Shown here one piece after another: positions 1 to 64,000 of a DNA stretch of 64,000 nucleotides. Location: NCBI GenBank assembly GCA_021890755.1, contig JAKKUQ010000002.1, forward strand, positions 1 through 64,000, read 5' to 3'. The notes below the pieces were generated by a model, which saw only the letters and a program-made list of their open reading frames with translations, had not been told where the DNA came from and did no database searches. Position numbers and translations under genes: made by a program. Source of the stretch: Thermosediminibacteraceae bacterium (GTDB lineage Bacteria > Bacillota > Thermosediminibacteria > Thermosediminibacterales > Thermosediminibacteraceae). How positions within the stretch are numbered: position 1 is the first letter of the stretch; each line of letters opens with the position of its first letter.

Positions 1-224
1 TCGGGCAATAAATTTCCATTCTCGTCTCTCAAATCCTTCATTGTCCTGAATTTAAAAATATAAAACGGTTTGCCGTGTAAGCCTGGTCTCAACTGTCTAA
101 AAATAACGGGAGAGCCTAAGTTAATATAAACTAGTACAGCAATTAAAAGCATTATGGGAGAGAAAATTATAAGAAAAAATGTTGATAATAAAATATCCAT
201 ACACCTTTTGATAAGGTGCTTCAT
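1..224 (-). CDS. Bacterial sugar transferase (initiating phosphoglycosyl transferase), 5' part only
   Basis: The left window edge cuts this minus-strand gene, so only about 74 N-terminal codons are visible. The reading shows a basic start, one hydrophobic segment (about residues 11-34), then PVIFRQLRPG (39-48) and FKFRTM (57-62). These are the hallmarks of the PglC/WbaP/CpsE family, membrane enzymes that move a sugar-1-phosphate from a nucleotide sugar onto undecaprenyl phosphate and so start a repeat unit. A G-rich Shine-Dalgarno stretch precedes the ATG. It is the last visible gene of the polysaccharide locus and would supply its first step. The sugar specificity and the C-terminal catalytic part cannot be seen. 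Confidence 0.88.
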   Translation of the reverse strand, partial: MKHLIKRCMDILLSTFFLIIFSPIMLLIAVLVYINLGSPVIFRQLRPGLHGKPFYIFKFRTMKDLRDENGNLLP

Positions 225-399
225 AAAGACCCCCCAAACAACAATAATAGAGCTACGATTTAATTTTTTGTTCATCGCTTTTGTGGATATAGGAAAAAGG
301 TACATACTACGGAAGTTCTTCTACCTTATAAACTTTCTCTTTGGTCGAGTTTTAAATTAATCCTGTTTTTTCAAACCCTACTTTAATCTAGCCCCCGCA

Positions 400-1518
400 T
401 TAGCTCAAGTAAATTCTATATATCTCATCCATTTCTTTCAAAACATTCTCGATCGAAAAATCTTGTATTATCCTCATTCCTTCCCTGCCCATTTTTTGTC
501 TTAATTTTTCGTCCAAGCTTAAACTTTCTATGGCCCTTACGGTAGCCTCAACATCATTCACGGGTACAAGTATGCCATTTACACCATCCCGAACTAAATC
601 CCGGTTCCCCCTTACATCAGTAGCAATAACTGGCTTTCCGGCCGCCATAGCTTCCATTATGCATCTAGGCAGACCTTCATGTAATGACACTAAACAACAT
701 ATGTCAGAAGCTGCAAGTAATTCTGGAATATCCCTTCTAAAACCTAAAAATTTTATTATGTTATCAAGATTACTTGATTTCACATATTGTCTTAATTCTT
801 TTTCAAGTTCTCCATCTCCTACAAAAAAGCAAAAAATGTTATTTCTCTTAACTAAATTCATTGCCTTAATAAGCTGAATGTGATTCTTTCTCGGTATCAT
901 CTCTGCCACAGTCAAAATGCAAATATCATCATCCTTTAATCCTAGTTCATGCCTAACTTGCTTTCGTACATGTTCCTCTCTAAAATATTTCTTTAAATCT
1001 ACCCCTACTCCATGAACCTTATATACGCCATTTTTATTTCTCAAAGGTAAATTCTTCGCCGCTTCATAATCCTCTTCATTCATAGTTATAAGTCCATCGG
1101 TCCATCGCGCCGCAAGCCTCTCCATATTGTAATAGATAAGCCAGTTTTTCAAAGGAGCGCCTTTATAAAAGTGAAAACCGTGAGCCGTATATAAAACCGG
1201 TTTTGTATTTGTGATCTTTGCCGCCAGCCTCCCCAAAAAAGCGCCGACAGGGGTATGAACATGCACCAGGGAAAATTTATTATTTTTCATTATGGTAATT
1301 AATTGCCTTAACGCTTTTATATTGCTTGCAGAATAAGGCGAACGCTCGAAATCTACATTATGGCAAATTACTTCTATTTCTTTTAAGTCTTTTTGCGTTG
1401 AGCCTAATTTAGTCGCCACATGAACTTCAAAACCTTTTTCCTGAAAATATCGGATGAAAGGGATATGGAAATTAATGATATGAGATTCAACGGTTGCAAT
1501 AAATAAGATTTTTTTCAT
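400..1518 (-). CDS. Glycosyltransferase family 4 (GT-B fold)
   Basis: A 372-aa cytoplasmic glycosyltransferase. The N-terminal half starts like EpsD/WbpJ-type enzymes (KKILFIATVESHIINF, then VHVHTPVGAFLGRLAA and HGFHFYKGAP near residue 115). The C-terminal half holds the nucleotide-sugar motif with the E-x7-E pattern (EGLPRCIMEAMAAGKPV, about residues 280-297). It should transfer a sugar from a nucleotide donor to the lipid-linked repeat unit. The ATG follows GGGTGATCCC. It sits between the sugar-transferase gene and a glycosyltransferase/polymerase group. Donor and acceptor cannot be read from sequence. Confidence 0.9.
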   Translation of the reverse strand: MKKILFIATVESHIINFHIPFIRYFQEKGFEVHVATKLGSTQKDLKEIEVICHNVDFERSPYSASNIKALRQLITIMKNNKFSLVHVHTPVGAFLGRLAAKITNTKPVLYTAHGFHFYKGAPLKNWLIYYNMERLAARWTDGLITMNEEDYEAAKNLPLRNKNGVYKVHGVGVDLKKYFREEHVRKQVRHELGLKDDDICILTVAEMIPRKNHIQLIKAMNLVKRNNIFCFFVGDGELEKELRQYVKSSNLDNIIKFLGFRRDIPELLAASDICCLVSLHEGLPRCIMEAMAAGKPVIATDVRGNRDLVRDGVNGILVPVNDVEATVRAIESLSLDEKLRQKMGREGMRIIQDFSIENVLKEMDEIYRIYLS

Positions 1519-1587
1519 GGGATCACCCTTATTGATAAAAACGTTCTCACAACTTTACACGGAAGCCATGAATTATTGTACAAAACA

Positions 1588-1755
1588 TTAAGATCCAGGG
1601 AATAACATAAAAGTAAATATAATGGCATATAACGATAAAAATTCGCTTAATAAACTAAACCCAGGAATTTTTTCTGTGAATAAAGCAATCAAAGTAGCAG
1701 GAAATACTGGTAATAGTAACCAAGCAGGTAGTAACCAAAGATCCATGTAAGGCAT
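1588..1755 (-). pseudogene. Short hydrophobic ORF, possible remnant of a membrane protein
   Basis: In the otherwise empty stretch between two glycosyltransferase genes, the minus strand encodes an open 55-residue peptide (MPYMDLWLLPAWLL..., ending in FMLFPGS). It is highly hydrophobic with two possible membrane segments. The open frame continues upstream of the ATG only to an in-frame TAG shortly after the neighbouring glycosyltransferase stop. No Shine-Dalgarno sequence precedes the ATG. The composition looks like the tail of a polytopic protein, for instance a flippase or polymerase lost by deletion. A true small membrane protein is not excluded. Confidence 0.3.
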
Positions 1756-1806
1756 ATATCCACAAAGGAGAAAAGGTGCTAATTTCTATATAAAGTCTAA
1801 ATCATT

Positions 1807-2700
1807 TTAAAAACCAGGTATTTCCACGCGATATATGTGCTTTAATACTCTTTCTATATCTTCATACAAAGCTTTGGGTATCGGCTTATATTTATTCCTT
1901 GTTATTAGATTTTCGCTCTTTACAGCTGACAACAATAAAAGCACACCTGACTTAACTAAAGAACGACTATACAACCACAGCGTAGTAGGCCACCCTATCA
2001 TTTGAGATCCATATTTCAAAAGCACTTTTCGTTCAGAACTATAACTTGTTAAATAAGCTCGAAGCCTCACATTACCCTCAAATCGATAAAAAAGCAACGG
2101 TTCAGGTATGTGTGAAAAGTGCGAAAAGGGTAATGTCCTTATAAACAATTCCCTGTCTTCAGCCCTGGGATAATCAGGATCATACGGATTCTCAATAAAC
2201 CAATCTCTTTTCCCCATCACAGATGGGTGAAGAAAAAGTCCCCACTTAAAAATTTGTATTTTGTCAAATGACTTTTTATCAAGGCCTCCAACTCCTACAG
2301 GTAATCCTTCTTTATTTAAAATAATTGCCCCAGTATCTACAACATCTATTCCAGGATTAGCTTCAAGAAAGGCTACTTGTTTTTCAATTCTTTCAGGATG
2401 CATAAGATCATCTGCATCCATTCTAGCAATATACTTACCAGATGCTAACCGTACTATCTGATTGAGTCTCTCAACAAGACCTTTATTTTTACCATCACTT
2501 ATAACATGAACCCGTGGATCTCTAATTTTTGACACAATATCGGTTGACCCATCGGTTGACCCATCATCAACAAGAAAAAGTTCCCAATTGGTATAAGTCT
2601 GAGCAAAGACCGAGCGAATAGCATCTATGATTAAACATCCTGGATTAAAGAACGGTATGCCTATGGTAACAAGTGGTTTCGTCGTTTGATTAGTGTTCAT
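1807..2700 (-). CDS. Glycosyltransferase family 2 (GT-A fold)
   Basis: A 297-aa inverting-type glycosyltransferase. The N-terminus has the GT2 signature (VTIGIPFFNPG, SVFAQTYTNWEL, VDDGSTDGSTD at about residues 40-52). The metal-binding DxD lies in ARMDADDLMHP near residue 95, and HPSVMGKRDWF follows in the acceptor region. It lacks a strong membrane helix and probably works at the inner membrane surface on the lipid-linked glycan. The start overlaps the end of the upstream polymerase gene by 11 bases, which indicates translational coupling. Sugar specificity is unknown. Confidence 0.9.
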   Translation of the reverse strand: MNTNQTTKPLVTIGIPFFNPGCLIIDAIRSVFAQTYTNWELFLVDDGSTDGSTDIVSKIRDPRVHVISDGKNKGLVERLNQIVRLASGKYIARMDADDLMHPERIEKQVAFLEANPGIDVVDTGAIILNKEGLPVGVGGLDKKSFDKIQIFKWGLFLHPSVMGKRDWFIENPYDPDYPRAEDRELFIRTLPFSHFSHIPEPLLFYRFEGNVRLRAYLTSYSSERKVLLKYGSQMIGWPTTLWLYSRSLVKSGVLLLLSAVKSENLITRNKYKPIPKALYEDIERVLKHIYRVEIPGF

Positions 2701-4030
2701 TTTTCACCCACCTTAAATGGTTTACGCTATTTTTGCTAAATTTTAAAATAATAACTCCTAAAAAACTTATAATTCCACCTTTGGACAAAAAATCCATAAT
2801 ACTACCTGACACAAGAAAAAACAAGGGAGCAAAAATTGAAGCTGCCAGAAGTAGTTGAGCTTTTTTACTTAATGAAAACATAAAATAATCTACAGTCAAA
2901 AGATACAATATAAAAAATGATGAAGCTAAAATTACACCCAAATATCCATATCCACTCCACCCAACAGCAATAAAAGAAGCATTCGCACTAGAAATATTTC
3001 CTGTTGAATAATAAGCTACATTATGTATTATTTTCATATTAGTATTAATTGAAAAAGTTATTCCCAAATAATCCAATACATCTGGAAAAACAAAAAACCA
3101 TAGACTTTCTGTATTACCTGGTACCAAAATAAGTCGCCCTAATGTCGATAAAAAAGCATTTACTGGGTTTTGTCCAAACATAACTGTATAAGACAAACTT
3201 CCCACACCCAATGATAACACTACTAGCTTAATTATGTTTTTCCTTATATAATTAATTATTTTCACTTCTTCATTGCTATTATATGCAAAAATAAGAAACA
3301 TCGAATAAGTAACAATATGAAATACTATTGGAGCTTTTTGCACAGTTTGTATCGCATACATCTGGGATAAACCAAACATAAAAATAGTGATTAGCTTTGC
3401 AAGATTATTTCCCCAACAAAGCACTAATAAAAATGAAATTAGAGGAAATATTATGTAACTAGCCAAAGAAGCAAGGTAGGCTCCTTGTCCTGGCTGTATC
3501 AATCTTGAAACTGCAGATCTAGTTGATACTGCCTCTACAGTATTTTTAAACATTATTCTTGACACTGATAAAGCTTGGAAGCCTGGTCCAAAGAAAAAAT
3601 ACCGTAAATAGGCCAATAAACCTAAAAATAAAAGCACGATTATACAAAATAAAATCCTTGTTCTAGAAAAGCTATTTGTTGCAAAATGATTCTTTCTTTG
3701 GCCTTGAAAAATTATTAATTCTATAATAAGGGCTAGACTTACAAGAATTAAAAAGATCCAATGCGCAGATAATTGCCTGACAAGCAAAAATTCATTTTCC
3801 AATAAGGGTTGTTCTAAATGATAATTTTCTAGATACGGCAAAAAAATACGTATATCAAAACAACTTAAAAATAACAATCCTAGAGAATCCAATATAATAA
3901 AAAGCAATGTTGATAGTGCTAAAAGAGAAATGCGCTGTCTCAAAACAATTATTGATAACAATATAACTAGCGATATAATCATAAAATGTGAAAATAAAGC
4001 AAGTATTCTAACCATAGCTCCTAAAATCAC
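2690..4030 (-). CDS. Wzy-like O-antigen/capsule polymerase, polytopic membrane protein
   Basis: A 446-aa very hydrophobic protein with about 10-12 predicted membrane segments and a larger loop in the middle. This is the usual shape of Wzy/EpsK-type repeat-unit polymerases, which have little conserved sequence. Its place between glycosyltransferase genes in a locus with chain-length regulators supports this. The first codon may be GTG in a GTGA overlap with the upstream gene. An ATG five codons later has AGGAG only two bases in front of it. The DNA here is clearly more AT-rich than the nearby pathway genes, as is typical of polymerase genes exchanged between strains. A flippase role is less likely by length and pattern. 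Confidence 0.7.
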   Translation of the reverse strand: MILGAMVRILALFSHFMIISLVILLSIIVLRQRISLLALSTLLFIILDSLGLLFLSCFDIRIFLPYLENYHLEQPLLENEFLLVRQLSAHWIFLILVSLALIIELIIFQGQRKNHFATNSFSRTRILFCIIVLLFLGLLAYLRYFFFGPGFQALSVSRIMFKNTVEAVSTRSAVSRLIQPGQGAYLASLASYIIFPLISFLLVLCWGNNLAKLITIFMFGLSQMYAIQTVQKAPIVFHIVTYSMFLIFAYNSNEEVKIINYIRKNIIKLVVLSLGVGSLSYTVMFGQNPVNAFLSTLGRLILVPGNTESLWFFVFPDVLDYLGITFSINTNMKIIHNVAYYSTGNISSANASFIAVGWSGYGYLGVILASSFFILYLLTVDYFMFSLSKKAQLLLAASIFAPLFFLVSGSIMDFLSKGGIISFLGVIILKFSKNSVNHLRWVKNEH

Positions 4031-5097
4031 CTTGATTTACAAAAATTTTCCAAAAAAGCAATTTTCTCAGCTTCTTTTTGTTTAAGATCGATTCTTCTAA
4101 TCACTTCGTCCATAGGTATAGATTTACCTTTCCATGATAATACAAATTCTTTAATCTTATTTAAACTTTTTTTTACATTATCTTCTTCATTTGGTATTTG
4201 AAGAACAAAATCACAACCTCTAAGATCAGGATCATCATAAGCTATTATAACCGGTAATCCAAAAGCTAGATATTCCCGAACTTTAAGAGGCGAAGCTTGA
4301 TTCATACTTTTACGATGAAGCGCCAGAGTCCCTACACCTACATCAATTTTCTGGTAGAGTGCTAATAATTTTTCATGGTCGAGAAATTTATGAACCTTTA
4401 TATTATTAGGTATAGAACCTCCCAGTTCAGGACCCACTAAATGAAACTCAAATTCGGGAAGCAAAGAGGCCATGACAATTATCTTATCCACTCCATGCCA
4501 CGGCATACCAGGAGTTCCGACAAATATAAGTTGAGGCCTCTCATTATGAGGTACAGGTCTAGGGATAACTTTAGAAGTATCATATCCGTTTGTAGCCACG
4601 AATATAGGTTTGCTAATACACTCTAAAATATTACTTAGTTCTTCCGTAACTACAATTAAAGCTTTAGCTTTCCTGTAAATTCTGTTTCGTGTTAAACGGT
4701 TGAAGAATTTACGCACTCCTTTGAGTTCACCTTCATCATAAGTATTTATCTCTATTACAAATGGAGCGACGCTCAAAACTTTCTCCAACCCCGGATACCA
4801 CATTCCTTGGCGGTAATAAATGATATCGGGCTGATACTCTATAAGAGCTTTTTTTAAAGAACTAGCTGAGAGTATTTTGTTCATATAAACTTGAGTACGC
4901 CTTGGGAAGAAACTAGCAAGTCGAAAAGTAAACATCTCAATTTTGGGTCCGGAATTCAAAGTAAATCTTTCTGAAGTAACTAAAAAAATTCTAGCCTCAT
5001 GACCAAGTGAAATCCATGCTTCTACCTGAGAAACGATTTTGTTCAATACTCCTCTAAAGATAGAAGGAATTATTTCAGCAATATATGCAATACGCAT
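4027..5097 (-). CDS. Glycosyltransferase family 4
   Basis: A 356-aa GT-B glycosyltransferase. N-terminal MRIAYIAEIIPSIFRGVLNK matches the acceptor-side start of GT4 enzymes. The middle has IFVGTPGMPWHGVDK (about 190-205), and the C-terminal donor half has SPLKVREYLAFGLPVIIAYD with a less canonical form of the E-x7-E motif. The ATG is preceded by GGAGGC with good spacing. It is the first gene of a three-gene group (this, the polymerase, GT2) behind its own likely promoter. Its role is addition of one sugar of the repeat unit; which one is not visible. Confidence 0.85.
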   Translation of the reverse strand: MRIAYIAEIIPSIFRGVLNKIVSQVEAWISLGHEARIFLVTSERFTLNSGPKIEMFTFRLASFFPRRTQVYMNKILSASSLKKALIEYQPDIIYYRQGMWYPGLEKVLSVAPFVIEINTYDEGELKGVRKFFNRLTRNRIYRKAKALIVVTEELSNILECISKPIFVATNGYDTSKVIPRPVPHNERPQLIFVGTPGMPWHGVDKIIVMASLLPEFEFHLVGPELGGSIPNNIKVHKFLDHEKLLALYQKIDVGVGTLALHRKSMNQASPLKVREYLAFGLPVIIAYDDPDLRGCDFVLQIPNEEDNVKKSLNKIKEFVLSWKGKSIPMDEVIRRIDLKQKEAEKIAFLENFCKSR

Positions 5098-5220
5098 TCT
5101 TCAGCCTCCACTTTTTTCAAGACTTCTTAATTTGTCTTTTCATATCTAGATACCAACTTAATTGATACAAATTTTAGACTTTTAAAATATAACGAATAAT
5201 TAACAATTTAATATACTATG

Positions 5221-5249
5221 ATTGTAGCATAAATTTTCCCTATGGTAAA
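5221..5249 (-). promoter_or_regulatory. Probable sigma-A promoter for the GT4-Wzy-GT2 group
   Basis: On the minus strand TTTACC (5249-5244) and TACAAT (5226-5221) are separated by 17 bases, with TG just before the -10 giving an extended -10. It lies in the AT-rich 255-base gap behind the epimerase gene and about 125 bases ahead of the GT4 start. It would let the variable glycosyltransferase part be transcribed separately from the pathway genes. Confidence 0.5.
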
Positions 5250-5352
5250 ACAGCAAAAACTACAGCAAATTAGGTGTTACAATTGATTGCAAAAGCACCA
5301 TTTTTCATGCATAAAGTTTTCTCCCAAATTTTTTTATACCTGTTAATATGTA

Positions 5353-6423
5353 TCATTTTATAAGACCTTTTATTATATTGACTATTTTTTCCCCAGCTTT
5401 CCCTTCACCGTAAACATTATTTTTTGGTTTTCTGTTCTCCTCCGACACCATACTTTGATAACATGAAAACAAGTTATCAGGAGATGTTACCTTATTCCAT
5501 CCAAGTTCAATAAGTTCTTTCCAGCCGGTATCTGGCATGAGGACGATAGCCCTTTTCCCTGAAAAATAAGCCTCTTTTTGCAGACCTCCGCTATCCGTAA
5601 TCACCATAAGGCTATTTTCCAAAAGGCCCATCATTTTTAGATAATCTAGAGGCTCAGTAACAATAACATTCCTTAATAAAGATTCCAAACCAAATTCAGC
5701 GATCCTTTTTTGAGTTCGAGGATGTACCGGGAATATTATTTTAATAAGATCTGCAATATACGAAATGCCTTCCAAAATACCTTTAAGTTTATTCGGGTCA
5801 TCAGTATTAAAATCTCGATGGATCGTACAAACAATATATTCATTTTCTTTAAGATCGTATTTCCGTAAAATTGAATAATCAAAGTATGGTTTCATCTTCA
5901 AGAAAAGATCGTACATTATATCGCCAACAAAATATACCTCTTTTTTTATATTCTCTTTTTCAAGGTTTTCTACAGCTAGCTCCGAGGGGCAAAAAAGATA
6001 CGTTGACACATGGTCTGTTAATACTCTATTTATTTCTTCGGGCATGTCTTTTGGCTCCTGTCTTATGCCTGCTTCTACATGAGCTATCGGAATTTTTAAT
6101 TTTGCTCCTACTAAAGCACCGGCTACCGTCGTGTTTGTGTCCCCGTAAACGACAATAATATCGGGTTTTTCTTTCACAACGACTTCCTCAAAAGCTATCA
6201 TAATTTTACCTGTTACTACCGCATGGCTTCCTGAACCTACATTCAAGTTATAATCCGGTTCTCGCATTTTTAAAACCTTAAAGAAAACATCAGACATATT
6301 GTAATCATAATGCTGCCCTGAATGAACAACTATTTCTTGGATTCCATTTTCTTTTAATTTCTCTTGTAAAATTGCTTCCTTAATAAACTGGGGCCTTGCA
6401 CCTATAAGCGAAAGAACTTTCAT
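5353..6423 (-). CDS. wbpI: Non-hydrolysing UDP-sugar 2-epimerase, WbpI-like
   Basis: A 356-aa member of the WecB/WbpI epimerase family. It starts with KVLSLIGARPQFIK, then HSGQHYDYNMSD, VYGDTNTT near residue 95, HVEAGIRQEPKDMPEEINR (about 117-135), and DSGGLQKEAYF near 277. The PKDMPEEINR form and the length (about 355) fit WbpI, which converts UDP-GlcNAc3NAcA to UDP-ManNAc3NAcA, better than canonical WecB. It directly follows wbpD-, wbpB-, wbpA- and wbpE-like genes, so the full five-step pathway is present. The ATG has GAGGA seven bases upstream. A plain UDP-GlcNAc 2-epimerase is the main alternative. Confidence 0.85.
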   Translation of the reverse strand: MKVLSLIGARPQFIKEAILQEKLKENGIQEIVVHSGQHYDYNMSDVFFKVLKMREPDYNLNVGSGSHAVVTGKIMIAFEEVVVKEKPDIIVVYGDTNTTVAGALVGAKLKIPIAHVEAGIRQEPKDMPEEINRVLTDHVSTYLFCPSELAVENLEKENIKKEVYFVGDIMYDLFLKMKPYFDYSILRKYDLKENEYIVCTIHRDFNTDDPNKLKGILEGISYIADLIKIIFPVHPRTQKRIAEFGLESLLRNVIVTEPLDYLKMMGLLENSLMVITDSGGLQKEAYFSGKRAIVLMPDTGWKELIELGWNKVTSPDNLFSCYQSMVSEENRKPKNNVYGEGKAGEKIVNIIKGLIK

Positions 6424-6466
6424 ATATATTCCTCGTTTCCCTCAACAGTTTATAATAATAAATTTT

Positions 6467-7171
6467 TTATTTCTCCCTTGCCGGATTTCCGACCACCACT
6501 TTCCCCTTTTCCACATCCTTCGTAACCACCGCTCCTGCTCCTACAAAGCCGTCTTCATGGATGGTTTTCCCGGGCAATATGGTGGCGTTCACTCCTATCC
6601 TGCCGCCTTTTTTTACGGTAACTCCTTTCATTTTTTTGAACCGGTCGGGGTCTTTTCCGGCGGAATTATCGTTGGATGTAGCAACGCAGGGAGCAATGAA
6701 AACATCGTCTTCTAGTTCGGAGTAAGCGGTAATGTAAGCATCAGTTTCTATTTTGCAGCGGGAACCTATCTTGCAGTGGTTTTCTATAGCAGCTCCCCTT
6801 CCTATTATGGTCATATCACCTATCGTCACGTCTTCCCTTACAGTAGCAAGGTCTGCAATGAGGCATTTTTCGCCTATAATACACCCTGCGTAAATTACTG
6901 CCGATGTTCCTATGATACATTCGTTTCCTATCCTGCACGGGGGCTTTTCACTTTTATCTTTGAAAATGCTGTTGGCTGCTCGCATTGGCTGCTTCCCTAT
7001 TACAGCATTGTCATCTATCCGAACGTTTTCACCTATTATACTTCCTTTATATATCGTAACATTGTTGCCTATCACAGTTCCTTTGCCAATAACTACATCG
7101 TCTTCTATCACCGTGAACCTTCCTATTTTTACATCAGGCCCTACCTTTGCCTTTTCAGATACATAATTCAT
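6467..7171 (-). CDS. wbpD: UDP-sugar N-acetyltransferase with left-handed beta-helix, WbpD-like
   Basis: A 234-aa hexapeptide-repeat acyltransferase. Nearly the whole chain consists of [LIV]-G-x4 turns ([49 protein letters not shown]), ending in the usual [23 protein letters not shown]. The family forms trimers that use acetyl-CoA. In the WbpA-E pathway WbpD acetylates the 3-amino group of UDP-GlcNAc3NA. Its place between the oxidoreductase and epimerase genes supports that substrate. The ATG follows AAGG and overlaps nothing. An O-acetyltransferase role is possible but fits the context less well. Confidence 0.85.
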
Positions 7172-7175
7172 ACGT

Positions 7176-8243
7176 TTACCTTGTTCCTCCTAACATATCT
7201 TTTGTAGAAAAGTCACCTAATGGCATATCTATAGGCCTTTTTGTAAGAGCTGACTTATATATCGAAAGTACAAGTTCAACCGCCCTTTTCCCCTCTCGGG
7301 CATTTATCAGTGGCTGCCGCTCGTTCAACACGGCATCTGCCATATCTTCATAAAGCAGAGTATGAAGGTTTGGCGGGATTTCTGCAGACTCATAGAACGT
7401 CTTTCCTTTGATATTCCAAACCTCTACTTTATTCAAAGTTTTTCCACCTATCAGGACCGTACCTTTTTCACCAAATATCCCGAGGGTTTCCTCTAAATTT
7501 TCCGGGTATACGCACACGCTGGCTTCTACTATACCTAAAGCGCCATTTTTAAATCTTATAACTGCAGCTCCTGCATCTTCCGCTTCGATTTTTTTCAGGA
7601 AAGTGCCGGTTTCGGCATAGACCCTTTCAGCTTCTCCCATTAGCCAAAGCAAAAGGTCTACCACATGGATGGCCTGGTTCATGAACGCTCCACCGTCGTA
7701 TTCCCACGTTCCCCTCCACGGTGACGACGAATAGTAATCATCACTACGGTTCCAGCGCATGGATGCCGAGGCATGGACCAGCTTACCGAAAGCGCCCGAA
7801 TCTATCTCTTCTTTTAGCTTCATAATGTGGGGCATGAATCTCAATTGATGACATACTGCCACTTTCAATCTCTTTTCTTCAGATTTTTCTATTATCTCAT
7901 CGGCCTCTGTTGTTGAAAGAGACATGGGTTTTTCCAAAATTACATGTTTTCCAGCATCAAGGGCATCTAGGGCTATTTTCGGCCTTATTCCGCTTATAGT
8001 TGCGACGGTGACAATGTGTATTTCGGGATCCTCCAATAATCTTCTATAGTCGTTGTATTTTTTGATACTATCCTGGCAAGTACCGCCTGCTTTTATATAT
8101 TCCTCTAGTGCTATGTCCATCTTTTCGGAAACGGTATCACAAAGAGCCGCAAGCTCCATTTTGTCGGAATTTTCCATAACAGCTCTGAGATGCTTAGGAA
8201 TGATGCTGCCGCACCCTATGATGCCTATTTTGAGTTTTTCCAT
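7176..8243 (-). CDS. wbpB: Gfo/Idh/MocA-family NAD-dependent sugar dehydrogenase, WbpB-like
   Basis: A 355-aa oxidoreductase. The N-terminal Rossmann motif is [14 protein letters not shown], followed by the conserved EKPMSLS (about residue 100) and [25 protein letters not shown], the catalytic His region of the family. In this context it should oxidise C3 of UDP-GlcNAcA to the 3-keto sugar for transamination. I chose the ATG at 8243 because TAGGTG stands six bases before it; a GTG three codons upstream is the alternative. It follows the dehydrogenase gene with almost no gap. Confidence 0.87.
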
Positions 8244-8252
8244 TTTGTTCAC

Positions 8253-9581
8253 CTACAACTTGTATATTTTGGGATCTTTAATATTTCTCAAAGCATTTCG
8301 AGTATCGAGGATTAAGGGGGAATATCTATATATAAGTTCGTAGTCAAATTTTTCGTGGTCAGTAGTTATCATAACAAGATCGCTGCTTTGAAGAGTTGTG
8401 TTATTTATCTCTACAGACTTATAGTGTTTCCCATTATATACGAATTCCAGAACGTAAGGGTCGCTGTAAGCAATTTTAGCACCATTTTTCTCGAGAAGGC
8501 CAATTATCTTGAGAACAGGGCTTTCTCTTATATCATCTATATCCTTTTTGTATGTTACCCCCAGGATTAACACTTTTGCTCCATTCAATGGTTTTCCATA
8601 GGAATTCAGGATTTCCGTAGCCCTTTCGACTGTATATGATGGCATGTAGTCATTTATTTCTCCAGCCAGTTCTATGAACCTTGTGTGGTAGTCGTACTCC
8701 CTGGCTTTCCAAACGAGATAATACGGATCTACAGGAATGCAGTGGCCTCCTATGCCGGGGCCTGGATAAAATGCCATAAAACCATAAGGTTTTGTCTTTG
8801 CTGCTTCGATTACTTCCCACACGTCTATGCCCATGCGGCGGCAAAGGATGGCCATTTCGTTAGCAAGAGCTATGTTTACGTGGCGGAATACATTTTCGTA
8901 GATTTTTTCCATCTCCGCAACTTTGGGGCTTGAAACTTCAAAAACTTCCCCTTCAAGCACATTTCTGTAAAGTTCTGCAGCTACTTTCGTGCAAGTTGGA
9001 GTTACCCCTCCTACTACCTTCGGTGTGTTTTTAGTCTTATACACTTTGTTTCCAGGGTCCACCCTTTCGGGGGAATATGCTAAGAAAAAGTCCTCGCCGC
9101 ATTTCAGGCCTGTTGATTCCAGGATAGGTTTAAGCACTTCTTCCGTCGTACCCGGGTAGGTGGTGCTTTCTAGTACCACCAGCATCCCTTTGTGAAGCCT
9201 TTCAGCTATTTCCTTGGTGGTATTTTCCACATAGGTAAGGTCTGGCTGTTTGTATTTATCTATGGGCGTGGGGACGCATATTGCCACTGCATCAAGCTCT
9301 CCTATTTCATCATAGTTGGAGGAAGCTCTTAATTTTCCGGATTCCACTACATCTTTTAACTCTCCGTCCAGCACATCACCTATGTAGTTTATGCCGCTGT
9401 TTACCAATTCCACTTTTTTCTGCTGTATGTCAAAGCCCGTAACTGAATAGCCGGCTTTGGCTTTCTCTACCGCCAGTGGAAGGCCTACGTAGCCAAGGCC
9501 TATTACGCCAATTTTTGCGGTCTTTGCCTTTATCTTTTCTATAAGCTCAGCAGCCGTTTGATTTTCTAGCGCGTTCATCAT
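8253..9581 (-). CDS. wbpA: UDP-N-acetylglucosamine 6-dehydrogenase, WbpA-like
   Basis: A UDP-glucose/GDP-mannose dehydrogenase family enzyme of about 440 aa. It has the N-terminal Rossmann motif GVIGLGYVGLPLAVEKA, the STTYPGTTEEV and YSPERVDPGN blocks, FRHVNIALANEMA, and the catalytic Cys in PGPGIGGHCIPVDPYYLVWKA (about residues 255-275). This is the class that oxidises UDP-GlcNAc to UDP-GlcNAcA in two NAD-dependent steps. Its gene follows the aminotransferase gene directly. The sequence begins GTG AGC ATG ATG; I place the start at the first ATG because GGGTG precedes it, but any of the three could be used. Confidence 0.9.
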   Translation of the reverse strand: MMNALENQTAAELIEKIKAKTAKIGVIGLGYVGLPLAVEKAKAGYSVTGFDIQQKKVELVNSGINYIGDVLDGELKDVVESGKLRASSNYDEIGELDAVAICVPTPIDKYKQPDLTYVENTTKEIAERLHKGMLVVLESTTYPGTTEEVLKPILESTGLKCGEDFFLAYSPERVDPGNKVYKTKNTPKVVGGVTPTCTKVAAELYRNVLEGEVFEVSSPKVAEMEKIYENVFRHVNIALANEMAILCRRMGIDVWEVIEAAKTKPYGFMAFYPGPGIGGHCIPVDPYYLVWKAREYDYHTRFIELAGEINDYMPSYTVERATEILNSYGKPLNGAKVLILGVTYKKDIDDIRESPVLKIIGLLEKNGAKIAYSDPYVLEFVYNGKHYKSVEINNTTLQSSDLVMITTDHEKFDYELIYRYSPLILDTRNALRNIKDPKIYKL

Positions 9582-9583
9582 GC

Positions 9584-10690
9584 TCACCCTTTTTCGTAAA
9601 ACTCGATAACGGCATCCACTATAAATTTAATTTGTTCGTCGGTTAGCTCCGGATATATGGGGAGCGACAAGTTGCTTTCGCAGGTCTTTTCGGCTATCGG
9701 CATGTCCCCTTTTTCATAGCCCAAATCTTTATATGCTTCCTGTAGGTGAAGGGGTAGTGGATAGTATATCCCCGTTGGTATGCCCTTTTGTTCCAGATGC
9801 TTTTTTAGTTCGTCCCTATTCGGCGCGAGGATGGTATAAAGGTGAAATACATGGCTTTTTTCATCTTTTATGTCCGGCGTTTTTACGGGAGTATTTTTCA
9901 ATAGCTCGTTATAGAGCTTTGCCTTTTGCCTTCTCGCTTCGTTCCAGGAGTCGATATACTTTAGCTTTACCCTCAATATCGCCGCCTGGATTTCATCGAG
10001 GCGGCTGTTGTATCCAACCGCTTCATGGAAGTATTTTTTCCTGCTTCCGTGAACGCGAAGGAGCCTGATCTTCTCGGCAAGTTCATCGTCGTTCGTTACT
10101 ACAAGGCCGCCGTCTCCGTAAGCTCCCAGGTTTTTGGTTGGAAAAAATGAGAAGCAACCGGCTTTGCCGATAGTGCCAACTTTCCTGCCGTTTATTTCCG
10201 CACCTATTGCCTGGCAGGCGTCTTCTATAACGTAGAGGCCGTGTTTTTCTGCCAGCGCTGTAATTTTATCCATGTCGGCAGCCTGGCCAAAGATATGGAC
10301 GGGGATTATGGCTTTCGTTTTTTCGCTTATCTTTTTCTCTATTTCTTCAGGGCATATATTAAAAGTATTGGGATCTATATCAGCAAAGACGGGCTTTGCC
10401 CCCACCCGGGAAATGCACTCAGCGGAGGCGAAAAAGGTGTATGGAGATGTGATCACTTCATCGCCAGGGCCTATACCCAGGGCATCCAATGTCAGCACCA
10501 GGGCGTCGGTGCCGTTGGCAACGGCGATGGCGTGCTTTACGCCCAGGTATGCGGCTATTTCTTCTTCGAAGGCTTTTACATTAGGACCCATTATGTACTG
10601 GCCGCTTTCTACGGCGTCTATAATGGCCTTTTTTATCTCTTCTTTTATGGTCTCATACTGAGCTTTGAGGTCTAAAAATTGTAATTTCAT
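9584..10690 (-). CDS. wbpE: DegT/DnrJ/EryC1-type PLP aminotransferase, WbpE-like
   Basis: A 368-aa sugar aminotransferase. It shows GQYIMGPNVKAFEEEIA, the PLP-pocket stretch VANGTDALVLTLDALGIG (about 58-75), GDEVITSPYTFFASAE, DACQAIGAE, and the Schiff-base Lys in SFFPTKNLGAYGDGG (near residue 185). It would transfer an amino group from glutamate to the 3-keto UDP-sugar made by the WbpB-like enzyme. The ATG is preceded by AAAGGACG. It is the first gene of the compact five-gene pathway cluster. A different amino sugar (for example 4-amino) would be the alternative if the neighbours were not so specific. Confidence 0.9.
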   Translation of the reverse strand: MKLQFLDLKAQYETIKEEIKKAIIDAVESGQYIMGPNVKAFEEEIAAYLGVKHAIAVANGTDALVLTLDALGIGPGDEVITSPYTFFASAECISRVGAKPVFADIDPNTFNICPEEIEKKISEKTKAIIPVHIFGQAADMDKITALAEKHGLYVIEDACQAIGAEINGRKVGTIGKAGCFSFFPTKNLGAYGDGGLVVTNDDELAEKIRLLRVHGSRKKYFHEAVGYNSRLDEIQAAILRVKLKYIDSWNEARRQKAKLYNELLKNTPVKTPDIKDEKSHVFHLYTILAPNRDELKKHLEQKGIPTGIYYPLPLHLQEAYKDLGYEKGDMPIAEKTCESNLSLPIYPELTDEQIKFIVDAVIEFYEKG

Positions 10691-10723
10691 GGCTTGACGT
10701 CCTTTCTATGATAAAGTTAAGAG

Positions 10724-13621
10724 TTATTTTTTGTAAAGTAAAATCCTTTTCAATATGATGTCACTTTCAGGCGAAATAAAAACTCTTATCCTTACATTCT
10801 TCCCTTCAACTTCATTGGAAGCGTTGAAATCCAATAAATTGGAGCTTGAGCTGAGTATCACCTTTTTGTCAGCAATTATTTCTACATTATGTCCTCCCTT
10901 TAATATCTCCGCTTCCAGTTCCATCCTGTAAGATTTTCCTTCTTCCAGGTTTATCGCTTCAGCTAGGTCTAAGGTCATTTGCGATTCTCCGGTTGACTTT
11001 ACCTTACTATACCCGCCCGAGTTTACCTTTATCTCTCCTTTACCTGAAACGCGCCAGAGATCGGGCCGAGCGTCTTCATTAAGATCCATTCCGAAGTTAG
11101 CCGCAAAGACAAGGTTTTTCAGCTTGTTTACAGTTTCCAACTTTGTGTTTTCTAAGAGTTTTTCGGTTTTCGTAAGGTAAAGCATCAAATTTTTCGTCGC
11201 TGTAAGCTTTTCTACCCCAGGGTCGTTCTTCGGTGACTTCCGGTTGAGCTCCAATATCCTTTCGGGTATGGCAAGGCATTTTTGCAATAGTTCCTTTGCC
11301 CGGGCTGTTTCATTTTTCGCTATATATATCTCTGCCACTTTTTCGTATCCTTCGGCCAGGGTTTCCCATACATTGATGTTATAAGGATTCAACCTTGCCG
11401 TCTCTTCCAGCAATGAAAGACCCTCTTCCAGTCTTCCTTTACTTAAATAGGTTGCAGCAAGTAAAGTCTTCATCTTGGCGTTATATGGATCAAGTGCGAC
11501 GGCTTCTTCTCTTAGCTTTAGTGCCTTTTCTTTATACTCTTCGTTTCCTTTTTGTCCCCCTATTATATCGTATATCTGGGAAAGGTCTGCTTTGAAGGAA
11601 GCGGTAAGCGGGTCGTATTTGGATGCTTTCTCGAAGGCTTTTTTTGCTTCCGCAATGTCGCCGTTACGCAGTGCTCCAACGGCCTTTTGTCCGTAAGCAT
11701 AGCCGGCGTAGAGTGTTCCTGACCCGAGGATAAAAATGAGAACAAGGATTCCTGCAACCCATATCGCATAAGATCCGGTATCTATCGGCTTTTTCCTCTC
11801 TGCCGTAGCGGATGACGCACCCTCCGCAGCCGCAAAGCCGAATAGCGCCCAAAGATAGATTGCCACAGCCGAAAGGGATAAGTTAAAATCCACGGCGCTG
11901 TGCCCCAAAACCGCAAAAGCGGAAGAAAGTACAGACCAGTTTACGGTACCGCGCACCGGATTATCGACTTTATTTGAGGCAAGATTCCTTATAATCAGCA
12001 CCAGCACGGAAAGAAAGGCTATAAGGCCTAATATCCCCGCCTCCACCGCAAGCTGCAGGAAGAAGCTGTGAACTTCCGTGGTGAAGTACCGGTATGACTG
12101 GTATGCAAAATAAGCCGCCTTCCAGCCTCCGCCGCCCCAACCTATAATTGGGCGATCCTTTATCATTTTTAAGGCGTCCCGGTAAAAGCTTAGCCTTCCC
12201 TGAACGCTGCGCTCGCCAAAGCTTATACTTGCGATCCTCTTGGCTATGGCTTCGGGTATATATTTATACGCCAGGATAATCCGCTGCCTTGCCGCTTTGT
12301 CGCTTGACTCGAATATTTCGGCATTGCTAAAAGTGACGGATGTACCGGGATAGCGGTTGCTGAAGCCTATCTGGAGCTTTCTTGTATCTTCCAGGGTTTT
12401 GAAACGGATTTCCACCGGCTGATTTTCTAAAAGCTCATTGAAGTACTCATTTTTGATCCTCTGCGATTTGTTGTTTTCGCCCACGCTGTTTATTAGGACA
12501 GCGCCGCCCCAATGGTTTTCCTTGCTCCCTGGTCTCGCCGTCACCGTCACTTTTAAGACGTATTCGGTATCCGGCTCTACATTGCTTATGGTGTACCAGG
12601 AGGTCTTCCAACTTTCGGATTCGCTAGCTTCGTGGGAAAGGGTTAGCGGTTTTTCGGTGGTAAAAGCTATATAAGCGCCGCCTCCCGCCAATATTGCAAC
12701 GATAACGAGAGCCGAAAGCAACGTTACGGGCCTTATGCGGACAGAAAAGCGCTCGCTGAGCTTTTCAAAGATGAAAAACATTGCCGGGGTAAGTACGAGT
12801 CCTGCAAGATACCAAAGCCAAACCTTCACTCCCTGCCCGCCGGAAATGCTAGAGCCGAAGACCGGCGAGATCAGGATGCCCGCCGCAAAGCACTGCATGG
12901 AATAACCCAGTGCCTTCATCTTATAAGCCCCTGGGATGCCCGCAATGAGGATAAGGTAAAACACAGGAAACATAAGCCATGCAGCCCTGGAAAGGGTAAA
13001 GAGAAAGGCTAAGAATAATGTATAGTTTATAGCCGAAAGGGCGAACCTTTGCCAGCGCTTTTCAGCTACCGCCTGAAGCCCCAATCCCAGTATTAGTGCA
13101 GCTGTAAGATATGCCGCAAGCGTATTCGGGTACTGGAGGGTAGAGTTTATCCTTCCGCCCACAAAAGCTCCCGGGTATTTTACCGTGCCCGCTGCTGCGC
13201 CAATGCCTAAAAGAGCAACACCTGCAGCCGAAAGCACCAGGGTCCAAAGGATTATCCTTTTTTCCCGTTCGCCCCGGGCCATGTCCGAGACGAGGTAATA
13301 AACTATGAAGTAATTTATGTACTTCAAAAATTCACCTACGGCATATCGCAGATTTACCGCCGAAAATAATGAGATTAGATAAGCTGCGACGACGGCTAAT
13401 GCAGCATAGTCTACCGAACACCGGAAAAACCGGGTTCCCTGAAGGGCGAAGGCCCTATAAATCAGCCACGCCAGAAATAAGATGCCGCTAAATATATGGG
13501 TTGGCAGGAGCTCCTTGTCGAAAAATAGTCCCCTGAAATAGGGAGGGTAAAAAAGGAGCACCAAGAGGGCAGCAAACAATATGTAATATATGTCTCTTTT
13601 TTCTTTCTTCAAATTCTTCAC
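10724..13621 (-). CDS. O-antigen ligase/polymerase-like membrane protein with TPR repeats and two beta-sandwich-like regions
   Basis: A 965-aa membrane protein. About 10 or more membrane segments in residues 10-310 and 500-640 frame a conserved Wzy_C-type block (IIGWGGGGWKAAYFAY, then EVHSFFLQLAVEAGILG, around 475-520). Between the two membrane blocks lies a soluble stretch (about 320-440) of beta-rich, jelly-roll-like character, starting near LSHEASESESW. Residues about 640-810 have TPR-like helices (AVGALRNGDIAEAKKAFEKA, ALDPYNAKMKTLLAATYL, RLNPYNINVWETLAEGYE). The C-terminus (about 830-965) is another beta-rich region. Likely role: polymerising or attaching the glycan outside the membrane. 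The start codon is GTG or a nearby TTG. Confidence 0.8.
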   Translation of the reverse strand: MKNLKKEKRDIYYILFAALLVLLFYPPYFRGLFFDKELLPTHIFSGILFLAWLIYRAFALQGTRFFRCSVDYAALAVVAAYLISLFSAVNLRYAVGEFLKYINYFIVYYLVSDMARGEREKRIILWTLVLSAAGVALLGIGAAAGTVKYPGAFVGGRINSTLQYPNTLAAYLTAALILGLGLQAVAEKRWQRFALSAINYTLFLAFLFTLSRAAWLMFPVFYLILIAGIPGAYKMKALGYSMQCFAAGILISPVFGSSISGGQGVKVWLWYLAGLVLTPAMFFIFEKLSERFSVRIRPVTLLSALVIVAILAGGGAYIAFTTEKPLTLSHEASESESWKTSWYTISNVEPDTEYVLKVTVTARPGSKENHWGGAVLINSVGENNKSQRIKNEYFNELLENQPVEIRFKTLEDTRKLQIGFSNRYPGTSVTFSNAEIFESSDKAARQRIILAYKYIPEAIAKRIASISFGERSVQGRLSFYRDALKMIKDRPIIGWGGGGWKAAYFAYQSYRYFTTEVHSFFLQLAVEAGILGLIAFLSVLVLIIRNLASNKVDNPVRGTVNWSVLSSAFAVLGHSAVDFNLSLSAVAIYLWALFGFAAAEGASSATAERKKPIDTGSYAIWVAGILVLIFILGSGTLYAGYAYGQKAVGALRNGDIAEAKKAFEKASKYDPLTASFKADLSQIYDIIGGQKGNEEYKEKALKLREEAVALDPYNAKMKTLLAATYLSKGRLEEGLSLLEETARLNPYNINVWETLAEGYEKVAEIYIAKNETARAKELLQKCLAIPERILELNRKSPKNDPGVEKLTATKNLMLYLTKTEKLLENTKLETVNKLKNLVFAANFGMDLNEDARPDLWRVSGKGEIKVNSGGYSKVKSTGESQMTLDLAEAINLEEGKSYRMELEAEILKGGHNVEIIADKKVILSSSSNLLDFNASNEVEGKNVRIRVFISPESDIILKRILLYKK

Positions 13622-13714
13622 CGCCTATTTTTACATTTTTTGCTGTTTTTTAACTTCATCACTAATATTCTACAAAAACATACTATTTCCCTGCTACCCT
13701 CTCAGCGGAATAAA

Positions 13715-14431
13715 TCAAATAATCTTTTTCTTTTTCCTCTTTTTACCCTCCTCGCCGTAGTAGTAATAGTAATAATAATACCCACCGCTCTTTTCCTGTT
13801 TAACTTTATTTAGCACCACTCCAAGAATCCTGGCGTTCACTTTTTCCAGCTGCTGCTTTGCCACAATAGCAGCTTCCCTCTCAGTAGAACCCGCTTCCAC
13901 CACCAGAATCACACCGTCCACCAGCGATGAAAGGATCGATGCGTCGGCCACGCTGTTCACCGGGGGAGCGTCTATAAGAACCATGTCATATTCCGAGGCT
14001 ACTTGATCCAGAAAATTCTTCATCCTGGCAGAACCCAGTATTTCGGCCGGGTTTGGCGGAACCGGTCCGCTGGTGATGACGTGGAGGTTTTCCACCTTCG
14101 TCTTATTTATCACTGCATCTTTTGGCAGGTTTTCGGCAAGGAGATTGGAAAGTCCTTTGTAATTTTCCAGCAAGAATAACTTATATATATTCGGCCTTCT
14201 GAGGTCAGCATCCACAAGAAGCACTTTACTTCCAGCACTCGCAATGCAGATTGCCAGATTCGCAATAACGGTGCTCTTTCCTTCTTGTGGAACGCTGCTT
14301 GTTACCATTATCTTTTTCAGGGGCCTGTCCACGCTTGCAAACTGGAGATTGGTCCTGAGCATCCGAAAAGCTTCCGAAACGACGGATTTCGGGTCATCCA
14401 TCAGAAACAATTCTGGATATCTTTCATCCAT
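13715..14431 (-). CDS. CpsD/CapB/YwqD-type protein-tyrosine kinase
   Basis: A 238-aa bacterial tyrosine kinase (BY-kinase). It has Walker A in SSVPQEGKSTVIANLA (about 45-60), Walker A' in VLLVDADLRRP (about 70-80), Walker B in MVLIDAPPVNSVADAS (about 150-165), and the N-terminal EAFRMLRTNLQFA. The C-terminal tail has eight consecutive Tyr, then acidic and Lys-rich residues; such Tyr clusters are autophosphorylation sites in this family. It needs the membrane modulator encoded directly upstream, which it overlaps by one base (TAATG). Phosphorylation cycling should control chain length and export of the polysaccharide, and the CpsB-like phosphatase nearby would reverse it. Confidence 0.93.
   Translation of the reverse strand: MDERYPELFLMDDPKSVVSEAFRMLRTNLQFASVDRPLKKIMVTSSVPQEGKSTVIANLAICIASAGSKVLLVDADLRRPNIYKLFLLENYKGLSNLLAENLPKDAVINKTKVENLHVITSGPVPPNPAEILGSARMKNFLDQVASEYDMVLIDAPPVNSVADASILSSLVDGVILVVEAGSTEREAAIVAKQQLEKVNARILGVVLNKVKQEKSGGYYYYYYYYGEEGKKRKKKKII
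13757..13780 (-). repeat. Trinucleotide repeat coding for eight tyrosines
   Basis: Eight consecutive TAT/TAC codons in the tail of the tyrosine kinase form a short trinucleotide microsatellite. Slippage here would change the number of phosphorylatable tyrosines without shifting the frame. Confidence 0.85.
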
Positions 14432-15144
14432 TATGCTACCTCTCCCTTTTCAATGTACGGTATCGTCCCTATCACCGGGAGTCCCAGGTATTTTGCTACA
14501 TCTTCCGGTGACTTTATTGAGGTATCCATGAATTCCAGGACAAAAGCAATGAAAATCCCTACCATCAGGCCCAGAACCAATGCAAGCGCTAAATTCAATG
14601 CCGGTCTTGGCTCCACCTTCCGGTATATGGGTATTGCTTCGTCGATTACCTGGACATTTTCAACGTTCATTATTCTCATAACCTGCTTTGAAAAGCTCCT
14701 TGCCGTCTCGTTGGCTATGGTGGCAGCCATTTCCGGGTCATGGTCCGACACCCGGATCTCTATTATCTCAGTATCCTTCACGAGATTTACCTGGATGCGG
14801 GACCTTAGGTCCTCGAAGGAAGTGCTAAGCTTAAGGTTTTTTATAACTTCTTCAAGAACCGAACGGCTTTTGGCGATCTCGCCGTAAGTGGAAACCAAAA
14901 GGCGGTTGGTCTGAATCTCCTGATAGGTTATCTGGGCATTCGGGTCCTGGATTTTATGTGCGGGTTTTACCACCATTAAGGTGGTGTAGGATTGATATAC
15001 GGGTTTTTTAAAATAGAATGTGTATACGGCCGTTACGGCAAGAGAAATAATAACGATAATGCCGATTATTATTGCCCGTCTTTTTAATATGTCTATAATT
15101 TCTTTTAGCGATATTTCCTCTTCAAAAGCCTCCCTTTCTTCCAA
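14431..15144 (-). CDS. YveK/CapA-type polysaccharide co-polymerase (kinase modulator)
   Basis: A 237-aa Wzz-domain protein. It begins with an acidic ISLKEIIDILKRRAIIIG, has one membrane helix at about 25-47, an extracellular region with YQEIQTNRLLVSTYGEIAKS, the Pro-rich VIDEAIPIYRKVEPRPALN before the second helix (about 190-215), and a short cytoplasmic tail (YLGLPVIGTIPY) that in this family activates the partner kinase. The start is TTG, with GAGGGGGGC in front. It overlaps the kinase gene by one base. A second, larger Wzz-type protein is encoded about 5 kb upstream in the same locus. Confidence 0.9.
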   Translation of the reverse strand: MEEREAFEEEISLKEIIDILKRRAIIIGIIVIISLAVTAVYTFYFKKPVYQSYTTLMVVKPAHKIQDPNAQITYQEIQTNRLLVSTYGEIAKSRSVLEEVIKNLKLSTSFEDLRSRIQVNLVKDTEIIEIRVSDHDPEMAATIANETARSFSKQVMRIMNVENVQVIDEAIPIYRKVEPRPALNLALALVLGLMVGIFIAFVLEFMDTSIKSPEDVAKYLGLPVIGTIPYIEKGEVA

Positions 15145-15158
15145 TTAAAAAGCCCCCC

Positions 15159-15695
15159 TCATTTTGCAATATGCTTATATTTTTTGTATAGCGCTCTGAT
15201 CTCCTCTATCTCTTCCGGAGTAAATCTTTTTAAGGCAAGTTTTACCGCTTGTTGCTTTTCACTTTCCGTAAGCCCTCCTTTTAAAAGCCCAAGGAGGTAC
15301 TTTATGTCATCCGCGGTAAGCCTTTTGGCTACAAGCCTGAGTATCCGCCTCTTATCGGAAAAACTAATATTTTTTGCAATTTCCTCGACCGTGGTCTCCT
15401 CAGAGTATTTTTCTTTGCTGCCAGCAGAACTTTGGGATGATAGCCTTTCATACTCGGGGAGTTGTCCCCCTTTTGGGGTGCTTGCATTAAGCCCTTTTTC
15501 CGAAGTATCAGGCGCATCCGGGATTTTCTCATTTTCTAAATTTTCTCCCTTAGGCTGACTTTCTCTTTCGCCTTCAGTTACCTCCCAGATGTAGTTCGGA
15601 AAGACTACGTCGAAAGATTTATTTACTACGATGAATAAAAATGATAATATCAAACCCAGTAAGATTATAAGACCAACTAAAATCCTTTTTTTCAT
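15159..15695 (-). CDS. Membrane-anchored protein of unknown function
   Basis: A 178-aa protein I cannot assign to a family. It has an N-terminal signal-anchor (KKRILVGLIILLGLILSFLFIVV, quoted in part; residues about 3-24), then a low-complexity hydrophilic linker rich in Glu, Pro and Ser (about 40-105). A helical C-terminal region carries two similar halves: FSDKRRILRLVAKRLTADD followed by AVKLALKRFTPEEIEEIR. The ATG follows GGGAGAAAAGAA. It lies between the SLH gene and the kinase modulator, so it may be an extracellular or wall-proximal accessory of polymer assembly. The two half-repeats could form a small helical bundle. Confidence 0.75.
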   Translation of the reverse strand: MKKRILVGLIILLGLILSFLFIVVNKSFDVVFPNYIWEVTEGERESQPKGENLENEKIPDAPDTSEKGLNASTPKGGQLPEYERLSSQSSAGSKEKYSEETTVEEIAKNISFSDKRRILRLVAKRLTADDIKYLLGLLKGGLTESEKQQAVKLALKRFTPEEIEEIRALYKKYKHIAK

Positions 15696-15723
15696 TTCTT
15701 TTCTCCCAATATTTTTTTATCCG

Positions 15724-15745
15724 GGGGTACTCTTTCGAGTACCCC
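15724..15745. other. Strong intergenic hairpin
   Basis: A perfect 9-bp stem GGGGTACTC/GAGTACCCC with a TTTC loop lies in the 57-base gap after the larger SLH gene. On the minus strand it is not followed by a T-run, so it is more likely an RNA stabiliser or processing element between the SLH gene and the next gene than a terminator. Confidence 0.5.
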
Positions 15746-15752
15746 TTATTTA

Positions 15753-18254
15753 TCAGTTGTTATAGAGGCCGTAGATGAGTTTTACCGCCTCGGCCCTGGT
15801 GGTGTTGGCCTCCGGCCTCAAGGTCCCATCAGGATAACCGTTTACTATGCCCAATTCAACGAGCAGCGCCGCGTGGTCTTTGGCGTAAGGTTCAACCTTT
15901 GCCGCATCGATGAACGGGGCAAGCAGCGCGTCGGCATCTTTTGATGGTTTACGGGAAAGAGCTCTTCCAACGATAGCCATTATTTCCTGCCTTGTTATCT
16001 TGGCGCTGGGGTCGAAGACTTTGCCTTCAATCCTACCGGTAATGAGACCGTTCTGGTAAGCGGTCTCGATGTAGTCGGCGTACCAGGCATCGGTTGCGAC
16101 GTCTTCGAAGGAACCTTTATATGGCACGATATCAAGCTCGAGGGCATTTACCATAAGCTTTGCAAATTCGGCGCGGGTTATGCCATCGTCAGGTACAAAC
16201 TTTTGTGGAGTCCTTCCGTGGACCACGTGCTTTGCCGCCATGGATTCGACGTAATCTTTGGCCCAGTGCTTTGCTATGTCATCGAAGGTCTTATCGTATT
16301 CAAGAAGCGCGTAGGTGCTGAGGTGGGAAAGATTCGCTCTTATTTCGCCGCTGGCCCTGTCGACTTTGCCACCGACGAATTCGGCTCTGCCCTCATTTTC
16401 GTTGATGAAGTAGATTCCAAGCTTGTCTATATTTGTGGTAAGGCCTTTTATAGAAAAGCGCAGGGTTAGCTTCTTCTTAAAGGACGCCGGGCTATCTCCA
16501 GCAAGGACGCTGACATCCATGGCAGAACCTACCGGCTTCATTTTTTCTACGTCTTCAATGTTCTTGAGCACTTCGTTTGCGTCCTTTGTTTCGACGTTTA
16601 TCTTCAGACCCTTAATATCCTTTGTTTCCACGGAACCTGCCGGGATATCTATACCCACTTTCTTGAGGTTGACGGTCAGGGCAGCGCCCTTTTCAAAGGC
16701 TTTTGCCGCAAGGTCTGCGGGGAGTTCGATGGTTGCCTTATCGGCTATTTCTTCACGGTCCGTAAGGTTTATCACAAGGGCAAGCTTTTTGCCTTTGGCT
16801 TTTTCCACCGCTTCATCGAGGAGCTTCAGGAGGTTGCTGACGGTTTTTTCGTCGAAGGTTACAACTGCTTTGCCTTCGTCTACGGTAACTTCAGCCACAT
16901 CAGAGGGCACTTCAACGGTTACCGGCTTGTCATCGTCTTCAGGGATTTTGATTTCGGGCTTGCCGGGTGCAGTGCCTCCTCCACCGCCGCCGCCACCGAT
17001 GCCACCAGGTTCTCCCTCAGGTGGAGTTTCGCTCGGAAGGCCTTCCACATCATATTTTTGGGCCTTCAGATATTCGGCTATTGCTTTTGCGTCTTCGCCG
17101 GTGAAGTTTTTAAGGACTTCATTTGCGGCAGATATTATGCTGTCTATATCTTCCTGTTGTGATATAGGCGCAATTTCTTTTTCCTCAAGTGCTTCATTCA
17201 ATTCCTCAAAAAGATCGGAGGCCATATTCTCTTTTATACTAATCCTGCCATTATCATAAACAACTGTTAGATTATTTTTCGCTATGACTTCATTGTTTTT
17301 AATGAAAACTAAAAAGCTTCTAAAGTTGTCGAACTCGTCTATTACCTTATCGTAGAATTTTTTCAAAGGAGCATTATCTTTTTTGAATATTTCATCGAAG
17401 GTTAACTTTGCCCACGTTATGAAATGTCCATCTTCAGATAATGGTATCTTATCTTCAAGCATGGATTCCAATTCTTCATACCCATTTTCCTCTTTGAATA
17501 TTCTATATGCCTCCGAAAGCGTTTCTGCAGTTATTCCTGCGTTTTCAAGCCTTTCCTTTATATTGTCATTCAAATTGGCAAATAATGTCCCTATAATTTT
17601 ATCTTTCTCATCCAATTCTCCTTTTAAAGTGCTTAGCAATCGCAAGGCTTTATCTTCATGTCCAGAGATATATTCTTGAATAACCCCTAAAGCATCTTTT
17701 ACATTTTCATACTCTTTTCCAATTTCTACATCGTTAACAGTTATTGTATCTTCATAAATTTCGCTTAGATTTCCTTTTTCATCTTCTGCGAGGCAGAGGA
17801 AATATATTATTTGTTCTACACCTTGCTTTTCAAGTTCTTTAAAATAATTATTTAATATTGCATACTTTGGATGACGAACAGAAATTTCCTCAATAGGTTC
17901 AGCCGAAGAAGAACCTCCTACACTAAATCGCTTCCCCGGATAGTCTTTATATATTTCCCAAAATTTATCAAATGTAATCTCGCTATAATTCAATCTTTTA
18001 ATATCCTTTAAAAAACTCATTATCTTATCTTTTTCTTTTATCGCATTGTAAAATGTCTCATCAACATATGCACAGTGCACGGCTATAAGGTTTCTTCCAT
18101 CTTCTGCAGTGACTTGAAATTTCAAATAATCCGGGTCATCCGTTATTTTTTCAACCTTAATTTCAAATCCTTCATCGGTCTGGGCTATGGCGTTCGTCGG
18201 AAAGGCCCATGCAACTAGCAACAGTACCAAAAAAAGCGATAAGAGCTTTTTCAA
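15753..18254 (-). CDS. S-layer-homology (SLH) surface protein, 833 aa
   Basis: A secreted wall-bound protein. It has a signal peptide with cleavage probably after the AIA at residues 22-24, a helical region of about 400 residues, a Gly-rich linker (GGIGGGGGGGG near 415-427), and a beta-rich region (about 440-655). Three C-terminal SLH modules (about 657-833) each have the [IT]TR[AQ]E motif: ITRAEFAKL, ITRQEIMAI and TTRAEAVKL. SLH trimers bind secondary cell-wall polymer. The start codon is TTG with AAGGGGG seven bases upstream. A following ATG in another frame is not the start. What the upper part binds is unknown. Confidence 0.92.
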   Translation of the reverse strand: MKKLLSLFLVLLLVAWAFPTNAIAQTDEGFEIKVEKITDDPDYLKFQVTAEDGRNLIAVHCAYVDETFYNAIKEKDKIMSFLKDIKRLNYSEITFDKFWEIYKDYPGKRFSVGGSSSAEPIEEISVRHPKYAILNNYFKELEKQGVEQIIYFLCLAEDEKGNLSEIYEDTITVNDVEIGKEYENVKDALGVIQEYISGHEDKALRLLSTLKGELDEKDKIIGTLFANLNDNIKERLENAGITAETLSEAYRIFKEENGYEELESMLEDKIPLSEDGHFITWAKLTFDEIFKKDNAPLKKFYDKVIDEFDNFRSFLVFIKNNEVIAKNNLTVVYDNGRISIKENMASDLFEELNEALEEKEIAPISQQEDIDSIISAANEVLKNFTGEDAKAIAEYLKAQKYDVEGLPSETPPEGEPGGIGGGGGGGGTAPGKPEIKIPEDDDKPVTVEVPSDVAEVTVDEGKAVVTFDEKTVSNLLKLLDEAVEKAKGKKLALVINLTDREEIADKATIELPADLAAKAFEKGAALTVNLKKVGIDIPAGSVETKDIKGLKINVETKDANEVLKNIEDVEKMKPVGSAMDVSVLAGDSPASFKKKLTLRFSIKGLTTNIDKLGIYFINENEGRAEFVGGKVDRASGEIRANLSHLSTYALLEYDKTFDDIAKHWAKDYVESMAAKHVVHGRTPQKFVPDDGITRAEFAKLMVNALELDIVPYKGSFEDVATDAWYADYIETAYQNGLITGRIEGKVFDPSAKITRQEIMAIVGRALSRKPSKDADALLAPFIDAAKVEPYAKDHAALLVELGIVNGYPDGTLRPEANTTRAEAVKLIYGLYNN

Positions 18255-18353
18255 ATTTCATCCCCCTTTCTTCTCAATGAATAATCATTCAAAATGATTT
18301 ATAAAACCCGACAAAAGCTCCCTTTCCCATCCCCCCCTCTTCTGTTTTTACAA

Positions 18354-19418
18354 TTAATTGGAATTTATATGGAAATACAAATTATAAATTATCGTTGCAG
18401 CTTCAGCCCTTGTGGCATGGGCTTTAGGAGAAAATATCCCTTCTCCTCTTCCCCTGACCAGGTTAAGCTTCAAAGCAACGGCGCTTTCGATCCTGGCCCA
18501 GACGGATATTTCATCTTTGTCTTTGAAGGGGGAAAGCATCTCTTCCACTTCGGCAGAAGTCACGTAGGTGGATTTACCTTTCAATGCGGCAGCGCGGGTA
18601 ATCAAGACAACCATTTCTTCCCTTGTAATAAATGCATTGGGTTCAAAAACATTCCCTTTTCCTTTTACAAGGTCATTGGAGTAAGCGATATTTATTACGT
18701 CGTAATACCAGTCACCTTCTTTGACGTCGGAAAACTCGATGGTTTTCTCCTTTTGCTCTAAATTCAAAAGCCTTACCAACATTGCGGTTAATTCGGCACG
18801 GGTTACGTTTTTATCCGGAGCAAAGATACCATTTCCCATGCCTTTAATTATGCCTCTTGAAGCCATTTCTTCGATATACTGCCTTGCCCAGTGGTTGGTT
18901 ATGTCGTTGAATGTTACTTTTATCTCTTCCGGAAGATTAGCGTCGTCCGGCGGCAATTGATTGCCGGTATTGCCAGTATTTCCGAGTGAATCATCTTCTG
19001 CCGATTTATACTTTTCGTATAAATTTTTTATCCCCTCTTCATTGCCTTCCCTTGCATATTCCAATAGCAGTAACCTGTCTTCCCTCGTCCAGTTTTTGAG
19101 CTTGTCTATTTCCCTGTTTAATTCATCTAACGATATTCCTTCCTTCGAAAGCTTGTCCTCGTAATCGTCGCCGATAACTAATGACAAAATACCGGGTAAA
19201 TCGGTTTTTAATAGGTCCAGGCTCTTTGAACTAGAAAAGTACGATTCCATCAGATTAAAAGCTTCTTCTTTTAATACAGGATCCAGCGAATTTAATTTGT
19301 CAAACATTCTATCGAATATCTCGTCGTTTATAGTCAAAGAATAAGCATTTCCCGGTATCAGGATTATTGCAAGAAATATGACCAAAAATTTTTTAAATAC
19401 CACATCTAATCTTTTCAT
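18354..19418 (-). CDS. S-layer-homology (SLH) surface protein, 354 aa
   Basis: A signal peptide (VIFLAIILIPGNAYS, about 13-28) leads into a roughly 110-residue helical region, a short linker with NTGNTGNQLPPDD, and three SLH modules in the last 180 residues with VTRAELTAM, ITREEMVVL and ATRAEAATI. It is expected to be held on the wall polymer by the SLH trimer. It precedes the larger SLH gene by about 100 bases and shares its architecture, so the pair may be an old duplication. The RBS (GGAGG) lies 13-14 bases from the ATG, which is long. No enzymatic domain is visible. Confidence 0.92.
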   Translation of the reverse strand: MKRLDVVFKKFLVIFLAIILIPGNAYSLTINDEIFDRMFDKLNSLDPVLKEEAFNLMESYFSSSKSLDLLKTDLPGILSLVIGDDYEDKLSKEGISLDELNREIDKLKNWTREDRLLLLEYAREGNEEGIKNLYEKYKSAEDDSLGNTGNTGNQLPPDDANLPEEIKVTFNDITNHWARQYIEEMASRGIIKGMGNGIFAPDKNVTRAELTAMLVRLLNLEQKEKTIEFSDVKEGDWYYDVINIAYSNDLVKGKGNVFEPNAFITREEMVVLITRAAALKGKSTYVTSAEVEEMLSPFKDKDEISVWARIESAVALKLNLVRGRGEGIFSPKAHATRAEAATIIYNLYFHINSN

Positions 19419-19458
19419 TATTCCAAATAGAACCTCCTAACATTTAAATCATGGAATT

Positions 19459-19488
19459 AAAAAGCCCCACAAATTTGCATGTAGGGCT
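19459..19488 (-). terminator. Intrinsic terminator after the CpsB-like gene
   Basis: On the minus strand AGCCCTACA and TGTGGGGCT form a 9-bp stem with one mismatch, followed by TTTTTAATT, just downstream of the phosphatase stop. Confidence 0.75.
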
Positions 19489-19499
19489 TAGAGGCTTTC

Positions 19500-20303
19500 C
19501 TATACCTGCTTTTCCTTTACCCGGAAGCTACTGAAAAAGAGAGCTATCTTTTTTGCGACACTTAAGCAGCCAGGCTTATAACCGGCGGAGGGTACTTCTA
19601 TTTCCTTTCCTTCCATCACCAGTCCGGGATTTTCTTCGGTCAAAATGGACGCGGTCTTTTCGTCAATCGCAATCAATGCTTTTTTCATCCTAGGAGCCCT
19701 GGAGCGGGCCGTGTGGCAGTCCGTGGCGATAAAGTGAGCCAGTCCTGCTTTCAATATTTTCTCCGCCGTTTTCCGGCAATTGCTGCCGAATACGCCCATG
19801 AGACTCAGGGAATTTACCTGAACCAGTGCGCCGACCCTGACAAAGTCTCTGAGCCTGTTGATATCAGCGGCTATTTCGCGGTTTCTTTCCGGGTGGGCTA
19901 AAATAACCCTCACCCCCCGGAGGTGAATCGAGTGCAATATATTTAAGGCATACAGCGGTATGCTCATCATGGGAAGTTCGACCAGGAGATACTTTCCTCC
20001 GTCGAACAGGGTGATTAACCTTCCTTCATCGAGCAGCTCCGGTATATCCGGGGAGAGGAAAACCTCCTGCCCCGGGTATACCTCCAAATCTATACCTTTT
20101 TGCTTTATTAACTTATTGAGTTCATCCACCTTTTCAAGGATGAGATCTCTTTCAAGTTCCTTTTCTTTAGGTATGAAATGGGGAGTCGCGACCATCTTTT
20201 TTATGCCTTCTGAGGCGGCTATTTCTGCCATTTTAAAAGATGTCTCAAGGTCGGGTGAACCGTCGTCTATTCCCGGCAAAATATGGGCGTGTAGATCTAT
20301 CAC
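19500..20303 (-). CDS. CpsB/CapC/YwqE-type PHP-domain tyrosine-protein phosphatase
   Basis: A 267-aa metal-dependent phosphatase of the PHP family. The metal ligands are visible: DLHAHILPGIDDGS (3-16), ATPHF (about 39), ILAHPERNRE (about 135-144) and FIATDCHT (about 190). In Gram-positive capsule systems this enzyme removes phosphate from the Tyr-rich tail of the CpsD-type kinase, and such a kinase is encoded 5 kb downstream. The start is GTG, with GGGAGG in front. It is flanked by a hairpin upstream and a terminator downstream, so it may be its own transcription unit. Confidence 0.92.
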   Translation of the reverse strand: MIDLHAHILPGIDDGSPDLETSFKMAEIAASEGIKKMVATPHFIPKEKELERDLILEKVDELNKLIKQKGIDLEVYPGQEVFLSPDIPELLDEGRLITLFDGGKYLLVELPMMSIPLYALNILHSIHLRGVRVILAHPERNREIAADINRLRDFVRVGALVQVNSLSLMGVFGSNCRKTAEKILKAGLAHFIATDCHTARSRAPRMKKALIAIDEKTASILTEENPGLVMEGKEIEVPSAGYKPGCLSVAKKIALFFSSFRVKEKQV

Positions 20304-20465
20304 CTGTTTTGCCTCCCTTGTTTAATCCTGCCCTATCCTTCCCCCCATATTTATAATTTCTATATAAATTATTAGACATTTCTTTTTATTTTCCTGCAAA
20401 TGTGGAAAAATTTTATTAATCATACAAATAATGTCTAATTTTGTCGAATCTTGAATACAAAATAT

Positions 20466-20485
20466 CCCCTTCCACTAGGAAGGGG
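20466..20485 (-). terminator. Hairpin with the stop codon of the Wzz gene in its loop
   Basis: On the minus strand CCCCTTCC-TAGT-GGAAGGGG forms a perfect 8-bp stem, and the TAG of the upstream gene is inside the four-base loop. It is followed by ATATTTTGT, a weak T-tract, so termination may be partial. Confidence 0.6.
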
Positions 20486-21725
20486 TTGTCAAATCCCCCA
20501 TGCCCGATCTTTTCCAGTAATCAGCAAAAAACGCAGCAAAGATTCCTATCATCAAGCCTAATACGGCAGCCAGGGTAATATTCAACAATTTCTTCGGTGC
20601 CACTGGCTTTTCGGGCACCACGGCCGGGGATACTATCATCATATTGCTCTCGCTTAAATTTCCTGCGGTAGTTATACGCATTTCCTCGTATTTTTCCAGG
20701 AAATTACTGTACGTTTCTAGAGCGGCATTATATTTCTGCTGAAGGAGGTCGTATTCGGTTTGCTTTTCTACATAAGCTGCCTGGAGGCCTTCAAGCTCCT
20801 GCTGAACCTTTTTGATGGAATTTTCTATAGCCTTTTTTTGAGAGACTATACCCGCAAGTTCGGCTTCCAGTTCCGCCACCTTTTGGCTTAATGCATCATA
20901 AGTCTGGTTTACCTCCTGGCTCTTTATGATAAGACCGGCGGCAGCTCCTGCAACTGTCGGGTCGTCTATGATGGATTTTTCAAGTTCCAGGTAACGAGGT
21001 TCGCCGGCGAGTCGGGATTTTATGCTTTCCAGGGAAGACCTTATAGCCTTTTCGGTAACTTCCAGTTCTTCAATCCTTGCCTTAAAATCCGAAAGGAGCT
21101 GAAGCTTTGATTCGATATCCTCTTGAAGTTCTATGGCGTCTTGGGGCTGAGCATTGAAGTTTTTCAGTTCTTCCGTAACCTTTTTAAGATTTTTCTCCTG
21201 TTCCTGCATTTGGCTTTCCAGGAAAACTGCTGCTTTTCCCATCTGTTCTTTTAAGGTATTTAAGACATAATCCACAAATTTTGAAGCTACAGCATTGGCT
21301 ATTTTTGCGGCCATTTCAGGGTCGCTGTCCTTTACGGTTATCTTTATGAAATTCGTGTTCTTTACGGTTTCCAGATTAATAGAGTTTCTCAAGGATTCTA
21401 AAGTGTACTTATTAGGATCTAAGTTTAGCTCTTCTTTGACCTGGTTCAGTATTTGCGGACTCGTAACCTGCATCCTGTAAGTTTCTAAAGTCATCTGGGG
21501 AAAAGGGGAAACAAAATTTAAAAGCGTATCGATGATGGAATTTTGCTGATTTTTCACCGAAAGCGGCGGTGCCACCAGTGTTACCCCTGCTTCATAGGTG
21601 GTGGGTATTATAAAGAAACTAAAAATGCCGCTTATGAGCACGGCAACCAGGGTTATACCTGCAATCAGCCACTTGCCGCGAATGAGTATTTCAATCAGTT
21701 CCCGAAGGCTTATCTCTTCTTCCAT
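20475..21725 (-). CDS. GumC/Wzz-type polysaccharide co-polymerase with long coiled coil
   Basis: A 416-aa chain-length determinant protein. After EEEISLRELIEILIRGKWL come a first membrane helix (about 20-42), the Wzz domain, a long periplasm-type coiled coil (about 150-350, heptads rich in Glu, Lys, Leu and Gln), and a Pro-rich VSPAVVPEKPVAPKKLLN before the last helix (about 380-402). The open frame extends 46 codons further upstream, but the ATG at 21725 has AAGGAGG at the right distance and matches the usual N-terminus, so I use it. It lacks the kinase domain. The locus thus has two Wzz-type proteins of different size. Confidence 0.9.
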   Translation of the reverse strand: MEEEISLRELIEILIRGKWLIAGITLVAVLISGIFSFFIIPTTYEAGVTLVAPPLSVKNQQNSIIDTLLNFVSPFPQMTLETYRMQVTSPQILNQVKEELNLDPNKYTLESLRNSINLETVKNTNFIKITVKDSDPEMAAKIANAVASKFVDYVLNTLKEQMGKAAVFLESQMQEQEKNLKKVTEELKNFNAQPQDAIELQEDIESKLQLLSDFKARIEELEVTEKAIRSSLESIKSRLAGEPRYLELEKSIIDDPTVAGAAAGLIIKSQEVNQTYDALSQKVAELEAELAGIVSQKKAIENSIKKVQQELEGLQAAYVEKQTEYDLLQQKYNAALETYSNFLEKYEEMRITTAGNLSESNMMIVSPAVVPEKPVAPKKLLNITLAAVLGLMIGIFAAFFADYWKRSGMGDLTTPS

Positions 21726-21843
21726 TGCGATCCTCCTTAAAGTATATTTTTGTAAAAACGAGCGTTTTTCGACATTATTTTTCATTCTACGCAATAAAAC
21801 GATTTCCCTTCTATATAGGAAAAAATTCCTAATTAATAAAAAA

Positions 21844-21861
21844 GCCCCGGATTTACGGGGC
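21844..21861 (-). terminator. Intrinsic terminator after the small acidic protein gene
   Basis: On the minus strand GCCCCG-TAAATC-CGGGGC is followed by six T residues; it sits right behind the stop codon and ahead of the Wzz gene. Confidence 0.85.
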
Positions 21862-21866
21862 AAGAA

Positions 21867-22196
21867 TTATTTTTCCTCGGGAGCATTTTTCCAGCTCTCT
21901 AGAAATTTCTTCAGATCCTCAGGCATGGGGCCGGCGGGAATATACTTTGAAAGCTCTAATATTAAGTCAGCCATTTGTTTTTTGAGCTCGGGCGGGATTT
22001 TTTCGGAGATTTTCTCCATCATTTCGGCGATCTTCTCGGGCCTTAGGTCTTCGCCGAAACCGGCTTCTTGCAAAAGCTTTTTTGCAAATTCCGGGTTATC
22101 CGGCGTAAGACCGAAGGAAGAAAGGATGCGGCCCACGTCTTCGGGGGTCTTCCCGGATTTTTCAATTTCCTTTCTGATTTCTTCAAATTTGTTCAC
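21867..22196 (-). CDS. Small acidic helical protein of unknown function
   Basis: A 109-aa protein, rich in Glu and Lys and predicted largely helical, with no membrane segment or recognised domain. The GTG at 22196 has GGGAGGGG five bases upstream and is preferred over a TTG five codons earlier. The start lies inside the 3' end of the subtilisin-like gene (14-base overlap), so the two are translated together. That tight coupling suggests a partner of the protease, for instance an intracellular chaperone or inhibitor, but this is only inference. Confidence 0.75.
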   Translation of the reverse strand: MNKFEEIRKEIEKSGKTPEDVGRILSSFGLTPDNPEFAKKLLQEAGFGEDLRPEKIAEMMEKISEKIPPELKKQMADLILELSKYIPAGPMPEDLKKFLESWKNAPEEK

Positions 22197-23355
22197 AATC
22201 GCCCCTCCCAAGTTTTTTTATATTAGATACCGCATTTAAGACGTTCAAAAGGCCAGCTCCCTGCTTTTCTTTGGGAAGGCCCAGGTCTTTTGCGGCATTT
22301 TTTAGAATCGACTTTACGTCATCGGCATTCATATTGGTGAGGGAAAGGAGCAAGGCTGCAGCGCCGGCCACATGGGGTGTTGCCATGGATGTTCCGCTCA
22401 TCAGCTTGTAGGTGCCGTTTTTATGAGTGGAGAGTATGTCAACCCCCGGCGCAGTAATATCCACTTCGGGGCCGCTGCTGGAAAAGCTCGCCGGCCTGTC
22501 GTTCTGGTTGCAGGCCGCAACGGCAATGACCTCCGGGTACTTTGCAGGGTATAGAACCGAATTTTCCCTGCCCACGTTTCCTGCGGCGGCCACCAGGACG
22601 ATGTTGTTCCTGAGCAGAGCCTGAACCGCTCGCCGGAGGGTAAAGCTGTTGTGTCTTATGCCGAAGCTCATGTTGATAACGTGAACCTTTTTTTCAAGGC
22701 ACCAGTTCAGGGCTTCCACGATGCTGGAAACGGTGCCCCGGCCGTGTTTGTCAAAGGCCTTAACCGAATAAATTTCCACCTTTGGAGCAACGCCCACAAC
22801 CCCTATATCGTTGTCCAGGGCAGCAATGGTCCCCGCCACATGGGTGCCGTGACCGTTGTCGTCTATTATATTTTTGCAATCCAGCACCCCGTAGGCTTCC
22901 TTTATATTTTCTTTTAAATCCGGATGGTCCAGGTCTATTCCGGTATCCACTACACCTACCCGGATTCCTTCACCCCTGCAGGTTTTCCAAACCGGCTGTG
23001 CAGCTACTTTTTTAACCCCCCATGGAATTTCCTGGCCTTTTGGAATGGCGGCTACTGTGTAGGGCAGAGCCTGAATGGTGGCAATGTAATCATCCTCGAT
23101 GTATTCGATCATCGGGTCTTCGGAAAGCTGCTGAAGTTTCGCTACACTAGGTTCCACCTCACAGAGGCAGGCATCCACCAAAGGTAGCTGCTTTTTAATT
23201 GTTATTCCGTAACTTTCGAGAATATTCCCGATTCTTAAAACTTCCACACCGTGTTTAAAACCTACGATCTTGTAGCTTTTCCGCCTTTTTTTCTTATACA
23301 GTGCTCCTATAGTTCCTGCAAGAAGTGAGTAATACAGCAGAAATACCGGAAACAT
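22183..23355 (-). CDS. Subtilisin-like serine protease (S8) with I9-type pro-region and N-terminal anchor
   Basis: A 390-aa protease. It has a hydrophobic N-terminus (about residues 2-20) followed by KKKRRK, which suggests a membrane anchor or signal, and an inhibitor-I9-like pro-region ending in MIEYIEDDYIA (about 85-95). The S8 domain has the full triad: Asp in VGVVDTGIDLDHPDL, His in NGHGTHVAGT, Ser in MSGTSMATPHVAG. The conserved Asn of the oxyanion hole is in AAAGNVGREN. The ATG follows AAAGGGGGGC. It probably acts outside the membrane. The position beside wall-polymer and SLH genes fits a role in surface-protein processing, but no substrate is visible. Confidence 0.93.
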   Translation of the reverse strand: MFPVFLLYYSLLAGTIGALYKKKRRKSYKIVGFKHGVEVLRIGNILESYGITIKKQLPLVDACLCEVEPSVAKLQQLSEDPMIEYIEDDYIATIQALPYTVAAIPKGQEIPWGVKKVAAQPVWKTCRGEGIRVGVVDTGIDLDHPDLKENIKEAYGVLDCKNIIDDNGHGTHVAGTIAALDNDIGVVGVAPKVEIYSVKAFDKHGRGTVSSIVEALNWCLEKKVHVINMSFGIRHNSFTLRRAVQALLRNNIVLVAAAGNVGRENSVLYPAKYPEVIAVAACNQNDRPASFSSSGPEVDITAPGVDILSTHKNGTYKLMSGTSMATPHVAGAAALLLSLTNMNADDVKSILKNAAKDLGLPKEKQGAGLLNVLNAVSNIKKLGRGDCEQI

Positions 23356-23460
23356 TTCTTGCCCCCCTTTCGAAATATCTAATAATACATTATTCAGGGG
23401 GGCAATCTTTAGTGATTGTGCATATTATATGGGATGAAAAATACCCTTAAAGGAGGGGCT

Positions 23461-23850
23461 ATGGGTATGGATGAAATGGAAAAAACCCAGGAGGAAAAAG
23501 TGCAGTGCGGAGAAATGAGGTCTGCCGACCAGGCAGAAATTATGTTTCAAAATTTCCCCTCGCTTTTTAAAAAAGCGCTGCGTCGAGCTATAGCCGACGG
23601 TGATTTGGGATCAGCTCTTGGGAAAGTGTCGGATTCGCTGGACCTCACAAAATCTGCTGTGGAAAGCATTGCCCAGGTGGTGGAAAAGGCCCGGGAGAAA
23701 CTCAACAGCGAAGGTAAAAACAGTGGCGATATGGAAAACATGATGGCTATGGGATATACATGGCTTCCCATGTTCCTCGGACTAATTAAGACACAGGAGT
23801 TCCAGAACCTAACGGCTAGCATGCTTGTGAGTATGCTAAAGGATAAGTAA
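23461..23850 (+). CDS. Conserved-looking helical protein of unknown function
   Basis: A 129-aa protein with no family I recognise. The first ~30 residues are acidic. Then comes an amphipathic helical stretch (FQNFPSLFKKALRRAIADGD, about 37-56), a second (SLDLTKSAVESIAQVVEKAR), and a hydrophobic C-terminal helix (WLPMFLGLIKTQEFQNLTAS). The start is set by AAAGGAGGGG just before the ATG at 23461; an upstream ATG has no such site. It is divergent from the protease gene and convergent with galU, as a single-gene unit. It is probably soluble and oligomeric. Confidence 0.7.
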   Translation: MGMDEMEKTQEEKVQCGEMRSADQAEIMFQNFPSLFKKALRRAIADGDLGSALGKVSDSLDLTKSAVESIAQVVEKAREKLNSEGKNSGDMENMMAMGYTWLPMFLGLIKTQEFQNLTASMLVSMLKDK

Positions 23851-23855
23851 TAAAA

Positions 23856-23893
23856 AAGGCTGCATTGGAGAGCGCTATCTCCTCTGCAGCCTT
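23856..23893. terminator. Intrinsic terminator between convergent genes (mainly for galU)
   Basis: AAGGCTGCA and TGCAGCCTT form a 9-bp stem, extended inside by GGAGA/TCTCC-like pairing. On the minus strand it is followed by TTTTTTATTA, so it ends the galU transcript. On the plus strand the T-run is missing. Confidence 0.8.
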
Positions 23894-23904
23894 GCAATCC
23901 GTCC

Positions 23905-24816
23905 TTATCTAACATCCTCCGCCGGCGCGGCTTCGCTGTAGCCTGAAAGCTCCTTTTCCAGAAGGCTTTGGAGGTACTTTTTAAAATCGTCCCTGAGCTC
24001 TTTTCTCTTTAGTGCAAATTCGACGGTGGCGATTAGATACCCCAGCTTGTCCCCCACATCGTACCTTTTTCCTTCGAATTCATAAGCGTATATCACTTCG
24101 TAGTTCAAAAGCTCCTTTAGGGCGTCGGTGAGCTGTATTTCTCCCCCGGCTCCTGGCTTTGTGTGCTCCAGGATCTCGAAGATGCGGGGGGTTATTATGT
24201 ACCTTCCCAGGATCGCCATGCGCGATGGGGCTTCATGTTTTTTGGGCTTTTCCACGAGATTGTTCACCTTATATATGCGGTCCTCGATAAATGCACCTTC
24301 CACTATTCCGTACTTGCTTACCTCATCTTCGGCCACCTGCTGGACTCCTAGAATGGAACAATTGTATTTTTCGTAAATTTCTATCATCTGTTTCAGCACC
24401 GGCTTTTCGGAGCACATCACGTCATCCCCTAGCATCACGGCAAAGGGCTGATCGCCGACGAAGGTCCTGGCGCAGTATATGGCATGCCCCAGACCCCGGG
24501 GCTCCTTTTGGCGGACGTAGTGGATGTCCACCATGTTGGAAATGTCCTCCACCACCTTCAAGAGCTCCCCGTTTCCCTTTTTCTTAAGCTCCAGCTCCAG
24601 TTCCACCGATTTGTCGAAATGATCCTCGATGGCCCTTTTGTTCCTTCCTGTTATTATCAGGATTTCCTCTATACCCGAGGCCACCGCCTCTTCCACTATG
24701 TACTGGATGGTGGGTTTGTCCACTATGGGAAGCATCTCTTTAGGCTGGGCCTTGGTAGCCGGAAGGAACCGGGTACCCAGGCCGGCGGCGGGTATGACGG
24801 CTTTTTTTATTTTCAC
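23905..24816 (-). CDS. galU: UTP--glucose-1-phosphate uridylyltransferase
   Basis: A 303-aa cytoplasmic enzyme that makes UDP-glucose from UTP and glucose-1-phosphate. The N-terminal nucleotide-binding motif KAVIPAAGLGTRFLPATKA and the PKEMLPIVDKPTIQYIVEEA block are exact for GalU. VMLGDDVM (about 130) and KPKKHEAPSRMAILGRY (about 190) follow. Length is normal for the family. The start is GTG preceded by GGGGGG. Placed at the head of the polysaccharide region, it probably supplies UDP-glucose for the surface glycan. Confidence 0.96.
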   Translation of the reverse strand: MKIKKAVIPAAGLGTRFLPATKAQPKEMLPIVDKPTIQYIVEEAVASGIEEILIITGRNKRAIEDHFDKSVELELELKKKGNGELLKVVEDISNMVDIHYVRQKEPRGLGHAIYCARTFVGDQPFAVMLGDDVMCSEKPVLKQMIEIYEKYNCSILGVQQVAEDEVSKYGIVEGAFIEDRIYKVNNLVEKPKKHEAPSRMAILGRYIITPRIFEILEHTKPGAGGEIQLTDALKELLNYEVIYAYEFEGKRYDVGDKLGYLIATVEFALKRKELRDDFKKYLQSLLEKELSGYSEAAPAEDVR

Positions 24817-24999
24817 TATAAGTCCCCCCTGATACTTATTTTACGGCGTATTTGAGAATTTCCTTAATGAAAGGGTTATTTCCTTTTTATAAATTGTTTT
24901 TGAATTTTCCTTGAAGTTGCCTACTCTGCCTTTTCTTATCGTAGAACTAAAAATCGAAGGTCCTTTTCTGCCGCCTGCTGGCAGGTAAACATCACTATT

Positions 25000-26163
25000 T
25001 TATATCCCCAGCGACTTTACCATCATGGTGGCAAAAGAGCCTGGAGGCAAAGTAAATTTCAGGGTTACTTTTTTGTAGCCGGGGTAAAGGTCATCTTGCT
25101 GGAAAGGTCCAACGTAAAGTTCTTTTGGGAAAACTATTGCCGGCCTCATGAAGGACTTGAAAAAGGACTTCCTTATTTTCTTCAGATTAAAATCCGAGGG
25201 TTTTACACCCCGTTCCGCCAACACCTCTTCTATTGCCCTTTTCACTTCCGGTGCGGCCTCTGGAATCCTTGAGGAAACCGTGGGAATTTCAAGTTTACTC
25301 AGCGCTTTGAGTTTTTCCGGCAAAAGCGACCTATAGAAGGTGTAATTCATGATTTTCCCCTTTACCGAAAAAAGTTCTTCTGCAAAAAGCGGCAAAAGCT
25401 TTTCCAGAGTCCTGTTCCACAAAAAACTCTGGTAAGCAGAAAAGAACATTGAAAGCTCTTCCTTGGGGATGGCGTTCAGGGCTGATACAAACTTTTTTTT
25501 GCTAGTCCCTTCTTGCAGGATTTTGATTATGTCCCTTTCCACGCGCGTCCGGCAAAGGGAGAGAACCTCCTGCCAGTTGCCCCAAAGCCTTTCTATTTCC
25601 TTCTTCCTTTCCTTTTCTTCTCGCTTGTCCTCCGGGTGGATAACAGTAAAATAAAGTTTCAGGGCACCGTTGTAGTGCCTTTTTACTACCTTTTCAGCGA
25701 AAAACTCTTCCGGGTCTTCCACGCTTCCAAACCGCTGGTCGTCGAAAAAGTTGGGGTAGCCGAACTTTTCCACTTCCGAAAGTCTTTCTCGGATTTTTTC
25801 TTCCTTTTCTGGCTCGATCTTGCGGAGGGTGATTTCAAAGTAATTGCCCTCCAGTATGGCTGGGGAGACAAAGTCTTCCGAAAAACCGACGAACTCGAGC
25901 TTAACGTTTGGCCTTTCGAACTTGAGCTCGTACCTCTTCGGCACCGAGATGTACTGGTAGGTAAGCGCATGCCGGTCCTTTCTGCCGCCGGAACCTATTC
26001 TTGAAAGAGGGACTTTGTTTTCCCGGGCAATAAATTTCAGGGCATCCATTGTGTTCCAGTGCCTTTTTTTCAGGAGGTAAATTCGATACGGACCATCGGG
26101 CACGTATTTTATGTCTATGAGTTCCTTGACTATGAAGTCTTCGGGAATGACCTTTATTTTCAA
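25000..26163 (-). CDS. truD: tRNA pseudouridine(13) synthase
   Basis: A 387-aa TruD-family enzyme that isomerises U13 of certain tRNAs. The catalytic block GGRKDRHALTYQYISV (about 60-75) holds the nucleophilic Asp in KDRHA. FPNFFDDQRFGS-like residues follow (YPNFFDDQRFG, about 133-144). AYQSFLWNRTLEKLLP and the C-terminal TLPPGSFATMMV match the family end. The start is TTG with AAGGTG upstream. No neighbour is functionally linked. Length is typical. Confidence 0.93.
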   Translation of the reverse strand: MKIKVIPEDFIVKELIDIKYVPDGPYRIYLLKKRHWNTMDALKFIARENKVPLSRIGSGGRKDRHALTYQYISVPKRYELKFERPNVKLEFVGFSEDFVSPAILEGNYFEITLRKIEPEKEEKIRERLSEVEKFGYPNFFDDQRFGSVEDPEEFFAEKVVKRHYNGALKLYFTVIHPEDKREEKERKKEIERLWGNWQEVLSLCRTRVERDIIKILQEGTSKKKFVSALNAIPKEELSMFFSAYQSFLWNRTLEKLLPLFAEELFSVKGKIMNYTFYRSLLPEKLKALSKLEIPTVSSRIPEAAPEVKRAIEEVLAERGVKPSDFNLKKIRKSFFKSFMRPAIVFPKELYVGPFQQDDLYPGYKKVTLKFTLPPGSFATMMVKSLGI

Positions 26164-26505
26164 ATTTTCACCTTCTTTAAGCGGATATACGAGACGAATT
26201 TGGCAGAAAGGCGAAATTTCTTGGATATATTATAGCATATTTTGTTATAATGAACCGATTAATACAACTATATATTTAGCTTTCCCATTTTTTCAAATTG
26301 TCCTTCAGCGGCAATTCTAAATTAAATGTGTCAAGCCGAACAGTTTCATTGATTGGCCAAGTTAGGCTCTAACAACATAGGATCTAAATTCAAAATGTAC
26401 AATTGAAAACTGCCCGTATCCGGCCGGCAAGCCGTCTCGCTTTTGGCCGGCTTTTTTGTTTTTTCGTGCTCCCGGATATAATCAAGGTGAAAGGAGGTGA
26501 AGCCG
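26164..26505. other. Gene-free stretch with hairpin and promoter-like elements
   Basis: This 342-base gap separates divergent truD and the DUF1659 gene. The truD side is AT-rich and has a TATAAT on the minus strand about 70 bases from its start. The right half contains GC-rich paired elements: AAGCCG near 26419 and CGGCTT near 26447, followed by TTTTTTGTTTTTT, a terminator-like structure on the plus strand whose upstream transcript is not evident. A TATAAT at 26477-26482 lies only about 24 bases before the DUF1659 ATG, giving a very short leader if used. No coding potential or known RNA family was recognised. Confidence 0.5.
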
Positions 26506-26733
26506 ATGGCGGTTATCGCAACGCCGGTAGACGCCACCTTGCAGATCGTGGTCCAGACCGGAACTGACGAAGGAGGAAGGCCGGTAACCAGGGTGAGGTC
26601 TTTTAGAAATCTGAAGACCTCCGCCTCCGACGAAGACGTGATGGAGGTTGCAAAAGCCCTATCTGGCCTTCAGGCCCATCCGGTGGACTCCATCATGAAG
26701 GTGGTGGAAATCGCCCTGACTGAAGAACAGTAA
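26506..26733 (+). CDS. DUF1659-family small protein
   Basis: A 75-aa protein beginning MAVIATPVDATLQIVVQTG, then GRPVTRVRSFRNLKTSASDEDVMEVAKALSGLQ. This is the typical layout of the Firmicute DUF1659 family, whose function is not known. The start is fixed by AAAGGAGG eight bases upstream. It is the first of four closely spaced plus-strand genes (DUF1659, DUF2922, YvrJ-like, amidase). The association of the first three is common in Firmicutes. It is presumably cytoplasmic, with no signal peptide. Confidence 0.88.
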   Translation: MAVIATPVDATLQIVVQTGTDEGGRPVTRVRSFRNLKTSASDEDVMEVAKALSGLQAHPVDSIMKVVEIALTEEQ

Positions 26734-26769
26734 AAACCGATATAATTTGCTGAAAGGAGGGAAATAGGG

Positions 26770-26991
26770 ATGGCCCAGACCCTGGAGATGAGCTTTCAAA
26801 ACGAAGCGGGAAGAATCGCTCGGATCCTTATCCCCGACCCCAGGCAAGACCTTACTCCCCAGGATATACAGCCAGTGATGGACCTCGTGGTCTCTAAAAA
26901 TATCTTTTCCACCAGCGGCGGGGACATTGTAAAAGCCCTCGGGGCGCGGATACTAATCAGGGACGCCGTGGAGATCATACCCCGCGAATAA
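26770..26991 (+). CDS. DUF2922-family small protein
   Basis: A 73-aa protein with the DUF2922 pattern: LEMSFQNEAGRIARILIPDPR, then LTPQDIQPVMDLVVSKNIF and a terminal ARILIRDAVEIIPRE. The function of the family is unknown. The order after DUF1659 is the usual one. AAAGGAGGG stands before the ATG. The N-terminal half is likely a beta strand pair and the middle a helix, so it may form a small ferredoxin-like fold, but this is a guess. Confidence 0.88.
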   Translation: MAQTLEMSFQNEAGRIARILIPDPRQDLTPQDIQPVMDLVVSKNIFSTSGGDIVKALGARILIRDAVEIIPRE

Positions 26992-26997
26992 TTCCTT

Positions 26998-27017
26998 CCC
27001 CGGGCTTTTGCCCGGGG
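26998..27017 (+). terminator. GC-rich hairpin after the DUF2922 gene
   Basis: CCCCGGGC-TTTT-GCCCGGGG forms a perfect 8-bp stem followed by GTTTAATTT. The T-tract is weak, so it may terminate only part of the transcripts and reduce the level of the following YvrJ and amidase genes. Confidence 0.55.
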
Positions 27018-27043
27018 GTTTAATTTGAAGAGGAGGTGGCCTT

Positions 27044-27205
27044 ATGGAAGACCTATTAGCTCAGGTTGCCAACGTAGGCTTTCCCATCGTGGTTTCCATA
27101 TACCTTCTGGTGCGCATCGAATCGAAGATGGAAAGCCTTACGTTAAGCATCCATGAGCTTTCAAGGGTGATAGAAGGGCTTAAAACTCCTTTAAAGGGAA
27201 GCTAG
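27044..27205 (+). CDS. YvrJ-family small membrane protein
   Basis: A 53-aa protein: MEDLLAQVANVGFPIVVSIY begins it, with a single membrane helix (about 8-25), then RIESKMESLTLSIHELSRVIE, a short charged helix. This matches the YvrJ family (N-x-G-F-P-[IV] at the helix start). The layout, one helix followed by an amphipathic segment, resembles BhlA/UviB-type holin-like proteins, but lysis activity has not been shown for YvrJ as far as I know. AGGAGG precedes the ATG. It lies directly upstream of a peptidoglycan amidase. Confidence 0.85.
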   Translation: MEDLLAQVANVGFPIVVSIYLLVRIESKMESLTLSIHELSRVIEGLKTPLKGS

Positions 27206-27245
27206 ATTTGGATTTTTAAAAAAACTTTCAAGGAGGAAGATAATC

Positions 27246-27761
27246 TTGGAAAGGCTTTACCCTCGTTTTATAGTGGTCCACCACACGGCAGGACATGACG
27301 TTTCAGCTCTTGAAATAAATAGAATGCATGCAGCAAGGGGCTTTGGTATAAAAATATCAGAACCCCATTCTTTGGTAGAGGAATACCGGCAAAGGGGATT
27401 TCCTTGCAAGGGCGATACCGTAATAGTGAGCATCGGCTACCATTACCTCATAAGGGCTGATGGAAGCGTTGAAAGGGGAAGGCCGGACTTCGCGCCAGGG
27501 GCCCACTGCGCTGCCGCGGGGATGAATACCCGATCCATCGGCATCGCTCTTACTGGAAACTTCTCTTCCCGGGACAACCCCACCGGCAAAAAAGGGCATA
27601 CCGTGCCCACTGCAGCGCAGCTCAGGGCTTTAAAGGAGCTTATATTTTTCTTAATGGACGTCTACTCGATACCACCCCAATCAGTGCTGAAGCACTCGGA
27701 AGTTGCAGGAGCCAGGACCGAATGCCCAGGTGATAGGTTTTCCTTTTCTTTTTTGGCTTGA
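27246..27761 (+). CDS. Peptidoglycan-recognition-type N-acetylmuramoyl-L-alanine amidase
   Basis: A 171-aa Amidase_2/PGRP domain protein with nothing else attached. A first Zn-ligand His is in FIVVHHTAGH (8-17), the second His in VLKHSEVAGA (about 148), and the Cys ligand in TECPGD (about 160). YHYLIRADGSVERGRP and GMNTRSIGIALTGNFS are typical of T7-lysozyme-like amidases, which cut between MurNAc and L-Ala. It has no signal peptide, so it would need a holin-like exit path or lysis to reach the wall. The start is TTG, with AAGGAGGA upstream. It follows the YvrJ-like gene by 40 bases. Confidence 0.9.
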   Translation: MERLYPRFIVVHHTAGHDVSALEINRMHAARGFGIKISEPHSLVEEYRQRGFPCKGDTVIVSIGYHYLIRADGSVERGRPDFAPGAHCAAAGMNTRSIGIALTGNFSSRDNPTGKKGHTVPTAAQLRALKELIFFLMDVYSIPPQSVLKHSEVAGARTECPGDRFSFSFLA

Positions 27762-27786
27762 CATCGAACATTTGTTCGGATATAAT
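27758..27786 (+). promoter_or_regulatory. Sigma-A promoter with LexA box in the spacer
   Basis: TTGACA and TATAAT, both perfect consensus hexamers, are 17 bases apart. The -35 overlaps the amidase stop codon. The spacer is almost filled by a LexA operator, so LexA binding should block RNA polymerase. It drives the ComK-like gene 45 bases downstream. Confidence 0.85.
27765..27778 (+). promoter_or_regulatory. LexA (SOS/DinR) operator
   Basis: CGAACATTTGTTCG is a perfect palindromic match to the Gram-positive SOS box CGAACN4GTTCG. Its place between the -35 and -10 elements is the classical repressing position. Confidence 0.85.
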
Positions 27787-27830
27787 TGTCTTAAAGTTTC
27801 GCCTTCCCAAAATTTGGAGGTGTCGAGTAG

Positions 27831-28418
27831 ATGGATGTGGAAACGCTGATCAGGGCGGGTATCGCCGCCCTGGTGCCCGTATATGAAGCCGTAGCTGGAA
27901 ATGCTACCAGGGTAATCACCTTAGATGGAAAAGACCACCTTATCGCCAACACTTTAAGGACAGTTATAAGGCGGATAGCCCGCGCCTACGGCGCAGACCT
28001 TACGGCCTTAAGAGAAAATTACGGCAAGGTAATCAACAGGAGAAACTACGTGCCGGTGCCCCTTTCGCCGTCATTAATCCTTATCCCCGTAAAACTCCGA
28101 GAAAGGCCTTTAAGCGAAAACGACGGCACCGTGGGTTATCTTTCCTATTACGAAATAAAAAAAATCACCGACGAAGGCGCAAGCTGCCGGGTGCTCCTTT
28201 CCTGCGGGCGAGAATTGAAGGTTTTTCTTGCCAAAACCACACTTTTGGAGTATATGAAGGACGCGCGGCTTATCGCCGGGATATACGAAGAAAGGCATAA
28301 AGCCAGAGCGGAAGAGTACATCCGGGAGCAAAAGGAGCCTTATCTCAAGGATCCTTTAAAGCTCAGGGAAGAACTTATCAGCCTGCTTTTGAAAATCTTA
28401 ATAAAAAGCGGCGGGTGA
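27831..28418 (+). CDS. ComK-like regulator candidate under SOS control
   Basis: A 195-aa cytoplasmic protein. I see a remote match to the competence factor ComK in length and layout: an N-terminal strand region around RVITLDGKD, a helix with ARAYGADLTALRENYGKV (about 50-67; ComK has RFFGSSYAGRK there), VPLSPSLILIPVKLRERPL (about 76-94; ComK has VDPSNQIFLFPTLS), GYLSYYEIKKI, a strand pair ending in CGRELKVFLAKTTL, and a helical tail. Identity is low, so the call is tentative. GGAGGTG precedes the ATG. It is a single gene behind a LexA-controlled promoter, followed by a convergent gene. Confidence 0.5.
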   Translation: MDVETLIRAGIAALVPVYEAVAGNATRVITLDGKDHLIANTLRTVIRRIARAYGADLTALRENYGKVINRRNYVPVPLSPSLILIPVKLRERPLSENDGTVGYLSYYEIKKITDEGASCRVLLSCGRELKVFLAKTTLLEYMKDARLIAGIYEERHKARAEEYIREQKEPYLKDPLKLREELISLLLKILIKSGG

Positions 28419-28431
28419 AAAATCCACCGCT
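28407..28431. terminator. Hairpin between convergent genes
   Basis: AGCGG and CCGCT arms with extra GGGTG/CCACC-like pairing enclose the end of the ComK-like gene and the stop of the GEDEF/HD-GYP gene. On the minus strand TTTTTATTAAG follows, so it can end the transcript of the latter. Confidence 0.55.
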
Positions 28432-29456
28432 CAAATAATCTTTCCCATTTCGCAAAACGCCATTACCAAGTTGGGGTCAAATTGGCTGCCGGCGAGCCTT
28501 TTTAGCTCCATTATGGCTTCTTCGTGCTTTAGAGGTTGACGGTAAGGTCTTTTCCTGGTCATTGCCTCATAAGCTTCGATAATGGCAAAGGCCCGCGCAA
28601 GATAAGGAATTTCTTTTCCCTTGAGCTTCATAGGGTAGCCGCTTCCGTCGTAGTGTTCATGATGGCTCAAGATAAGGTCGGCGATGCAAGAAATCTTAGG
28701 TACCGCAATAGCTAATTTGTATCCGATGGTGCAGTGCTTTTGCCACATTTTCCTTTCTTCTTGGGCGAGCCTTCCCCCTTTATGCAGGAGATCCCGGGGG
28801 AGAGCTATAGTGCCAATATCGTGATACTGGCACAGTAAATAAATTTTCTCCTTTTCTTCCTGTGAAAGCCCAAGTTTTTCCCCGAAAGCTTCTGCAAGCT
28901 TTAAGAGCCGATTTATACGGTTTTCCCGCATCGCCCAGAGTTCATTCAATTTCTTCGTTATAAGGGAGGCTATGGCATTTTTGATAGCCTGCCGCTTAAG
29001 GAGCTTGTTGCTGTACATGTGGCAGGTAGCTTCGTTGAAAACTTTAAAAGGATCCTGGTCAAGGCTTCGCTTTACGGCATATCCGACGGACACCGAAAGA
29101 TACAAGTCTTCATTTTCCGAATTGAACTCTTCGATCTTCTTCATAACCCTATTAATTGCGGAATCCACGTGTTTTTCCTCGCATCCCCTCATTATGACGG
29201 CGAACTCGTCCTCCCCTATCCTCGCCACTACATCCCCTGTCCTAAAGCTATTTTTCAAAATTTCGTTGAAAGCCTCAATTAACCTGTCGCCAGCAGCGTA
29301 GCCCAACACATCGTTTATGAGTTTAAGCCCATCTATGTCGAATACCACTATCGCAGCTGGCAGTTCATCGGCCCTCCGGAGGCTGTGCAGTTCCTTTTTG
29401 AATATGATAAAAGGCTTTACAAAAATACTTAATGGGTTTTCTTCAATTAGCCCCAT
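28431..29456 (-). CDS. Diguanylate-cyclase-like (GEDEF) plus HD-GYP phosphodiesterase protein
   Basis: A 341-aa c-di-GMP signalling protein with no membrane segment or sensor domain. The N-terminal GGDEF-type domain (about 35-165) has DIDGLKLINDVLGYAAGD and RIGEDEFAVI, where the signature reads GEDEF rather than GGDEF. The C-terminal HD-GYP domain (about 180-341) has YHDIGTIALP and HHEHYDGSGYP, both intact. The likely net activity is c-di-GMP hydrolysis, with the first domain perhaps only binding GTP. The start overlaps the end of cheB by 14 bases with GGGAGG in front, so the two are co-translated. Confidence 0.88.
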   Translation of the reverse strand: MGLIEENPLSIFVKPFIIFKKELHSLRRADELPAAIVVFDIDGLKLINDVLGYAAGDRLIEAFNEILKNSFRTGDVVARIGEDEFAVIMRGCEEKHVDSAINRVMKKIEEFNSENEDLYLSVSVGYAVKRSLDQDPFKVFNEATCHMYSNKLLKRQAIKNAIASLITKKLNELWAMRENRINRLLKLAEAFGEKLGLSQEEKEKIYLLCQYHDIGTIALPRDLLHKGGRLAQEERKMWQKHCTIGYKLAIAVPKISCIADLILSHHEHYDGSGYPMKLKGKEIPYLARAFAIIEAYEAMTRKRPYRQPLKHEEAIMELKRLAGSQFDPNLVMAFCEMGKII

Positions 29457-30483
29457 ACGCCTCCCTCACTCCAACCAGCTCAATTATTTTTGCAGCTATT
29501 TCGTAATTCGGCAGCACAAACTCGGCCCCTCCTTTTTCTACGGCAGCCCGTGGCATGCCGTAGATCACCGCCGTTTCCCGGGATTCGGCAATTGTCCTTC
29601 CCCCGGCTTTTCTAATTCTCACCATGGCTTCCGCACCGTCATCGCCCATGCCAGTCATGAGGACGCCTATGGTGTTTTCCCGGTAAAGCGCGAGGACCGA
29701 ATCCATCGTTACCTCCACCGACGGCATGAACCGGTGCTTTGGTACATCAGTAAGCACTATCTTCTTTCTTCTCCTATCGCCCCCCACAAGCATATTGTAC
29801 CCACCTTTTCCCACATAACAGGTGCCTGGCTTCACTTCCATACCGTCCTCGGCCTCCACCACTTTCAACTCACAGCGCTCATCCAGCCTCTTGGCTAGGG
29901 AGCTGGTGAAGGAGGGCGGCATATGTTGTACTAAAAACACTGCTGCGTTTATGTTGTGTGGGAGAAAAGGTAGTACTTTCATTAAAGCCCTGGGGCCTCC
30001 CGTAGAAACTCCGATAACTACTGCTTTTGCTTCATCATTGGAACACGGGTAGGAATTGGGCAATTTAACTTTTCCTTCCCCGAGATTCGCGGCGTTTACC
30101 CCTGCCTTTACCTTTGCTGTCATTTCCTCTGCAAACTTTTTTATATCCGACAAGACACTTCCTCCAGGTTTTGCTACAAAGTCAAAGGCTCCAAGGTCCA
30201 GGGCTTTCAAGGTCACATCGGCACCTTCCCGCGTCAGCGAAGAAACCATTAAGACTTTCCCTAGTTTTTTTTCGCATATCATTTTCAAAGCCGAAAGTCC
30301 ATCCATTTCAGGCATTTGAACGTCCATGACGATTACATCAGGTCTTAGTTTCTCCGCTTTTTCCACAGCATCTATCCCGTTTTTTGCGGTGTCCACAACT
30401 TTTATCCCGGGATCTTTTTCCAATAAATCCTTTATCATAAGCCTCATAAAGGCAGAATCATCCACCACAAGAACTTTTATCAA
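29443..30483 (-). CDS. cheB: Chemotaxis protein-glutamate methylesterase/deamidase
   Basis: A 346-aa CheB. The receiver domain (1-120) has VVDDSAFMRLMI, the phospho-acceptor Asp in DVIVMDVQMPEMDG (about 54) and AKPGG. The methylesterase domain has the full Ser-His-Asp triad: GVSTGGPRALM (about 160), LVQHMPPSFTSSLA (about 187) and MTGMGDDGAEAM (about 280). It removes methyl groups from chemoreceptors in feedback control. The start is TTG with AGAGGTGAT upstream. It is operonic with the c-di-GMP gene downstream and close to two MCP genes. No cheA or cheR is in the window. Confidence 0.95.
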   Translation of the reverse strand: MIKVLVVDDSAFMRLMIKDLLEKDPGIKVVDTAKNGIDAVEKAEKLRPDVIVMDVQMPEMDGLSALKMICEKKLGKVLMVSSLTREGADVTLKALDLGAFDFVAKPGGSVLSDIKKFAEEMTAKVKAGVNAANLGEGKVKLPNSYPCSNDEAKAVVIGVSTGGPRALMKVLPFLPHNINAAVFLVQHMPPSFTSSLAKRLDERCELKVVEAEDGMEVKPGTCYVGKGGYNMLVGGDRRRKKIVLTDVPKHRFMPSVEVTMDSVLALYRENTIGVLMTGMGDDGAEAMVRIRKAGGRTIAESRETAVIYGMPRAAVEKGGAEFVLPNYEIAAKIIELVGVREAYGAN

Positions 30484-30565
30484 AATATATCACCTCTAGC
30501 CGATACTATCATACCAATTTGAGAAAAATTTGACAATCAACTAAAGAATATTCAATGATAACAAA

Positions 30566-30584
30566 ACCGGGGCAAAACCCCGGT
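30566..30584 (-). terminator. Intrinsic terminator after the bacteriohemerythrin gene
   Basis: ACCGGGG and CCCCGGT form a 7-bp stem; on the minus strand TTTGTTATC follows. Confidence 0.75.
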
Positions 30585-30587
30585 AAT

Positions 30588-30992
30588 TTACATTTTTTTC
30601 CTCAAAAAGGCTCCCAGAGCCTTATCTTTCTTCTTGATGTGGTTTATAAGCCAATCCACCAGGAAGTGGTTTATTTTTACCACCAGGTCTACTGATGGAC
30701 CGCTTTGTTCCATCTTATTTTTAAACTGTTTAAATTCCTCCACAAAGCCGTCGTGCTGCTTTTTATGCGCCTTATAATCGGGAAAGCCTGTTTCCTGCAT
30801 GCATTTTTCCTCGGCGCCAAAGTGCATAACGACGTACTCTTTCAAAAATTCCATAACCTTCACTATTTCTTCCTTACCCTTTCCCTTTGCGCAGGCCGAC
30901 ATAAGGTCGTTTACTCTTTTAAAAAGTTCTTTGTGCTGTTCATCAATCATCGCAATTCCTGTCGAAAGGTCTTCAGTCCACGTTATCGCCAT
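30588..30992 (-). CDS. Bacteriohemerythrin (di-iron oxygen-binding protein)
   Basis: A 134-aa single-domain hemerythrin. The ligand set is visible: His in IDEQHKELF (H20), HFGAEEKCM (about 57-65), KAHKKQHDGF (about 77-86) and HIKKKDKAL (about 117-125). The family binds O2 at a di-iron centre; in anaerobes it is thought to sense or scavenge oxygen. The ATG at 30992 has AAAAGGAGGG directly upstream and gives MAITWTEDLSTGI, the typical start; the open frame upstream is not used. It is divergent from the riboswitch-controlled chemoreceptor operon. Confidence 0.95.
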   Translation of the reverse strand: MAITWTEDLSTGIAMIDEQHKELFKRVNDLMSACAKGKGKEEIVKVMEFLKEYVVMHFGAEEKCMQETGFPDYKAHKKQHDGFVEEFKQFKNKMEQSGPSVDLVVKINHFLVDWLINHIKKKDKALGAFLRKKM

Positions 30993-31059
30993 ATAACACC
31001 CTCCTTTTAGCTTAATATTCGCTAAAGAATCTTTTTTTCCTTCAATGGAAAAAAATAAC

Positions 31060-31089
31060 TTGACTATGTGAAACTGGTAATTATACAAT
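31060..31089 (+). promoter_or_regulatory. Probable sigma-A promoter of the riboswitch-cheW operon
   Basis: TTGACT (31060-31065) is followed after 16 bases by TATACA, or after 18 bases by TACAAT. It lies about 35 bases before the riboswitch aptamer, as expected for a leader transcript. Confidence 0.55.
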
Positions 31090-31124
31090 AATAGTAGCAT
31101 TTTTGTACAATATTCGACAATTTA

Positions 31125-31217
31125 TCGCCGACAAGGGCAAACCTGTCGAAAGGCAGGGGCGCAAAGCCATGGGCCTACAGCCTCCTTACCGCGGAGGCTA
31201 CGGTTGCCAGGCTGCCG
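31125..31217 (+). promoter_or_regulatory. Cyclic di-GMP-I (GEMM) riboswitch aptamer
   Basis: The conserved core of the class-I aptamer is present: GGGCAAACC, a GAAA-capped hairpin (CCTGTCGAAAGGCAGG), GGCGCAAAGCC, GGGCCTACAGCCTCC, a second hairpin (CCTCC/GGAGG), GCTACGGTTGCC and a closing segment. Both the GNRA tetraloop and its receptor arm can be located. It leads the cheW-MCP-HD-GYP transcript and is followed by an intrinsic terminator, so c-di-GMP should set how much of the operon is made. Confidence 0.95.
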
Positions 31218-31270
31218 GCTGAATAAACTTTTTCTACTAAAGAATTCTTTATTGATTCTTGATTGATTCT

Positions 31271-31307
31271 TGGCAGCCACTCCCCCCCTGGCTGCCATTA
31301 TTTTTTA
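31271..31307 (+). terminator. Riboswitch expression-platform terminator
   Basis: TGGCAGCCA and TGGCTGCCA form a perfect 9-bp stem with a C-rich loop, followed by TTATTTTTTAT. GGCAGCC of its first arm is also complementary to GGCTGCC at 31210-31216 at the aptamer's 3' edge, so the two can exclude each other. Confidence 0.88.
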
Positions 31308-31336
31308 TCAAAAATAAAACGGAAAGGGGGTAGTCT

Positions 31337-31795
31337 GTGAAACAGGTAGTGGTCTTCGGGCTCGGCGGGGAGCTTTACGGCATGGACATCTTTGACCTGC
31401 AGGAAATTATTCGGATGGAAAAGATAACCCACATCCCTAAAGCTCCTCCTTTTATCGAAGGCGTCATAAACCTTAGAGGCAAAATCGTTCCGGTGATCGA
31501 CCTGAAAAAGCGCTTCGAGATCGAGGAAGGCGACAAATCCCATGACCCCAGGATCATCGTAGTAAATATAGACGATCTGGTGGCGGGATTTATAGTTGAC
31601 TATGTTACAGAAGTGGCAGCAGTAAAAGATGAAGACCTGGAACCACCGCCGTCGGCATTGGCTTTAGCAAGTTTCATCCAGAGCCTTGCAAAAATAAAAG
31701 ACAGGATTGTAATCCTCATCAAAACCGCCGAGATACTTAACGTGAGGGAAAAGGAAGAGCTAAAAAATCTCTCAAAGGAGGATAGCATAAGATGA
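31337..31795 (+). CDS. cheW: CheW-type chemotaxis coupling protein
   Basis: A 152-aa single-domain CheW that would link chemoreceptors to the CheA kinase. It has [23 protein letters not shown], the family block [28 protein letters not shown] (partly quoted; about 33-60), and [21 protein letters not shown]. The C-terminal extension is charged. The start is GTG with GGAAAGGGGG upstream. It is the first gene behind the c-di-GMP riboswitch and overlaps the MCP gene by four bases, which suggests it is dedicated to that receptor. Confidence 0.94.
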
Positions 31796-33798
31796 AAATT
31801 CCGAAAGTATTCAAAATATCAGGAATTAGGACAAGGCTTATTGCCCTATTCCTTTTAACATCCCTTGTGCCTCTTATTGTTCTGGGTATCTTTAATTATA
31901 CTATATCAAAAAATGACCTTACCCGGGCAGCTGACCAGGCACTTCTCTCAAAAGCCGTATTCGTAGCCGACACCATAGACTTGTGGGTAAGCAACAAAAT
32001 AAAAATACTAGAAACTTTGGCCGAAAATCCGATTGTCAAAAGTGGAGACATAAAGAGCATAGTCCCCCTTCTAAAGACGGTACAGCCCACAGCAACGGAC
32101 GTACAGCTCCTATGGTATGCCAAGCCTGACGGCAAATTTTATACTTACCTTGGCGATGACATAATGCGCCCCGCCGGGGAGATTACCGACAGGCAGTATT
32201 TTAAAGATTTGATGGCCACTGGTAAAACCACAGTGTCTGAATTGATAATAGACAAGATAACCGGTGACAAAATCCTGGTGATCGTCGCTCCAGTAAAGGG
32301 CCCGGGCGGCATAACAGGCATAGTGGGCGCCGATGTAAACGCCAACGCTCTCGGCAGCTTAGTAAGCTCGACAAAATATGGAGCTACGGGATACGCCTTT
32401 ATGGTAGATAACAAGGGCACCGTAATGGCCCACCCCGACTCAAGCCAAGTAATGACCGCAAATATAACCAATACGGGCTCCGAGTCGCTTGATAAAGTGG
32501 GCCAGCGCATGATAGCAGGCGAAGAGGCTTCCACCGAATATGTGGTTGACGGGCAGCGCAAAATGGCAGCATTTTCCCCGGTAAAGACCACCGGCTGGTC
32601 CATATGCGTCACCGCCCCGACAAACGAGGTATATGCGGGCCTCGATAGCTTTTACTTGACTACCATAACCATGATCCTCGTTACAGCGATAATAGTTATA
32701 GCAGCATCGCTTATTTTTAGCCGGCAGTTGTCCAATCCAATATTGAAGCTCACCGCCGTAGCGGACACCATGTCCACGGGAGACTTGAGGGTTGAAGTGC
32801 CCACCACCTTTTTCGGAGAGTTTTCCCTTCTCGGCACTTCCCTCAAGAAGATGATGGAAAATACAAAAAATACCCTGGGCGTCATGCGCAACACTATAAC
32901 CAATCTCGAAAAGGCAATAAAGGACATATCACAGGGTGCGCAGGATACCGCCCAGGCCGCCGAACAGGTAGCGGAAACGGTAAATCAGATTTCCGCAGGA
33001 GCTCAGGATATGGCGCAAAACGTAGGAAATATTTCAGAGGCTGTTGAGAACTCTACAACTCAGATCCAGGCCCTGGTAGAAAACCTGGAAATCATCACGA
33101 AAAATACCATGGATACTGTTCAAAGAACAGAAACGGGCGAAAGAATAATGCAAGACCTTTCAAATAAAATGGACCTTGTCTCTTCAAAGGCGGAAGACAT
33201 CAAATCCGTTATGTCCAGCCTCATAGAACAAGCCAAAGAGATAGCGGGCATTACCGACATAATAACCGGCATAGCTGAACAGACCAACCTTCTTGCCCTC
33301 AATGCCGCAATCGAAGCGGCAAGAGCCGGTGATGCCGGCAGAGGATTTGCTGTAGTGGCTGAAGAAATAAGGAAACTAGCCGAGCAGTCCAGCCAGCAGG
33401 CAAGCCAAATAAATAAAATAGTAAAGCAGGTAACCGAGAAAATTGGCATTTCGGACAAAGTAGCCGGAGAGGTGGCAGGGCTCATCGTGGAGCAGGCCTC
33501 CATAGGTGTGGAAGCTATTAGACATTTCAGGGAAATCGCGGAAGGTGCAAGGAAGGTTTCCGACCTGATAAAAGATATAGAGGAAATGGCCAAAACAATA
33601 GGCGAACAAAGCAAGAAGATCAGTGAGGAAGTAGCCAACGCTGCGGCTATCTCTGAGGAAAATGCGGCATCATCCGAAGAAATAGCGGCATCGGCAGAAG
33701 AAATGAGCTCTGCAGCGCAGACAATAAGCGCAAGCGCTCAGGAACTTGTGACACTTGCTGAAAACCTCAAAAAAGAAAGCGAAAAGTTTATACTTTAA
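31792..33798 (+). CDS. Methyl-accepting chemotaxis protein with dCache sensor
   Basis: A 668-aa transmembrane chemoreceptor. TM1 lies at about 14-36, then an extracellular double-Cache-type domain (about 40-280, with [20 protein letters not shown] and [17 protein letters not shown]), TM2 at about 285-307, HAMP (about 308-360) and a long signalling hairpin. The tip has [20 protein letters not shown] (about 497-516) and [17 protein letters not shown]. The dCache fold usually binds small organic ligands such as amino acids or carboxylates. AAGGAGG precedes the ATG. It is the second gene of the riboswitch operon. Confidence 0.95.
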
Positions 33799-33814
33799 AG
33801 GGGGCTATTTCTGG

Positions 33815-34873
33815 GTGAAACTTCCTACCACGCACCTATCCCCGGGGATGAAACTTGCAAAACCTGTATATGGTAATTGCGGCGAGCTTTTGCTGAACCG
33901 GGGGGTAGTTCTCACTGAACAGTACATAAAAGCGCTCAGGAGAAACAACGTGCTCGTGGTGGATGTTGAAGGGCCGGTGCCCTATGACGAAATGGAAGTC
34001 AAGGAAGAACTTTCGGTGCAACTACGGATAGAGACCATGCGAAAGCTTTATTCTTTTACAAAAAAGGCGGACATTCCACTTTCAGCTTTTATGGAAAGCG
34101 TGGAGGCTCTTCTTGAAGAAATCATTTCGGGGAAAACGGTGGTCGACTACCTGGTCGACCTTTGCTCCAGCGACCTTTACACATTTACTCACTCGGTGGA
34201 CGTATGCGTGCTTTCTCTTCTTTGCGGCATAAAGCTTGGCTATAACCAAAAAAACCTCTTGGCGCTGGGCGTAGGAGCCCTCCTGCACGACCTTGGCAAA
34301 ACCCTCATAGACCCTGCTATTTTAAATAAACCTGGAAAGCTAACACAAGAAGAATTTGAATTAATAATGACACATCCTCTGCGGGGATGGAAGCTGGTTG
34401 GGGAAAAAAATGAAGGCGGGCTCCATCCCCGCTCCAAAAACGTGATCCTCAACCATCACGAAAGGTATGATGGCAGTGGTTATCCGAGAAAGCTAAAGGG
34501 ACACCAAATAGACCAGTTTTCGGCCATCTGTGCGGTAGCTGACGTTTATAACGCCATGACCACCGACAGAGTTTACAGGAAAGCCTGTCCACCCCCCGAA
34601 GTTTACGAAATGCTTTTATGTTCGGGCAATGTGAAATTCGAAAAAAATGTCGTTAAAGCGTTTTTGTCCTGCGTAAAACCTTACCCCGTGGGCACTCTGG
34701 TAAAACTCAGCAACGGCAAAATCGCATGCGTAATCTCTGAAAATCCTTCTTTGCCCTTTCGGCCGAAGGTTCAGCTTTTACCTTCGGGGAAAATTCTGGA
34801 CCTGGAACGGGAGCTTTCTATAGTCATCAAAGCCCCCCTTTCTCCGGAAGAACGCCGCGACCTTCTTTCCTAA
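33815..34873 (+). CDS. HD-GYP-domain c-di-GMP phosphodiesterase
   Basis: A 352-aa protein whose N-terminal ~100 residues (LPTTHLSPGMKLAKPVYG, LLLNRGVVLTEQYIKAL) match the DUF3391-like lead domain of HD-GYP proteins. The catalytic domain (about 105-290) has FTHSVDVCVLSL, LLHDLGKTLID and HHERYDGSGYP, all intact. A C-terminal tail of about 60 residues starts at YPVGTLVKLSNGKIACVI. It should hydrolyse c-di-GMP. I use the GTG at 33815, preceded by AAAGGGGG, rather than an earlier start that would overlap the MCP gene. As the third gene behind a c-di-GMP riboswitch, it can close a feedback loop. Confidence 0.93.
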   Translation: MKLPTTHLSPGMKLAKPVYGNCGELLLNRGVVLTEQYIKALRRNNVLVVDVEGPVPYDEMEVKEELSVQLRIETMRKLYSFTKKADIPLSAFMESVEALLEEIISGKTVVDYLVDLCSSDLYTFTHSVDVCVLSLLCGIKLGYNQKNLLALGVGALLHDLGKTLIDPAILNKPGKLTQEEFELIMTHPLRGWKLVGEKNEGGLHPRSKNVILNHHERYDGSGYPRKLKGHQIDQFSAICAVADVYNAMTTDRVYRKACPPPEVYEMLLCSGNVKFEKNVVKAFLSCVKPYPVGTLVKLSNGKIACVISENPSLPFRPKVQLLPSGKILDLERELSIVIKAPLSPEERRDLLS

Positions 34874-34884
34874 AGCCTTTTTTT

Positions 34885-36495
34885 TTAATTGATACAAACG
34901 TCGGCAGCTATAACACCACATATGTTGTCTTTTTCGTCTTTTACGGGCATAGATACCGTAACAGCTATCCGGTTTGCTGAAATATCTATGTAAGGCTTCG
35001 AGACGTACTCCTTTCCCCTCAGGGCTTCCTGGAACCAGGGTCTGAATGCAAGATTTTTCACCGGTATGTCACCCGTCACGTAAATAACATCGCCCTTTTC
35101 ATCAAGGGTGATAAGTTCCAATATCGCCGGCGTTTCCCTCTTTATCTTTTCAAATTCTATTTTTTGAGCCTCCCTTTCTTTCTTTATTACAAAGTCTTGC
35201 CGGGTAAGTTCAAAAAGCTTTTTCTTTATGACACTTATCTTTTCCTTTGCATTCTCGGGCACTTTAAAACTTCTGGTGTAAGATTCGGATATTTCCATGA
35301 GCTCGGAAGCCATTTGCGAGAGTCTTTCCGCTTCTCCAGATATGGATTCAACAAGGCTTTTTTGTTCCTGACTGGACGCCGCTATTTCCTCTACCCCGGC
35401 TGCCGTCTCCTGAGACACCGCCGCCATTTTTTCCGCTGCCTCTGAAACTTTTTGGACCCTTTCCACCTGCTCCTTTACCATCTCACTTATTCGCTCCATG
35501 GAATCTTTAAAGCCCGCAACTTCCCCCACTATTTGGTCAAAGGCGGCCATGGACTCGTTGCCCTTTTTTATATTTTCGCTTACCATTTCCAGGTTTTTTT
35601 CCACCTGCAGGACGGTGTTGCGTGCTTCTTGTTGAATCTTCTCCGCCAGTTCCTTTATTTCCTTTGCCGCCCTGCCGGACTGTTCCGCCAGCTTCCTTAC
35701 CTCATCGGCTACTACGGCAAAACCCCGTCCCTGTTCTCCGGCTCTCGCAGCTTCAATGGCAGCATTCAAAGCAAGGAGATTGGTCTGGTCGGCAATGTCG
35801 GTTATAACCTCGACAAAGCCGTTTATCCTTGCGGTAAGATTCTCAAGGTCCTTCATCTTGGAGACGGAAAGGGAACTGGCATTAGAAGACAAGCTCAGGT
35901 GAGAAAGTAAACTTTCCAGCACCGCCCTTGTACCCTTCACCTTTTCAATTATGCTCTCTACGCCTTTTTCCCTCTCTCTAGTCTGCTCGGCAATTTTTTC
36001 CGCAAGTGCCGAAAGGGACATCATATTATCCGAAGTCTCCTGGGCTGCTTCAGCCTGTTCCCCTGCCCCCTGGGCTATTTCTTCTATGGAACTTGCAATC
36101 TGCTGGGCTGCCTCGTTTATGTTGTCCATGCTCTGTTTAAAATGGCTGAAAAAATAATTTATCTCTTCCGCCGTCCTTTGAAGCCTGCCCATTAGCCCGA
36201 ATACCCGTTCAAAAGCTTTCAGGATCGGGTCTGCCATGAAATCGAAAAGGCCCTTTACCTCTTTGATACGGTTTACTGAGGGAAGCTCTCCCCTGGAAAA
36301 TTCCCCAATTACTTCAGCCATAGTATAAAGCTTCCTTAAGCCCGACCTCAAAATGTAATAATTGAGGAAAAAGGCGATGATAAAAGCCGAAAGGAAAATA
36401 AAAAGAGTCCTAAAAGTTACACCACTTATCAAATTTGCCGCGAGAAACACCAATGCCGGAAGCATAGAAAGCAAAACCGCAAAATTTAAAACCAT
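34885..36495 (-). CDS. Methyl-accepting chemotaxis protein with C-terminal Cache-like tail
   Basis: A 536-aa receptor of unusual layout. Two membrane helices at about 5-50 have almost no loop between them. A linker with a HAMP-like helix follows, then the MCP signalling domain with tip [20 protein letters not shown] (about 240-260) and [17 protein letters not shown]. The last ~100 residues (after [21 protein letters not shown]) look like half of a Cache sensor ([44 protein letters not shown]). That sensor would be cytoplasmic. The ATG at 36495 has GGGAGG seven bases upstream; a TTG 20 codons earlier is less likely. Confidence 0.9.
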
Positions 36496-36616
36496 TCCCA
36501 AACCTCCCGAAAATTCGGTTTTTTTAGTAAGCTGGCAAATTACCCTTTTTATCAATTTGAGTATATTATAACAAATTTATACATATAAGGAAACAATAGT
36601 GTAAAAATAAACAAAC

Positions 36617-36645
36617 TTGATATTTTCAGAATTTTGTTTTATAAT
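36617..36645 (+). promoter_or_regulatory. Sigma-A promoter of the ATP-grasp ligase gene
   Basis: TTGATA and TATAAT are 17 bases apart, about 60 bases before the ATG at 36705. Confidence 0.75.
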
Positions 36646-36704
36646 GAAAGGGGTTTATTGTGCTTTGTTATAATTTTTCCAAACTGCATATAGGGGGGAA
36701 GGGT

Positions 36705-37670
36705 ATGAAGGTAGGAGTCTTCTGGCGGAAATTCCGCAACGTGGAGCTGCAGATGAAACTTTCCGGTGAAAATATTTACGATGACGCCTATGAAGAGGCC
36801 TACCAGCACTACCAGGCAATAAAAGAAGCGGGCTTTGATGCGGTGTTGATCGAATGGAAGAAGGAAAACCCCACGGAAACGCTGCAAAAGGTGCTGGATG
36901 AAAAGGTAGACCTTGTTTTCAACGCTTCATCGCTGCAGGAAGTAGCGTTTCTTGAAGCTTTAGGCATTCCCTTTGTCGGTTCCGGCATTGACCTCGTGGC
37001 AACAGACAAAGCAGCGCGCAAAAAGGTAGTAGCGTACCATAAGCTTCCGACTCCCAATTTTCTTGTGGTGGAAAACCCCAACGAGATACCGCTGCACGAC
37101 TTGAAGTACCCGCTCTTTGTCAAACCCGTCCGTGGACGCGGAAGTGCCGGTATTAGCGAAGAGAACATCGTGGAAAGCCCGGAAAATCTCCCCCGTGTAG
37201 TGGCGAAGATAACCGATAAAATCGGCCAGCCTGCTCTGGTTGAAGAATTCATAAAGGGAAGGGAAATTACAGTAGGAATTATCGGCTACAAAAACCCTGA
37301 GGTACTACCTCCGGTGGAAATTGAGTACAATTCCGTCAAAACCAACACTTTTGAGCATAAGATGTACGACAATGAGATAATCCACTGTCCCGCAAGGCTC
37401 TCCCCGGAAGAAGAGGAAAAGGTAAAAAGCACAGCCCTCCAGATTTACAAGGTCCTGAACGCCAAGGATTACGGCAGGATAGACATGATCCTGGGGGATG
37501 ACGGCATTCCATACTTCCTCGAGATAAACACTTTTGCAGGACTTACCATGTCCCGGGATGGCACCCATCACGGATACATGGGATACATGGCTAAGACCCG
37601 GGGAATGAGCCGGGCCGAGTTCATCGGCTCTATAGTAAAGAGCGCTGCTGAAAGATACGGTCTAAGTTAA
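36705..37670 (+). CDS. ATP-grasp ligase of the D-alanine--D-alanine ligase family
   Basis: A 321-aa cytoplasmic ATP-dependent ligase. The N-terminal domain is Ddl-like (DLVFNASSLQEVAFLEALGIPFVGSG). The ATP-grasp part has YPLFVKPVRGRGSAGI (about 147-162), LVEEFIKGREITVGIIG (about 190) and FLEINTFAGLTMSRDGTHHGY (partly; about 278-298). True Ddl enzymes read N-[TE]-x-P-G at the end of that motif, and here Pro is Ala. It may join other amino acids or act on another carboxylate. The ATG at 36705 follows GGGGGGAAGGG; an earlier ATG 15 codons upstream lacks a site. It is a single-gene unit with its own promoter and terminator. Confidence 0.85.
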   Translation: MKVGVFWRKFRNVELQMKLSGENIYDDAYEEAYQHYQAIKEAGFDAVLIEWKKENPTETLQKVLDEKVDLVFNASSLQEVAFLEALGIPFVGSGIDLVATDKAARKKVVAYHKLPTPNFLVVENPNEIPLHDLKYPLFVKPVRGRGSAGISEENIVESPENLPRVVAKITDKIGQPALVEEFIKGREITVGIIGYKNPEVLPPVEIEYNSVKTNTFEHKMYDNEIIHCPARLSPEEEEKVKSTALQIYKVLNAKDYGRIDMILGDDGIPYFLEINTFAGLTMSRDGTHHGYMGYMAKTRGMSRAEFIGSIVKSAAERYGLS

Positions 37671-37699
37671 AAAGGGTATCCTTTAGGATACCCTTTTTT
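37668..37699. terminator. Bidirectional intrinsic terminator
   Basis: AAAGGGTATCC-TTTA-GGATACCCTTT is a perfect 11-bp stem with A-run and T-run on both sides, between the ATP-grasp gene and the convergent HAD gene. Confidence 0.93.
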
Positions 37700-37702
37700 A
37701 TT

Positions 37703-38629
37703 TCAAGTCCGTTTTGTCAAAGTATTTGTCACTCCGGTATAAATTGTATCCCGTTTCCAAGTAGATAGAATGCTTTCCACCAGAAAGGCAACCCCGTCCT
37801 CATCGTTTCCTGCCGTCACGAAATCCGCTCTTTCCTTTACCATTTCCGGGGCGTTGCCCATTGCTACCCCCAGCCCTGCATACTGCAGCATCTCAATGTC
37901 GTTCAGATTGTCCCCTACGGCGATTATTTCTTCCCTTTTTATCCCAAGGTGCTGGGCCAGCACCTCAAGGCCCCTGGCTTTTGATACGCTGCCTTCCAGA
38001 ACGTCTATGCAGTTTTTTATGGCCGAAGTAATGTATATCCTATCACCGAGGTTTTCCAAAAGCTCCCCTTTAAAAGCCTCCACCTCGCCCGGCTCACCCG
38101 ATACCACTATTTTGGCGGGGGGTTCTTTGAGAAGCCTTCCCAGCTCCTCAATGCTCCCTGCGTTTTCTACAGGTAAAAACACAAAATCCCTCAGGTAGTT
38201 GTAGGCTCCTTGCAGCGAATACCTTTTGGAAAAGCTAAAATAACGCTTTATTTGCACCCAGTGGTAATCGGAACCGGAAAAAATCTTCCTGTCCTTCAAA
38301 AAAACCTGTACTTCAAAGCTCAAATAGCGCGATGCGGTTTTGAGGATGTCCTTTGCCAATTCCAAAGGTAAGGGTTTGAAAAACAGGGTTCTTCCGGAAT
38401 AGACGTCTTTTATGAGTGCCCCGTCGTTTGATACTATGGGGGCGTTTACGGGAATGCTCCTTGCGAGGTACTTTGCGCTTCCGAAAAAGCGCCCAGTAGC
38501 CAGGGTTACGATCATCCCCATATCCATGGCTTTTCTTAATGCTTGCCGAGTGCGGCGGGATACAGTGTAACTGCTACTTATTAGGGTACCATCAACGTCA
38601 AGAGCTAACATTTTATAAGGTCCGCTCAT
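37703..38629 (-). CDS. HAD-superfamily (Cof-type) phosphatase
   Basis: A 308-aa Cof/YidA-like hydrolase. Motif I is MLALDVDGTLISSSY (about 7-20, nucleophile Asp in DVDGT), motif II includes VTLATGRF, and motif IV VGDNLNDIEMLQYAGLGVAMGNAPEMVKE is nearly standard (about 235-262, partly quoted). The type IIB cap lies between. These enzymes dephosphorylate sugar phosphates or cofactors such as FMN. The ATG at 38629 has AAAGGAGG and overlaps the stop of the upstream DUF72 gene (ATGA), which rules out the longer frame. It is the last gene of the degSU operon. Confidence 0.9.
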   Translation of the reverse strand: MSGPYKMLALDVDGTLISSSYTVSRRTRQALRKAMDMGMIVTLATGRFFGSAKYLARSIPVNAPIVSNDGALIKDVYSGRTLFFKPLPLELAKDILKTASRYLSFEVQVFLKDRKIFSGSDYHWVQIKRYFSFSKRYSLQGAYNYLRDFVFLPVENAGSIEELGRLLKEPPAKIVVSGEPGEVEAFKGELLENLGDRIYITSAIKNCIDVLEGSVSKARGLEVLAQHLGIKREEIIAVGDNLNDIEMLQYAGLGVAMGNAPEMVKERADFVTAGNDEDGVAFLVESILSTWKRDTIYTGVTNTLTKRT

Positions 38630-39405
38630 AAGCCTGCCTCCTTTAAAAGCCCGAGAAGCTGTCTTGCGTTCATGACCGCAGAGGCGTTGAAATGGTTGTT
38701 CATAGCTATAAACACTACCTCGGTTTTGCGTGAAAGCTCTTTTATCTTTGGAACCCACTCGGCAAGTTCCTTTTCCGTGTAAAGGTAGTCGTAGCGCTCG
38801 TAGGGCTTTTGGTGGTTATACCACTTTTCCGCATTCCTGCCGTGGAACCGCACGTAGCCTATGGAACTGGTGGCTACCACTGCAGGCGGGAGGAGGCCTT
38901 TTATGGGCGGTTCGTCCACGCATACGAAGGCCATGTCGTTTTCCCTTAGCATCTTTAATACATCAATCCTCAGCCAGTCGTCGCACCTGAATTCAACGGC
39001 AAGTGGTAGGCCCTCTAGCCTTTCTCGCAGCTTTTTGAGGTAATCTCTGTTCTTTTCCGTGTTGTGGAAGCTATACGGGAACTGAGCCAGCACGCATCCC
39101 AGTCTTCCCGCTTCCAAAAGCGGTTTTAAAGCATCTTTAAACTTGTTCACCGTTATTTCTCCGAGGTCCCCCTGGTGGGTCATGCCTCCGTAAGCCTTTA
39201 CCACGAAAATGAAGCTTTCCGGGGTCTTTTTCATCATATGGTAAAACATGTATGGCGTCGGCATGCTGTAGTAGCTGGAGTTCACCTCGGTAAAGGGGAA
39301 TTCCCGGCTGTAAAAAGACAGCATCTCGCTTTCTTTCATGTTTTCAGGGTAGAACTTTCCCTTCCAGTCCCTGTATGCATAGCCGGATGTGGCAACAAGT
39401 ATCAA
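38626..39405 (-). CDS. DUF72 (YecE-like) family protein
   Basis: A 259-aa protein with the DUF72 TIM-barrel pattern: ILVATSGYAYRDWKGKFYP at the N-terminus, FTEVNSSYYSMPTP (about 36-49), FIFVVKAYGGMTH, LPLAVEFRCDDWL, VCVDEPP and VRFHGRN (about 193-199). The fold resembles metal-dependent sugar isomerases or endonuclease IV, but the reaction is unknown. The start is TTG with GGAGGAATC upstream. It lies between degU and the HAD gene and is co-translated with the latter. Confidence 0.9.
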   Translation of the reverse strand: MILVATSGYAYRDWKGKFYPENMKESEMLSFYSREFPFTEVNSSYYSMPTPYMFYHMMKKTPESFIFVVKAYGGMTHQGDLGEITVNKFKDALKPLLEAGRLGCVLAQFPYSFHNTEKNRDYLKKLRERLEGLPLAVEFRCDDWLRIDVLKMLRENDMAFVCVDEPPIKGLLPPAVVATSSIGYVRFHGRNAEKWYNHQKPYERYDYLYTEKELAEWVPKIKELSRKTEVVFIAMNNHFNASAVMNARQLLGLLKEAGL

Positions 39406-39423
39406 GGCGATTCCTCCAACGTC

Positions 39424-40092
39424 TTATACTTCTATCTTTACGATATCGTGTTTTATCGCTAAAAGCAAGGCCTGAGTTCTGTCCGTAACCCCCATTTTTT
39501 GAAAAATATTTGTCAGGTGGTTCTTTACCGTTTTCTCGCTTATGAAAAGTTTTTCGGCTATGTCCCTATTGGAAAGCCCCCGCGCAAGATGCTGGAGGAT
39601 TTCGATCTCGCGCTCCGTTAAATCAAAGGCGTTGAAGCTTCCGTCCTTTTCTTTGGAAAGCCTTTTGAATTCTTCAAATACTTTATGAATCAGCGAAGGC
39701 GGCATAAAGGCCTGCCCTTCCGCCACCCGCCGGATGGTTACGATGAGTTCGTCCGGACGCACGTCTTTTAGCACATACCCTGAAACCCCGCTTTTTATCA
39801 TTTCAAAAAGATAATCTTCCTGTTCGTGGATTGTAAGGGCAATTACGTTAACCTGTGGTTTTCTAGTTTTTATCAATTTCGTGGCCTCGATGCCGTTGAT
39901 TTTAGGCATATTGATGTCCATCAGCACTATATCGACGTCAAGATTCATAGCAAGTTCCACAGCCTGCTCTCCATCAGCCGCTTCACCCACGACTTCAATA
40001 TCCGGCTCGAGTGAGATGATTTTCACTATTCCTTCCCTAACCAGGGCGTGGTCATCTGCCACAATAACCTTTATTTTCTCCATATCCTGCAT
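39424..40092 (-). CDS. degU: DegU-type response regulator
   Basis: A 222-aa NarL/FixJ-family regulator. The receiver domain (about 1-125) has KVIVADDHALVREGIVKI, the phospho-Asp in VDIVLMDINMPKINGIEA, and VLKDVRPDEL with the conserved Lys. The LuxR-type HTH (about 155-215) reads LTEREIEILQHLARGLSNRD and ISEKTVKNHLTNIFQKMGV. The best partner is the DegS-like kinase encoded 20 bases upstream. In Bacillus DegU controls motility, exoenzymes, competence and biofilm. GGAGGGAT precedes the ATG. Confidence 0.92.
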   Translation of the reverse strand: MQDMEKIKVIVADDHALVREGIVKIISLEPDIEVVGEAADGEQAVELAMNLDVDIVLMDINMPKINGIEATKLIKTRKPQVNVIALTIHEQEDYLFEMIKSGVSGYVLKDVRPDELIVTIRRVAEGQAFMPPSLIHKVFEEFKRLSKEKDGSFNAFDLTEREIEILQHLARGLSNRDIAEKLFISEKTVKNHLTNIFQKMGVTDRTQALLLAIKHDIVKIEV

Positions 40093-40112
40093 TCCAATCC
40101 CTCCGGCCGCAT

Positions 40113-41264
40113 CTAGAGAGTTTCTGGTCTTTTTGCCACCGGAACACTAAAAAAGACTTCGGTCCCGTGGCCAGGAGAGGATTTTATCTCAAACCTTCCC
40201 TTTAAAAGCTGTATTCTTTCCCTCATGCCAACTATTCCAAAAGCAGTCCCCTGTTTTTCGGAAAATACCTTTTCCACGTCAAATCCTATACCGTTGTCCC
40301 GGACCAATACATTGACCTTGTTTTTTAGAAATTCCACCTTAATAATAACCTGTGAGGCTCTGGCGTACTTTTTTATATTTGTCATCGCCTCGTGTATTAC
40401 CCTGAATATCGCCACTGCGTGGCCGTTTTCTAGGGGGAACTCCTTCCCCAGGATCGTAAGCTCGACATAAATACCGTTATCGTTCTGGTAAATCTCCACA
40501 TATTTTTTAAGTGCGGGCACAAGCCCCAAATCGTCCAGCGACATGGGCCTTAGATCAAAAATTATCTTTCGCACATCCTGCAGGCTATCCCTTACAAGCT
40601 CCATAAGTCCTATAAGTTCTTCCCTCACCTTGGGTGGATTCACATCCATCAGTTTGAGGCAGTACTCTGCCCGCATTACAATGTTGGCGAGGATCTGGGC
40701 AGGTCCGTCGTGGATTTCTCTGGCTATCCTTTTTCTTTCTTCTTCCTGTGCTATTATTATTGAAAAGCCAAGAGCCTGTCTTTGCTGCATTTCACCTATT
40801 TCGGCACTTATCGATTCTAAGTCATTCCCCAGGATCTTCAGCACCATGCTTACATTGGCTATCAGTTCTTCTGAGCGCCGTATGGTGATTTCCAGATTTT
40901 TTAAGTTTCGTTCCAGGTGGTCTCTAGTGAGTCTCAGCATTTTTTCTTTTTCCCGCTTACCTAAAAGCTCCAGCTGCTTCTGGTGGGCTTTTTCATATGC
41001 ATGCTTTATCTCTTCCTCGCTGTACCTGTTAAAGTCCTTGCTTACTTCCATCAGGTACAGGCGAGCTTTCAAGTATTCTTCTTCCAGTTCCTCTACTTCC
41101 TTTATGATGCTGGAGATTTGATTTTTAACTATATCCAGCTCGTACCTGGTGCGTTCGTACTCCAGGCGGGCTGACTCTCCCAGCCGGTAAAGCTCTTCAC
41201 GGCTTTTTTCCACTATCTTTCTTGTCTTGTTTACTATCTTTTCCAACTTCGATACATCAACCAC
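40113..41264 (-). CDS. degS: DegS-type cytoplasmic sensor histidine kinase
   Basis: A 383-aa soluble kinase, close to the 385 aa of Bacillus DegS. The N-terminal ~170 residues are a long coiled coil of the DegS sensor type (SARLEYERTRYELDIVK, VSKDFNRYSEEEIKHAYEKAH). The HisKA_3 domain has AQEEERKRIAREIHDGPAQIL with the phospho-acceptor His (about 190) and IIFDLRPMSLDDLGLVPAL. The HATPase end has HEAMTNIKKYARAS, DNGIGFDVEKVF and GIVGMRERIQLLKG. It has no membrane helices. The start is GTG with a weak RBS. It phosphorylates the DegU-like regulator. Confidence 0.93.
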   Translation of the reverse strand: MVDVSKLEKIVNKTRKIVEKSREELYRLGESARLEYERTRYELDIVKNQISSIIKEVEELEEEYLKARLYLMEVSKDFNRYSEEEIKHAYEKAHQKQLELLGKREKEKMLRLTRDHLERNLKNLEITIRRSEELIANVSMVLKILGNDLESISAEIGEMQQRQALGFSIIIAQEEERKRIAREIHDGPAQILANIVMRAEYCLKLMDVNPPKVREELIGLMELVRDSLQDVRKIIFDLRPMSLDDLGLVPALKKYVEIYQNDNGIYVELTILGKEFPLENGHAVAIFRVIHEAMTNIKKYARASQVIIKVEFLKNKVNVLVRDNGIGFDVEKVFSEKQGTAFGIVGMRERIQLLKGRFEIKSSPGHGTEVFFSVPVAKRPETL

Positions 41265-41339
41265 TTCTTATCCCGTCCCCGCCGCAAAAAAAGTCGTAAA
41301 ATGTATATTCGCCGCAAATTGTTTAATTTCCTCTTCTTC

Positions 41340-42284
41340 TTAAGAATTCGTCTTAAATTGTTGAACCAGGGAGCTGAGTTGATTGCCCATGCGTGCGATG
41401 CGCCTTGCAGCAGTGCTGATATCTTTCATAAATTCTGATTTCCTTTCGGCGTCAAGACCGTTGCCGTCATACTTTTCCACGTAAGACGAGCGCTGGCTTA
41501 TCAAATCCGAATTGTGGATCATATCCTTTGTGATGCTCCTTATGTTGCCGAAAAGTAACTCCAGCTGGTCCATCATTTTGTTAAAAGCTAAAGCTAACTT
41601 TCCAAGCTCGTCATTTGTTAAAACCTCAAGCTTTCCTGAAAAGTCTCCGATAGAAACTTTTTCCGTAGCTACCATTAGAGCTTTTACAGGTTTTTCCACG
41701 TAGTTGTGAATTACATACCTTACAAGTATAAGCCCCGTGAGACACGCTATAACGTAATTAATTATGATATAGTCCACTGTTTTTTTAAGATGGCCTACAA
41801 TGGGAGAAAAGTCGCAAAGCAGGTACAGGTAGCCGCCTAGGGCGCCTTCCTCGCTGAGCACCGGTGACAAAAAGAAGGCCTTTTTTATCCTCCCCTTTTC
41901 GTCTCTCACGATACTAGACGAGATTTGCCTTGAAAGCTTTAGATTGGGAGGAATAGGATCTTTAGTTCCTGCCGAAACCAGGACCTTTCCCTCGAGATCC
42001 AGCAGTGCTGCCTGCATCACGTATTTTTCTTTCACCAGGCTGTTTACAAGTCCATTGAGGAGCTTCTTGTCGCCAGTACTTATCACCTGGTAGGCGTACC
42101 TATTTACCGCATTAACTATTGCCCATCCGCGGCTGTTAAATTCATCTATAAATATTTCTCTATCCCTAAGGTATATCGCAGTTCCCATAGCACCAAGGAG
42201 AAGAGTAATTATCAGCGTAAATCCCATTGCCAGGCGAAACCCTATAGAAAAATTCAAAGCCCTCCGCCGGATTCTTTTTATCAT
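41340..42284 (-). CDS. Membrane HAMP-domain protein without output domain
   Basis: A 314-aa protein: TM1 at about 16-38, an extracytoplasmic sensor-like region (about 40-165, with VMQAALLDLEGKVLVSAGTKDP, partly quoted), TM2 at about 172-195 and a HAMP domain (about 197-250: EKPVKALMVATEKVSIGDFSGKLE, partly quoted). A helical tail of about 60 residues carries no kinase, cyclase or MCP domain. It may signal through protein contacts with the Tad machinery or with the downstream DegS kinase. The gene overlaps the DUF192 gene by ATGA and ends the tad operon. Confidence 0.85.
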   Translation of the reverse strand: MIKRIRRRALNFSIGFRLAMGFTLIITLLLGAMGTAIYLRDREIFIDEFNSRGWAIVNAVNRYAYQVISTGDKKLLNGLVNSLVKEKYVMQAALLDLEGKVLVSAGTKDPIPPNLKLSRQISSSIVRDEKGRIKKAFFLSPVLSEEGALGGYLYLLCDFSPIVGHLKKTVDYIIINYVIACLTGLILVRYVIHNYVEKPVKALMVATEKVSIGDFSGKLEVLTNDELGKLALAFNKMMDQLELLFGNIRSITKDMIHNSDLISQRSSYVEKYDGNGLDAERKSEFMKDISTAARRIARMGNQLSSLVQQFKTNS

Positions 42285-42637
42285 TTTCCTTCCTCCTCCT
42301 TTATGAATTCCACCAAATCACCTTCAGCAGTGCCGCTTTCCCGGCAGGTACCTGCCGGAAGCTCCAGCACCGCCCGGGCTTTCCTGACCAGGGGGCCCAA
42401 AGTATATGGAAGCATTCCTTCAACTATCTTTAACACTTTTCCGTTTGCGTCAAGATAAACTACATCGATGGCAAATCTCATGAAATAAGTATGGACACCC
42501 CGGCATTGAAGCAATAAAAGTCCCGAACCATTTTCCAGCCGTTTTCTGCCTATGAGTCCTATAAATTTTTTTAAACCGGAAGCCACGACAACTTTTTCAG
42601 CAAGGACAATATTTTTGGTCTTGTTTACCGCTTTCAA
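42281..42637 (-). CDS. DUF192-family protein
   Basis: A 118-aa protein with the DUF192 pattern: VASGLKKFIGLIGRKRLENGSGLLL (partly quoted), GVHTYFMRFAIDVVYLDANGKVLKI and AVLELPAGTCRESG near the end. The family has a small beta-barrel fold and no agreed function, and is often found beside Gram-positive pilus or type II-like secretion genes, as here. The start is TTG, preceded by GGTAGGTGAGAG. It is co-transcribed with tadC and translationally coupled to the HAMP protein gene. Confidence 0.88.
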   Translation of the reverse strand: MKAVNKTKNIVLAEKVVVASGLKKFIGLIGRKRLENGSGLLLLQCRGVHTYFMRFAIDVVYLDANGKVLKIVEGMLPYTLGPLVRKARAVLELPAGTCRESGTAEGDLVEFIKEEEGK

Positions 42638-42647
42638 AAACTCTCAC

Positions 42648-43571
42648 CTACCGCGCGAATACCCGCATGATCTGTATAACTGCAGGGCCCAAAAGGATTA
42701 TGAATAAGGCGGGAAAAATGAATGCCACTATTGGTATCAGCATTTTGACCGGTGCCTTCATGACGGCTTCTTGAATGCGCTGGCGGCGCTTGTTCCTGAT
42801 TTCCCTAGACTGTATGCGCATCACATTGCTCATACTAATACCCAACTGCTCTGCCATTATAACCGAGCTTACGAAAGCCGAAAGGTCGTCGACATCCAGC
42901 CTTTCGGCCATCTCACGCAAAGCCTCTCTGCGGGGTTTGCCCATCCTTATCTCCGATAAAACCCGTGACATCTCCGTGGAAAGGATTCCGCTATATTTTT
43001 CCACCACCTTCATCATTGCTCCCTCAAAGCCGAGTCCCGCTTCTACGCAAACGGTGATGAGGTCCAGCACTTCCGGAAGTTCCTTTTCAACTTTCTCTTT
43101 TCTTTTTCGTATTAGCGAATTTAACAGCACATCGGGCAAAAGCCACCCTATAAGTCCCCCCGCCGCTGACAAAGCAACGTGTTGAATTAAGGGGGAAGCA
43201 ATCACTCCGTAGACCGGATACATTATAAATCCCAAAAACACCCCAAGAATGCATTTTAATGCCATGAATTCACGGGGAGAAAGATTATAAGGCCTTCCCG
43301 CCTCTACGAGCTTTTTTGCCAGGACTTCTTCGCCAAGGACCGGGATGAATCTTGCGGTGAGCTTTGCGGCATTGCTCAATAGGGGCTTAAAAAAACGATG
43401 AAAAAGCGGAACCGAAAGCTCCACTTCACGTATGGGCACCGGAGCAGACCCTACCACTTCCTCTAACCTCTTTTTCTGTGCTACACGCCCTTCCACAAGA
43501 AACATCAATATGCGGTGCACCATTATAAAAGTTAAGCCGGAGATACCGGCCGACAAAAGGAAAAGCTCCAT
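42648..43571 (-). CDS. tadC: Tad pilus inner-membrane platform protein TadC
   Basis: A 307-aa member of the T2SS_F family. After an N-terminal helix and basic loop, the conserved block LPEVLDLITVCVEAGLGFEGAMMKVVEK (partly quoted; about 165-192) and DVDDLSAFVSSVIMAEQLGISMSNVMR are typical of the F domain. The C-terminal helix contains IPIVAFIFPALFIILLGPAV. With TadB it forms the membrane platform on which the TadA ATPase drives pilus assembly. GGGGG-type RBS before the ATG. It follows tadB by 12 bases. Confidence 0.92.
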   Translation of the reverse strand: MELFLLSAGISGLTFIMVHRILMFLVEGRVAQKKRLEEVVGSAPVPIREVELSVPLFHRFFKPLLSNAAKLTARFIPVLGEEVLAKKLVEAGRPYNLSPREFMALKCILGVFLGFIMYPVYGVIASPLIQHVALSAAGGLIGWLLPDVLLNSLIRKRKEKVEKELPEVLDLITVCVEAGLGFEGAMMKVVEKYSGILSTEMSRVLSEIRMGKPRREALREMAERLDVDDLSAFVSSVIMAEQLGISMSNVMRIQSREIRNKRRQRIQEAVMKAPVKMLIPIVAFIFPALFIILLGPAVIQIMRVFAR

Positions 43572-43583
43572 GCTATTAACCCC

Positions 43584-44552
43584 CTAGATATCAATGTCCA
43601 CTATTTTCTTTATCATCCAGAACCCCAAGACTTCGCCAACGACAGCCCATACCAGCATTAACAACCCTAGAGGTTCTGTAAATAGCTCCAAAAGGTATGG
43701 AGGGTTCATAACCATGATGTATGTGCCAAGTATCAGCGGAAGCATTCCTATAATAAGTCCTGACATTCTGCCCTGGGCGGTAAGGGCCTTTATCTCGCGC
43801 TTCATGCGTACCCGCTCGCGTATAACAAAAGCTATATTGTCCAGCACTTCCGCAAGGTTACCACCCACCTGCCGCTGGATCAAAACTGCAGTTACCACAA
43901 GGTCAAGGTCCCTGCTGTTCACTCTGCCTGACATATTCTTCAGTGCCTCTTCAGTCGAGGTACCGAGCGCTATTTCGCTTATGGTCCTCCCGAATTCCTT
44001 TCCCACGGGCCCCTGCAATTCCTTTTCCACCATGTCCATACTCTGCATGAGGCTAAAGCCTGACCTCAGGGATGTGGAAAGGAGGGTAAGAGCGTCGCAC
44101 ATTTGATGGTTGAAAAGGTTAAGCCACCGCTGTCTTTTTCCGCTTACCATAATAAAAGGTAGATATGCTGACAGCGCAGCTAAAATTATCGACACCTTTA
44201 AGTCAATGGTGACTGCAAAGGCGAAGAGCCCAATTCCTATCGCCAATACGGCAGCCATAACTATAAATTCCCCGCCCTTTAACGGAATGTCCGCCTCGGT
44301 CAGCTTCCTGTCCAGGGACTTTCCCAGGGACCTGGTGAGAGAGAGATTTCCAGCCCATTTTAAAAAATCCATCCAAAGTTTCCTTAAATCCTTCTTGGAG
44401 GAGCTTTTTTGCTTTTTCCTCTCTCCCCCCTCTGCCAACTGCCGCAAGCGTTCATTTATTCGCTCCCTGTCGGGGTACAATATTTCACTTAACCCTATTA
44501 AAGCCAGAAATACGGCGGTAAAGGTTAAAACTGCTACTTGTTGTGGAGACAT
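43584..44552 (-). CDS. tadB: Tad pilus inner-membrane platform protein TadB
   Basis: A 322-aa T2SS_F-family protein with an N-terminal membrane helix (about 5-23), two further helices near 95-135 and the F domain with QMCDALTLLSTSLRSGFSLMQSMDMVEKE (partly quoted; about 150-178), MSGRVNSRDLDLVVTAVLIQRQVGGNLAEVLDNIA, and C-terminal helices. The ATG is preceded by GAGGAGG at seven bases and therefore lies 68 bases inside the 3' end of tadA. It works together with TadC as the pilus platform. Confidence 0.92.
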   Translation of the reverse strand: MSPQQVAVLTFTAVFLALIGLSEILYPDRERINERLRQLAEGGERKKQKSSSKKDLRKLWMDFLKWAGNLSLTRSLGKSLDRKLTEADIPLKGGEFIVMAAVLAIGIGLFAFAVTIDLKVSIILAALSAYLPFIMVSGKRQRWLNLFNHQMCDALTLLSTSLRSGFSLMQSMDMVEKELQGPVGKEFGRTISEIALGTSTEEALKNMSGRVNSRDLDLVVTAVLIQRQVGGNLAEVLDNIAFVIRERVRMKREIKALTAQGRMSGLIIGMLPLILGTYIMVMNPPYLLELFTEPLGLLMLVWAVVGEVLGFWMIKKIVDIDI

Positions 44553-45894
44553 CTGAGACCTCCTCTACAGCTGAGGGGTAAAATATCTCCCTCGGCAAGT
44601 TTATACCGTAAGCCTCAAACCTATCAATGAATTTGGGAAGAACACCGGTGGCTTCGAAAACCCCTTTCACTCTTCCGTCTTCTCCGACGCCGGTCTGGCG
44701 GAAAGTAAAAAGGTCCTGCAGAACTATTACATCACCCTCCATTCCCTGCACTTCCACTATGCTGGTGATGCGACGAGACCCGTCTTTCAACCTGCTCTGG
44801 TGTATAATAAGGTCGATCGCCGATGCTATCTGTTCCCGGATCGCCCGCACCGGCAGATCCACACCCGCCATCAGCACCATGGTTTCAAGACGTGACAGCA
44901 TGTCCCTCGGTGAGTTGGCGTGGCCTGTAGTAAGCGAGCCGTCATGGCCGGTATTCATTGCCTGCAGCATATCTAACGCCTCTCCGCCTCTTACTTCGCC
45001 AACTATAATTCTATCCGGGCGCATTCTCAAAGCGTTTCTCACCAGATCCCTTATGGTGATCTCTCCTTTACCTTCGATGTTGGGGGGCCTGCTTTCCAGA
45101 GTTATTACGTGGGGCTGCTGTAGTTGAAGCTCTGCCGCATCTTCTATGGTCACAATTCTTTCCGTTGGAGGGATAAAGGAAGAAAGCACATTGAGCGTCG
45201 TGGTCTTACCGCTGCCGGTCCCACCGGAGACCAGGATGTTGAGCCTAGCCTTGACACAGGCTTCCAGAAAAGTGGCCATCTCCGGTGTTAAAGTGCCAAA
45301 GCGAATTAAATCTTCAACAGTATAGGGCTCCTTTGAAAACTTACGAATGGTTATCACCGGCCCTATCAGCGATATTGGCGGAATCACGGCGTTCACGCGG
45401 GAACCATCGGGAAGCCTGGCATCGACCATGGGCATGCTCTCATCAATTCTGCGGCCTATGGGAGCCACTATCCGCTCGATTATATTCATTACGTGTTCTT
45501 CATCCCTGAAGACCACATCGGTGAGCTCTAAAATCCCGTTTCGCTCTATATAAACCCTGTAAGGCCCGTTTACCATGATTTCATTGATTCCCGGGTCATT
45601 TATAAGCGGCGTTATGGGGCCATACGCCAGGATTTCGTCTATCATCTCACTGGTTATTTTTATCCTGTCGGTTTTAGATAGGTGCTGCTTTCCTTCTTCC
45701 TGCAGGTATTTTTCCACCAGCTCTTCAATCTTCTTTTTCATCTTTTCGTTATCCTGCTTTTCCGCAGCTGGCAACTCTTTTAGCTCGTCCACTATTTTTC
45801 TATGAAGCTCCGCCTTGAAATCCGGGTCTATATTATGGTGGGTCCTTTTTTCGACAACATTTTTCGCAAATTCAAGCCTCTTTAACAGCGACAC
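44485..45894 (-). CDS. tadA: Tad pilus secretion ATPase TadA/CpaF
   Basis: A 469-aa GspE/VirB11-type ATPase that powers Flp pilus assembly. It has DEILAYGPITPLINDPGINEIMVNG, Walker A in NILVSGGTGSGKTTTLNVLS (about 225-244), the Asp box, ESRPPNIEGKGEITIRDLVRNALRMRPDRIIVGEVRGGE with Walker B (partly quoted), and the His box TGHDGSLTTGHANSPRDML. The C-terminal tail after REIFYP is 25-30 residues longer than usual and is the part that overlaps the tadB start by 68 bases. The start is GTG with GAGGGTG in front. Confidence 0.95.
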   Translation of the reverse strand: MSLLKRLEFAKNVVEKRTHHNIDPDFKAELHRKIVDELKELPAAEKQDNEKMKKKIEELVEKYLQEEGKQHLSKTDRIKITSEMIDEILAYGPITPLINDPGINEIMVNGPYRVYIERNGILELTDVVFRDEEHVMNIIERIVAPIGRRIDESMPMVDARLPDGSRVNAVIPPISLIGPVITIRKFSKEPYTVEDLIRFGTLTPEMATFLEACVKARLNILVSGGTGSGKTTTLNVLSSFIPPTERIVTIEDAAELQLQQPHVITLESRPPNIEGKGEITIRDLVRNALRMRPDRIIVGEVRGGEALDMLQAMNTGHDGSLTTGHANSPRDMLSRLETMVLMAGVDLPVRAIREQIASAIDLIIHQSRLKDGSRRITSIVEVQGMEGDVIVLQDLFTFRQTGVGEDGRVKGVFEATGVLPKFIDRFEAYGINLPREIFYPSAVEEVSDVSTTSSSFNLYRRISGFNRVK

Positions 45895-45906
45895 CCTCCA
45901 TCACCC

Positions 45907-47121
45907 TCACAAACTGAACATACGCATGATTATGGATTTCTTCTGCTCCTCCTGGGCTTTGTTTTTCACAAGCTCAAGTTTTTGCAATAGCTCTTTTATG
46001 CCCTCTGTCACCCTGGCATTGGGCTGGGCCATTACGAAGGGAACACCCCGGTTCACCGCATTTTTTACGGTTTTTGGGTCTGCCGGTATGGATACCAAAA
46101 GCGGACTCCCCAGAGCGCGTTCCACGTCCTTCACTTTAATGCCTTCGTTATCCTGGCTGTTTAGCACGAATTTTATCTTATACTCGCAATTTAACTTCTT
46201 TAATATTTCGGCGTCAGTTTTTACGTGTTTTAAGGAGGTCAGTTCCGGAGTCAGTACCAGCACCACTATATCGCTTTGCTCCAGCACTATCAGGTTTGTC
46301 TCGCTGTAAAGCGGCGAGGTATCGATTATCACAAAATCAAAGTTTTCCTTCATAACTTTCAAGAGCTGCTCAACATGGGTTGGGGTTATGAGCTCAGCCT
46401 GCTCCGGCGAAATCGGCGCCGGCAGCACCTTGACCCCGGAAATATGAGGTATCAAAAATCCCTCCACCGCCTGCATGTCAATGTGCTCCTCTTCCTGCGC
46501 AAGGTCCGCCAGGGTCATTTTGGCCGAAATGTTGAGCATTACAGCAACATCGCCGGATTCCAGGTCAAAATCAAGGAGCGCCACATTCTTTTTAGTTTCC
46601 TGGGCCAGCATCACTGCCATATTGCACGCAAGAGTGGTCCTGCCCACCCCTCCCTTAGAGGAAAAGAAGGTGATTACCTTCCCTTTTTTTCTGCCTGAAC
46701 TTCCCGAAAAGCTCACCGCAGAGGGGTTGGCAATAAGTGAATTCCTCCTTTGCTGGGTTTCGTACACACGGCGAATGGCGTTGGCCAGCTCTTCAGCGGA
46801 AAAGGGCTTTACCAGGTACTCTCTTGCTCCGGCAGCCATGGCTTTTCTTAAGTACTCGTATTCTCCCTGAATGGATATAATGATAATGGCAGTCTGGGGA
46901 GATACAACCGCAATCTGTTCGGTAGCTGTTATGCCGTCCATGTTAGGCATGTTTATATCCATCAGGACCACGTCGGGCTTTAATTCGCCCGTCATCCTGA
47001 CCGCATCCTGGCCATCTATGGCCTCCCCGACTATTTCGATATCTTCCTCGAAGTACAAAAGCCGCTTTATGTCTTCCCGGGTAGTAGGTATGTCATCGGC
47101 AATTAAAACCCTTATGGGCAT
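45907..47121 (-). CDS. cpaE: Tad pilus localisation ATPase CpaE/TadZ with N-terminal receiver domain
   Basis: A roughly 404-aa fusion. The receiver domain (about 1-120) is complete: IRVLIADDIPTTREDIKRLL, phospho-Asp in VVLMDINMPNMDGITA (about 54) and VKPFSAEEL. The MinD/ParA-type ATPase (about 145-404) has the deviant Walker A FSSKGGVGRTTLACNMA, LLDFDLESGDVAVML and FVIIDTSPLYSETN. TadZ proteins place the Tad machine at a site in the cell, and here an intact receiver implies phosphorelay input. I choose the ATG preceded by GGGGTG; starts up to seven codons upstream are possible. Confidence 0.92.
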   Translation of the reverse strand: MPIRVLIADDIPTTREDIKRLLYFEEDIEIVGEAIDGQDAVRMTGELKPDVVLMDINMPNMDGITATEQIAVVSPQTAIIIISIQGEYEYLRKAMAAGAREYLVKPFSAEELANAIRRVYETQQRRNSLIANPSAVSFSGSSGRKKGKVITFFSSKGGVGRTTLACNMAVMLAQETKKNVALLDFDLESGDVAVMLNISAKMTLADLAQEEEHIDMQAVEGFLIPHISGVKVLPAPISPEQAELITPTHVEQLLKVMKENFDFVIIDTSPLYSETNLIVLEQSDIVVLVLTPELTSLKHVKTDAEILKKLNCEYKIKFVLNSQDNEGIKVKDVERALGSPLLVSIPADPKTVKNAVNRGVPFVMAQPNARVTEGIKELLQKLELVKNKAQEEQKKSIIMRMFSL

Positions 47122-47138
47122 TTTAAACACCCCATTCA

Positions 47139-47837
47139 TCACTCTATCAATTTTTGAAGATTGACCGGGGAAACAGGGTTCTTGTTATTGTCCTGCGGCG
47201 AGCGCAGTACCAACTGGATGCTCCCCTGCTGGATGGCAAGTGCAATCTTTTGGGCCTCTCGTGGCTCCACCATAACAGTGACGGTTTTCGGTTCTTCCTT
47301 TAGCTGAGTTGGGGTCTCCAGATTGGCGTTCACCGCGAGTACCGGCACATTCTGCACTACAGTTGCCGATATGGGTGTTTTTTCTCCCGGCAGTTCGAAA
47401 GTAACTATTATGTCAACCCGGTCGCCGGTATTGATAAGCCCGTGAAGCCCCATTACATTGTCGACAGGAATGGAAATTGCCCTTTTCCCGGGCTCCACTT
47501 TGGCAGAAAGCCCGGCTCCCGTTGTTTTCCTGTCCAAAAGTTTGCCCGCAAGTAACAGTTCACCCGGATATATTTCTGTGCGGCTGAGTTTTCCCACCGC
47601 ATCCTTTTTTTCAGCTACTGCTCCTTCAACCACATAAGCCGAAGGTATTTCCCTCACCTCTATCATATCTTCGGTGATTATCATCCTTGGTGGGATTTTC
47701 TTTTTGGCCACAACAACTGTCTTTAAATTTTCAGAAGAACCGTAGAAAGCTTTTATTTCACCCATGTAGTCGTATACCCCGTAACCCGCTGCTAAAGCGA
47801 AAATAAGCGCCAGAATGAAAATCAGCTTGTTTTTCAT
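47139..47837 (-). CDS. cpaB: Flp pilus assembly protein CpaB/RcpC
   Basis: A 232-aa protein with an N-terminal membrane anchor (LIFILALIFALAAGYGVYDY) and an SAF/RcpC domain: VVVAKKKIPPRMIITEDMIEVREIP, LSRTEIYPGELLLAGKL, EPGKRAISIPVDNVMGLHGLI and GDRVDIIVTF, all standard for CpaB. It acts outside the membrane in pilus assembly; in Gram-positives no secretin partner exists. The second ATG (47837) has GGAGG six bases upstream and is preferred. It overlaps the start region of the cpaE gene (TGATG). Confidence 0.92.
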   Translation of the reverse strand: MKNKLIFILALIFALAAGYGVYDYMGEIKAFYGSSENLKTVVVAKKKIPPRMIITEDMIEVREIPSAYVVEGAVAEKKDAVGKLSRTEIYPGELLLAGKLLDRKTTGAGLSAKVEPGKRAISIPVDNVMGLHGLINTGDRVDIIVTFELPGEKTPISATVVQNVPVLAVNANLETPTQLKEEPKTVTVMVEPREAQKIALAIQQGSIQLVLRSPQDNNKNPVSPVNLQKLIE

Positions 47838-47857
47838 CTTCATCCTCCGATCCTCAG

Positions 47858-48802
47858 TTATTCTATAAGTCGAGCGGCTGCCAAACCATAATTGGTCTGG
47901 CCGGGATCTATCTCAAATTTTCTCCCATCCTGAGGTACCATCCTGAGAAAATATCCGGTAACTACATTATCTTTACCCGAACCTTCGACTCCTTTGAGGA
48001 GGAAGGCTGCAAATCCAACGATTTTTACCTGCGTCCTGCCACCATCCAGGGACTCGGGGTCAAAAATTGGCACCATCATTATCCTGGGGCAGTTTGGATC
48101 GTAATGGTCCAGAGAGCATTTTGGATAGTGGGGGCATGCATTCAATCGGTAATTGACACCTTCTTCAGTGGGCCCTGACATATTGCCCGGTTCGGTTTCT
48201 ACCCAGTCGCCAACCTTTATCAGCCCTTTGTAGCCGTACTTTAAATTGTTTCTGTAGCTAGTAGCTCCCCTGAACTCCAGGGCCAGTGCACCGTAATTTC
48301 CCGGGGAATAATTATCGGGAGGAGCCGACTTTAACCGGTATTCACGCCCAAACTCCAACACCTGGTCCGGAACACCGAAGGGCACAATGCCGGTCATAGC
48401 AGAAACAGCGCCGAACACAGCAGAAGACCTGGCGCTAACCCAAGTTGAATCAAGCCCCAGCACTTTTGCGAAGCTGTAGCTCACAAGCCTTCGCGCTTCG
48501 ACCGTCACCAGTCCCTTACCGATGTCCACGGTGACCGTAGCCTCTTCCGGTGACACGCCGTTATATTCCAGGTATGCCTGGGCCGTCGCTAAAGCCAATT
48601 CCCCGGAAGGAAGTTCCCGCGCCGCGGCAAGGGCTGCAGCATCACAGGCAGCCTTGAGCCTTGCCTTTTCAAGCGCAATTTTACCTATATCCACAGTCAT
48701 CGCTGCCATTCCGAGCATTCCCGCCATCATAACCGCCGCGAGAAATGCCACCGCACCCTTTTCATCTTTCATAAGCATTTTAAATATATGGACAATCTTC
48801 AT
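47858..48802 (-). CDS. tadG: TadG-like pilus/pseudopilin-related protein
   Basis: A 314-aa protein with the Tad-type N-terminus: DEKGAVAFLAAVMMAGMLGMAAMTVDIGK (partly quoted; helix about 16-38), then ACDAAALAAARELPSG, the TadE/G-like helix continuation, and ARSSAVFGAVSAMTGIVPFGVP. The extracellular part is beta-rich and has a Cys-containing stretch LNACPHYPKCSLDHYDPNCPR (partly; near 217-237) that could form disulfides or bind metal. The end of the gene lies 20 bases before cpaB. It is probably a minor component or initiator of the pilus. Confidence 0.85.
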   Translation of the reverse strand: MKIVHIFKMLMKDEKGAVAFLAAVMMAGMLGMAAMTVDIGKIALEKARLKAACDAAALAAARELPSGELALATAQAYLEYNGVSPEEATVTVDIGKGLVTVEARRLVSYSFAKVLGLDSTWVSARSSAVFGAVSAMTGIVPFGVPDQVLEFGREYRLKSAPPDNYSPGNYGALALEFRGATSYRNNLKYGYKGLIKVGDWVETEPGNMSGPTEEGVNYRLNACPHYPKCSLDHYDPNCPRIMMVPIFDPESLDGGRTQVKIVGFAAFLLKGVEGSGKDNVVTGYFLRMVPQDGRKFEIDPGQTNYGLAAARLIE

Positions 48803-48803
48803 A

Positions 48804-49208
48804 TCACTCCACCCTCATCACGGTGCTGGCTCTCAGCACTACCGGATTGGGCAAAAAGCTTGAAAAAAGCGGCGTGACAGGAGTAAGGGAATAAGTCACT
48901 TCTACCGTAAAGGGGGTTCCTGGTGTTCGCAAACTTTCTCCGGGCTCAAGCCTTGTTATTTGAAGCCTTTCGTCGGATTCGGGCAGGGCTGCTGTTTCGT
49001 AAATCCTTGCTATTATTTCGGAATCCGGTTTCCCGACCGCTCCTAACCTTGCCCCCTCCCGCGCGGCATTGGTTATGACTATGTAAGTGTGAAAAATCCT
49101 CCCGAACTCCAGGACACCAAAGAGAATGAGCACCAGAAGGGGAAGTACCAGAGCAAATTCCACCACCGCTTGACCTCGCTGGGTGCGGAAAAGTTTCATC
49201 ATATTCAT
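48804..49208 (-). CDS. tadE: TadE-family minor pseudopilin
   Basis: A 134-aa protein with the TadE signature: QRGQAVVEFALVLPLLVLIL at the N-terminus (helix about 15-35, with the conserved Glu five residues after the Gly), FGRIFHTYIVITNAAREGARL, and a beta-rich C-terminus. It is processed by the prepilin peptidase after Gly in the family. The ATG at 49208 has GAGGTG upstream, which excludes the longer frame over tadV. It lies directly between the peptidase and tadG genes. Confidence 0.92.
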   Translation of the reverse strand: MNMMKLFRTQRGQAVVEFALVLPLLVLILFGVLEFGRIFHTYIVITNAAREGARLGAVGKPDSEIIARIYETAALPESDERLQITRLEPGESLRTPGTPFTVEVTYSLTPVTPLFSSFLPNPVVLRASTVMRVE

Positions 49209-49215
49209 GCCGGCT

Positions 49216-49734
49216 TCACCTCGCCCAAAGATACGCCAAAAGGGTGCCAGCAGCAATGGCGATAGCGTAAGGGAGGGAAGGTGAGCTTTCTGGCTTCGCA
49301 TCGAGCAGGTTGAGCCCCCGGGGAACGAAGCCAAAAAAGGACATAAGGGTTAAAAAGGCCGACCTTAACCGAAAAAGGATTTTCCCCTCCGCGGCCATCG
49401 CTGCCAGGGCAAAAATTCCCCCGACAATTGCCGAATAGAGAAAGGCATTCCACACGAAACCGGGCCCCTTAAAGGCTCCTACCACCGCCATCAGCTTAAC
49501 GTCTCCGCCTCCCATTCCTCCCATAGCGAAGGGCAAAAGCAAGAGCAGCATCCCTAGGATCATTCCCTCGAGGCTCACAAGGCCCCCCGCGATCCCTGAA
49601 AGATAAAAGTTCCCCAGAAGCGCTGCCACCGCCGCGGGCGCCAGCACGGCGTTAAATATTTTTTTGTGCTTTAAGTCGGTGTAAACGCTTATACCCAGCA
49701 CCATAAAAAGCACCGCATCAAGGACCACGCTCAT
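49216..49734 (-). CDS. cpaA: Prepilin peptidase CpaA/TadV (A24 family)
   Basis: A 172-aa polytopic membrane aspartyl protease. The two catalytic Asp are in SVYTDLKHKKIFN (about residue 19) and MGGGDVKLMAVVGAF (about 76, GxGD type). Five to six helices are predicted. It lacks the methylase half of PilD, as usual for TadV. It would cut the Flp, TadE and TadG leaders. It is the second gene of the tad operon after flp. The start is ATG, or GTG two codons in, with GAGGG in front. Confidence 0.92.
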   Translation of the reverse strand: MSVVLDAVLFMVLGISVYTDLKHKKIFNAVLAPAAVAALLGNFYLSGIAGGLVSLEGMILGMLLLLLPFAMGGMGGGDVKLMAVVGAFKGPGFVWNAFLYSAIVGGIFALAAMAAEGKILFRLRSAFLTLMSFFGFVPRGLNLLDAKPESSPSLPYAIAIAAGTLLAYLWAR

Positions 49735-49750
49735 CCCTCTTTTACAAATC

Positions 49751-49776
49751 GGCCCTACTTGAAATTAAGTAGGGCC
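49751..49776 (-). other. Hairpin between flp pilin and the tad machinery genes
   Basis: GGCCCTACTT and AAGTAGGGCC form a perfect 10-bp stem with a six-base loop. The T-tract on the minus strand is poor (GATTTGT), so it is likely a partial terminator or a 3' stabiliser that lets the pilin be made in excess over the machinery. Confidence 0.65.
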
Positions 49777-49802
49777 TTCTGAAAAAGATAATTAATGGGG
49801 GC

Positions 49803-49982
49803 TTACTGTCCAGAGTTAGGACCTATTTCAGTGGCTACTTCATTAAATCTTGCGCTGATATTTGTACCAAGCAGTCTCAGCATTGCGATAGCCGCCACGG
49901 CCACCAGCGCTAAAATCAGCCCGTATTCGGCCATGGCCTGTCCCTTCTGGTCCGACCAGAGTTTTTTGACAAGAGTTAACAT
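49803..49982 (-). CDS. flp: Flp-family type IVb major pilin
   Basis: A 59-aa prepilin. The leader MLTLVKKLWSDQKG is followed by QAMAEYGLILALVAVAAIAM, with the Glu-Tyr pair right after the likely Gly cleavage site, and a short C-terminus (NISARFNEVATEIGPNSGQ). This is the classic Flp form. The ATG at 49982 has GAGGTG at eight bases; a GTG two codons earlier is possible. It is the first gene of the tad operon and is followed by a strong hairpin. Confidence 0.95.
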   Translation of the reverse strand: MLTLVKKLWSDQKGQAMAEYGLILALVAVAAIAMLRLLGTNISARFNEVATEIGPNSGQ

Positions 49983-50073
49983 CCCCACACCACCTCGCCG
50001 AAAATTTTTATATTTTGTATCTTTTTGTCTTTATGATAATGCTTTTTGAAAAAAATTCCATGAGGCAGAGGTC

Positions 50074-51285
50074 TCAATTTCGATTTATGAAAGGTCCCAA
50101 AACGGGGCTTCCCTTTTGTCCTAGGACGTCCCGGGACTTCAGTTTGGCCCTGAAGATGGCGCCATCCCCGAATTTTTCCCTTATTTCGTCTATAACCCTG
50201 TCGAGCCTCTTTTTCTTTTCATCAGCCTCGAATATTGATATCTGGTCAAATTCTTTTATGAGCCCCGAAAGGCTCACCCCCAGGAGCCTGAGCGGCGTCC
50301 TGCCGTCCCAGTTGGAGTGCAAAAGCCGCTTTGCGGTACCGTATATGTCTTCGGTGGAGCTGGTGTAGGGTACCGTAGCCGAGCGGGTTATGGTGACAAA
50401 GGAAGAATCCCGGAGGGTAACGGTTACGACCCTTCCCACGTAACCCCCGCGCCTTGCCCTCCTTCCCACCTGCTCGGCCAGGGAAAGAAGCACGGCCTCC
50501 GCCTCCTCCCAGGTTTTCACATCCTGCGGGAGGGTGACCGAATGGCCCATGGACTTGGCATTGTCCATAGAATGAGGGTCTACCGGGGAATCGTCAATGC
50601 CGTTGGCCCACCGGTGAAGGCGAAGCCCGACCACACCGAAGGCCGCTTCCAGCATCTCGGCGGGAACCCTAGCCAGGTCTCCGATGGTGGTTATGTTCAT
50701 CTTTTTTAAGTGTTCCGCAAGCCTCGGCCCCACGCCGTAAAGCTCCTCTATCGGTAGCGGCCAGAGCATTTCGGGCACGTCATCGGGAGTTATCACCGTA
50801 ATGCCCATGGGCTTTTTCATGTCCGAGGCCATTTTCGCAAGCAGCTTGTTGCAGGAAACCCCCACAGAACAGGGAAGCGAAAGTTCATCCATCACGGCTT
50901 TCTGGATTTTCTCCGCTATGGTCACCGCATCCCCAAATAGCCCCTCGCAGCCCGTCACGTCCAGCCACGCCTCGTCTATGCTGAAGACCTCCACCAGCGG
51001 GGAAAACCTGTTCAGGATTTCTATTACTTTGTGGCTGAAGGTCACGTAGAGCCGGTAGTCGGGCTTCAGGAAGATGGCGTGAGGGCAAAGCTTGCGGGCC
51101 TGCCAAAGGGGCATGGCGGTCTTTACACCGAACTTTCTTGCTTCGTAGGATGCGGTAAGAACTATTCCGTTTCGCTTTTTGGGGTCTCCGGCGACTATCA
51201 CGGGCCTTCCCCTGAGCGATGGGTCTTGTGCCTGGTGACAGGAAGCGTAAAAGGCGTTCATGTCCACGTGGAGGATGGAGAGCAT
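50074..51285 (-). CDS. dinB: Y-family DNA polymerase IV (DinB)
   Basis: A 403-aa translesion polymerase. The palm Asp is in HVDMNAFYASC (about 8), the second catalytic pair in SIDEAWLDVTG (about 102-104), then the HhH-like YGVGPRLAEHLKKMNI and the little-finger domain. QISIF near residue 358 fits a beta-clamp binding motif. It carries out error-prone bypass synthesis. The promoter region has a LexA box, so it belongs to the SOS response. GAGGTGGG precedes the ATG. Confidence 0.94.
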   Translation of the reverse strand: MLSILHVDMNAFYASCHQAQDPSLRGRPVIVAGDPKKRNGIVLTASYEARKFGVKTAMPLWQARKLCPHAIFLKPDYRLYVTFSHKVIEILNRFSPLVEVFSIDEAWLDVTGCEGLFGDAVTIAEKIQKAVMDELSLPCSVGVSCNKLLAKMASDMKKPMGITVITPDDVPEMLWPLPIEELYGVGPRLAEHLKKMNITTIGDLARVPAEMLEAAFGVVGLRLHRWANGIDDSPVDPHSMDNAKSMGHSVTLPQDVKTWEEAEAVLLSLAEQVGRRARRGGYVGRVVTVTLRDSSFVTITRSATVPYTSSTEDIYGTAKRLLHSNWDGRTPLRLLGVSLSGLIKEFDQISIFEADEKKKRLDRVIDEIREKFGDGAIFRAKLKSRDVLGQKGSPVLGPFINRN

Positions 51286-51297
51286 AAAAACCCACCT

Positions 51298-51311
51298 CGA
51301 ACATTTGTTTG
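51298..51311 (-). promoter_or_regulatory. LexA (SOS) operator of dinB
   Basis: On the plus strand this reads CGAACATTTGTTTG, one base away from the perfect palindrome at 27765-27778. It sits just downstream of the dinB -10 element, where LexA would block transcription start. Confidence 0.8.
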
Positions 51312-51319
51312 TATTTTAT

Positions 51320-51348
51320 ATTATAATGCCTGCCGCGGGCAAAATCAA
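51320..51348 (-). promoter_or_regulatory. Sigma-A promoter of dinB
   Basis: Minus strand TTGATT (51348-51343) and TATAAT (51325-51320) are 17 bases apart, immediately upstream of the LexA box. Confidence 0.75.
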
Positions 51349-51368
51349 CTAGCTGGCGCGACAGAATC

Positions 51369-51397
51369 TTGTTTTTTCCCACCGATTGGTATACGAT
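51369..51397 (+). promoter_or_regulatory. Possible promoter of the MNT-HepT gene
   Basis: TTGTTT and TACGAT are 17 bases apart, about 100 bases before the start; the -10 is weak. It is back to back with the dinB promoter, and the LexA box lies about 60 bases away, so shared control is uncertain. Confidence 0.4.
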
Positions 51398-51494
51398 AGT
51401 AGCGGGAGATTAAAGCTTTTACTTTGGAGAAAAGCAACATCGTGGGGTAGGAAGCAAGATAGAAAAGTAACACCAAATGGAAGGAGAAACGCCC

Positions 51495-52370
51495 ATGAAG
51501 CCTGCGGGCATTATTCTTAAAGATGATATTATCTCTGCATTGCGCCATTATTTTGCTTCAAGAGAAGACGTGCCGTTTGCGTACCTATTTGGCTCTTACT
51601 CCCGAGGAAAGCAAAAAGAAGATAGCGATATAGACATAGCCGTTTATTTATCCGGCATCAGCGAAGATAAATTTTTCGAGTGTAAATTGGATTTTAAAAC
51701 CGAACTGGAAGAGATTTTTAAAAAACCCGTTGATGTGGTTATTATGAACAGCGCTCCACCCCTTTTAAACCACGAAATCTTTAAAGACGGTATTCTCATT
51801 AAAAATGCCGATCCTTCGTTTCTCTCAGAGTTTCGAATGAAAAACTTTTACTTTTACCTGGATCAAATGTATATAATCAATACCTATTTGGAATCAACCA
51901 AAGAGAGGATAAAAGAAAATTCCATTATTAAAGAAAGAAGGCAAACTTATATGGTTAGGAGAGAAATAATTTCGAAAAAGGTAAATCTTATAAGATACCA
52001 TTTGGAGAGAATCACGTCAAAAAGCAATATTTCGCTGGAGGAGTTTTTGAGCAACGACGATGTAAAGGACATAATTTGCCACAATCTGTTCATCGTACTT
52101 CAATACGTCATCGATATCTGCAACCACATTATTTCCGACGAAGGCATGGAGGAGCCTCTGTATTTATCTGATATGGCGGATATTTTAGCAAAAGAAAAAG
52201 TAATAAGGAAAGAACTCGTAAAGCCTTTAAAGGGTATGATAGGTTTGAGAAACTTGCTTGCTCACCAGTATGGAGATTTAGATTTTAAGGAGATATATAA
52301 TATCGTGAAAAACGACTTAAAAGACGTAAATGCTTTTCTGGAGGATATAATAGGCTATTCAAAATTATGA
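51495..52370 (+). CDS. Single-chain MNT nucleotidyltransferase plus HepT/HEPN protein
   Basis: A 291-aa protein that joins two parts normally encoded by separate toxin-antitoxin genes. Residues about 15-105 are a minimal nucleotidyltransferase with YLFGSYSRGKQKEDSDIDIAVY (GSx10DxD intact, partly quoted). Residues about 110-291 are all helical and end in a HEPN RNase motif RNLLAHQY (R-x4-H-x-Y). In MntA-HepT pairs the antitoxin adenylylates the Tyr of that motif. Both active sites look intact. The ATG at 51495 has AAGGAG; an earlier ATG lacks it. It is divergent from dinB. A housekeeping nucleotidyltransferase is the alternative. Confidence 0.85.
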   Translation: MKPAGIILKDDIISALRHYFASREDVPFAYLFGSYSRGKQKEDSDIDIAVYLSGISEDKFFECKLDFKTELEEIFKKPVDVVIMNSAPPLLNHEIFKDGILIKNADPSFLSEFRMKNFYFYLDQMYIINTYLESTKERIKENSIIKERRQTYMVRREIISKKVNLIRYHLERITSKSNISLEEFLSNDDVKDIICHNLFIVLQYVIDICNHIISDEGMEEPLYLSDMADILAKEKVIRKELVKPLKGMIGLRNLLAHQYGDLDFKEIYNIVKNDLKDVNAFLEDIIGYSKL

Positions 52371-52678
52371 ATGGGGGTGACTGAAATAAAAAAGGCGGCG
52401 GTAATCAACCTCATTTCGTGGGCGGTAAGCGGCGCTGCCTTGCTGACGGGTTTTATCGCACATTACAGAAATCCATCACCTTTTCCTTTTCGGGGAGTTT
52501 CAAAGCAATATTACCCGTTCAGCACGAGGGCAGGAGTATCGAGGGACCCGATACTCTCAACCGCCTATGGCCTAAAGGCAGGGTCTTATGGTTTACCGTA
52601 AACGGCAGCAATGTCTTTGCAGGTACCGACAAGGGCAGGGTTTACTTAATAAAGCTGCCTGTTGAAAACACCCGGTAA
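52371..52678 (+). pseudogene. Frameshifted remnant of a secreted or membrane protein
   Basis: Two overlapping frames together give one plausible protein. The first begins VTEIKKAAVINLISWAVSG (a signal-anchor helix) and runs to about 52480, then loses sense. The second continues with SFKAILPVQHEGRSIEG and ends GSNVFAGTDKGRVYLIKLP, which looks like a beta-propeller or PQQ-type strand. A single shift near 52470-52500 would join them. It begins directly after the MNT-HepT stop. It may be a degraded gene or a sequencing error in a short real one. No family is recognised. Confidence 0.5.
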
Positions 52679-52730
52679 GGTGCCAGCTTTTATTGGCAAG
52701 GCAGAAATAAAACATTTGGAGGTCATAAAG

Positions 52731-54236
52731 TTGAACGATTTATTGGGAGTTCTCATATCAATCCTTTTCGTCTTAGCTGTCATAATACTTTCGGAAGTTT
52801 TGCAAAGGGCCGGAAAAGACCCGGAATTCACGAGGAAACTGGTGCACATCGGGGTATCCCACTGGTGGCCTTTGGCCATGTTTCTCATCGATGACATCAG
52901 ATTCGCTCTCATACCCCCTGCCTTATTCGTGGCGGTAAACTATTATTCCCACAAGAAAAATTTCTTCAAGGGCATGGAAAGAAAGGAGACGGGCTCAGAC
53001 CTGGGAACGGTGTATTTCCCCGTAGCGCTTATAGTCCTCATCCTCCTGACATGGGATGGTGGGCTTTTGGGGAGCGGTTTTGAGTATATAGGCCTTGCGG
53101 GAGTCATGGCCATGGGTTACGGCGATGGCTTTGCGGCAATTGTGGGCCAAAAGTGGGGGAAATTGAAGTACAGGATCTTCAAAAACGAAAAGAGCCTTGA
53201 AGGCTCCACAGCGATGCTTACTTTTTCTTTTTCATCTATCGCAGTTGTCCTGTGCCTTTTTGCAGGATTTAACCCCAGCGTCCTAAGAGTAAGCTTTTTG
53301 ACAGCACTCCTTGCCACGATTTTGGAAGCTCTTTCGCCTTCCGGCACGGACAACCTCACCGTCCCGGTTGTTACTGCACTTGCTTCTTACTATTTCTTGC
53401 ACATTCTCAAAAATTCGGACCTTTTCATATTCATTTACATGGCCGGGATAGGCTTTTTGCTTAGTTTCATCATTGCATACGTCGCCTATATAAAGAATTC
53501 CCTTACCCTTGACGGCTCTGTGGGCGCAACATTCCTGGGCACAATAATGTACGCCACTTCGGGGATCTTCGGCTCATTTTTGATGGTGCTCTTCTTTCTT
53601 TCCTCCAGCGCCCTTTCCCATTTTAAAAAGAGCGCAAAAAGCAGTGTAGCCCGCCATTTCGACAAAACAGGGTGCAGGGATGTTTTGCAGGTGCTGGCCA
53701 ACGGGGGCGTTGGACTTATCTATTCGGTGCTTTATTACATTACAAAAAATCCGTCGTATCTTGTGCTGCTTGCCATATCCTTTGCTGCCGCCAACGCCGA
53801 TACCTGGGCTACGGAGCTCGGGGTCCTGAGCAAAGCCCGCCCAATTTCGCTCAGAACCTTTAAGAGAGTGGAAAAAGGCACCTCCGGTGCGGTAAGCCTA
53901 TTGGGGACCTTAGCCGCATTAATGGGAGCCTTACTCATCGGCATATCCACTGCCGCCGGATTTAAACTGATGGGTTTCGGGAACATGGCCTTTACCCACT
54001 TTCAGAGCCTATTTATAGTGACCCTGGGGGGATTCTTAGGGTCGCTCATTGATTCGCTCCTTGGCGCAACCCTTCAGGGCGTATACTATTCGGAAGAACT
54101 CGAAGGCGAAACCGAAAAAAGGTTCTTCAACGGCAAACCAAACCGGCTCGTCCGGGGACTGAGTTTTGTAAACAACGACCTGGTCAACTTCCTCAGCATC
54201 GGCATTTCCAGCGTCCTGTTTGCCGGAATTGTGTAA
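52731..54236 (+). CDS. Fusion of a phytol/dolichol-kinase-like domain with a DUF92 (VTE6-like) domain
   Basis: A roughly 501-aa polytopic membrane protein. The N-terminal half (about 1-225) looks like the VTE5/SEC59-type CTP-dependent kinase family (FTRKLVHIGVSHWWPLAM, GYGDGFAAIVGQKWGK, EKSLEGSTAMLTFSF). The C-terminal half (about 245-500) is DUF92/TMEM19-like (GSVGATFLGTIMYA, ANADTWATELGVLSK, KGTSGAVSLLGTLAA, DSLLGATLQG). In plants VTE5 and VTE6 phosphorylate phytol and phytyl-phosphate in turn, so one chain could make a prenyl diphosphate. The TTG start is supported by GGAGG seven bases upstream. Substrate unknown. Confidence 0.85.
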   Translation: MNDLLGVLISILFVLAVIILSEVLQRAGKDPEFTRKLVHIGVSHWWPLAMFLIDDIRFALIPPALFVAVNYYSHKKNFFKGMERKETGSDLGTVYFPVALIVLILLTWDGGLLGSGFEYIGLAGVMAMGYGDGFAAIVGQKWGKLKYRIFKNEKSLEGSTAMLTFSFSSIAVVLCLFAGFNPSVLRVSFLTALLATILEALSPSGTDNLTVPVVTALASYYFLHILKNSDLFIFIYMAGIGFLLSFIIAYVAYIKNSLTLDGSVGATFLGTIMYATSGIFGSFLMVLFFLSSSALSHFKKSAKSSVARHFDKTGCRDVLQVLANGGVGLIYSVLYYITKNPSYLVLLAISFAAANADTWATELGVLSKARPISLRTFKRVEKGTSGAVSLLGTLAALMGALLIGISTAAGFKLMGFGNMAFTHFQSLFIVTLGGFLGSLIDSLLGATLQGVYYSEELEGETEKRFFNGKPNRLVRGLSFVNNDLVNFLSIGISSVLFAGIV

Positions 54237-54260
54237 GTCATTATGGTGATACATTACGTA

Positions 54261-54286
54261 ACCCCCTCCTTTTCGGGGGTTTTTTA
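54261..54286 (+). terminator. Intrinsic terminator after the DUF92 fusion gene
   Basis: ACCCCC and GGGGGT stem with a loop of TCCTTTTC, followed by TTTTTAAC. Confidence 0.85.
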
Positions 54287-54375
54287 ACATTGTAAGATTT
54301 CACTTTCGGGGGATGCCCAGAACAAGAATAGACCAGCCTTGGAAGAAATATTCGTAAGTCCATACAATATTCGGC

Positions 54376-55104
54376 TCAATCCAGTATATCCTTTTCCATA
54401 AACCAGCGCAGGCCCGCGAAAGCAAGTAGCACGAAAATCAGAAATCCCGCTGCGAAGGGGAAGTATGCCTTTTCGAAAAAATCTCCTCCCAGGGCCGCCA
54501 TGATAGGATATGTCCAGGGATAAAAAACCCAGTACCTGGTATTGGCCACCAGCAGCGAAGGGAGGGCAAGGCCGATACCGATCCCCAGGGGTATGGCCAT
54601 CTGGGAAATGTTTATGCTCAAAAGAAAAGTGATTATCATGACCGGCAGCGAGGCTATATACGCCATAAAGGGCCTTGCCAGTATGTCATAGGGTATGCTG
54701 CCTGGAGCATTTATGATCTTTCCTGCCACCAGCAGGCTGAGCGAGAAAACCAGCACATTAAAAAGGCACACCATGCATCCCACTATGAGTTTTGCGGCGT
54801 AGACGCCGCTTCTTTTTACGGGAAGGGTGAGAAAATACCTCAAGCCGCCGCTTTTGTATTCTATTCTGGCAATGCTTACCATGATGAGGGTTATAAGCAC
54901 GGGAAGCATGGCGCTCACATAAAATATACTGCTTTGCAGGTAAATCTGATGCCACACGTTTTGACCTCTGGAGGTGAAAAGTTCGTAGTATCTCAAGAAA
55001 TTCGCCACCCCCTGAAACACCATAAAACCAGGCGCCAGAGTAGCCACCAGCAGCACCCAGGAATTTTTGAGCTTTAAGAGTTCCACTTCCAGCATTTTCT
55101 TCAT
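54376..55104 (-). CDS. ABC-2-type transporter permease (immunity-like)
   Basis: A 242-aa protein with six predicted membrane helices and the start LEVELLKLKNSWVLLVATLAPG, typical of the MutE/EpiE/SpaE or BcrB class of permeases. FLTLPVKRSGVYAAKLIVG is a family landmark after helix 2. It pairs with the second permease and the ATPase encoded upstream. The set removes or fends off membrane-active peptides in related systems. RBS AGGAGG before the ATG. It is the last gene of the unit, 83 bases after the other permease gene. Confidence 0.82.
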   Translation of the reverse strand: MKKMLEVELLKLKNSWVLLVATLAPGFMVFQGVANFLRYYELFTSRGQNVWHQIYLQSSIFYVSAMLPVLITLIMVSIARIEYKSGGLRYFLTLPVKRSGVYAAKLIVGCMVCLFNVLVFSLSLLVAGKIINAPGSIPYDILARPFMAYIASLPVMIITFLLSINISQMAIPLGIGIGLALPSLLVANTRYWVFYPWTYPIMAALGGDFFEKAYFPFAAGFLIFVLLAFAGLRWFMEKDILD

Positions 55105-55187
55105 ATTTTGACCTCCTACCTTTTTGACTTATAATTTACCAACTACTGCTAATTCCCATTTTTAGGAAATAATCATATCTTTTTTTG

Positions 55188-55940
55188 TTACTCCGTCACA
55201 TCTTTTTTAGAAAAACACAAAAGTCCCGCCACTAAAAAGAAAGCAGCAAAGAATATTCCTCCTTCCAGCGCGAGGCGGTTGTTCTCGCCGGGAAGAGGCA
55301 TGGTGTAAAGCACGTGGGCGTAAGGTATGATCCGGGCGATATTCTGGTCCTGAGCCAGAAAAAGGGAAGTGGTGATGCCTATAAAACCTGCTGCGAGGGG
55401 AAGTATAACATTGGCGGCGATGGCCGACAGCCACATCTGTAGGCTCATTATTCCCACGGCAGCCACTGTCTGATTCGCGATATAACGCATGATGAGTTGG
55501 TAATCCAGACCACCGGGAAGGCGGAATATTTTGCCCACAGCGGCAAGCATAAGGGCGTCTAAAAGCAGCATTAAACAAAGAAAGATGGCACCGGTGCACC
55601 ACTTGGATAAATACAGCCTGCCTTTCCCCACGGGAAGGCTCAGGGTATACCTAAGTCCCCCTGACGCGTGCTCCGCATGATATAGCAGAGCACAAACCAC
55701 CGTCACCGCCATGGGCAGCGTAATAAACCACAAAGCCGTCAGGTGATGTTCCAGGACCAGAGTCTGCCAGGCGCTCAAGCCTTCTTTAGCTGCCCGGTTG
55801 AGAATGTAGTCCCGCCGCAGGTAAAAATCAAGGAAAAGCAGTGCCTCCGTAATAAGGGGCGCGAGGAAAGCTGCCGGCCATACAAGGCTTCGCTTTTGCT
55901 TTATAATATCGGTCCAAAGCAGGTCAAAAAACTTCCTCAA
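55188..55940 (-). CDS. ABC-2-type transporter permease (immunity-like)
   Basis: A 250-aa six-helix permease. It begins KFFDLLWTDIIKQKRSLVWP and has YTLSLPVGKGRLYLSKWCTG after helix 2, the same pattern as its neighbour; the two share layout and are likely an old duplication. The start is TTG and overlaps the ATPase stop (TTGA), so the proteins are made together. GGGGGTGAT serves as RBS. Two unlike permeases of about 250 aa plus one ATPase of about 300 is the LanFEG-type composition. Confidence 0.82.
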   Translation of the reverse strand: MRKFFDLLWTDIIKQKRSLVWPAAFLAPLITEALLFLDFYLRRDYILNRAAKEGLSAWQTLVLEHHLTALWFITLPMAVTVVCALLYHAEHASGGLRYTLSLPVGKGRLYLSKWCTGAIFLCLMLLLDALMLAAVGKIFRLPGGLDYQLIMRYIANQTVAAVGIMSLQMWLSAIAANVILPLAAGFIGITTSLFLAQDQNIARIIPYAHVLYTMPLPGENNRLALEGGIFFAAFFLVAGLLCFSKKDVTE

Positions 55941-56845
55941 ATCGCATCACCCCCGGTGATTTCCAGGAAAATATCTTCCAGATTTTTCCCTTCCGTGGAA
56001 AGGTGCGTCACGTCAAAGCCTTCCATAACCAGAGCTCTATTTAGAGCGGCTGCATCAAGGCTGTTCTTTTTTATGAAGAGCCGGTTTCCCCTAGCTTTAA
56101 CTTTTAATCCCTTACTTTCCAAGAATTTTAAAGCTTTATCCTGCGGATGGGCCTCGATGCAGATCTCGTTCTCGCTTTTTCTCCTCAATTCCTCCAGGGT
56201 TCCCTGAAAGAGCAGCCGGCCCCTGGATATGATGCCTACGCTGGTAGCCGTAAGCTCCACTTCGCTCAAAATATGGCTGGACATTAGGACCGTGACGCCC
56301 AGCATGCCGGGCAGGTTTTTAATGAGCTGCCGGATTTCGTGGATTCCCGCCGGGTCGAGACCATTTGTGGGTTCATCCAGGATCAAAAGCTCCCGGTTTC
56401 CTAGAAGGGCCTGAGCTATGGCCAGCCGCTGTTTCATCCCCAGGGAAAAATTTTTCACTTTTTTGTTTTTCCACTGGGAAAGGTTTACTATTTCCAGAAC
56501 CCGGTCGATTTCCTTTTTATCAGCTCCGAGGATTCTTCTGGTAATCTCCAGGTTTTCTACTGCTGTCAGGTTTCCGTAATAGGAAGGGGACTCCACTATG
56601 GCTCCCACCCTCTTTAGGATTTCCATTGGGCTTTGCCTGATGGAAAGGCCGAAGATGCGGGCATCGCCCCGCGTGGGTTTTACGAGCCCCAGCAGCATCC
56701 TGATGGTAGTGGATTTGCCGGCGCCGTTGGGTCCCAGAAAGCCGTAAATTTCTCCCTTCCGTACCTGGAGGTCGATGCCGTCTACGGCGGTGAAATTCCC
56801 GTATTTTTTAGTGAGGTCCTGAGTTTCAACGACTAATTCGCTCAT
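55937..56845 (-). CDS. ABC transporter ATPase, BcrA/LanF-like
   Basis: A 302-aa ATPase with the complete set: Walker A GFLGPNGAGKSTTIRML (about 34-50), Q-loop region, signature FSLGMKQRLAIAQAL (about 134-148), Walker B LLILDEPTNGLDPAGI and the His-loop. The ~80-residue C-terminal extension is common in BcrA and LanF ATPases of peptide-antibiotic export. It sits behind a histidine kinase and response regulator gene and ahead of two permease genes. GGGGAGG before the ATG. Confidence 0.93.
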   Translation of the reverse strand: MSELVVETQDLTKKYGNFTAVDGIDLQVRKGEIYGFLGPNGAGKSTTIRMLLGLVKPTRGDARIFGLSIRQSPMEILKRVGAIVESPSYYGNLTAVENLEITRRILGADKKEIDRVLEIVNLSQWKNKKVKNFSLGMKQRLAIAQALLGNRELLILDEPTNGLDPAGIHEIRQLIKNLPGMLGVTVLMSSHILSEVELTATSVGIISRGRLLFQGTLEELRRKSENEICIEAHPQDKALKFLESKGLKVKARGNRLFIKKNSLDAAALNRALVMEGFDVTHLSTEGKNLEDIFLEITGGDAI

Positions 56846-56955
56846 TCATTTTCCTCCCCCAAAAATTTTTCAGTATAACCCCTATTCAAGCATTTTACAC
56901 CCTCCAGCTTAAGCCACTCTTTAGTTAACCTTAAATTTTCCTTAAAAATAAAAAA

Positions 56956-56970
56956 AGCCGCGGTGCGGCT
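56956..56970 (-). terminator. Intrinsic terminator after the histidine kinase gene
   Basis: AGCCGC-GGT-GCGGCT forms a compact 6-bp stem; on the minus strand seven T residues follow. It separates the two-component genes from the ABC genes. Confidence 0.85.
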
Positions 56971-56983
56971 TTTGCCTCTTGCT

Positions 56984-58405
56984 TTACGGTTTGAAGACCA
57001 TGGTTACCGTTGTGCCTTTGCCGGGCTCGCTTTCTGCCATGATCCGGCCTTTATGGGCTTCCACTATTTGCTTTGCAATAGCCATGCCAAGGCCGCTGCC
57101 CCGAGGATTTTCTCCGGTACCGGTGCCCCTATAGTATCTTTCGAAAAGATTTTCCAGCTCTTCGGGCGGGATGCCCCGACCGTTATCTTTTACTTCCAGC
57201 ACTACGGCACCGGCTTCCTTTTTCAGCGATACCCATATAATCGTTTCTGGAGGGTTGTGCACTAAGCCGTTGTAGATGATATTTCCCACCGCCCTGGAAA
57301 ACAGGTGCCTGTCTATACAAAGTTCAATATATTTTGGCTCGCACTGAAAATCAACCTTTCGCCCCTCAAACTCCGGGTCGTTTAAAATATCAATTATTAT
57401 TTCGGCCACTTCATCCACCAGGTTCACCCTTTCGAGCTTAAGGGGAACCATGTCGTTTTTCAGCCTGTAGGTGAGCCTCAGATCCTCCAGCAATTGTTCG
57501 ATATAGTCAGCTTTTTCCTTTATTACCTTCAAATAGCGGTTCTTTTCTTCAGGAGTTTTATGGTAAGAATCCTCCAGCAGGATTTCCGCGTAACCCTTTA
57601 TAGAGGTGAGGGGAGTCTTTAAGTCATGGGATATGTTTTCGATCCACTCTTCCCGCAGGCGGTCCAGTTTTCTTTTTTGAAGTTCCCCTTCCTCCAGTGT
57701 CCGGGAAAGGGCATTAAGCTGGCGGTAAACTTCTTTGTACAGGCCCTTTTCCGGGTAAAGTTTTCCGTATTCCCCCTCGGAGAGGGTTTTTATGCCGTCC
57801 ATGATTTTAAAAAGGGGAGCGGCCAGCTTCCTGCCGAAAAGGTAACTGATGAGGATTGTGACGAGAGCCGTGCTCAAAAACACCGAAAGCATCACTCTTC
57901 TCCAAGAGCTGAACAGTCTGGAAATATTTAGATAGAATACGAACCTCGACACGTATTTGTAAGGGAAGCCTATTACGTAACTCCACTCCCGCCCTCCGGC
58001 CTTTGAAACACTTATAAATATATTGTAATCTCCTATGACCCCTGAGTACTTGTACGCGTGGACTATATCCACGGGAGTATAATGAGAAGGAGCTTCGGGA
58101 GGTTTGAAGCGGCTGTAGACTTCGTTACCCGTTTCGTCCAGTATCTGTATCCAGCCTCCCAATTTCTGGAGCTCCGAAAGACCTTCATGGGTTACGGCGG
58201 GCTTTCCATCTTTATAAAATATGTACTTTTTAAAATCCAGAGTAAACTTTTCGGCTTGGTCCGGAAAGGTGAAGGGGCCGTTTTCTTTAGCCGCAGGACC
58301 GGAACCGAGTAAGTAATAGGAGACGAAGTACAGTACCAAAAGGAATATGATCACAGTAGTCACAGCGTAAGTCAGCAGAAAACCTAAGCTTATTTTCCAC
58401 CTCAT
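56984..58405 (-). CDS. Sensor histidine kinase of the ABC-associated two-component system
   Basis: A 473-aa kinase: TM1 at about 7-32, an extracytoplasmic region of about 135 residues, TM2 at about 172-192, HAMP-like linker, HisKA with EEWIENISHDLKTPLTSIKGYAEIL (partly; His near 267), N-box NIIYNGLVHNPPE, G1 DNGRGIPPEELENLFERYYRG (partly) and G2 GSGLGMAIAKQIVEAHKG. The large outside part differs from the short-loop BceS type and fits SpaK/CprK-like kinases that sense lantibiotics or peptides. It follows the regulator gene by 10 bases. Confidence 0.93.
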   Translation of the reverse strand: MRWKISLGFLLTYAVTTVIIFLLVLYFVSYYLLGSGPAAKENGPFTFPDQAEKFTLDFKKYIFYKDGKPAVTHEGLSELQKLGGWIQILDETGNEVYSRFKPPEAPSHYTPVDIVHAYKYSGVIGDYNIFISVSKAGGREWSYVIGFPYKYVSRFVFYLNISRLFSSWRRVMLSVFLSTALVTILISYLFGRKLAAPLFKIMDGIKTLSEGEYGKLYPEKGLYKEVYRQLNALSRTLEEGELQKRKLDRLREEWIENISHDLKTPLTSIKGYAEILLEDSYHKTPEEKNRYLKVIKEKADYIEQLLEDLRLTYRLKNDMVPLKLERVNLVDEVAEIIIDILNDPEFEGRKVDFQCEPKYIELCIDRHLFSRAVGNIIYNGLVHNPPETIIWVSLKKEAGAVVLEVKDNGRGIPPEELENLFERYYRGTGTGENPRGSGLGMAIAKQIVEAHKGRIMAESEPGKGTTVTMVFKP

Positions 58406-58415
58406 ACTGTCAACC

Positions 58416-59162
58416 TCACTTGGGGGAGCTATGAGTTACCAGTTTATAGCCCAGCCCTTTTACCGTAAGTATATAGCGCGGGTTAGCAGGATCGTCCTCG
58501 AGCTTTTCTCTCAGGTGCCGGATGTGTACCATGATGGTGTTGTCATCGCCCAAATAGGGCTCCTGCCACACCGCCTCATATAGCCTTTTTTTGCTGATAA
58601 TGTGATCAGGATGGCGGGCAAGGTACAGCAATATTCCATATTCAAGAGCGGTAAGATTGACGGCCCGCTCCTTTTTTAAAACCATTCCCTTGCCGGCATC
58701 GATCTTTATATCGCCGAAGGAAATAATATCCTGGGAGCTGGTATCCTCTCCTGAAGTCCCGATTTTTAAATAATACTGGTCTCGCCTCAAATGAGCCTTG
58801 ACCCTGAAAGCCACCTCTTTGGGGCTGAAGGGCTTTGTTATGTAATCGTCTCCGCCGATACCGAGCCCTAGAATCTTGTCCACATCTTCGCTTTTTGCGG
58901 AAACAAAAAGTATGGGCGCTAGGGTTATCTCCCTTAACCTCCGGCAAACTTCAAAGCCGTCCATGTCGGGAAGCATTACATCAAGAATGATGAGATCCGG
59001 CTTCTCCCGCCGGCATATTTCTATTGCTGCCCCGCCCGAACCGGCGCACATCACCCTGGTAAAGCCCTCTTTTTCGAGAGCTGTCTTAAGGATATCCCGG
59101 ATACTCTCATCGTCATCTATTATCAGTATCTTTCTGTCAAAAATTCTTACGTCCTCGCCCAC
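58416..59162 (-). CDS. OmpR/PhoB-family response regulator
   Basis: A 248-aa regulator. Receiver: KILIIDDDESIRDILKTAL, phospho-Asp in LIILDVMLPDMDGFEV (about 56), and TKPFSPKEV. The winged-helix end has LTALEYGILLYLARHPDHIISKKRLYEAVW and DNTIMVHIRHLREKLEDDP (partly quoted), then YILTVKGLGYKL. It likely activates the adjacent ABC genes. Of two in-frame GTG codons, the downstream one has GAGAGGTG at proper spacing and is chosen. A minus-strand TATAAT at 59217-59212 is a probable -10. Confidence 0.93.
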   Translation of the reverse strand: MGEDVRIFDRKILIIDDDESIRDILKTALEKEGFTRVMCAGSGGAAIEICRREKPDLIILDVMLPDMDGFEVCRRLREITLAPILFVSAKSEDVDKILGLGIGGDDYITKPFSPKEVAFRVKAHLRRDQYYLKIGTSGEDTSSQDIISFGDIKIDAGKGMVLKKERAVNLTALEYGILLYLARHPDHIISKKRLYEAVWQEPYLGDDNTIMVHIRHLREKLEDDPANPRYILTVKGLGYKLVTHSSPK

Positions 59163-59254
59163 CGAATTCACCTCTCCAGTTTATGGCAGAATATGTAAGG
59201 AGTATATATTTATTATAACCGTACGGGCATTAGAATTGAAGAAGAATAATAAGT

Positions 59255-59279
59255 GAGCCGTGCTTGAAAAGCACGGCTC
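59255..59279. terminator. Hairpin between gltS and the two-component genes
   Basis: GAGCCGTGC and GCACGGCTC form a 9-bp stem directly behind the gltS stop. On the minus strand ACTTATTATTC follows, a weak T-tract. Confidence 0.65.
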
Positions 59280-59280
59280 T

Positions 59281-60480
59281 TTAAACCATATTCATAAAGA
59301 GCACAATTATAAACGCATTGAAGAAGTCAATAAACAAGCTTCCAACAAGAGGAACTATGAAGAACGCTCTTGGTGCAGGCCCATATTGTTCTGTCAGTGC
59401 TCTCATATTGGCCATGGCGTTGGATGTCGCACCCATGCCGAAGCCGCAAAATCCTGAAGTCAATACCGCCGCCTCGTAATCTTGCCCCATGAGTTTAAAT
59501 GTTATAAAATACGCAACTAAGATCATCAATATAGTCTGGGCGACCAGCATAACCACAAGCGGCAGTGCAAGATCCGCCAACTGCCAAAGTTTTAATCCCA
59601 TAAGGGCTATTGCAAGGTAAAGTGACAGCGCTATATCCCCAGTAACTTTAATTTCATCTTCGACCACCTTAAACATTTCCGTAAAGTCGGCCAGATTCCT
59701 AATTAATGCTGCTGCGAACATGGCGCCTATATACGGGGGAAAAGTCAACCCAAGTTTTTCAAAAAAGCTTGAAATAATAGTGCCGATGCCCATAGCCAGG
59801 AATATTTGAGCAAATGCCGGGTGAAAATTTTCGCTTTTTACTTCATTTACTTCCTCAGATACGGCTGTCTCCGCAGATATTTCGGCTCCCACTTTTACAG
59901 CGGTTTCACGGGTCTTCAAAAGGTCATGCTTTTCGATTAATTTCTTGGCTATCGGGTTACCGATAATGCTTCCCATGATCATTCCAAAAGTAGCTGAAGC
60001 TATGGCAACAGTCGTAGCTCCTGTAGCACCCGCTTTTTCCAGAAGAGGTCCGAAGGCTCCTGAGGTACCTATTCCTCCGACCAGAGGTATGGAACCTGTC
60101 GCAAGACCCATCAAAGAGTTTAAATTAAACAACTCGGCAAGGGTTATCCCTACGATATTTTGCAGGAATATAAGCACTATGGATATTCCCAGAAAAATAA
60201 GTACCGGTATGCCGCTTTTCTTAAGAAGTTTTAGACTTGCAGTAAAGCCTATTGTGGTAAAAAACATGTTCATAAATAAATTTTGCAGGGTCGTATCTAA
60301 GGTAAAATTAATACCGCCAAGCTGTCTTAAGATAAGAAATAAAACCGCAAAAGATAGTCCCCCAACCACCGGTGAAGGTATGCAGTATTTTTTAAGAAAA
60401 GCTACTTTGTTTCTAATGCACTCCCCCACATATAAAACAATGACCGCCAGCGCCGCTGTTTGAATCATATCAATTTTCAT
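59281..60480 (-). CDS. gltS: Sodium/glutamate symporter
   Basis: A 399-aa polytopic membrane protein of the ESS/GltS family. It has KYCIPSPVVGGLSFAVLFLIL near the start, NSLMGLATGSIPLVGGIGTSGAFGPLLE (partly; about 128-155) and, in the second half, GFCGFGMGATSNAMANMRAL (about 345-364), the two pore repeats of the family. About 12 helices. It imports glutamate with Na+. It lies directly downstream of a GlnK/GlnL-like pair, with a GlnL-type site in its promoter region. GGAGG before the ATG. Confidence 0.95.
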   Translation of the reverse strand: MKIDMIQTAALAVIVLYVGECIRNKVAFLKKYCIPSPVVGGLSFAVLFLILRQLGGINFTLDTTLQNLFMNMFFTTIGFTASLKLLKKSGIPVLIFLGISIVLIFLQNIVGITLAELFNLNSLMGLATGSIPLVGGIGTSGAFGPLLEKAGATGATTVAIASATFGMIMGSIIGNPIAKKLIEKHDLLKTRETAVKVGAEISAETAVSEEVNEVKSENFHPAFAQIFLAMGIGTIISSFFEKLGLTFPPYIGAMFAAALIRNLADFTEMFKVVEDEIKVTGDIALSLYLAIALMGLKLWQLADLALPLVVMLVAQTILMILVAYFITFKLMGQDYEAAVLTSGFCGFGMGATSNAMANMRALTEQYGPAPRAFFIVPLVGSLFIDFFNAFIIVLFMNMV

Positions 60481-60521
60481 AGTCTAACAAACCTCCGATG
60501 TCGGAAAATTTGCCAAGTTAA

Positions 60522-60527
60522 ATTATA
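60522..60527 (-). promoter_or_regulatory. -10 element of the gltS promoter
   Basis: A perfect TATAAT on the minus strand, 42 bases from the gltS ATG. No good -35 hexamer is found at 17 bases, as expected for a promoter that needs an activator. Confidence 0.55.
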
Positions 60528-60570
60528 CTGGCGGCCTACACCAGAATACGTCATCCTACATAAAATTAGT

Positions 60571-60586
60571 ACAAAATTTTACAAAT
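60571..60586 (-). promoter_or_regulatory. GlnL-type direct-repeat operator
   Basis: The minus strand reads ATTTGT-AAAA-TTTTGT, one base from the TTTTGTN4TTTTGT direct repeat reported for Bacillus GlnL (recalled from memory). It begins inside the last codons of the glnL-like gene and ends about 45 bases upstream of the gltS -10, a typical activator position. Confidence 0.6.
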
Positions 60587-61475
60587 ATCTCAATTTAACT
60601 ATCATTCCTTCAATAAATTTTTTGATATTTATCTTGCCGGGCTCTTCGCTGGGATCCTCTATATGCCGCATCTGCTGCCTTACCTGGTTAAAATCAAAAA
60701 GAAGCGTGCTATATTCCAAAAAAATGTCATTGTCAAAATCAATGGAACCTAGTTCAGCCAACGTCTGAAGGGCCTTTTGAATTGTTCTTCTAATCCTTTG
60801 CTCTAAAGACTTTATATTAAGCTTTTCCACACTGTCTTTTTCTTCTTCCAGAACCTTTTCATATATATCCTGCAGTTGATACTTAGCATTTGGATTTTCC
60901 AGTTTCAGTTCATAAACTGCGTATATAACTTTCATTAACTCTTTACTGCCTGCAGTACCTATAATTCCTAGATCCCTAAAAATTTTATTTATTCTTGTCT
61001 CAACGCTTTTATTAAAATCTGCTTCCTTAATCTGAAGGTTCTCTTCATCGCAATTCATAACGGCGTTTTTAATTAAGGCCAGCGAGTTCTCAAGATCGAT
61101 ATGGCGGCAAACGCTTTTTATAACACTTACCACTTCTATATTGTTTATAGGCTTATTTATGAAAAATAAAATGCCACTTTCATAAGCTTTTGCCACCATC
61201 TTTTCATCTTCCACCTGGGATATCATTATGAATTTACCTTTATAACCTTTTGATCTTGCTTCATTTATAACTTGTATGCCATCAAGGACCGGCAACAGCA
61301 AATCTATCAGCACTATATCGGGGTTGAAGAAAAGTATTTCTTGAACAGCATGTTTTCCGCTATCTAACTCCGCTAGCACCTTACCCAACTTATTTTTATT
61401 TATCAGCATTGCCAACATTTTTATGACATTAATGTCATCGTCTATTATCATAAATGTTTTATCCACAAGAATCAC
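60579..61475 (-). CDS. glnL: GlnL (YcbB)-type response regulator
   Basis: A 298-aa regulator. The receiver domain (about 1-125) has FMIIDDDINVIKMLAML, phospho-Asp in IVLIDLLLPVLDGIQV (about 56) and FINKPINNIEV. The C-terminal ~150 residues match the YcbB domain of Bacillus GlnL (INKIFRDLGIIGTAGSKELM, LEQRIRRTIQKALQTLAELG). It probably activates the gltS gene just downstream. The first codon overlaps the kinase stop (GTGA); a GTG three codons later has a better-placed GAGGTG and may be the real start. Confidence 0.9.
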   Translation of the reverse strand: MILVDKTFMIIDDDINVIKMLAMLINKNKLGKVLAELDSGKHAVQEILFFNPDIVLIDLLLPVLDGIQVINEARSKGYKGKFIMISQVEDEKMVAKAYESGILFFINKPINNIEVVSVIKSVCRHIDLENSLALIKNAVMNCDEENLQIKEADFNKSVETRINKIFRDLGIIGTAGSKELMKVIYAVYELKLENPNAKYQLQDIYEKVLEEEKDSVEKLNIKSLEQRIRRTIQKALQTLAELGSIDFDNDIFLEYSTLLFDFNQVRQQMRHIEDPSEEPGKINIKKFIEGMIVKLRYL

Positions 61476-62722
61476 CTCACCAGACTTTTTTTGGGAATCA
61501 ATATCTCAAACTTCGTACCCATTCCCGGTTTAGAGGTTACCTCAATGCTTCCGCCCAGCTCTTCTACAATATTTTTCACATGAGAAAGTCCAATGCCTGT
61601 ATTAGGTCTACCGGCTTCATCATACTTAGTCGTAAAGCCCGGATTAAAAATATACGGCAGTATATCTTCTTCGATCCCTTCCCCACTATCTTCCACTCTA
61701 AAATAGACATTCTCTCCCAAATCCCCTGCCAAAACGGAAATTGTATCGCCGCTTTTGCAAGCGTCGATGCTATTTGTTAACAAATTGTTCAATAAAGTAA
61801 ACATATTATAATACGGCCCCACGCAAAAATCGCGTTCAAAGCTGAACGTGATTTTTATATCTTTATTTTTTGCTTCGAGGTACTTTTGTACATTGTCCTT
61901 TATTATAGCAAAAATATCAGAGAGCTTCATAAAATCCTCATTCTCTAAGTTCTTTAAGAAGGATTCAAAGCCTATCACTACTCTGTAATAATCCTTTTTA
62001 ATTTCATGAACATCCCTTGCAATGTCTAAAGCCTTTTTTTTCAATTCTTCGTCCAATTCAGGACTTTCGTAAAGGCTATAGCTTTTCATCATCACATTTT
62101 CTATATCCTTCATAGACTTTTTAAGATAAAACATTTCAGCTTGTATATTTGAAATCAACATATTAAGCTGAGCATACCTTTTCTGGTGTTCCGAGCTTAA
62201 GATAAAAAGCTTTTGTCTTTCATAAAGTTCATATATGAAATAGGCTAAAATGCTTCTTAAAAAACCTACCGTAAGGATTAGTCGCACTCCCAAAGGACTT
62301 ATCTCATCCCTGAGAGCTGCTTCGAATAAATTACTTGAAAAGTCCACAAACGAAAGTAACATAATTCCCACAAATACATGGTTTTTTATTTTTTTAATAC
62401 CTGAAACTCTAACAAGAAAAGCATACACCATATAATAGATCAGTGATGGGTAATTGACCGTTAAAGCTGCGTCAAAATTTATACCTTTAAAAAACATTAC
62501 CGCAGTTCTTACCGCGAATACCGCTAAACCGCTTAAAAAAGCAATCCAGGATTCCGATACATTATCTACAGCAAGGATAATAAGGTTCAATATAATAACT
62601 CCCGCCGAGACTTTAAATTCGCTTTCAAAGGGATAAAAATATATTTCTGCAAAAAAAGTCACCAGCAAAATTAAATAGATGTATCGTTTGAGCTTATGAA
62701 TAAAATCTTTCACTCTTATCAA
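61472..62722 (-). CDS. glnK: GlnK (YcbA)-type sensor histidine kinase
   Basis: A 416-aa membrane kinase. Five to six helices fill the first ~190 residues with short loops, so it probably senses within the membrane or through a partner. A coiled helix with SSEHQKRYAQLNMLISNIQAE carries the probable phospho-His. The HATPase part has LLNNLLTNSIDACKSGD (N-box), VEDSGEGIEEDILPYIFNPG and GIGLSHVKNIVEELGG. It should phosphorylate the GlnL-like protein in response to glutamine or glutamate. The start is TTG with AAAGGAGG in front. Confidence 0.9.
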   Translation of the reverse strand: MIRVKDFIHKLKRYIYLILLVTFFAEIYFYPFESEFKVSAGVIILNLIILAVDNVSESWIAFLSGLAVFAVRTAVMFFKGINFDAALTVNYPSLIYYMVYAFLVRVSGIKKIKNHVFVGIMLLSFVDFSSNLFEAALRDEISPLGVRLILTVGFLRSILAYFIYELYERQKLFILSSEHQKRYAQLNMLISNIQAEMFYLKKSMKDIENVMMKSYSLYESPELDEELKKKALDIARDVHEIKKDYYRVVIGFESFLKNLENEDFMKLSDIFAIIKDNVQKYLEAKNKDIKITFSFERDFCVGPYYNMFTLLNNLLTNSIDACKSGDTISVLAGDLGENVYFRVEDSGEGIEEDILPYIFNPGFTTKYDEAGRPNTGIGLSHVKNIVEELGGSIEVTSKPGMGTKFEILIPKKSLVR

Positions 62723-62855
62723 ACTTACCTCCTTTTAGCCCACTCATCTAAATCAATTATAACGTACACCTGCGGCAATCCGTTCTATGTTGTAACCACT
62801 TAAAGGTGTTGCGAATATATTGGTAGTAGACACTTACAAAGGAGGGGTTTGAAAA

Positions 62856-62963
62856 ATGGCAGAAGTAGGCGGCGGAAGCTTCGGCGGAGGTTTCTTCCAC
62901 GATCGCAAAGCTTTCCTCGTGTTCCTCATCCTGATCCTTCTCTTACTGGGCGACAACTTCTAA
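62856..62963 (+). CDS. YjcZ-like small hydrophobic protein (35 aa)
   Basis: A 35-aa protein: MAEVGGGSFGGGFFHDRKAF is followed by LVFLILILLLLGDNF. A Gly-rich start and one C-terminal membrane helix ending in a short polar tail is the form of YjcZ-type sporulation proteins in Firmicutes. AAAGGAGGGG precedes the ATG, a very strong site, and a long terminator follows, so it is a true highly expressed single gene. A role in the spore or membrane is inference. Confidence 0.8.
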   Translation: MAEVGGGSFGGGFFHDRKAFLVFLILILLLLGDNF

Positions 62964-62964
62964 G

Positions 62965-63003
62965 CTAGAAGCCGTGCCAAAAGGGCACGGCTTCTAGTTT
63001 TTT
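62965..63003 (+). terminator. Strong intrinsic terminator after the YjcZ-like gene
   Basis: CTAGAAGCCGTGCC and GGCACGGCTTCTAG form a perfect 14-bp stem with a five-base loop, followed by six T residues. Confidence 0.93.
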
Positions 63004-63009
63004 GGGATA

Positions 63010-63038
63010 TTGCTTAATATTTGCCATCCTGATAAAAT
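63010..63038 (+). promoter_or_regulatory. Probable sigma-A promoter of the HgdB-like gene
   Basis: TTGCTT and TAAAAT are 17 bases apart, about 35 bases before the ATG at 63074. Confidence 0.55.
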
Positions 63039-63073
63039 ACAAACTAGCACCACAATTTAGGAGAATGGTCGCC

Positions 63074-64000
63074 ATGGATGCGGTAAAATCTTACTCAAAA
63101 TTTATAAAAAAGAATATGGAAAGGCCAGAAAAGGTCAAAAAGCTCATAAATCTTGGCCTCTTTATCGCCTACCATTACGTGAAGTTTTTCAGAGACAAAA
63201 GGCTCCCCGAATCCTTCCATTTTCTCAACAAGTACTCCATAAAATGCGTGATTGATTCGCTAAACCAACCTCAAAATTCCGCCTGGGTAAACATATTTGC
63301 CCCTTCCGAGTTTTTAATTGCGATGGATATAAAGCCCCTATTCATAGAAGCCTACTCTTCCTTCATGTCGGGCTTTTTTATCGAAGACTGCCTCATCGAC
63401 GCTGCCGAATCAAAAGGCATATCCAATACTTTGTGCAGCTACCACAAAACTTTCCTTGGCGCTAGCGAACTCGGCATTCTGGAAAAACCAAGGTTTATGA
63501 TTACTACCTCCATTGCCTGCGATGCCAATATCCCAACCTTCCGGTACCTTTCAAAAAAGTTCGGCGTTCCCCTTTGCATAATAGACGTCCCGTATAAATA
63601 TTCCAAAGAGGCAGTTTCCTACGTGAAAAAGCAGCTGCAGGAACTGGCAGCAAAACTTGAAGAAGCCTTTAAAAGGAAACTAGACCTTGATAAGCTGCGC
63701 GAAATAGTGAAGACTGAAAACAAAACCCGGGCCCTCATGAGGGAGTACTTAAATTATGTCGGAAAAAAAACACTTCAAACCACTATGACCTTTGAAATGT
63801 ACATGCTATTTGCCTCCCACGTATTCATCGGGAGCAAGGAGACTTTAAAATTTTACGAGATGCTAGTTAGCGACATTAAAAAAGCTCCCGAAAAAAGCGG
63901 AAAAAGCGTATTTTTTGTGCACATTTTACCCATGTTCGAGACAAATTTCAAGCAATATTTTAATTTTGGCGAAAAATATCATATTGCCGGAAGTGACATA
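63074..64000 (+). CDS. 2-hydroxyacyl-CoA dehydratase (HgdB/BcrC)-family protein, 3' end missing
   Basis: The right window edge cuts this gene after 309 codons. The start MDAVKSYSKFIKKNMERPEK is basic. VNIFAPSEFLIAMDIKPLFIEAYSS (partly quoted) and TLCSYHKTFLGAS with a conserved Cys, then FMITTSIACDANIPTFRYLS with a second Cys, match the FeS-binding dehydratase family. The family includes dehydratase subunits and activator-linked reductases with double-cubane clusters. It stands alone behind its own promoter, with no hgdA or hgdC partner in view. AGGAG lies ten bases upstream of the ATG. Confidence 0.85.
   Translation, partial: MDAVKSYSKFIKKNMERPEKVKKLINLGLFIAYHYVKFFRDKRLPESFHFLNKYSIKCVIDSLNQPQNSAWVNIFAPSEFLIAMDIKPLFIEAYSSFMSGFFIEDCLIDAAESKGISNTLCSYHKTFLGASELGILEKPRFMITTSIACDANIPTFRYLSKKFGVPLCIIDVPYKYSKEAVSYVKKQLQELAAKLEEAFKRKLDLDKLREIVKTENKTRALMREYLNYVGKKTLQTTMTFEMYMLFASHVFIGSKETLKFYEMLVSDIKKAPEKSGKSVFFVHILPMFETNFKQYFNFGEKYHIAGSDI

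Follow-up and report, generated by a model that had tools for sequence, protein, structure and literature searches.

The phytol kinase (VTE5) and the phytyl-phosphate kinase (VTE6) of plants and cyanobacteria represent the same two protein families as the gene described here and act in succession; in plants they are separate proteins of photosynthetic hosts, whereas the window (the whole stretch of 64,000 nucleotides that was analyzed, from a Thermosediminibacteraceae bacterium) encodes both in one polypeptide, and its host is presumably a non-photosynthetic anaerobe. VTE6, of the DUF92 family, has been described as phytyl-phosphate kinase (PMC9782597, PMC10849223), and a phytol-phosphate role was proposed for COG1836 in 2011 (PMC3223725). 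PfPolK of Plasmodium, a CTP-dependent farnesol/geranylgeraniol kinase that is active in yeast extracts, has a single kinase domain, and no diphosphate was detected in its assay, whereas the window protein has two domains; a charged clamp of R29, K30 and H33 was proposed for PfPolK from a model (PMC10849223).

For archaea, Makarova et al. (2015; PMC5898192) describe PF01940 proteins that carry a SEC59-like domain at the N-terminus, with conserved aspartates in both domains, and note that archaeal DUF92 genes neighbour uppS, a context from which an isoprenoid kinase step was predicted. An example is Mbar_A3310 of Methanosarcina barkeri (SEC59-like plus arCOG02245/PF01940), which has the same domain order and pairing as the window fusion and, like it, is predicted for a kinase step of isoprenoid synthesis; it is archaeal and is likened here by description, and the passage on it describes no carotenoid-operon link. 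With these archaeal fusions published, the SEC59-DUF92 architecture is already known and the bacterial fusion is a new member of it. A biochemical assay of a bacterial fusion was not found in our literature search.

Gene and domain architecture

The features of the gene are summarized in Table 1. The ORF is intact over 501 codons, the start residue is the same in homologues, and a genome search found one DUF92 gene and one N-domain gene in the host, both in the fusion. The preliminary description had proposed that two domains are joined in this ORF, which was confirmed, and the protein is conserved over its full length. The join is no artefact, because the full fusion is kept at 62-100% identity within the order and recurs in other phyla.

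Table 1. Features of the fusion gene and its surroundings in the window
Feature	Position	Strand	Details and basis
GGAGG ribosome-binding site	52718..52722 (within a base or two)	+	Sequence reading
Predicted prenol kinase (SEC59/VTE5-like) fused to DUF92/VTE6-like protein, 501 aa	52731..54236	+	TTG start at 52731, stop at 54234-54236; full-length homologues
N-half, SEC59/VTE5-like domain	52731..53417	+	Residues 1-229; motif counts, alignment, AlphaFold2 model
N-half motifs			RKLVH 35-39; GDGFAAIVG 131-139; KSLEG 154-158; EALSPSGTDNLTVP 199-212
C-half, DUF92 (PF01940; VTE6/TMEM19 family)	53460..54206	+	Residues 244-492; profile match; invariant D357, D441
Intrinsic-terminator-like hairpin, then T run	54263..54279	+	Sequence

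The C-half had been likened to DUF92 (VTE6/TMEM19), and the domain search bears this out, with a PF01940 match (E 3.7e-66; 223.5 bits vs a cut-off of 27.5) that spans positions 2-249 of the 251 of the profile. The hypothetical-equivalog cut-off of TIGR00297 was missed (117.7 vs 205.85 bits); the C-half is thus a DUF92 domain outside the TIGR00297 subgroup, and its substrate may differ from that of the subgroup. The charged residues D357, E362 and D441 are invariant over several phyla. A comparison of the N-half with the C-half by hhalign gave a probability of just 7%, so an internal duplication is unsupported at the sequence level.

The N-half had no Pfam match up to E=10 and no NCBIfam match in the profile search, so its assignment was based on other tests (motifs, profile comparison). 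No relative was found in PDB sequence searches with the protein, the full alignment or the N-half alignment, and no annotated VTE5 in the plasmid search. Near- or fully invariant over 35 fusions are R35, H39, G92, D132, A135, G139, K154, G158, E199, D207, N208 and P212, of which D132 and D207 are invariant in these fusions and also in 42 N-domains. The prenol-kinase motifs RKxxH, GDxxA, KSLEG and E...DNLTVP are all present, in keeping with the VTE5/SEC59 resemblance of the N-half noted in the preliminary description. Compared with 29 CdsA controls, which came from related genomes and were picked by the CdsA signature itself, R[KRM]xx[HI] was found in 42/42 N-halves (controls, 1/29), GDxxA in 42/42 (0/29) and DN-x-P in 41/42 (0/29). 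R35, K36 and H39 show the same Arg-Lys-x-x-His spacing as the PfPolK clamp (PMC10849223). For the SEC59-like domain, two conserved aspartates are presumed to be catalytic in the archaeal study (PMC5898192), and we infer that D132 and D207 are the two that are meant. Motifs and profile comparison place the N-half in the CTP-transferase superfamily, with marks of the SEC59/VTE5 type.

Distribution and gene neighbourhoods

Besides the host, 13 genomes from two families of the order encode the full fusion (62-100% identity). The MAG 'Bacillota bacterium isolate ZC4RG34' has an identical protein (100%) and Thermosediminibacter litoriperuensis an orthologue at 84%, which puts the host close to Thermosediminibacter and Fervidicola. 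Identity is 30-55% in groups outside the order, and this conservation is far beyond chance. The gene is absent from two genomes of the same family (G001 and G005; 99% complete), so its role is dispensable. A GTDB genome scan gave at least 80 loci, and fusions among the matches listed were from Clostridia, Spirochaetota, Mesoaciditoga/Athalassotoga, Marinimicrobia, Ignavibacteria/Bacteroidota, Chlorobi (Thermochlorobacter), a Planctomycetota MAG, and Uabimicrobium. The pairing is an old one that occurs widely among anaerobic bacteria. The preliminary description had noted the fusion in an anaerobic Firmicute, to which it is not special: it occurs in several phyla and, as reported in 2015, in archaea (PMC5898192).

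Both domains lie in one frame, N then C, in the window protein and 41 other fused rows of the tree set, and at 13 further loci they are encoded by two adjacent genes that keep this order and share a strand, overlapping or up to 31 bp apart. An N-domain tree of 68 rows (quick method) requires six changes between fused and split genes, of which at least three to four are forced by strong branches; fusion or fission hence happened repeatedly. At three split loci (L043:3421-4989, L136:1462-2973, L137:1393-2976) the domains are in frame with exactly one stop codon between them (gap, 3 bp), and these look like a fusion broken by a single stop. Stand-alone N-domain proteins of other Firmicutes (L147-L158), with no adjoining DUF92 gene, form one clade in the tree and may act on a different substrate. 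In a genome of the same class (G023; L017:1495-2595), all that is left is a truncated N-domain fragment of 147 aa that lacks DUF92, and the ORF after it is transporter-like and unrelated; the fragment is probably a decayed copy.

N-domain and DUF92 were found together in 22 of 300 Firmicute genomes vs 4.9 expected (p 2e-13; p 4e-10 with the window's order reduced to one). This co-occurrence, combined with fusion or adjacency, is as expected for two enzymes that serve a single pathway.

Squalene/phytoene synthases (SQS_PSY) use C15/C20 diphosphates, the products expected of an enzyme that salvages farnesol or geranylgeraniol. Over 37 fused or split loci, with up to two genes considered on each side, SQS_PSY was the commonest neighbour family, followed by Caroten_synth. 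The pair adjoins SQS_PSY in five lineages (L037/L039, L040/L047, L043, G218 and G299), in two of which it is part of a crtI-crtB-Caroten_synth-[fusion] operon. The gene orders are crtI - crtB - Caroten_synth - fusion in Gracilinema/Treponema; crtI - crtB - Caroten_synth - fusion - GT2 (CruG/HpnB-like) - CrtO-type acyltransferase in Mesoaciditoga/Athalassotoga; SQS_PSY - N - C in a Bacillota MAG; crtI | crtB - N - C in G218; and SQS_PSY - fusion in G299. In the N-domain tree, the three Firmicute cases fall into one clade and the spirochaete and Mesoaciditoga cases into another, so the independent associations number two to five. Across the 300 Firmicute genomes, pair and SQS_PSY occur together in just two, within about 100 bp in both, which is at chance level (2 vs 0.9 expected, p 0.22); only their adjacency is striking, not their co-occurrence at the genome level. 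Neither SQS_PSY nor UbiA co-occurrence over genomes explains the distribution of the pair. Where the pair does lie in a carotenoid context, that context favours C15/C20 compounds as its putative substrates, and in other phyla it provides a concrete substrate prediction.

The bacterial phylum spread, the alternation of fused and split states, and the carotenoid-operon context appear to be new, as none was found reported in our literature search, where absence is no proof. In spirochaetes and Mesoaciditoga/Athalassotoga, the fusion is a member of the carotenoid operon (L037:2824-7476, L039, L040:2773-8728, L047), and the operons with GT2 and CrtO-type acyltransferase suggest glycosylated acyl carotenoids in these groups.

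Predicted function and alternatives

The fusion is, in our judgement, rather likely to be a bifunctional prenol/prenyl-phosphate kinase that makes prenyl diphosphates, and the two-step kinase idea of the preliminary description is supported by the domain families, the motifs, the fused or adjacent genes, and their co-occurrence. The protein would be an integral-membrane kinase with two activities: with CTP (or another NTP) as phosphate donor, the N-half would phosphorylate a free isoprenoid alcohol, the C-half would phosphorylate the resulting monophosphate once more, and the prenyl diphosphate would return into isoprenoid synthesis. Short-chain alcohols of the farnesol/geranylgeraniol class would be the likeliest substrates, since the pair adjoins squalene/phytoene synthase in other lineages. 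With both steps predicted for one gene, a heterologous host would allow a direct test of the pathway, and the fusion could serve as a compact tool for isoprenoid-alcohol utilisation.

DGK1, SEC59 and VTE5 are members of a single superfamily, and the motifs scored here do not separate their substrates, which leaves some room for an N-half that phosphorylates diacylglycerol with CTP (DGK1 type) or acts on another lipid alcohol, with a lipid-phosphate kinase of unknown type as C-half; we regard this as very unlikely, as the commonest neighbour families, led by SQS_PSY and Caroten_synth, include no phospholipid gene. An N-half that is a phosphatidate cytidylyltransferase (CdsA), with the fusion in phospholipid synthesis, is hardly credible. 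CdsA (PF01148; 4q2e) is a distant superfamily relative: hhalign aligned the N-half to CdsA profiles with 94.5% probability over 113 columns, and CdsA 4q2e was the first Foldseek match to the N-half AlphaFold2 model (mean pLDDT 92.5), but a weak one (probability 0.84, TM 0.36, E 0.16); the full-length model had no significant Foldseek match. The likeness is limited to the shared catalytic core (GD...KSxEG), and the C-terminal motif of the N-half (DNLTVP) is different. The CdsA signature, which we take to be the PS01315-type pattern SxxKRx4KD...HGGxxDRxD, occurred in 0/42 N-halves; PF01148 did not match the window protein up to E=10 and matched 3/42 N-halves weakly (best, 0.0064); and a true, full CdsA is encoded elsewhere in the host genome (2.9e-61). 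The preliminary description had set a closer kinship to CdsA and a lack of kinase residues against its reading; given the missing signature, and R[KRM]xx[HI] and GDxxA throughout, the CdsA identity is contradicted, and on these sequence features the N-half is not a CdsA.

A further question is whether both halves are active, and on which chain length. One half only might be an active kinase, the other being degenerate or regulatory/substrate-binding, with the monophosphate as product or with monophosphate from elsewhere being used. The activities are assigned from family membership, which allows for this, but invariant charged residues in both the N-half (R35, D132, E199, D207) and the C-half (D357, E362, D441) over several phyla, and adjacent N-only and C-only genes in the split lineages, make it quite improbable. 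Somewhat less improbable, though still unlikely, are long polyprenols as substrate, i.e. salvage of undecaprenol (or other C35-C60) for cell-envelope glycan carriers: SEC59 is a dolichol kinase, and the window includes a polysaccharide cluster. Archaeal DUF92 genes neighbour uppS (PMC5898192). However, glycans are carried on the monophosphate, for which a second kinase would be superfluous, and in other lineages the pair lies next to enzymes that use C15/C20 compounds. The link to nearby glycan loci that had been suggested was not borne out: the polysaccharide genes (window positions of about 0.4-25 kb) are roughly 28 kb away, the immediate neighbours of the fusion are DNA polymerase IV, an MNT/HEPN protein and an ABC exporter, and a PF01219 gene (undecaprenol/diacylglycerol kinase) is present separately in the host and in 31/32 genomes, with or without the fusion.

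For the bifunctional prenol/prenyl-phosphate kinase, the host genome offers likely sinks in polyprenyl-diphosphate synthases and a dihydroxynaphthoate prenyltransferase (menaquinone-type lipids). In the window the fusion has no isoprenoid gene beside it, and SQS_PSY had no match in the host genome; three polyprenyl-synthase and three UbiA-family matches were found, of which one UbiA gene passes the 1,4-dihydroxy-2-naphthoate polyprenyltransferase cut-off, and a quinone-type sink is hence available. We tentatively suggest, as a possible but not the favoured outcome, that anaerobic bacteria share an old and widely distributed module, an enzyme for complete salvage from alcohol to diphosphate, which feeds whichever C15/C20-using pathway its host has. 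In spirochaetes, Mesoaciditoga/Athalassotoga and some clostridia this would be squalene/carotenoid synthesis, and in the window's order quinone-type lipids.

Two other observations were made. At L174 (G000:C51:54500-64500), positions 4076-8769, genes for a UbiA/MenA-like prenyltransferase, a PplA-like FMN-binding lipoprotein and a polyprenyl-diphosphate synthase are clustered, together with an NADH-dehydrogenase-like flavoprotein with a DoxX-like tail, and the cluster resembles a flavin-based extracellular electron transfer locus. The MNT/HEPN gene beside the fusion (51477-52367, + strand) encodes a single protein composed of an MNT-type nucleotidyltransferase (Polbeta) and a HepT-like RNase domain, i.e. 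antitoxin and toxin families that are usually encoded by two genes.
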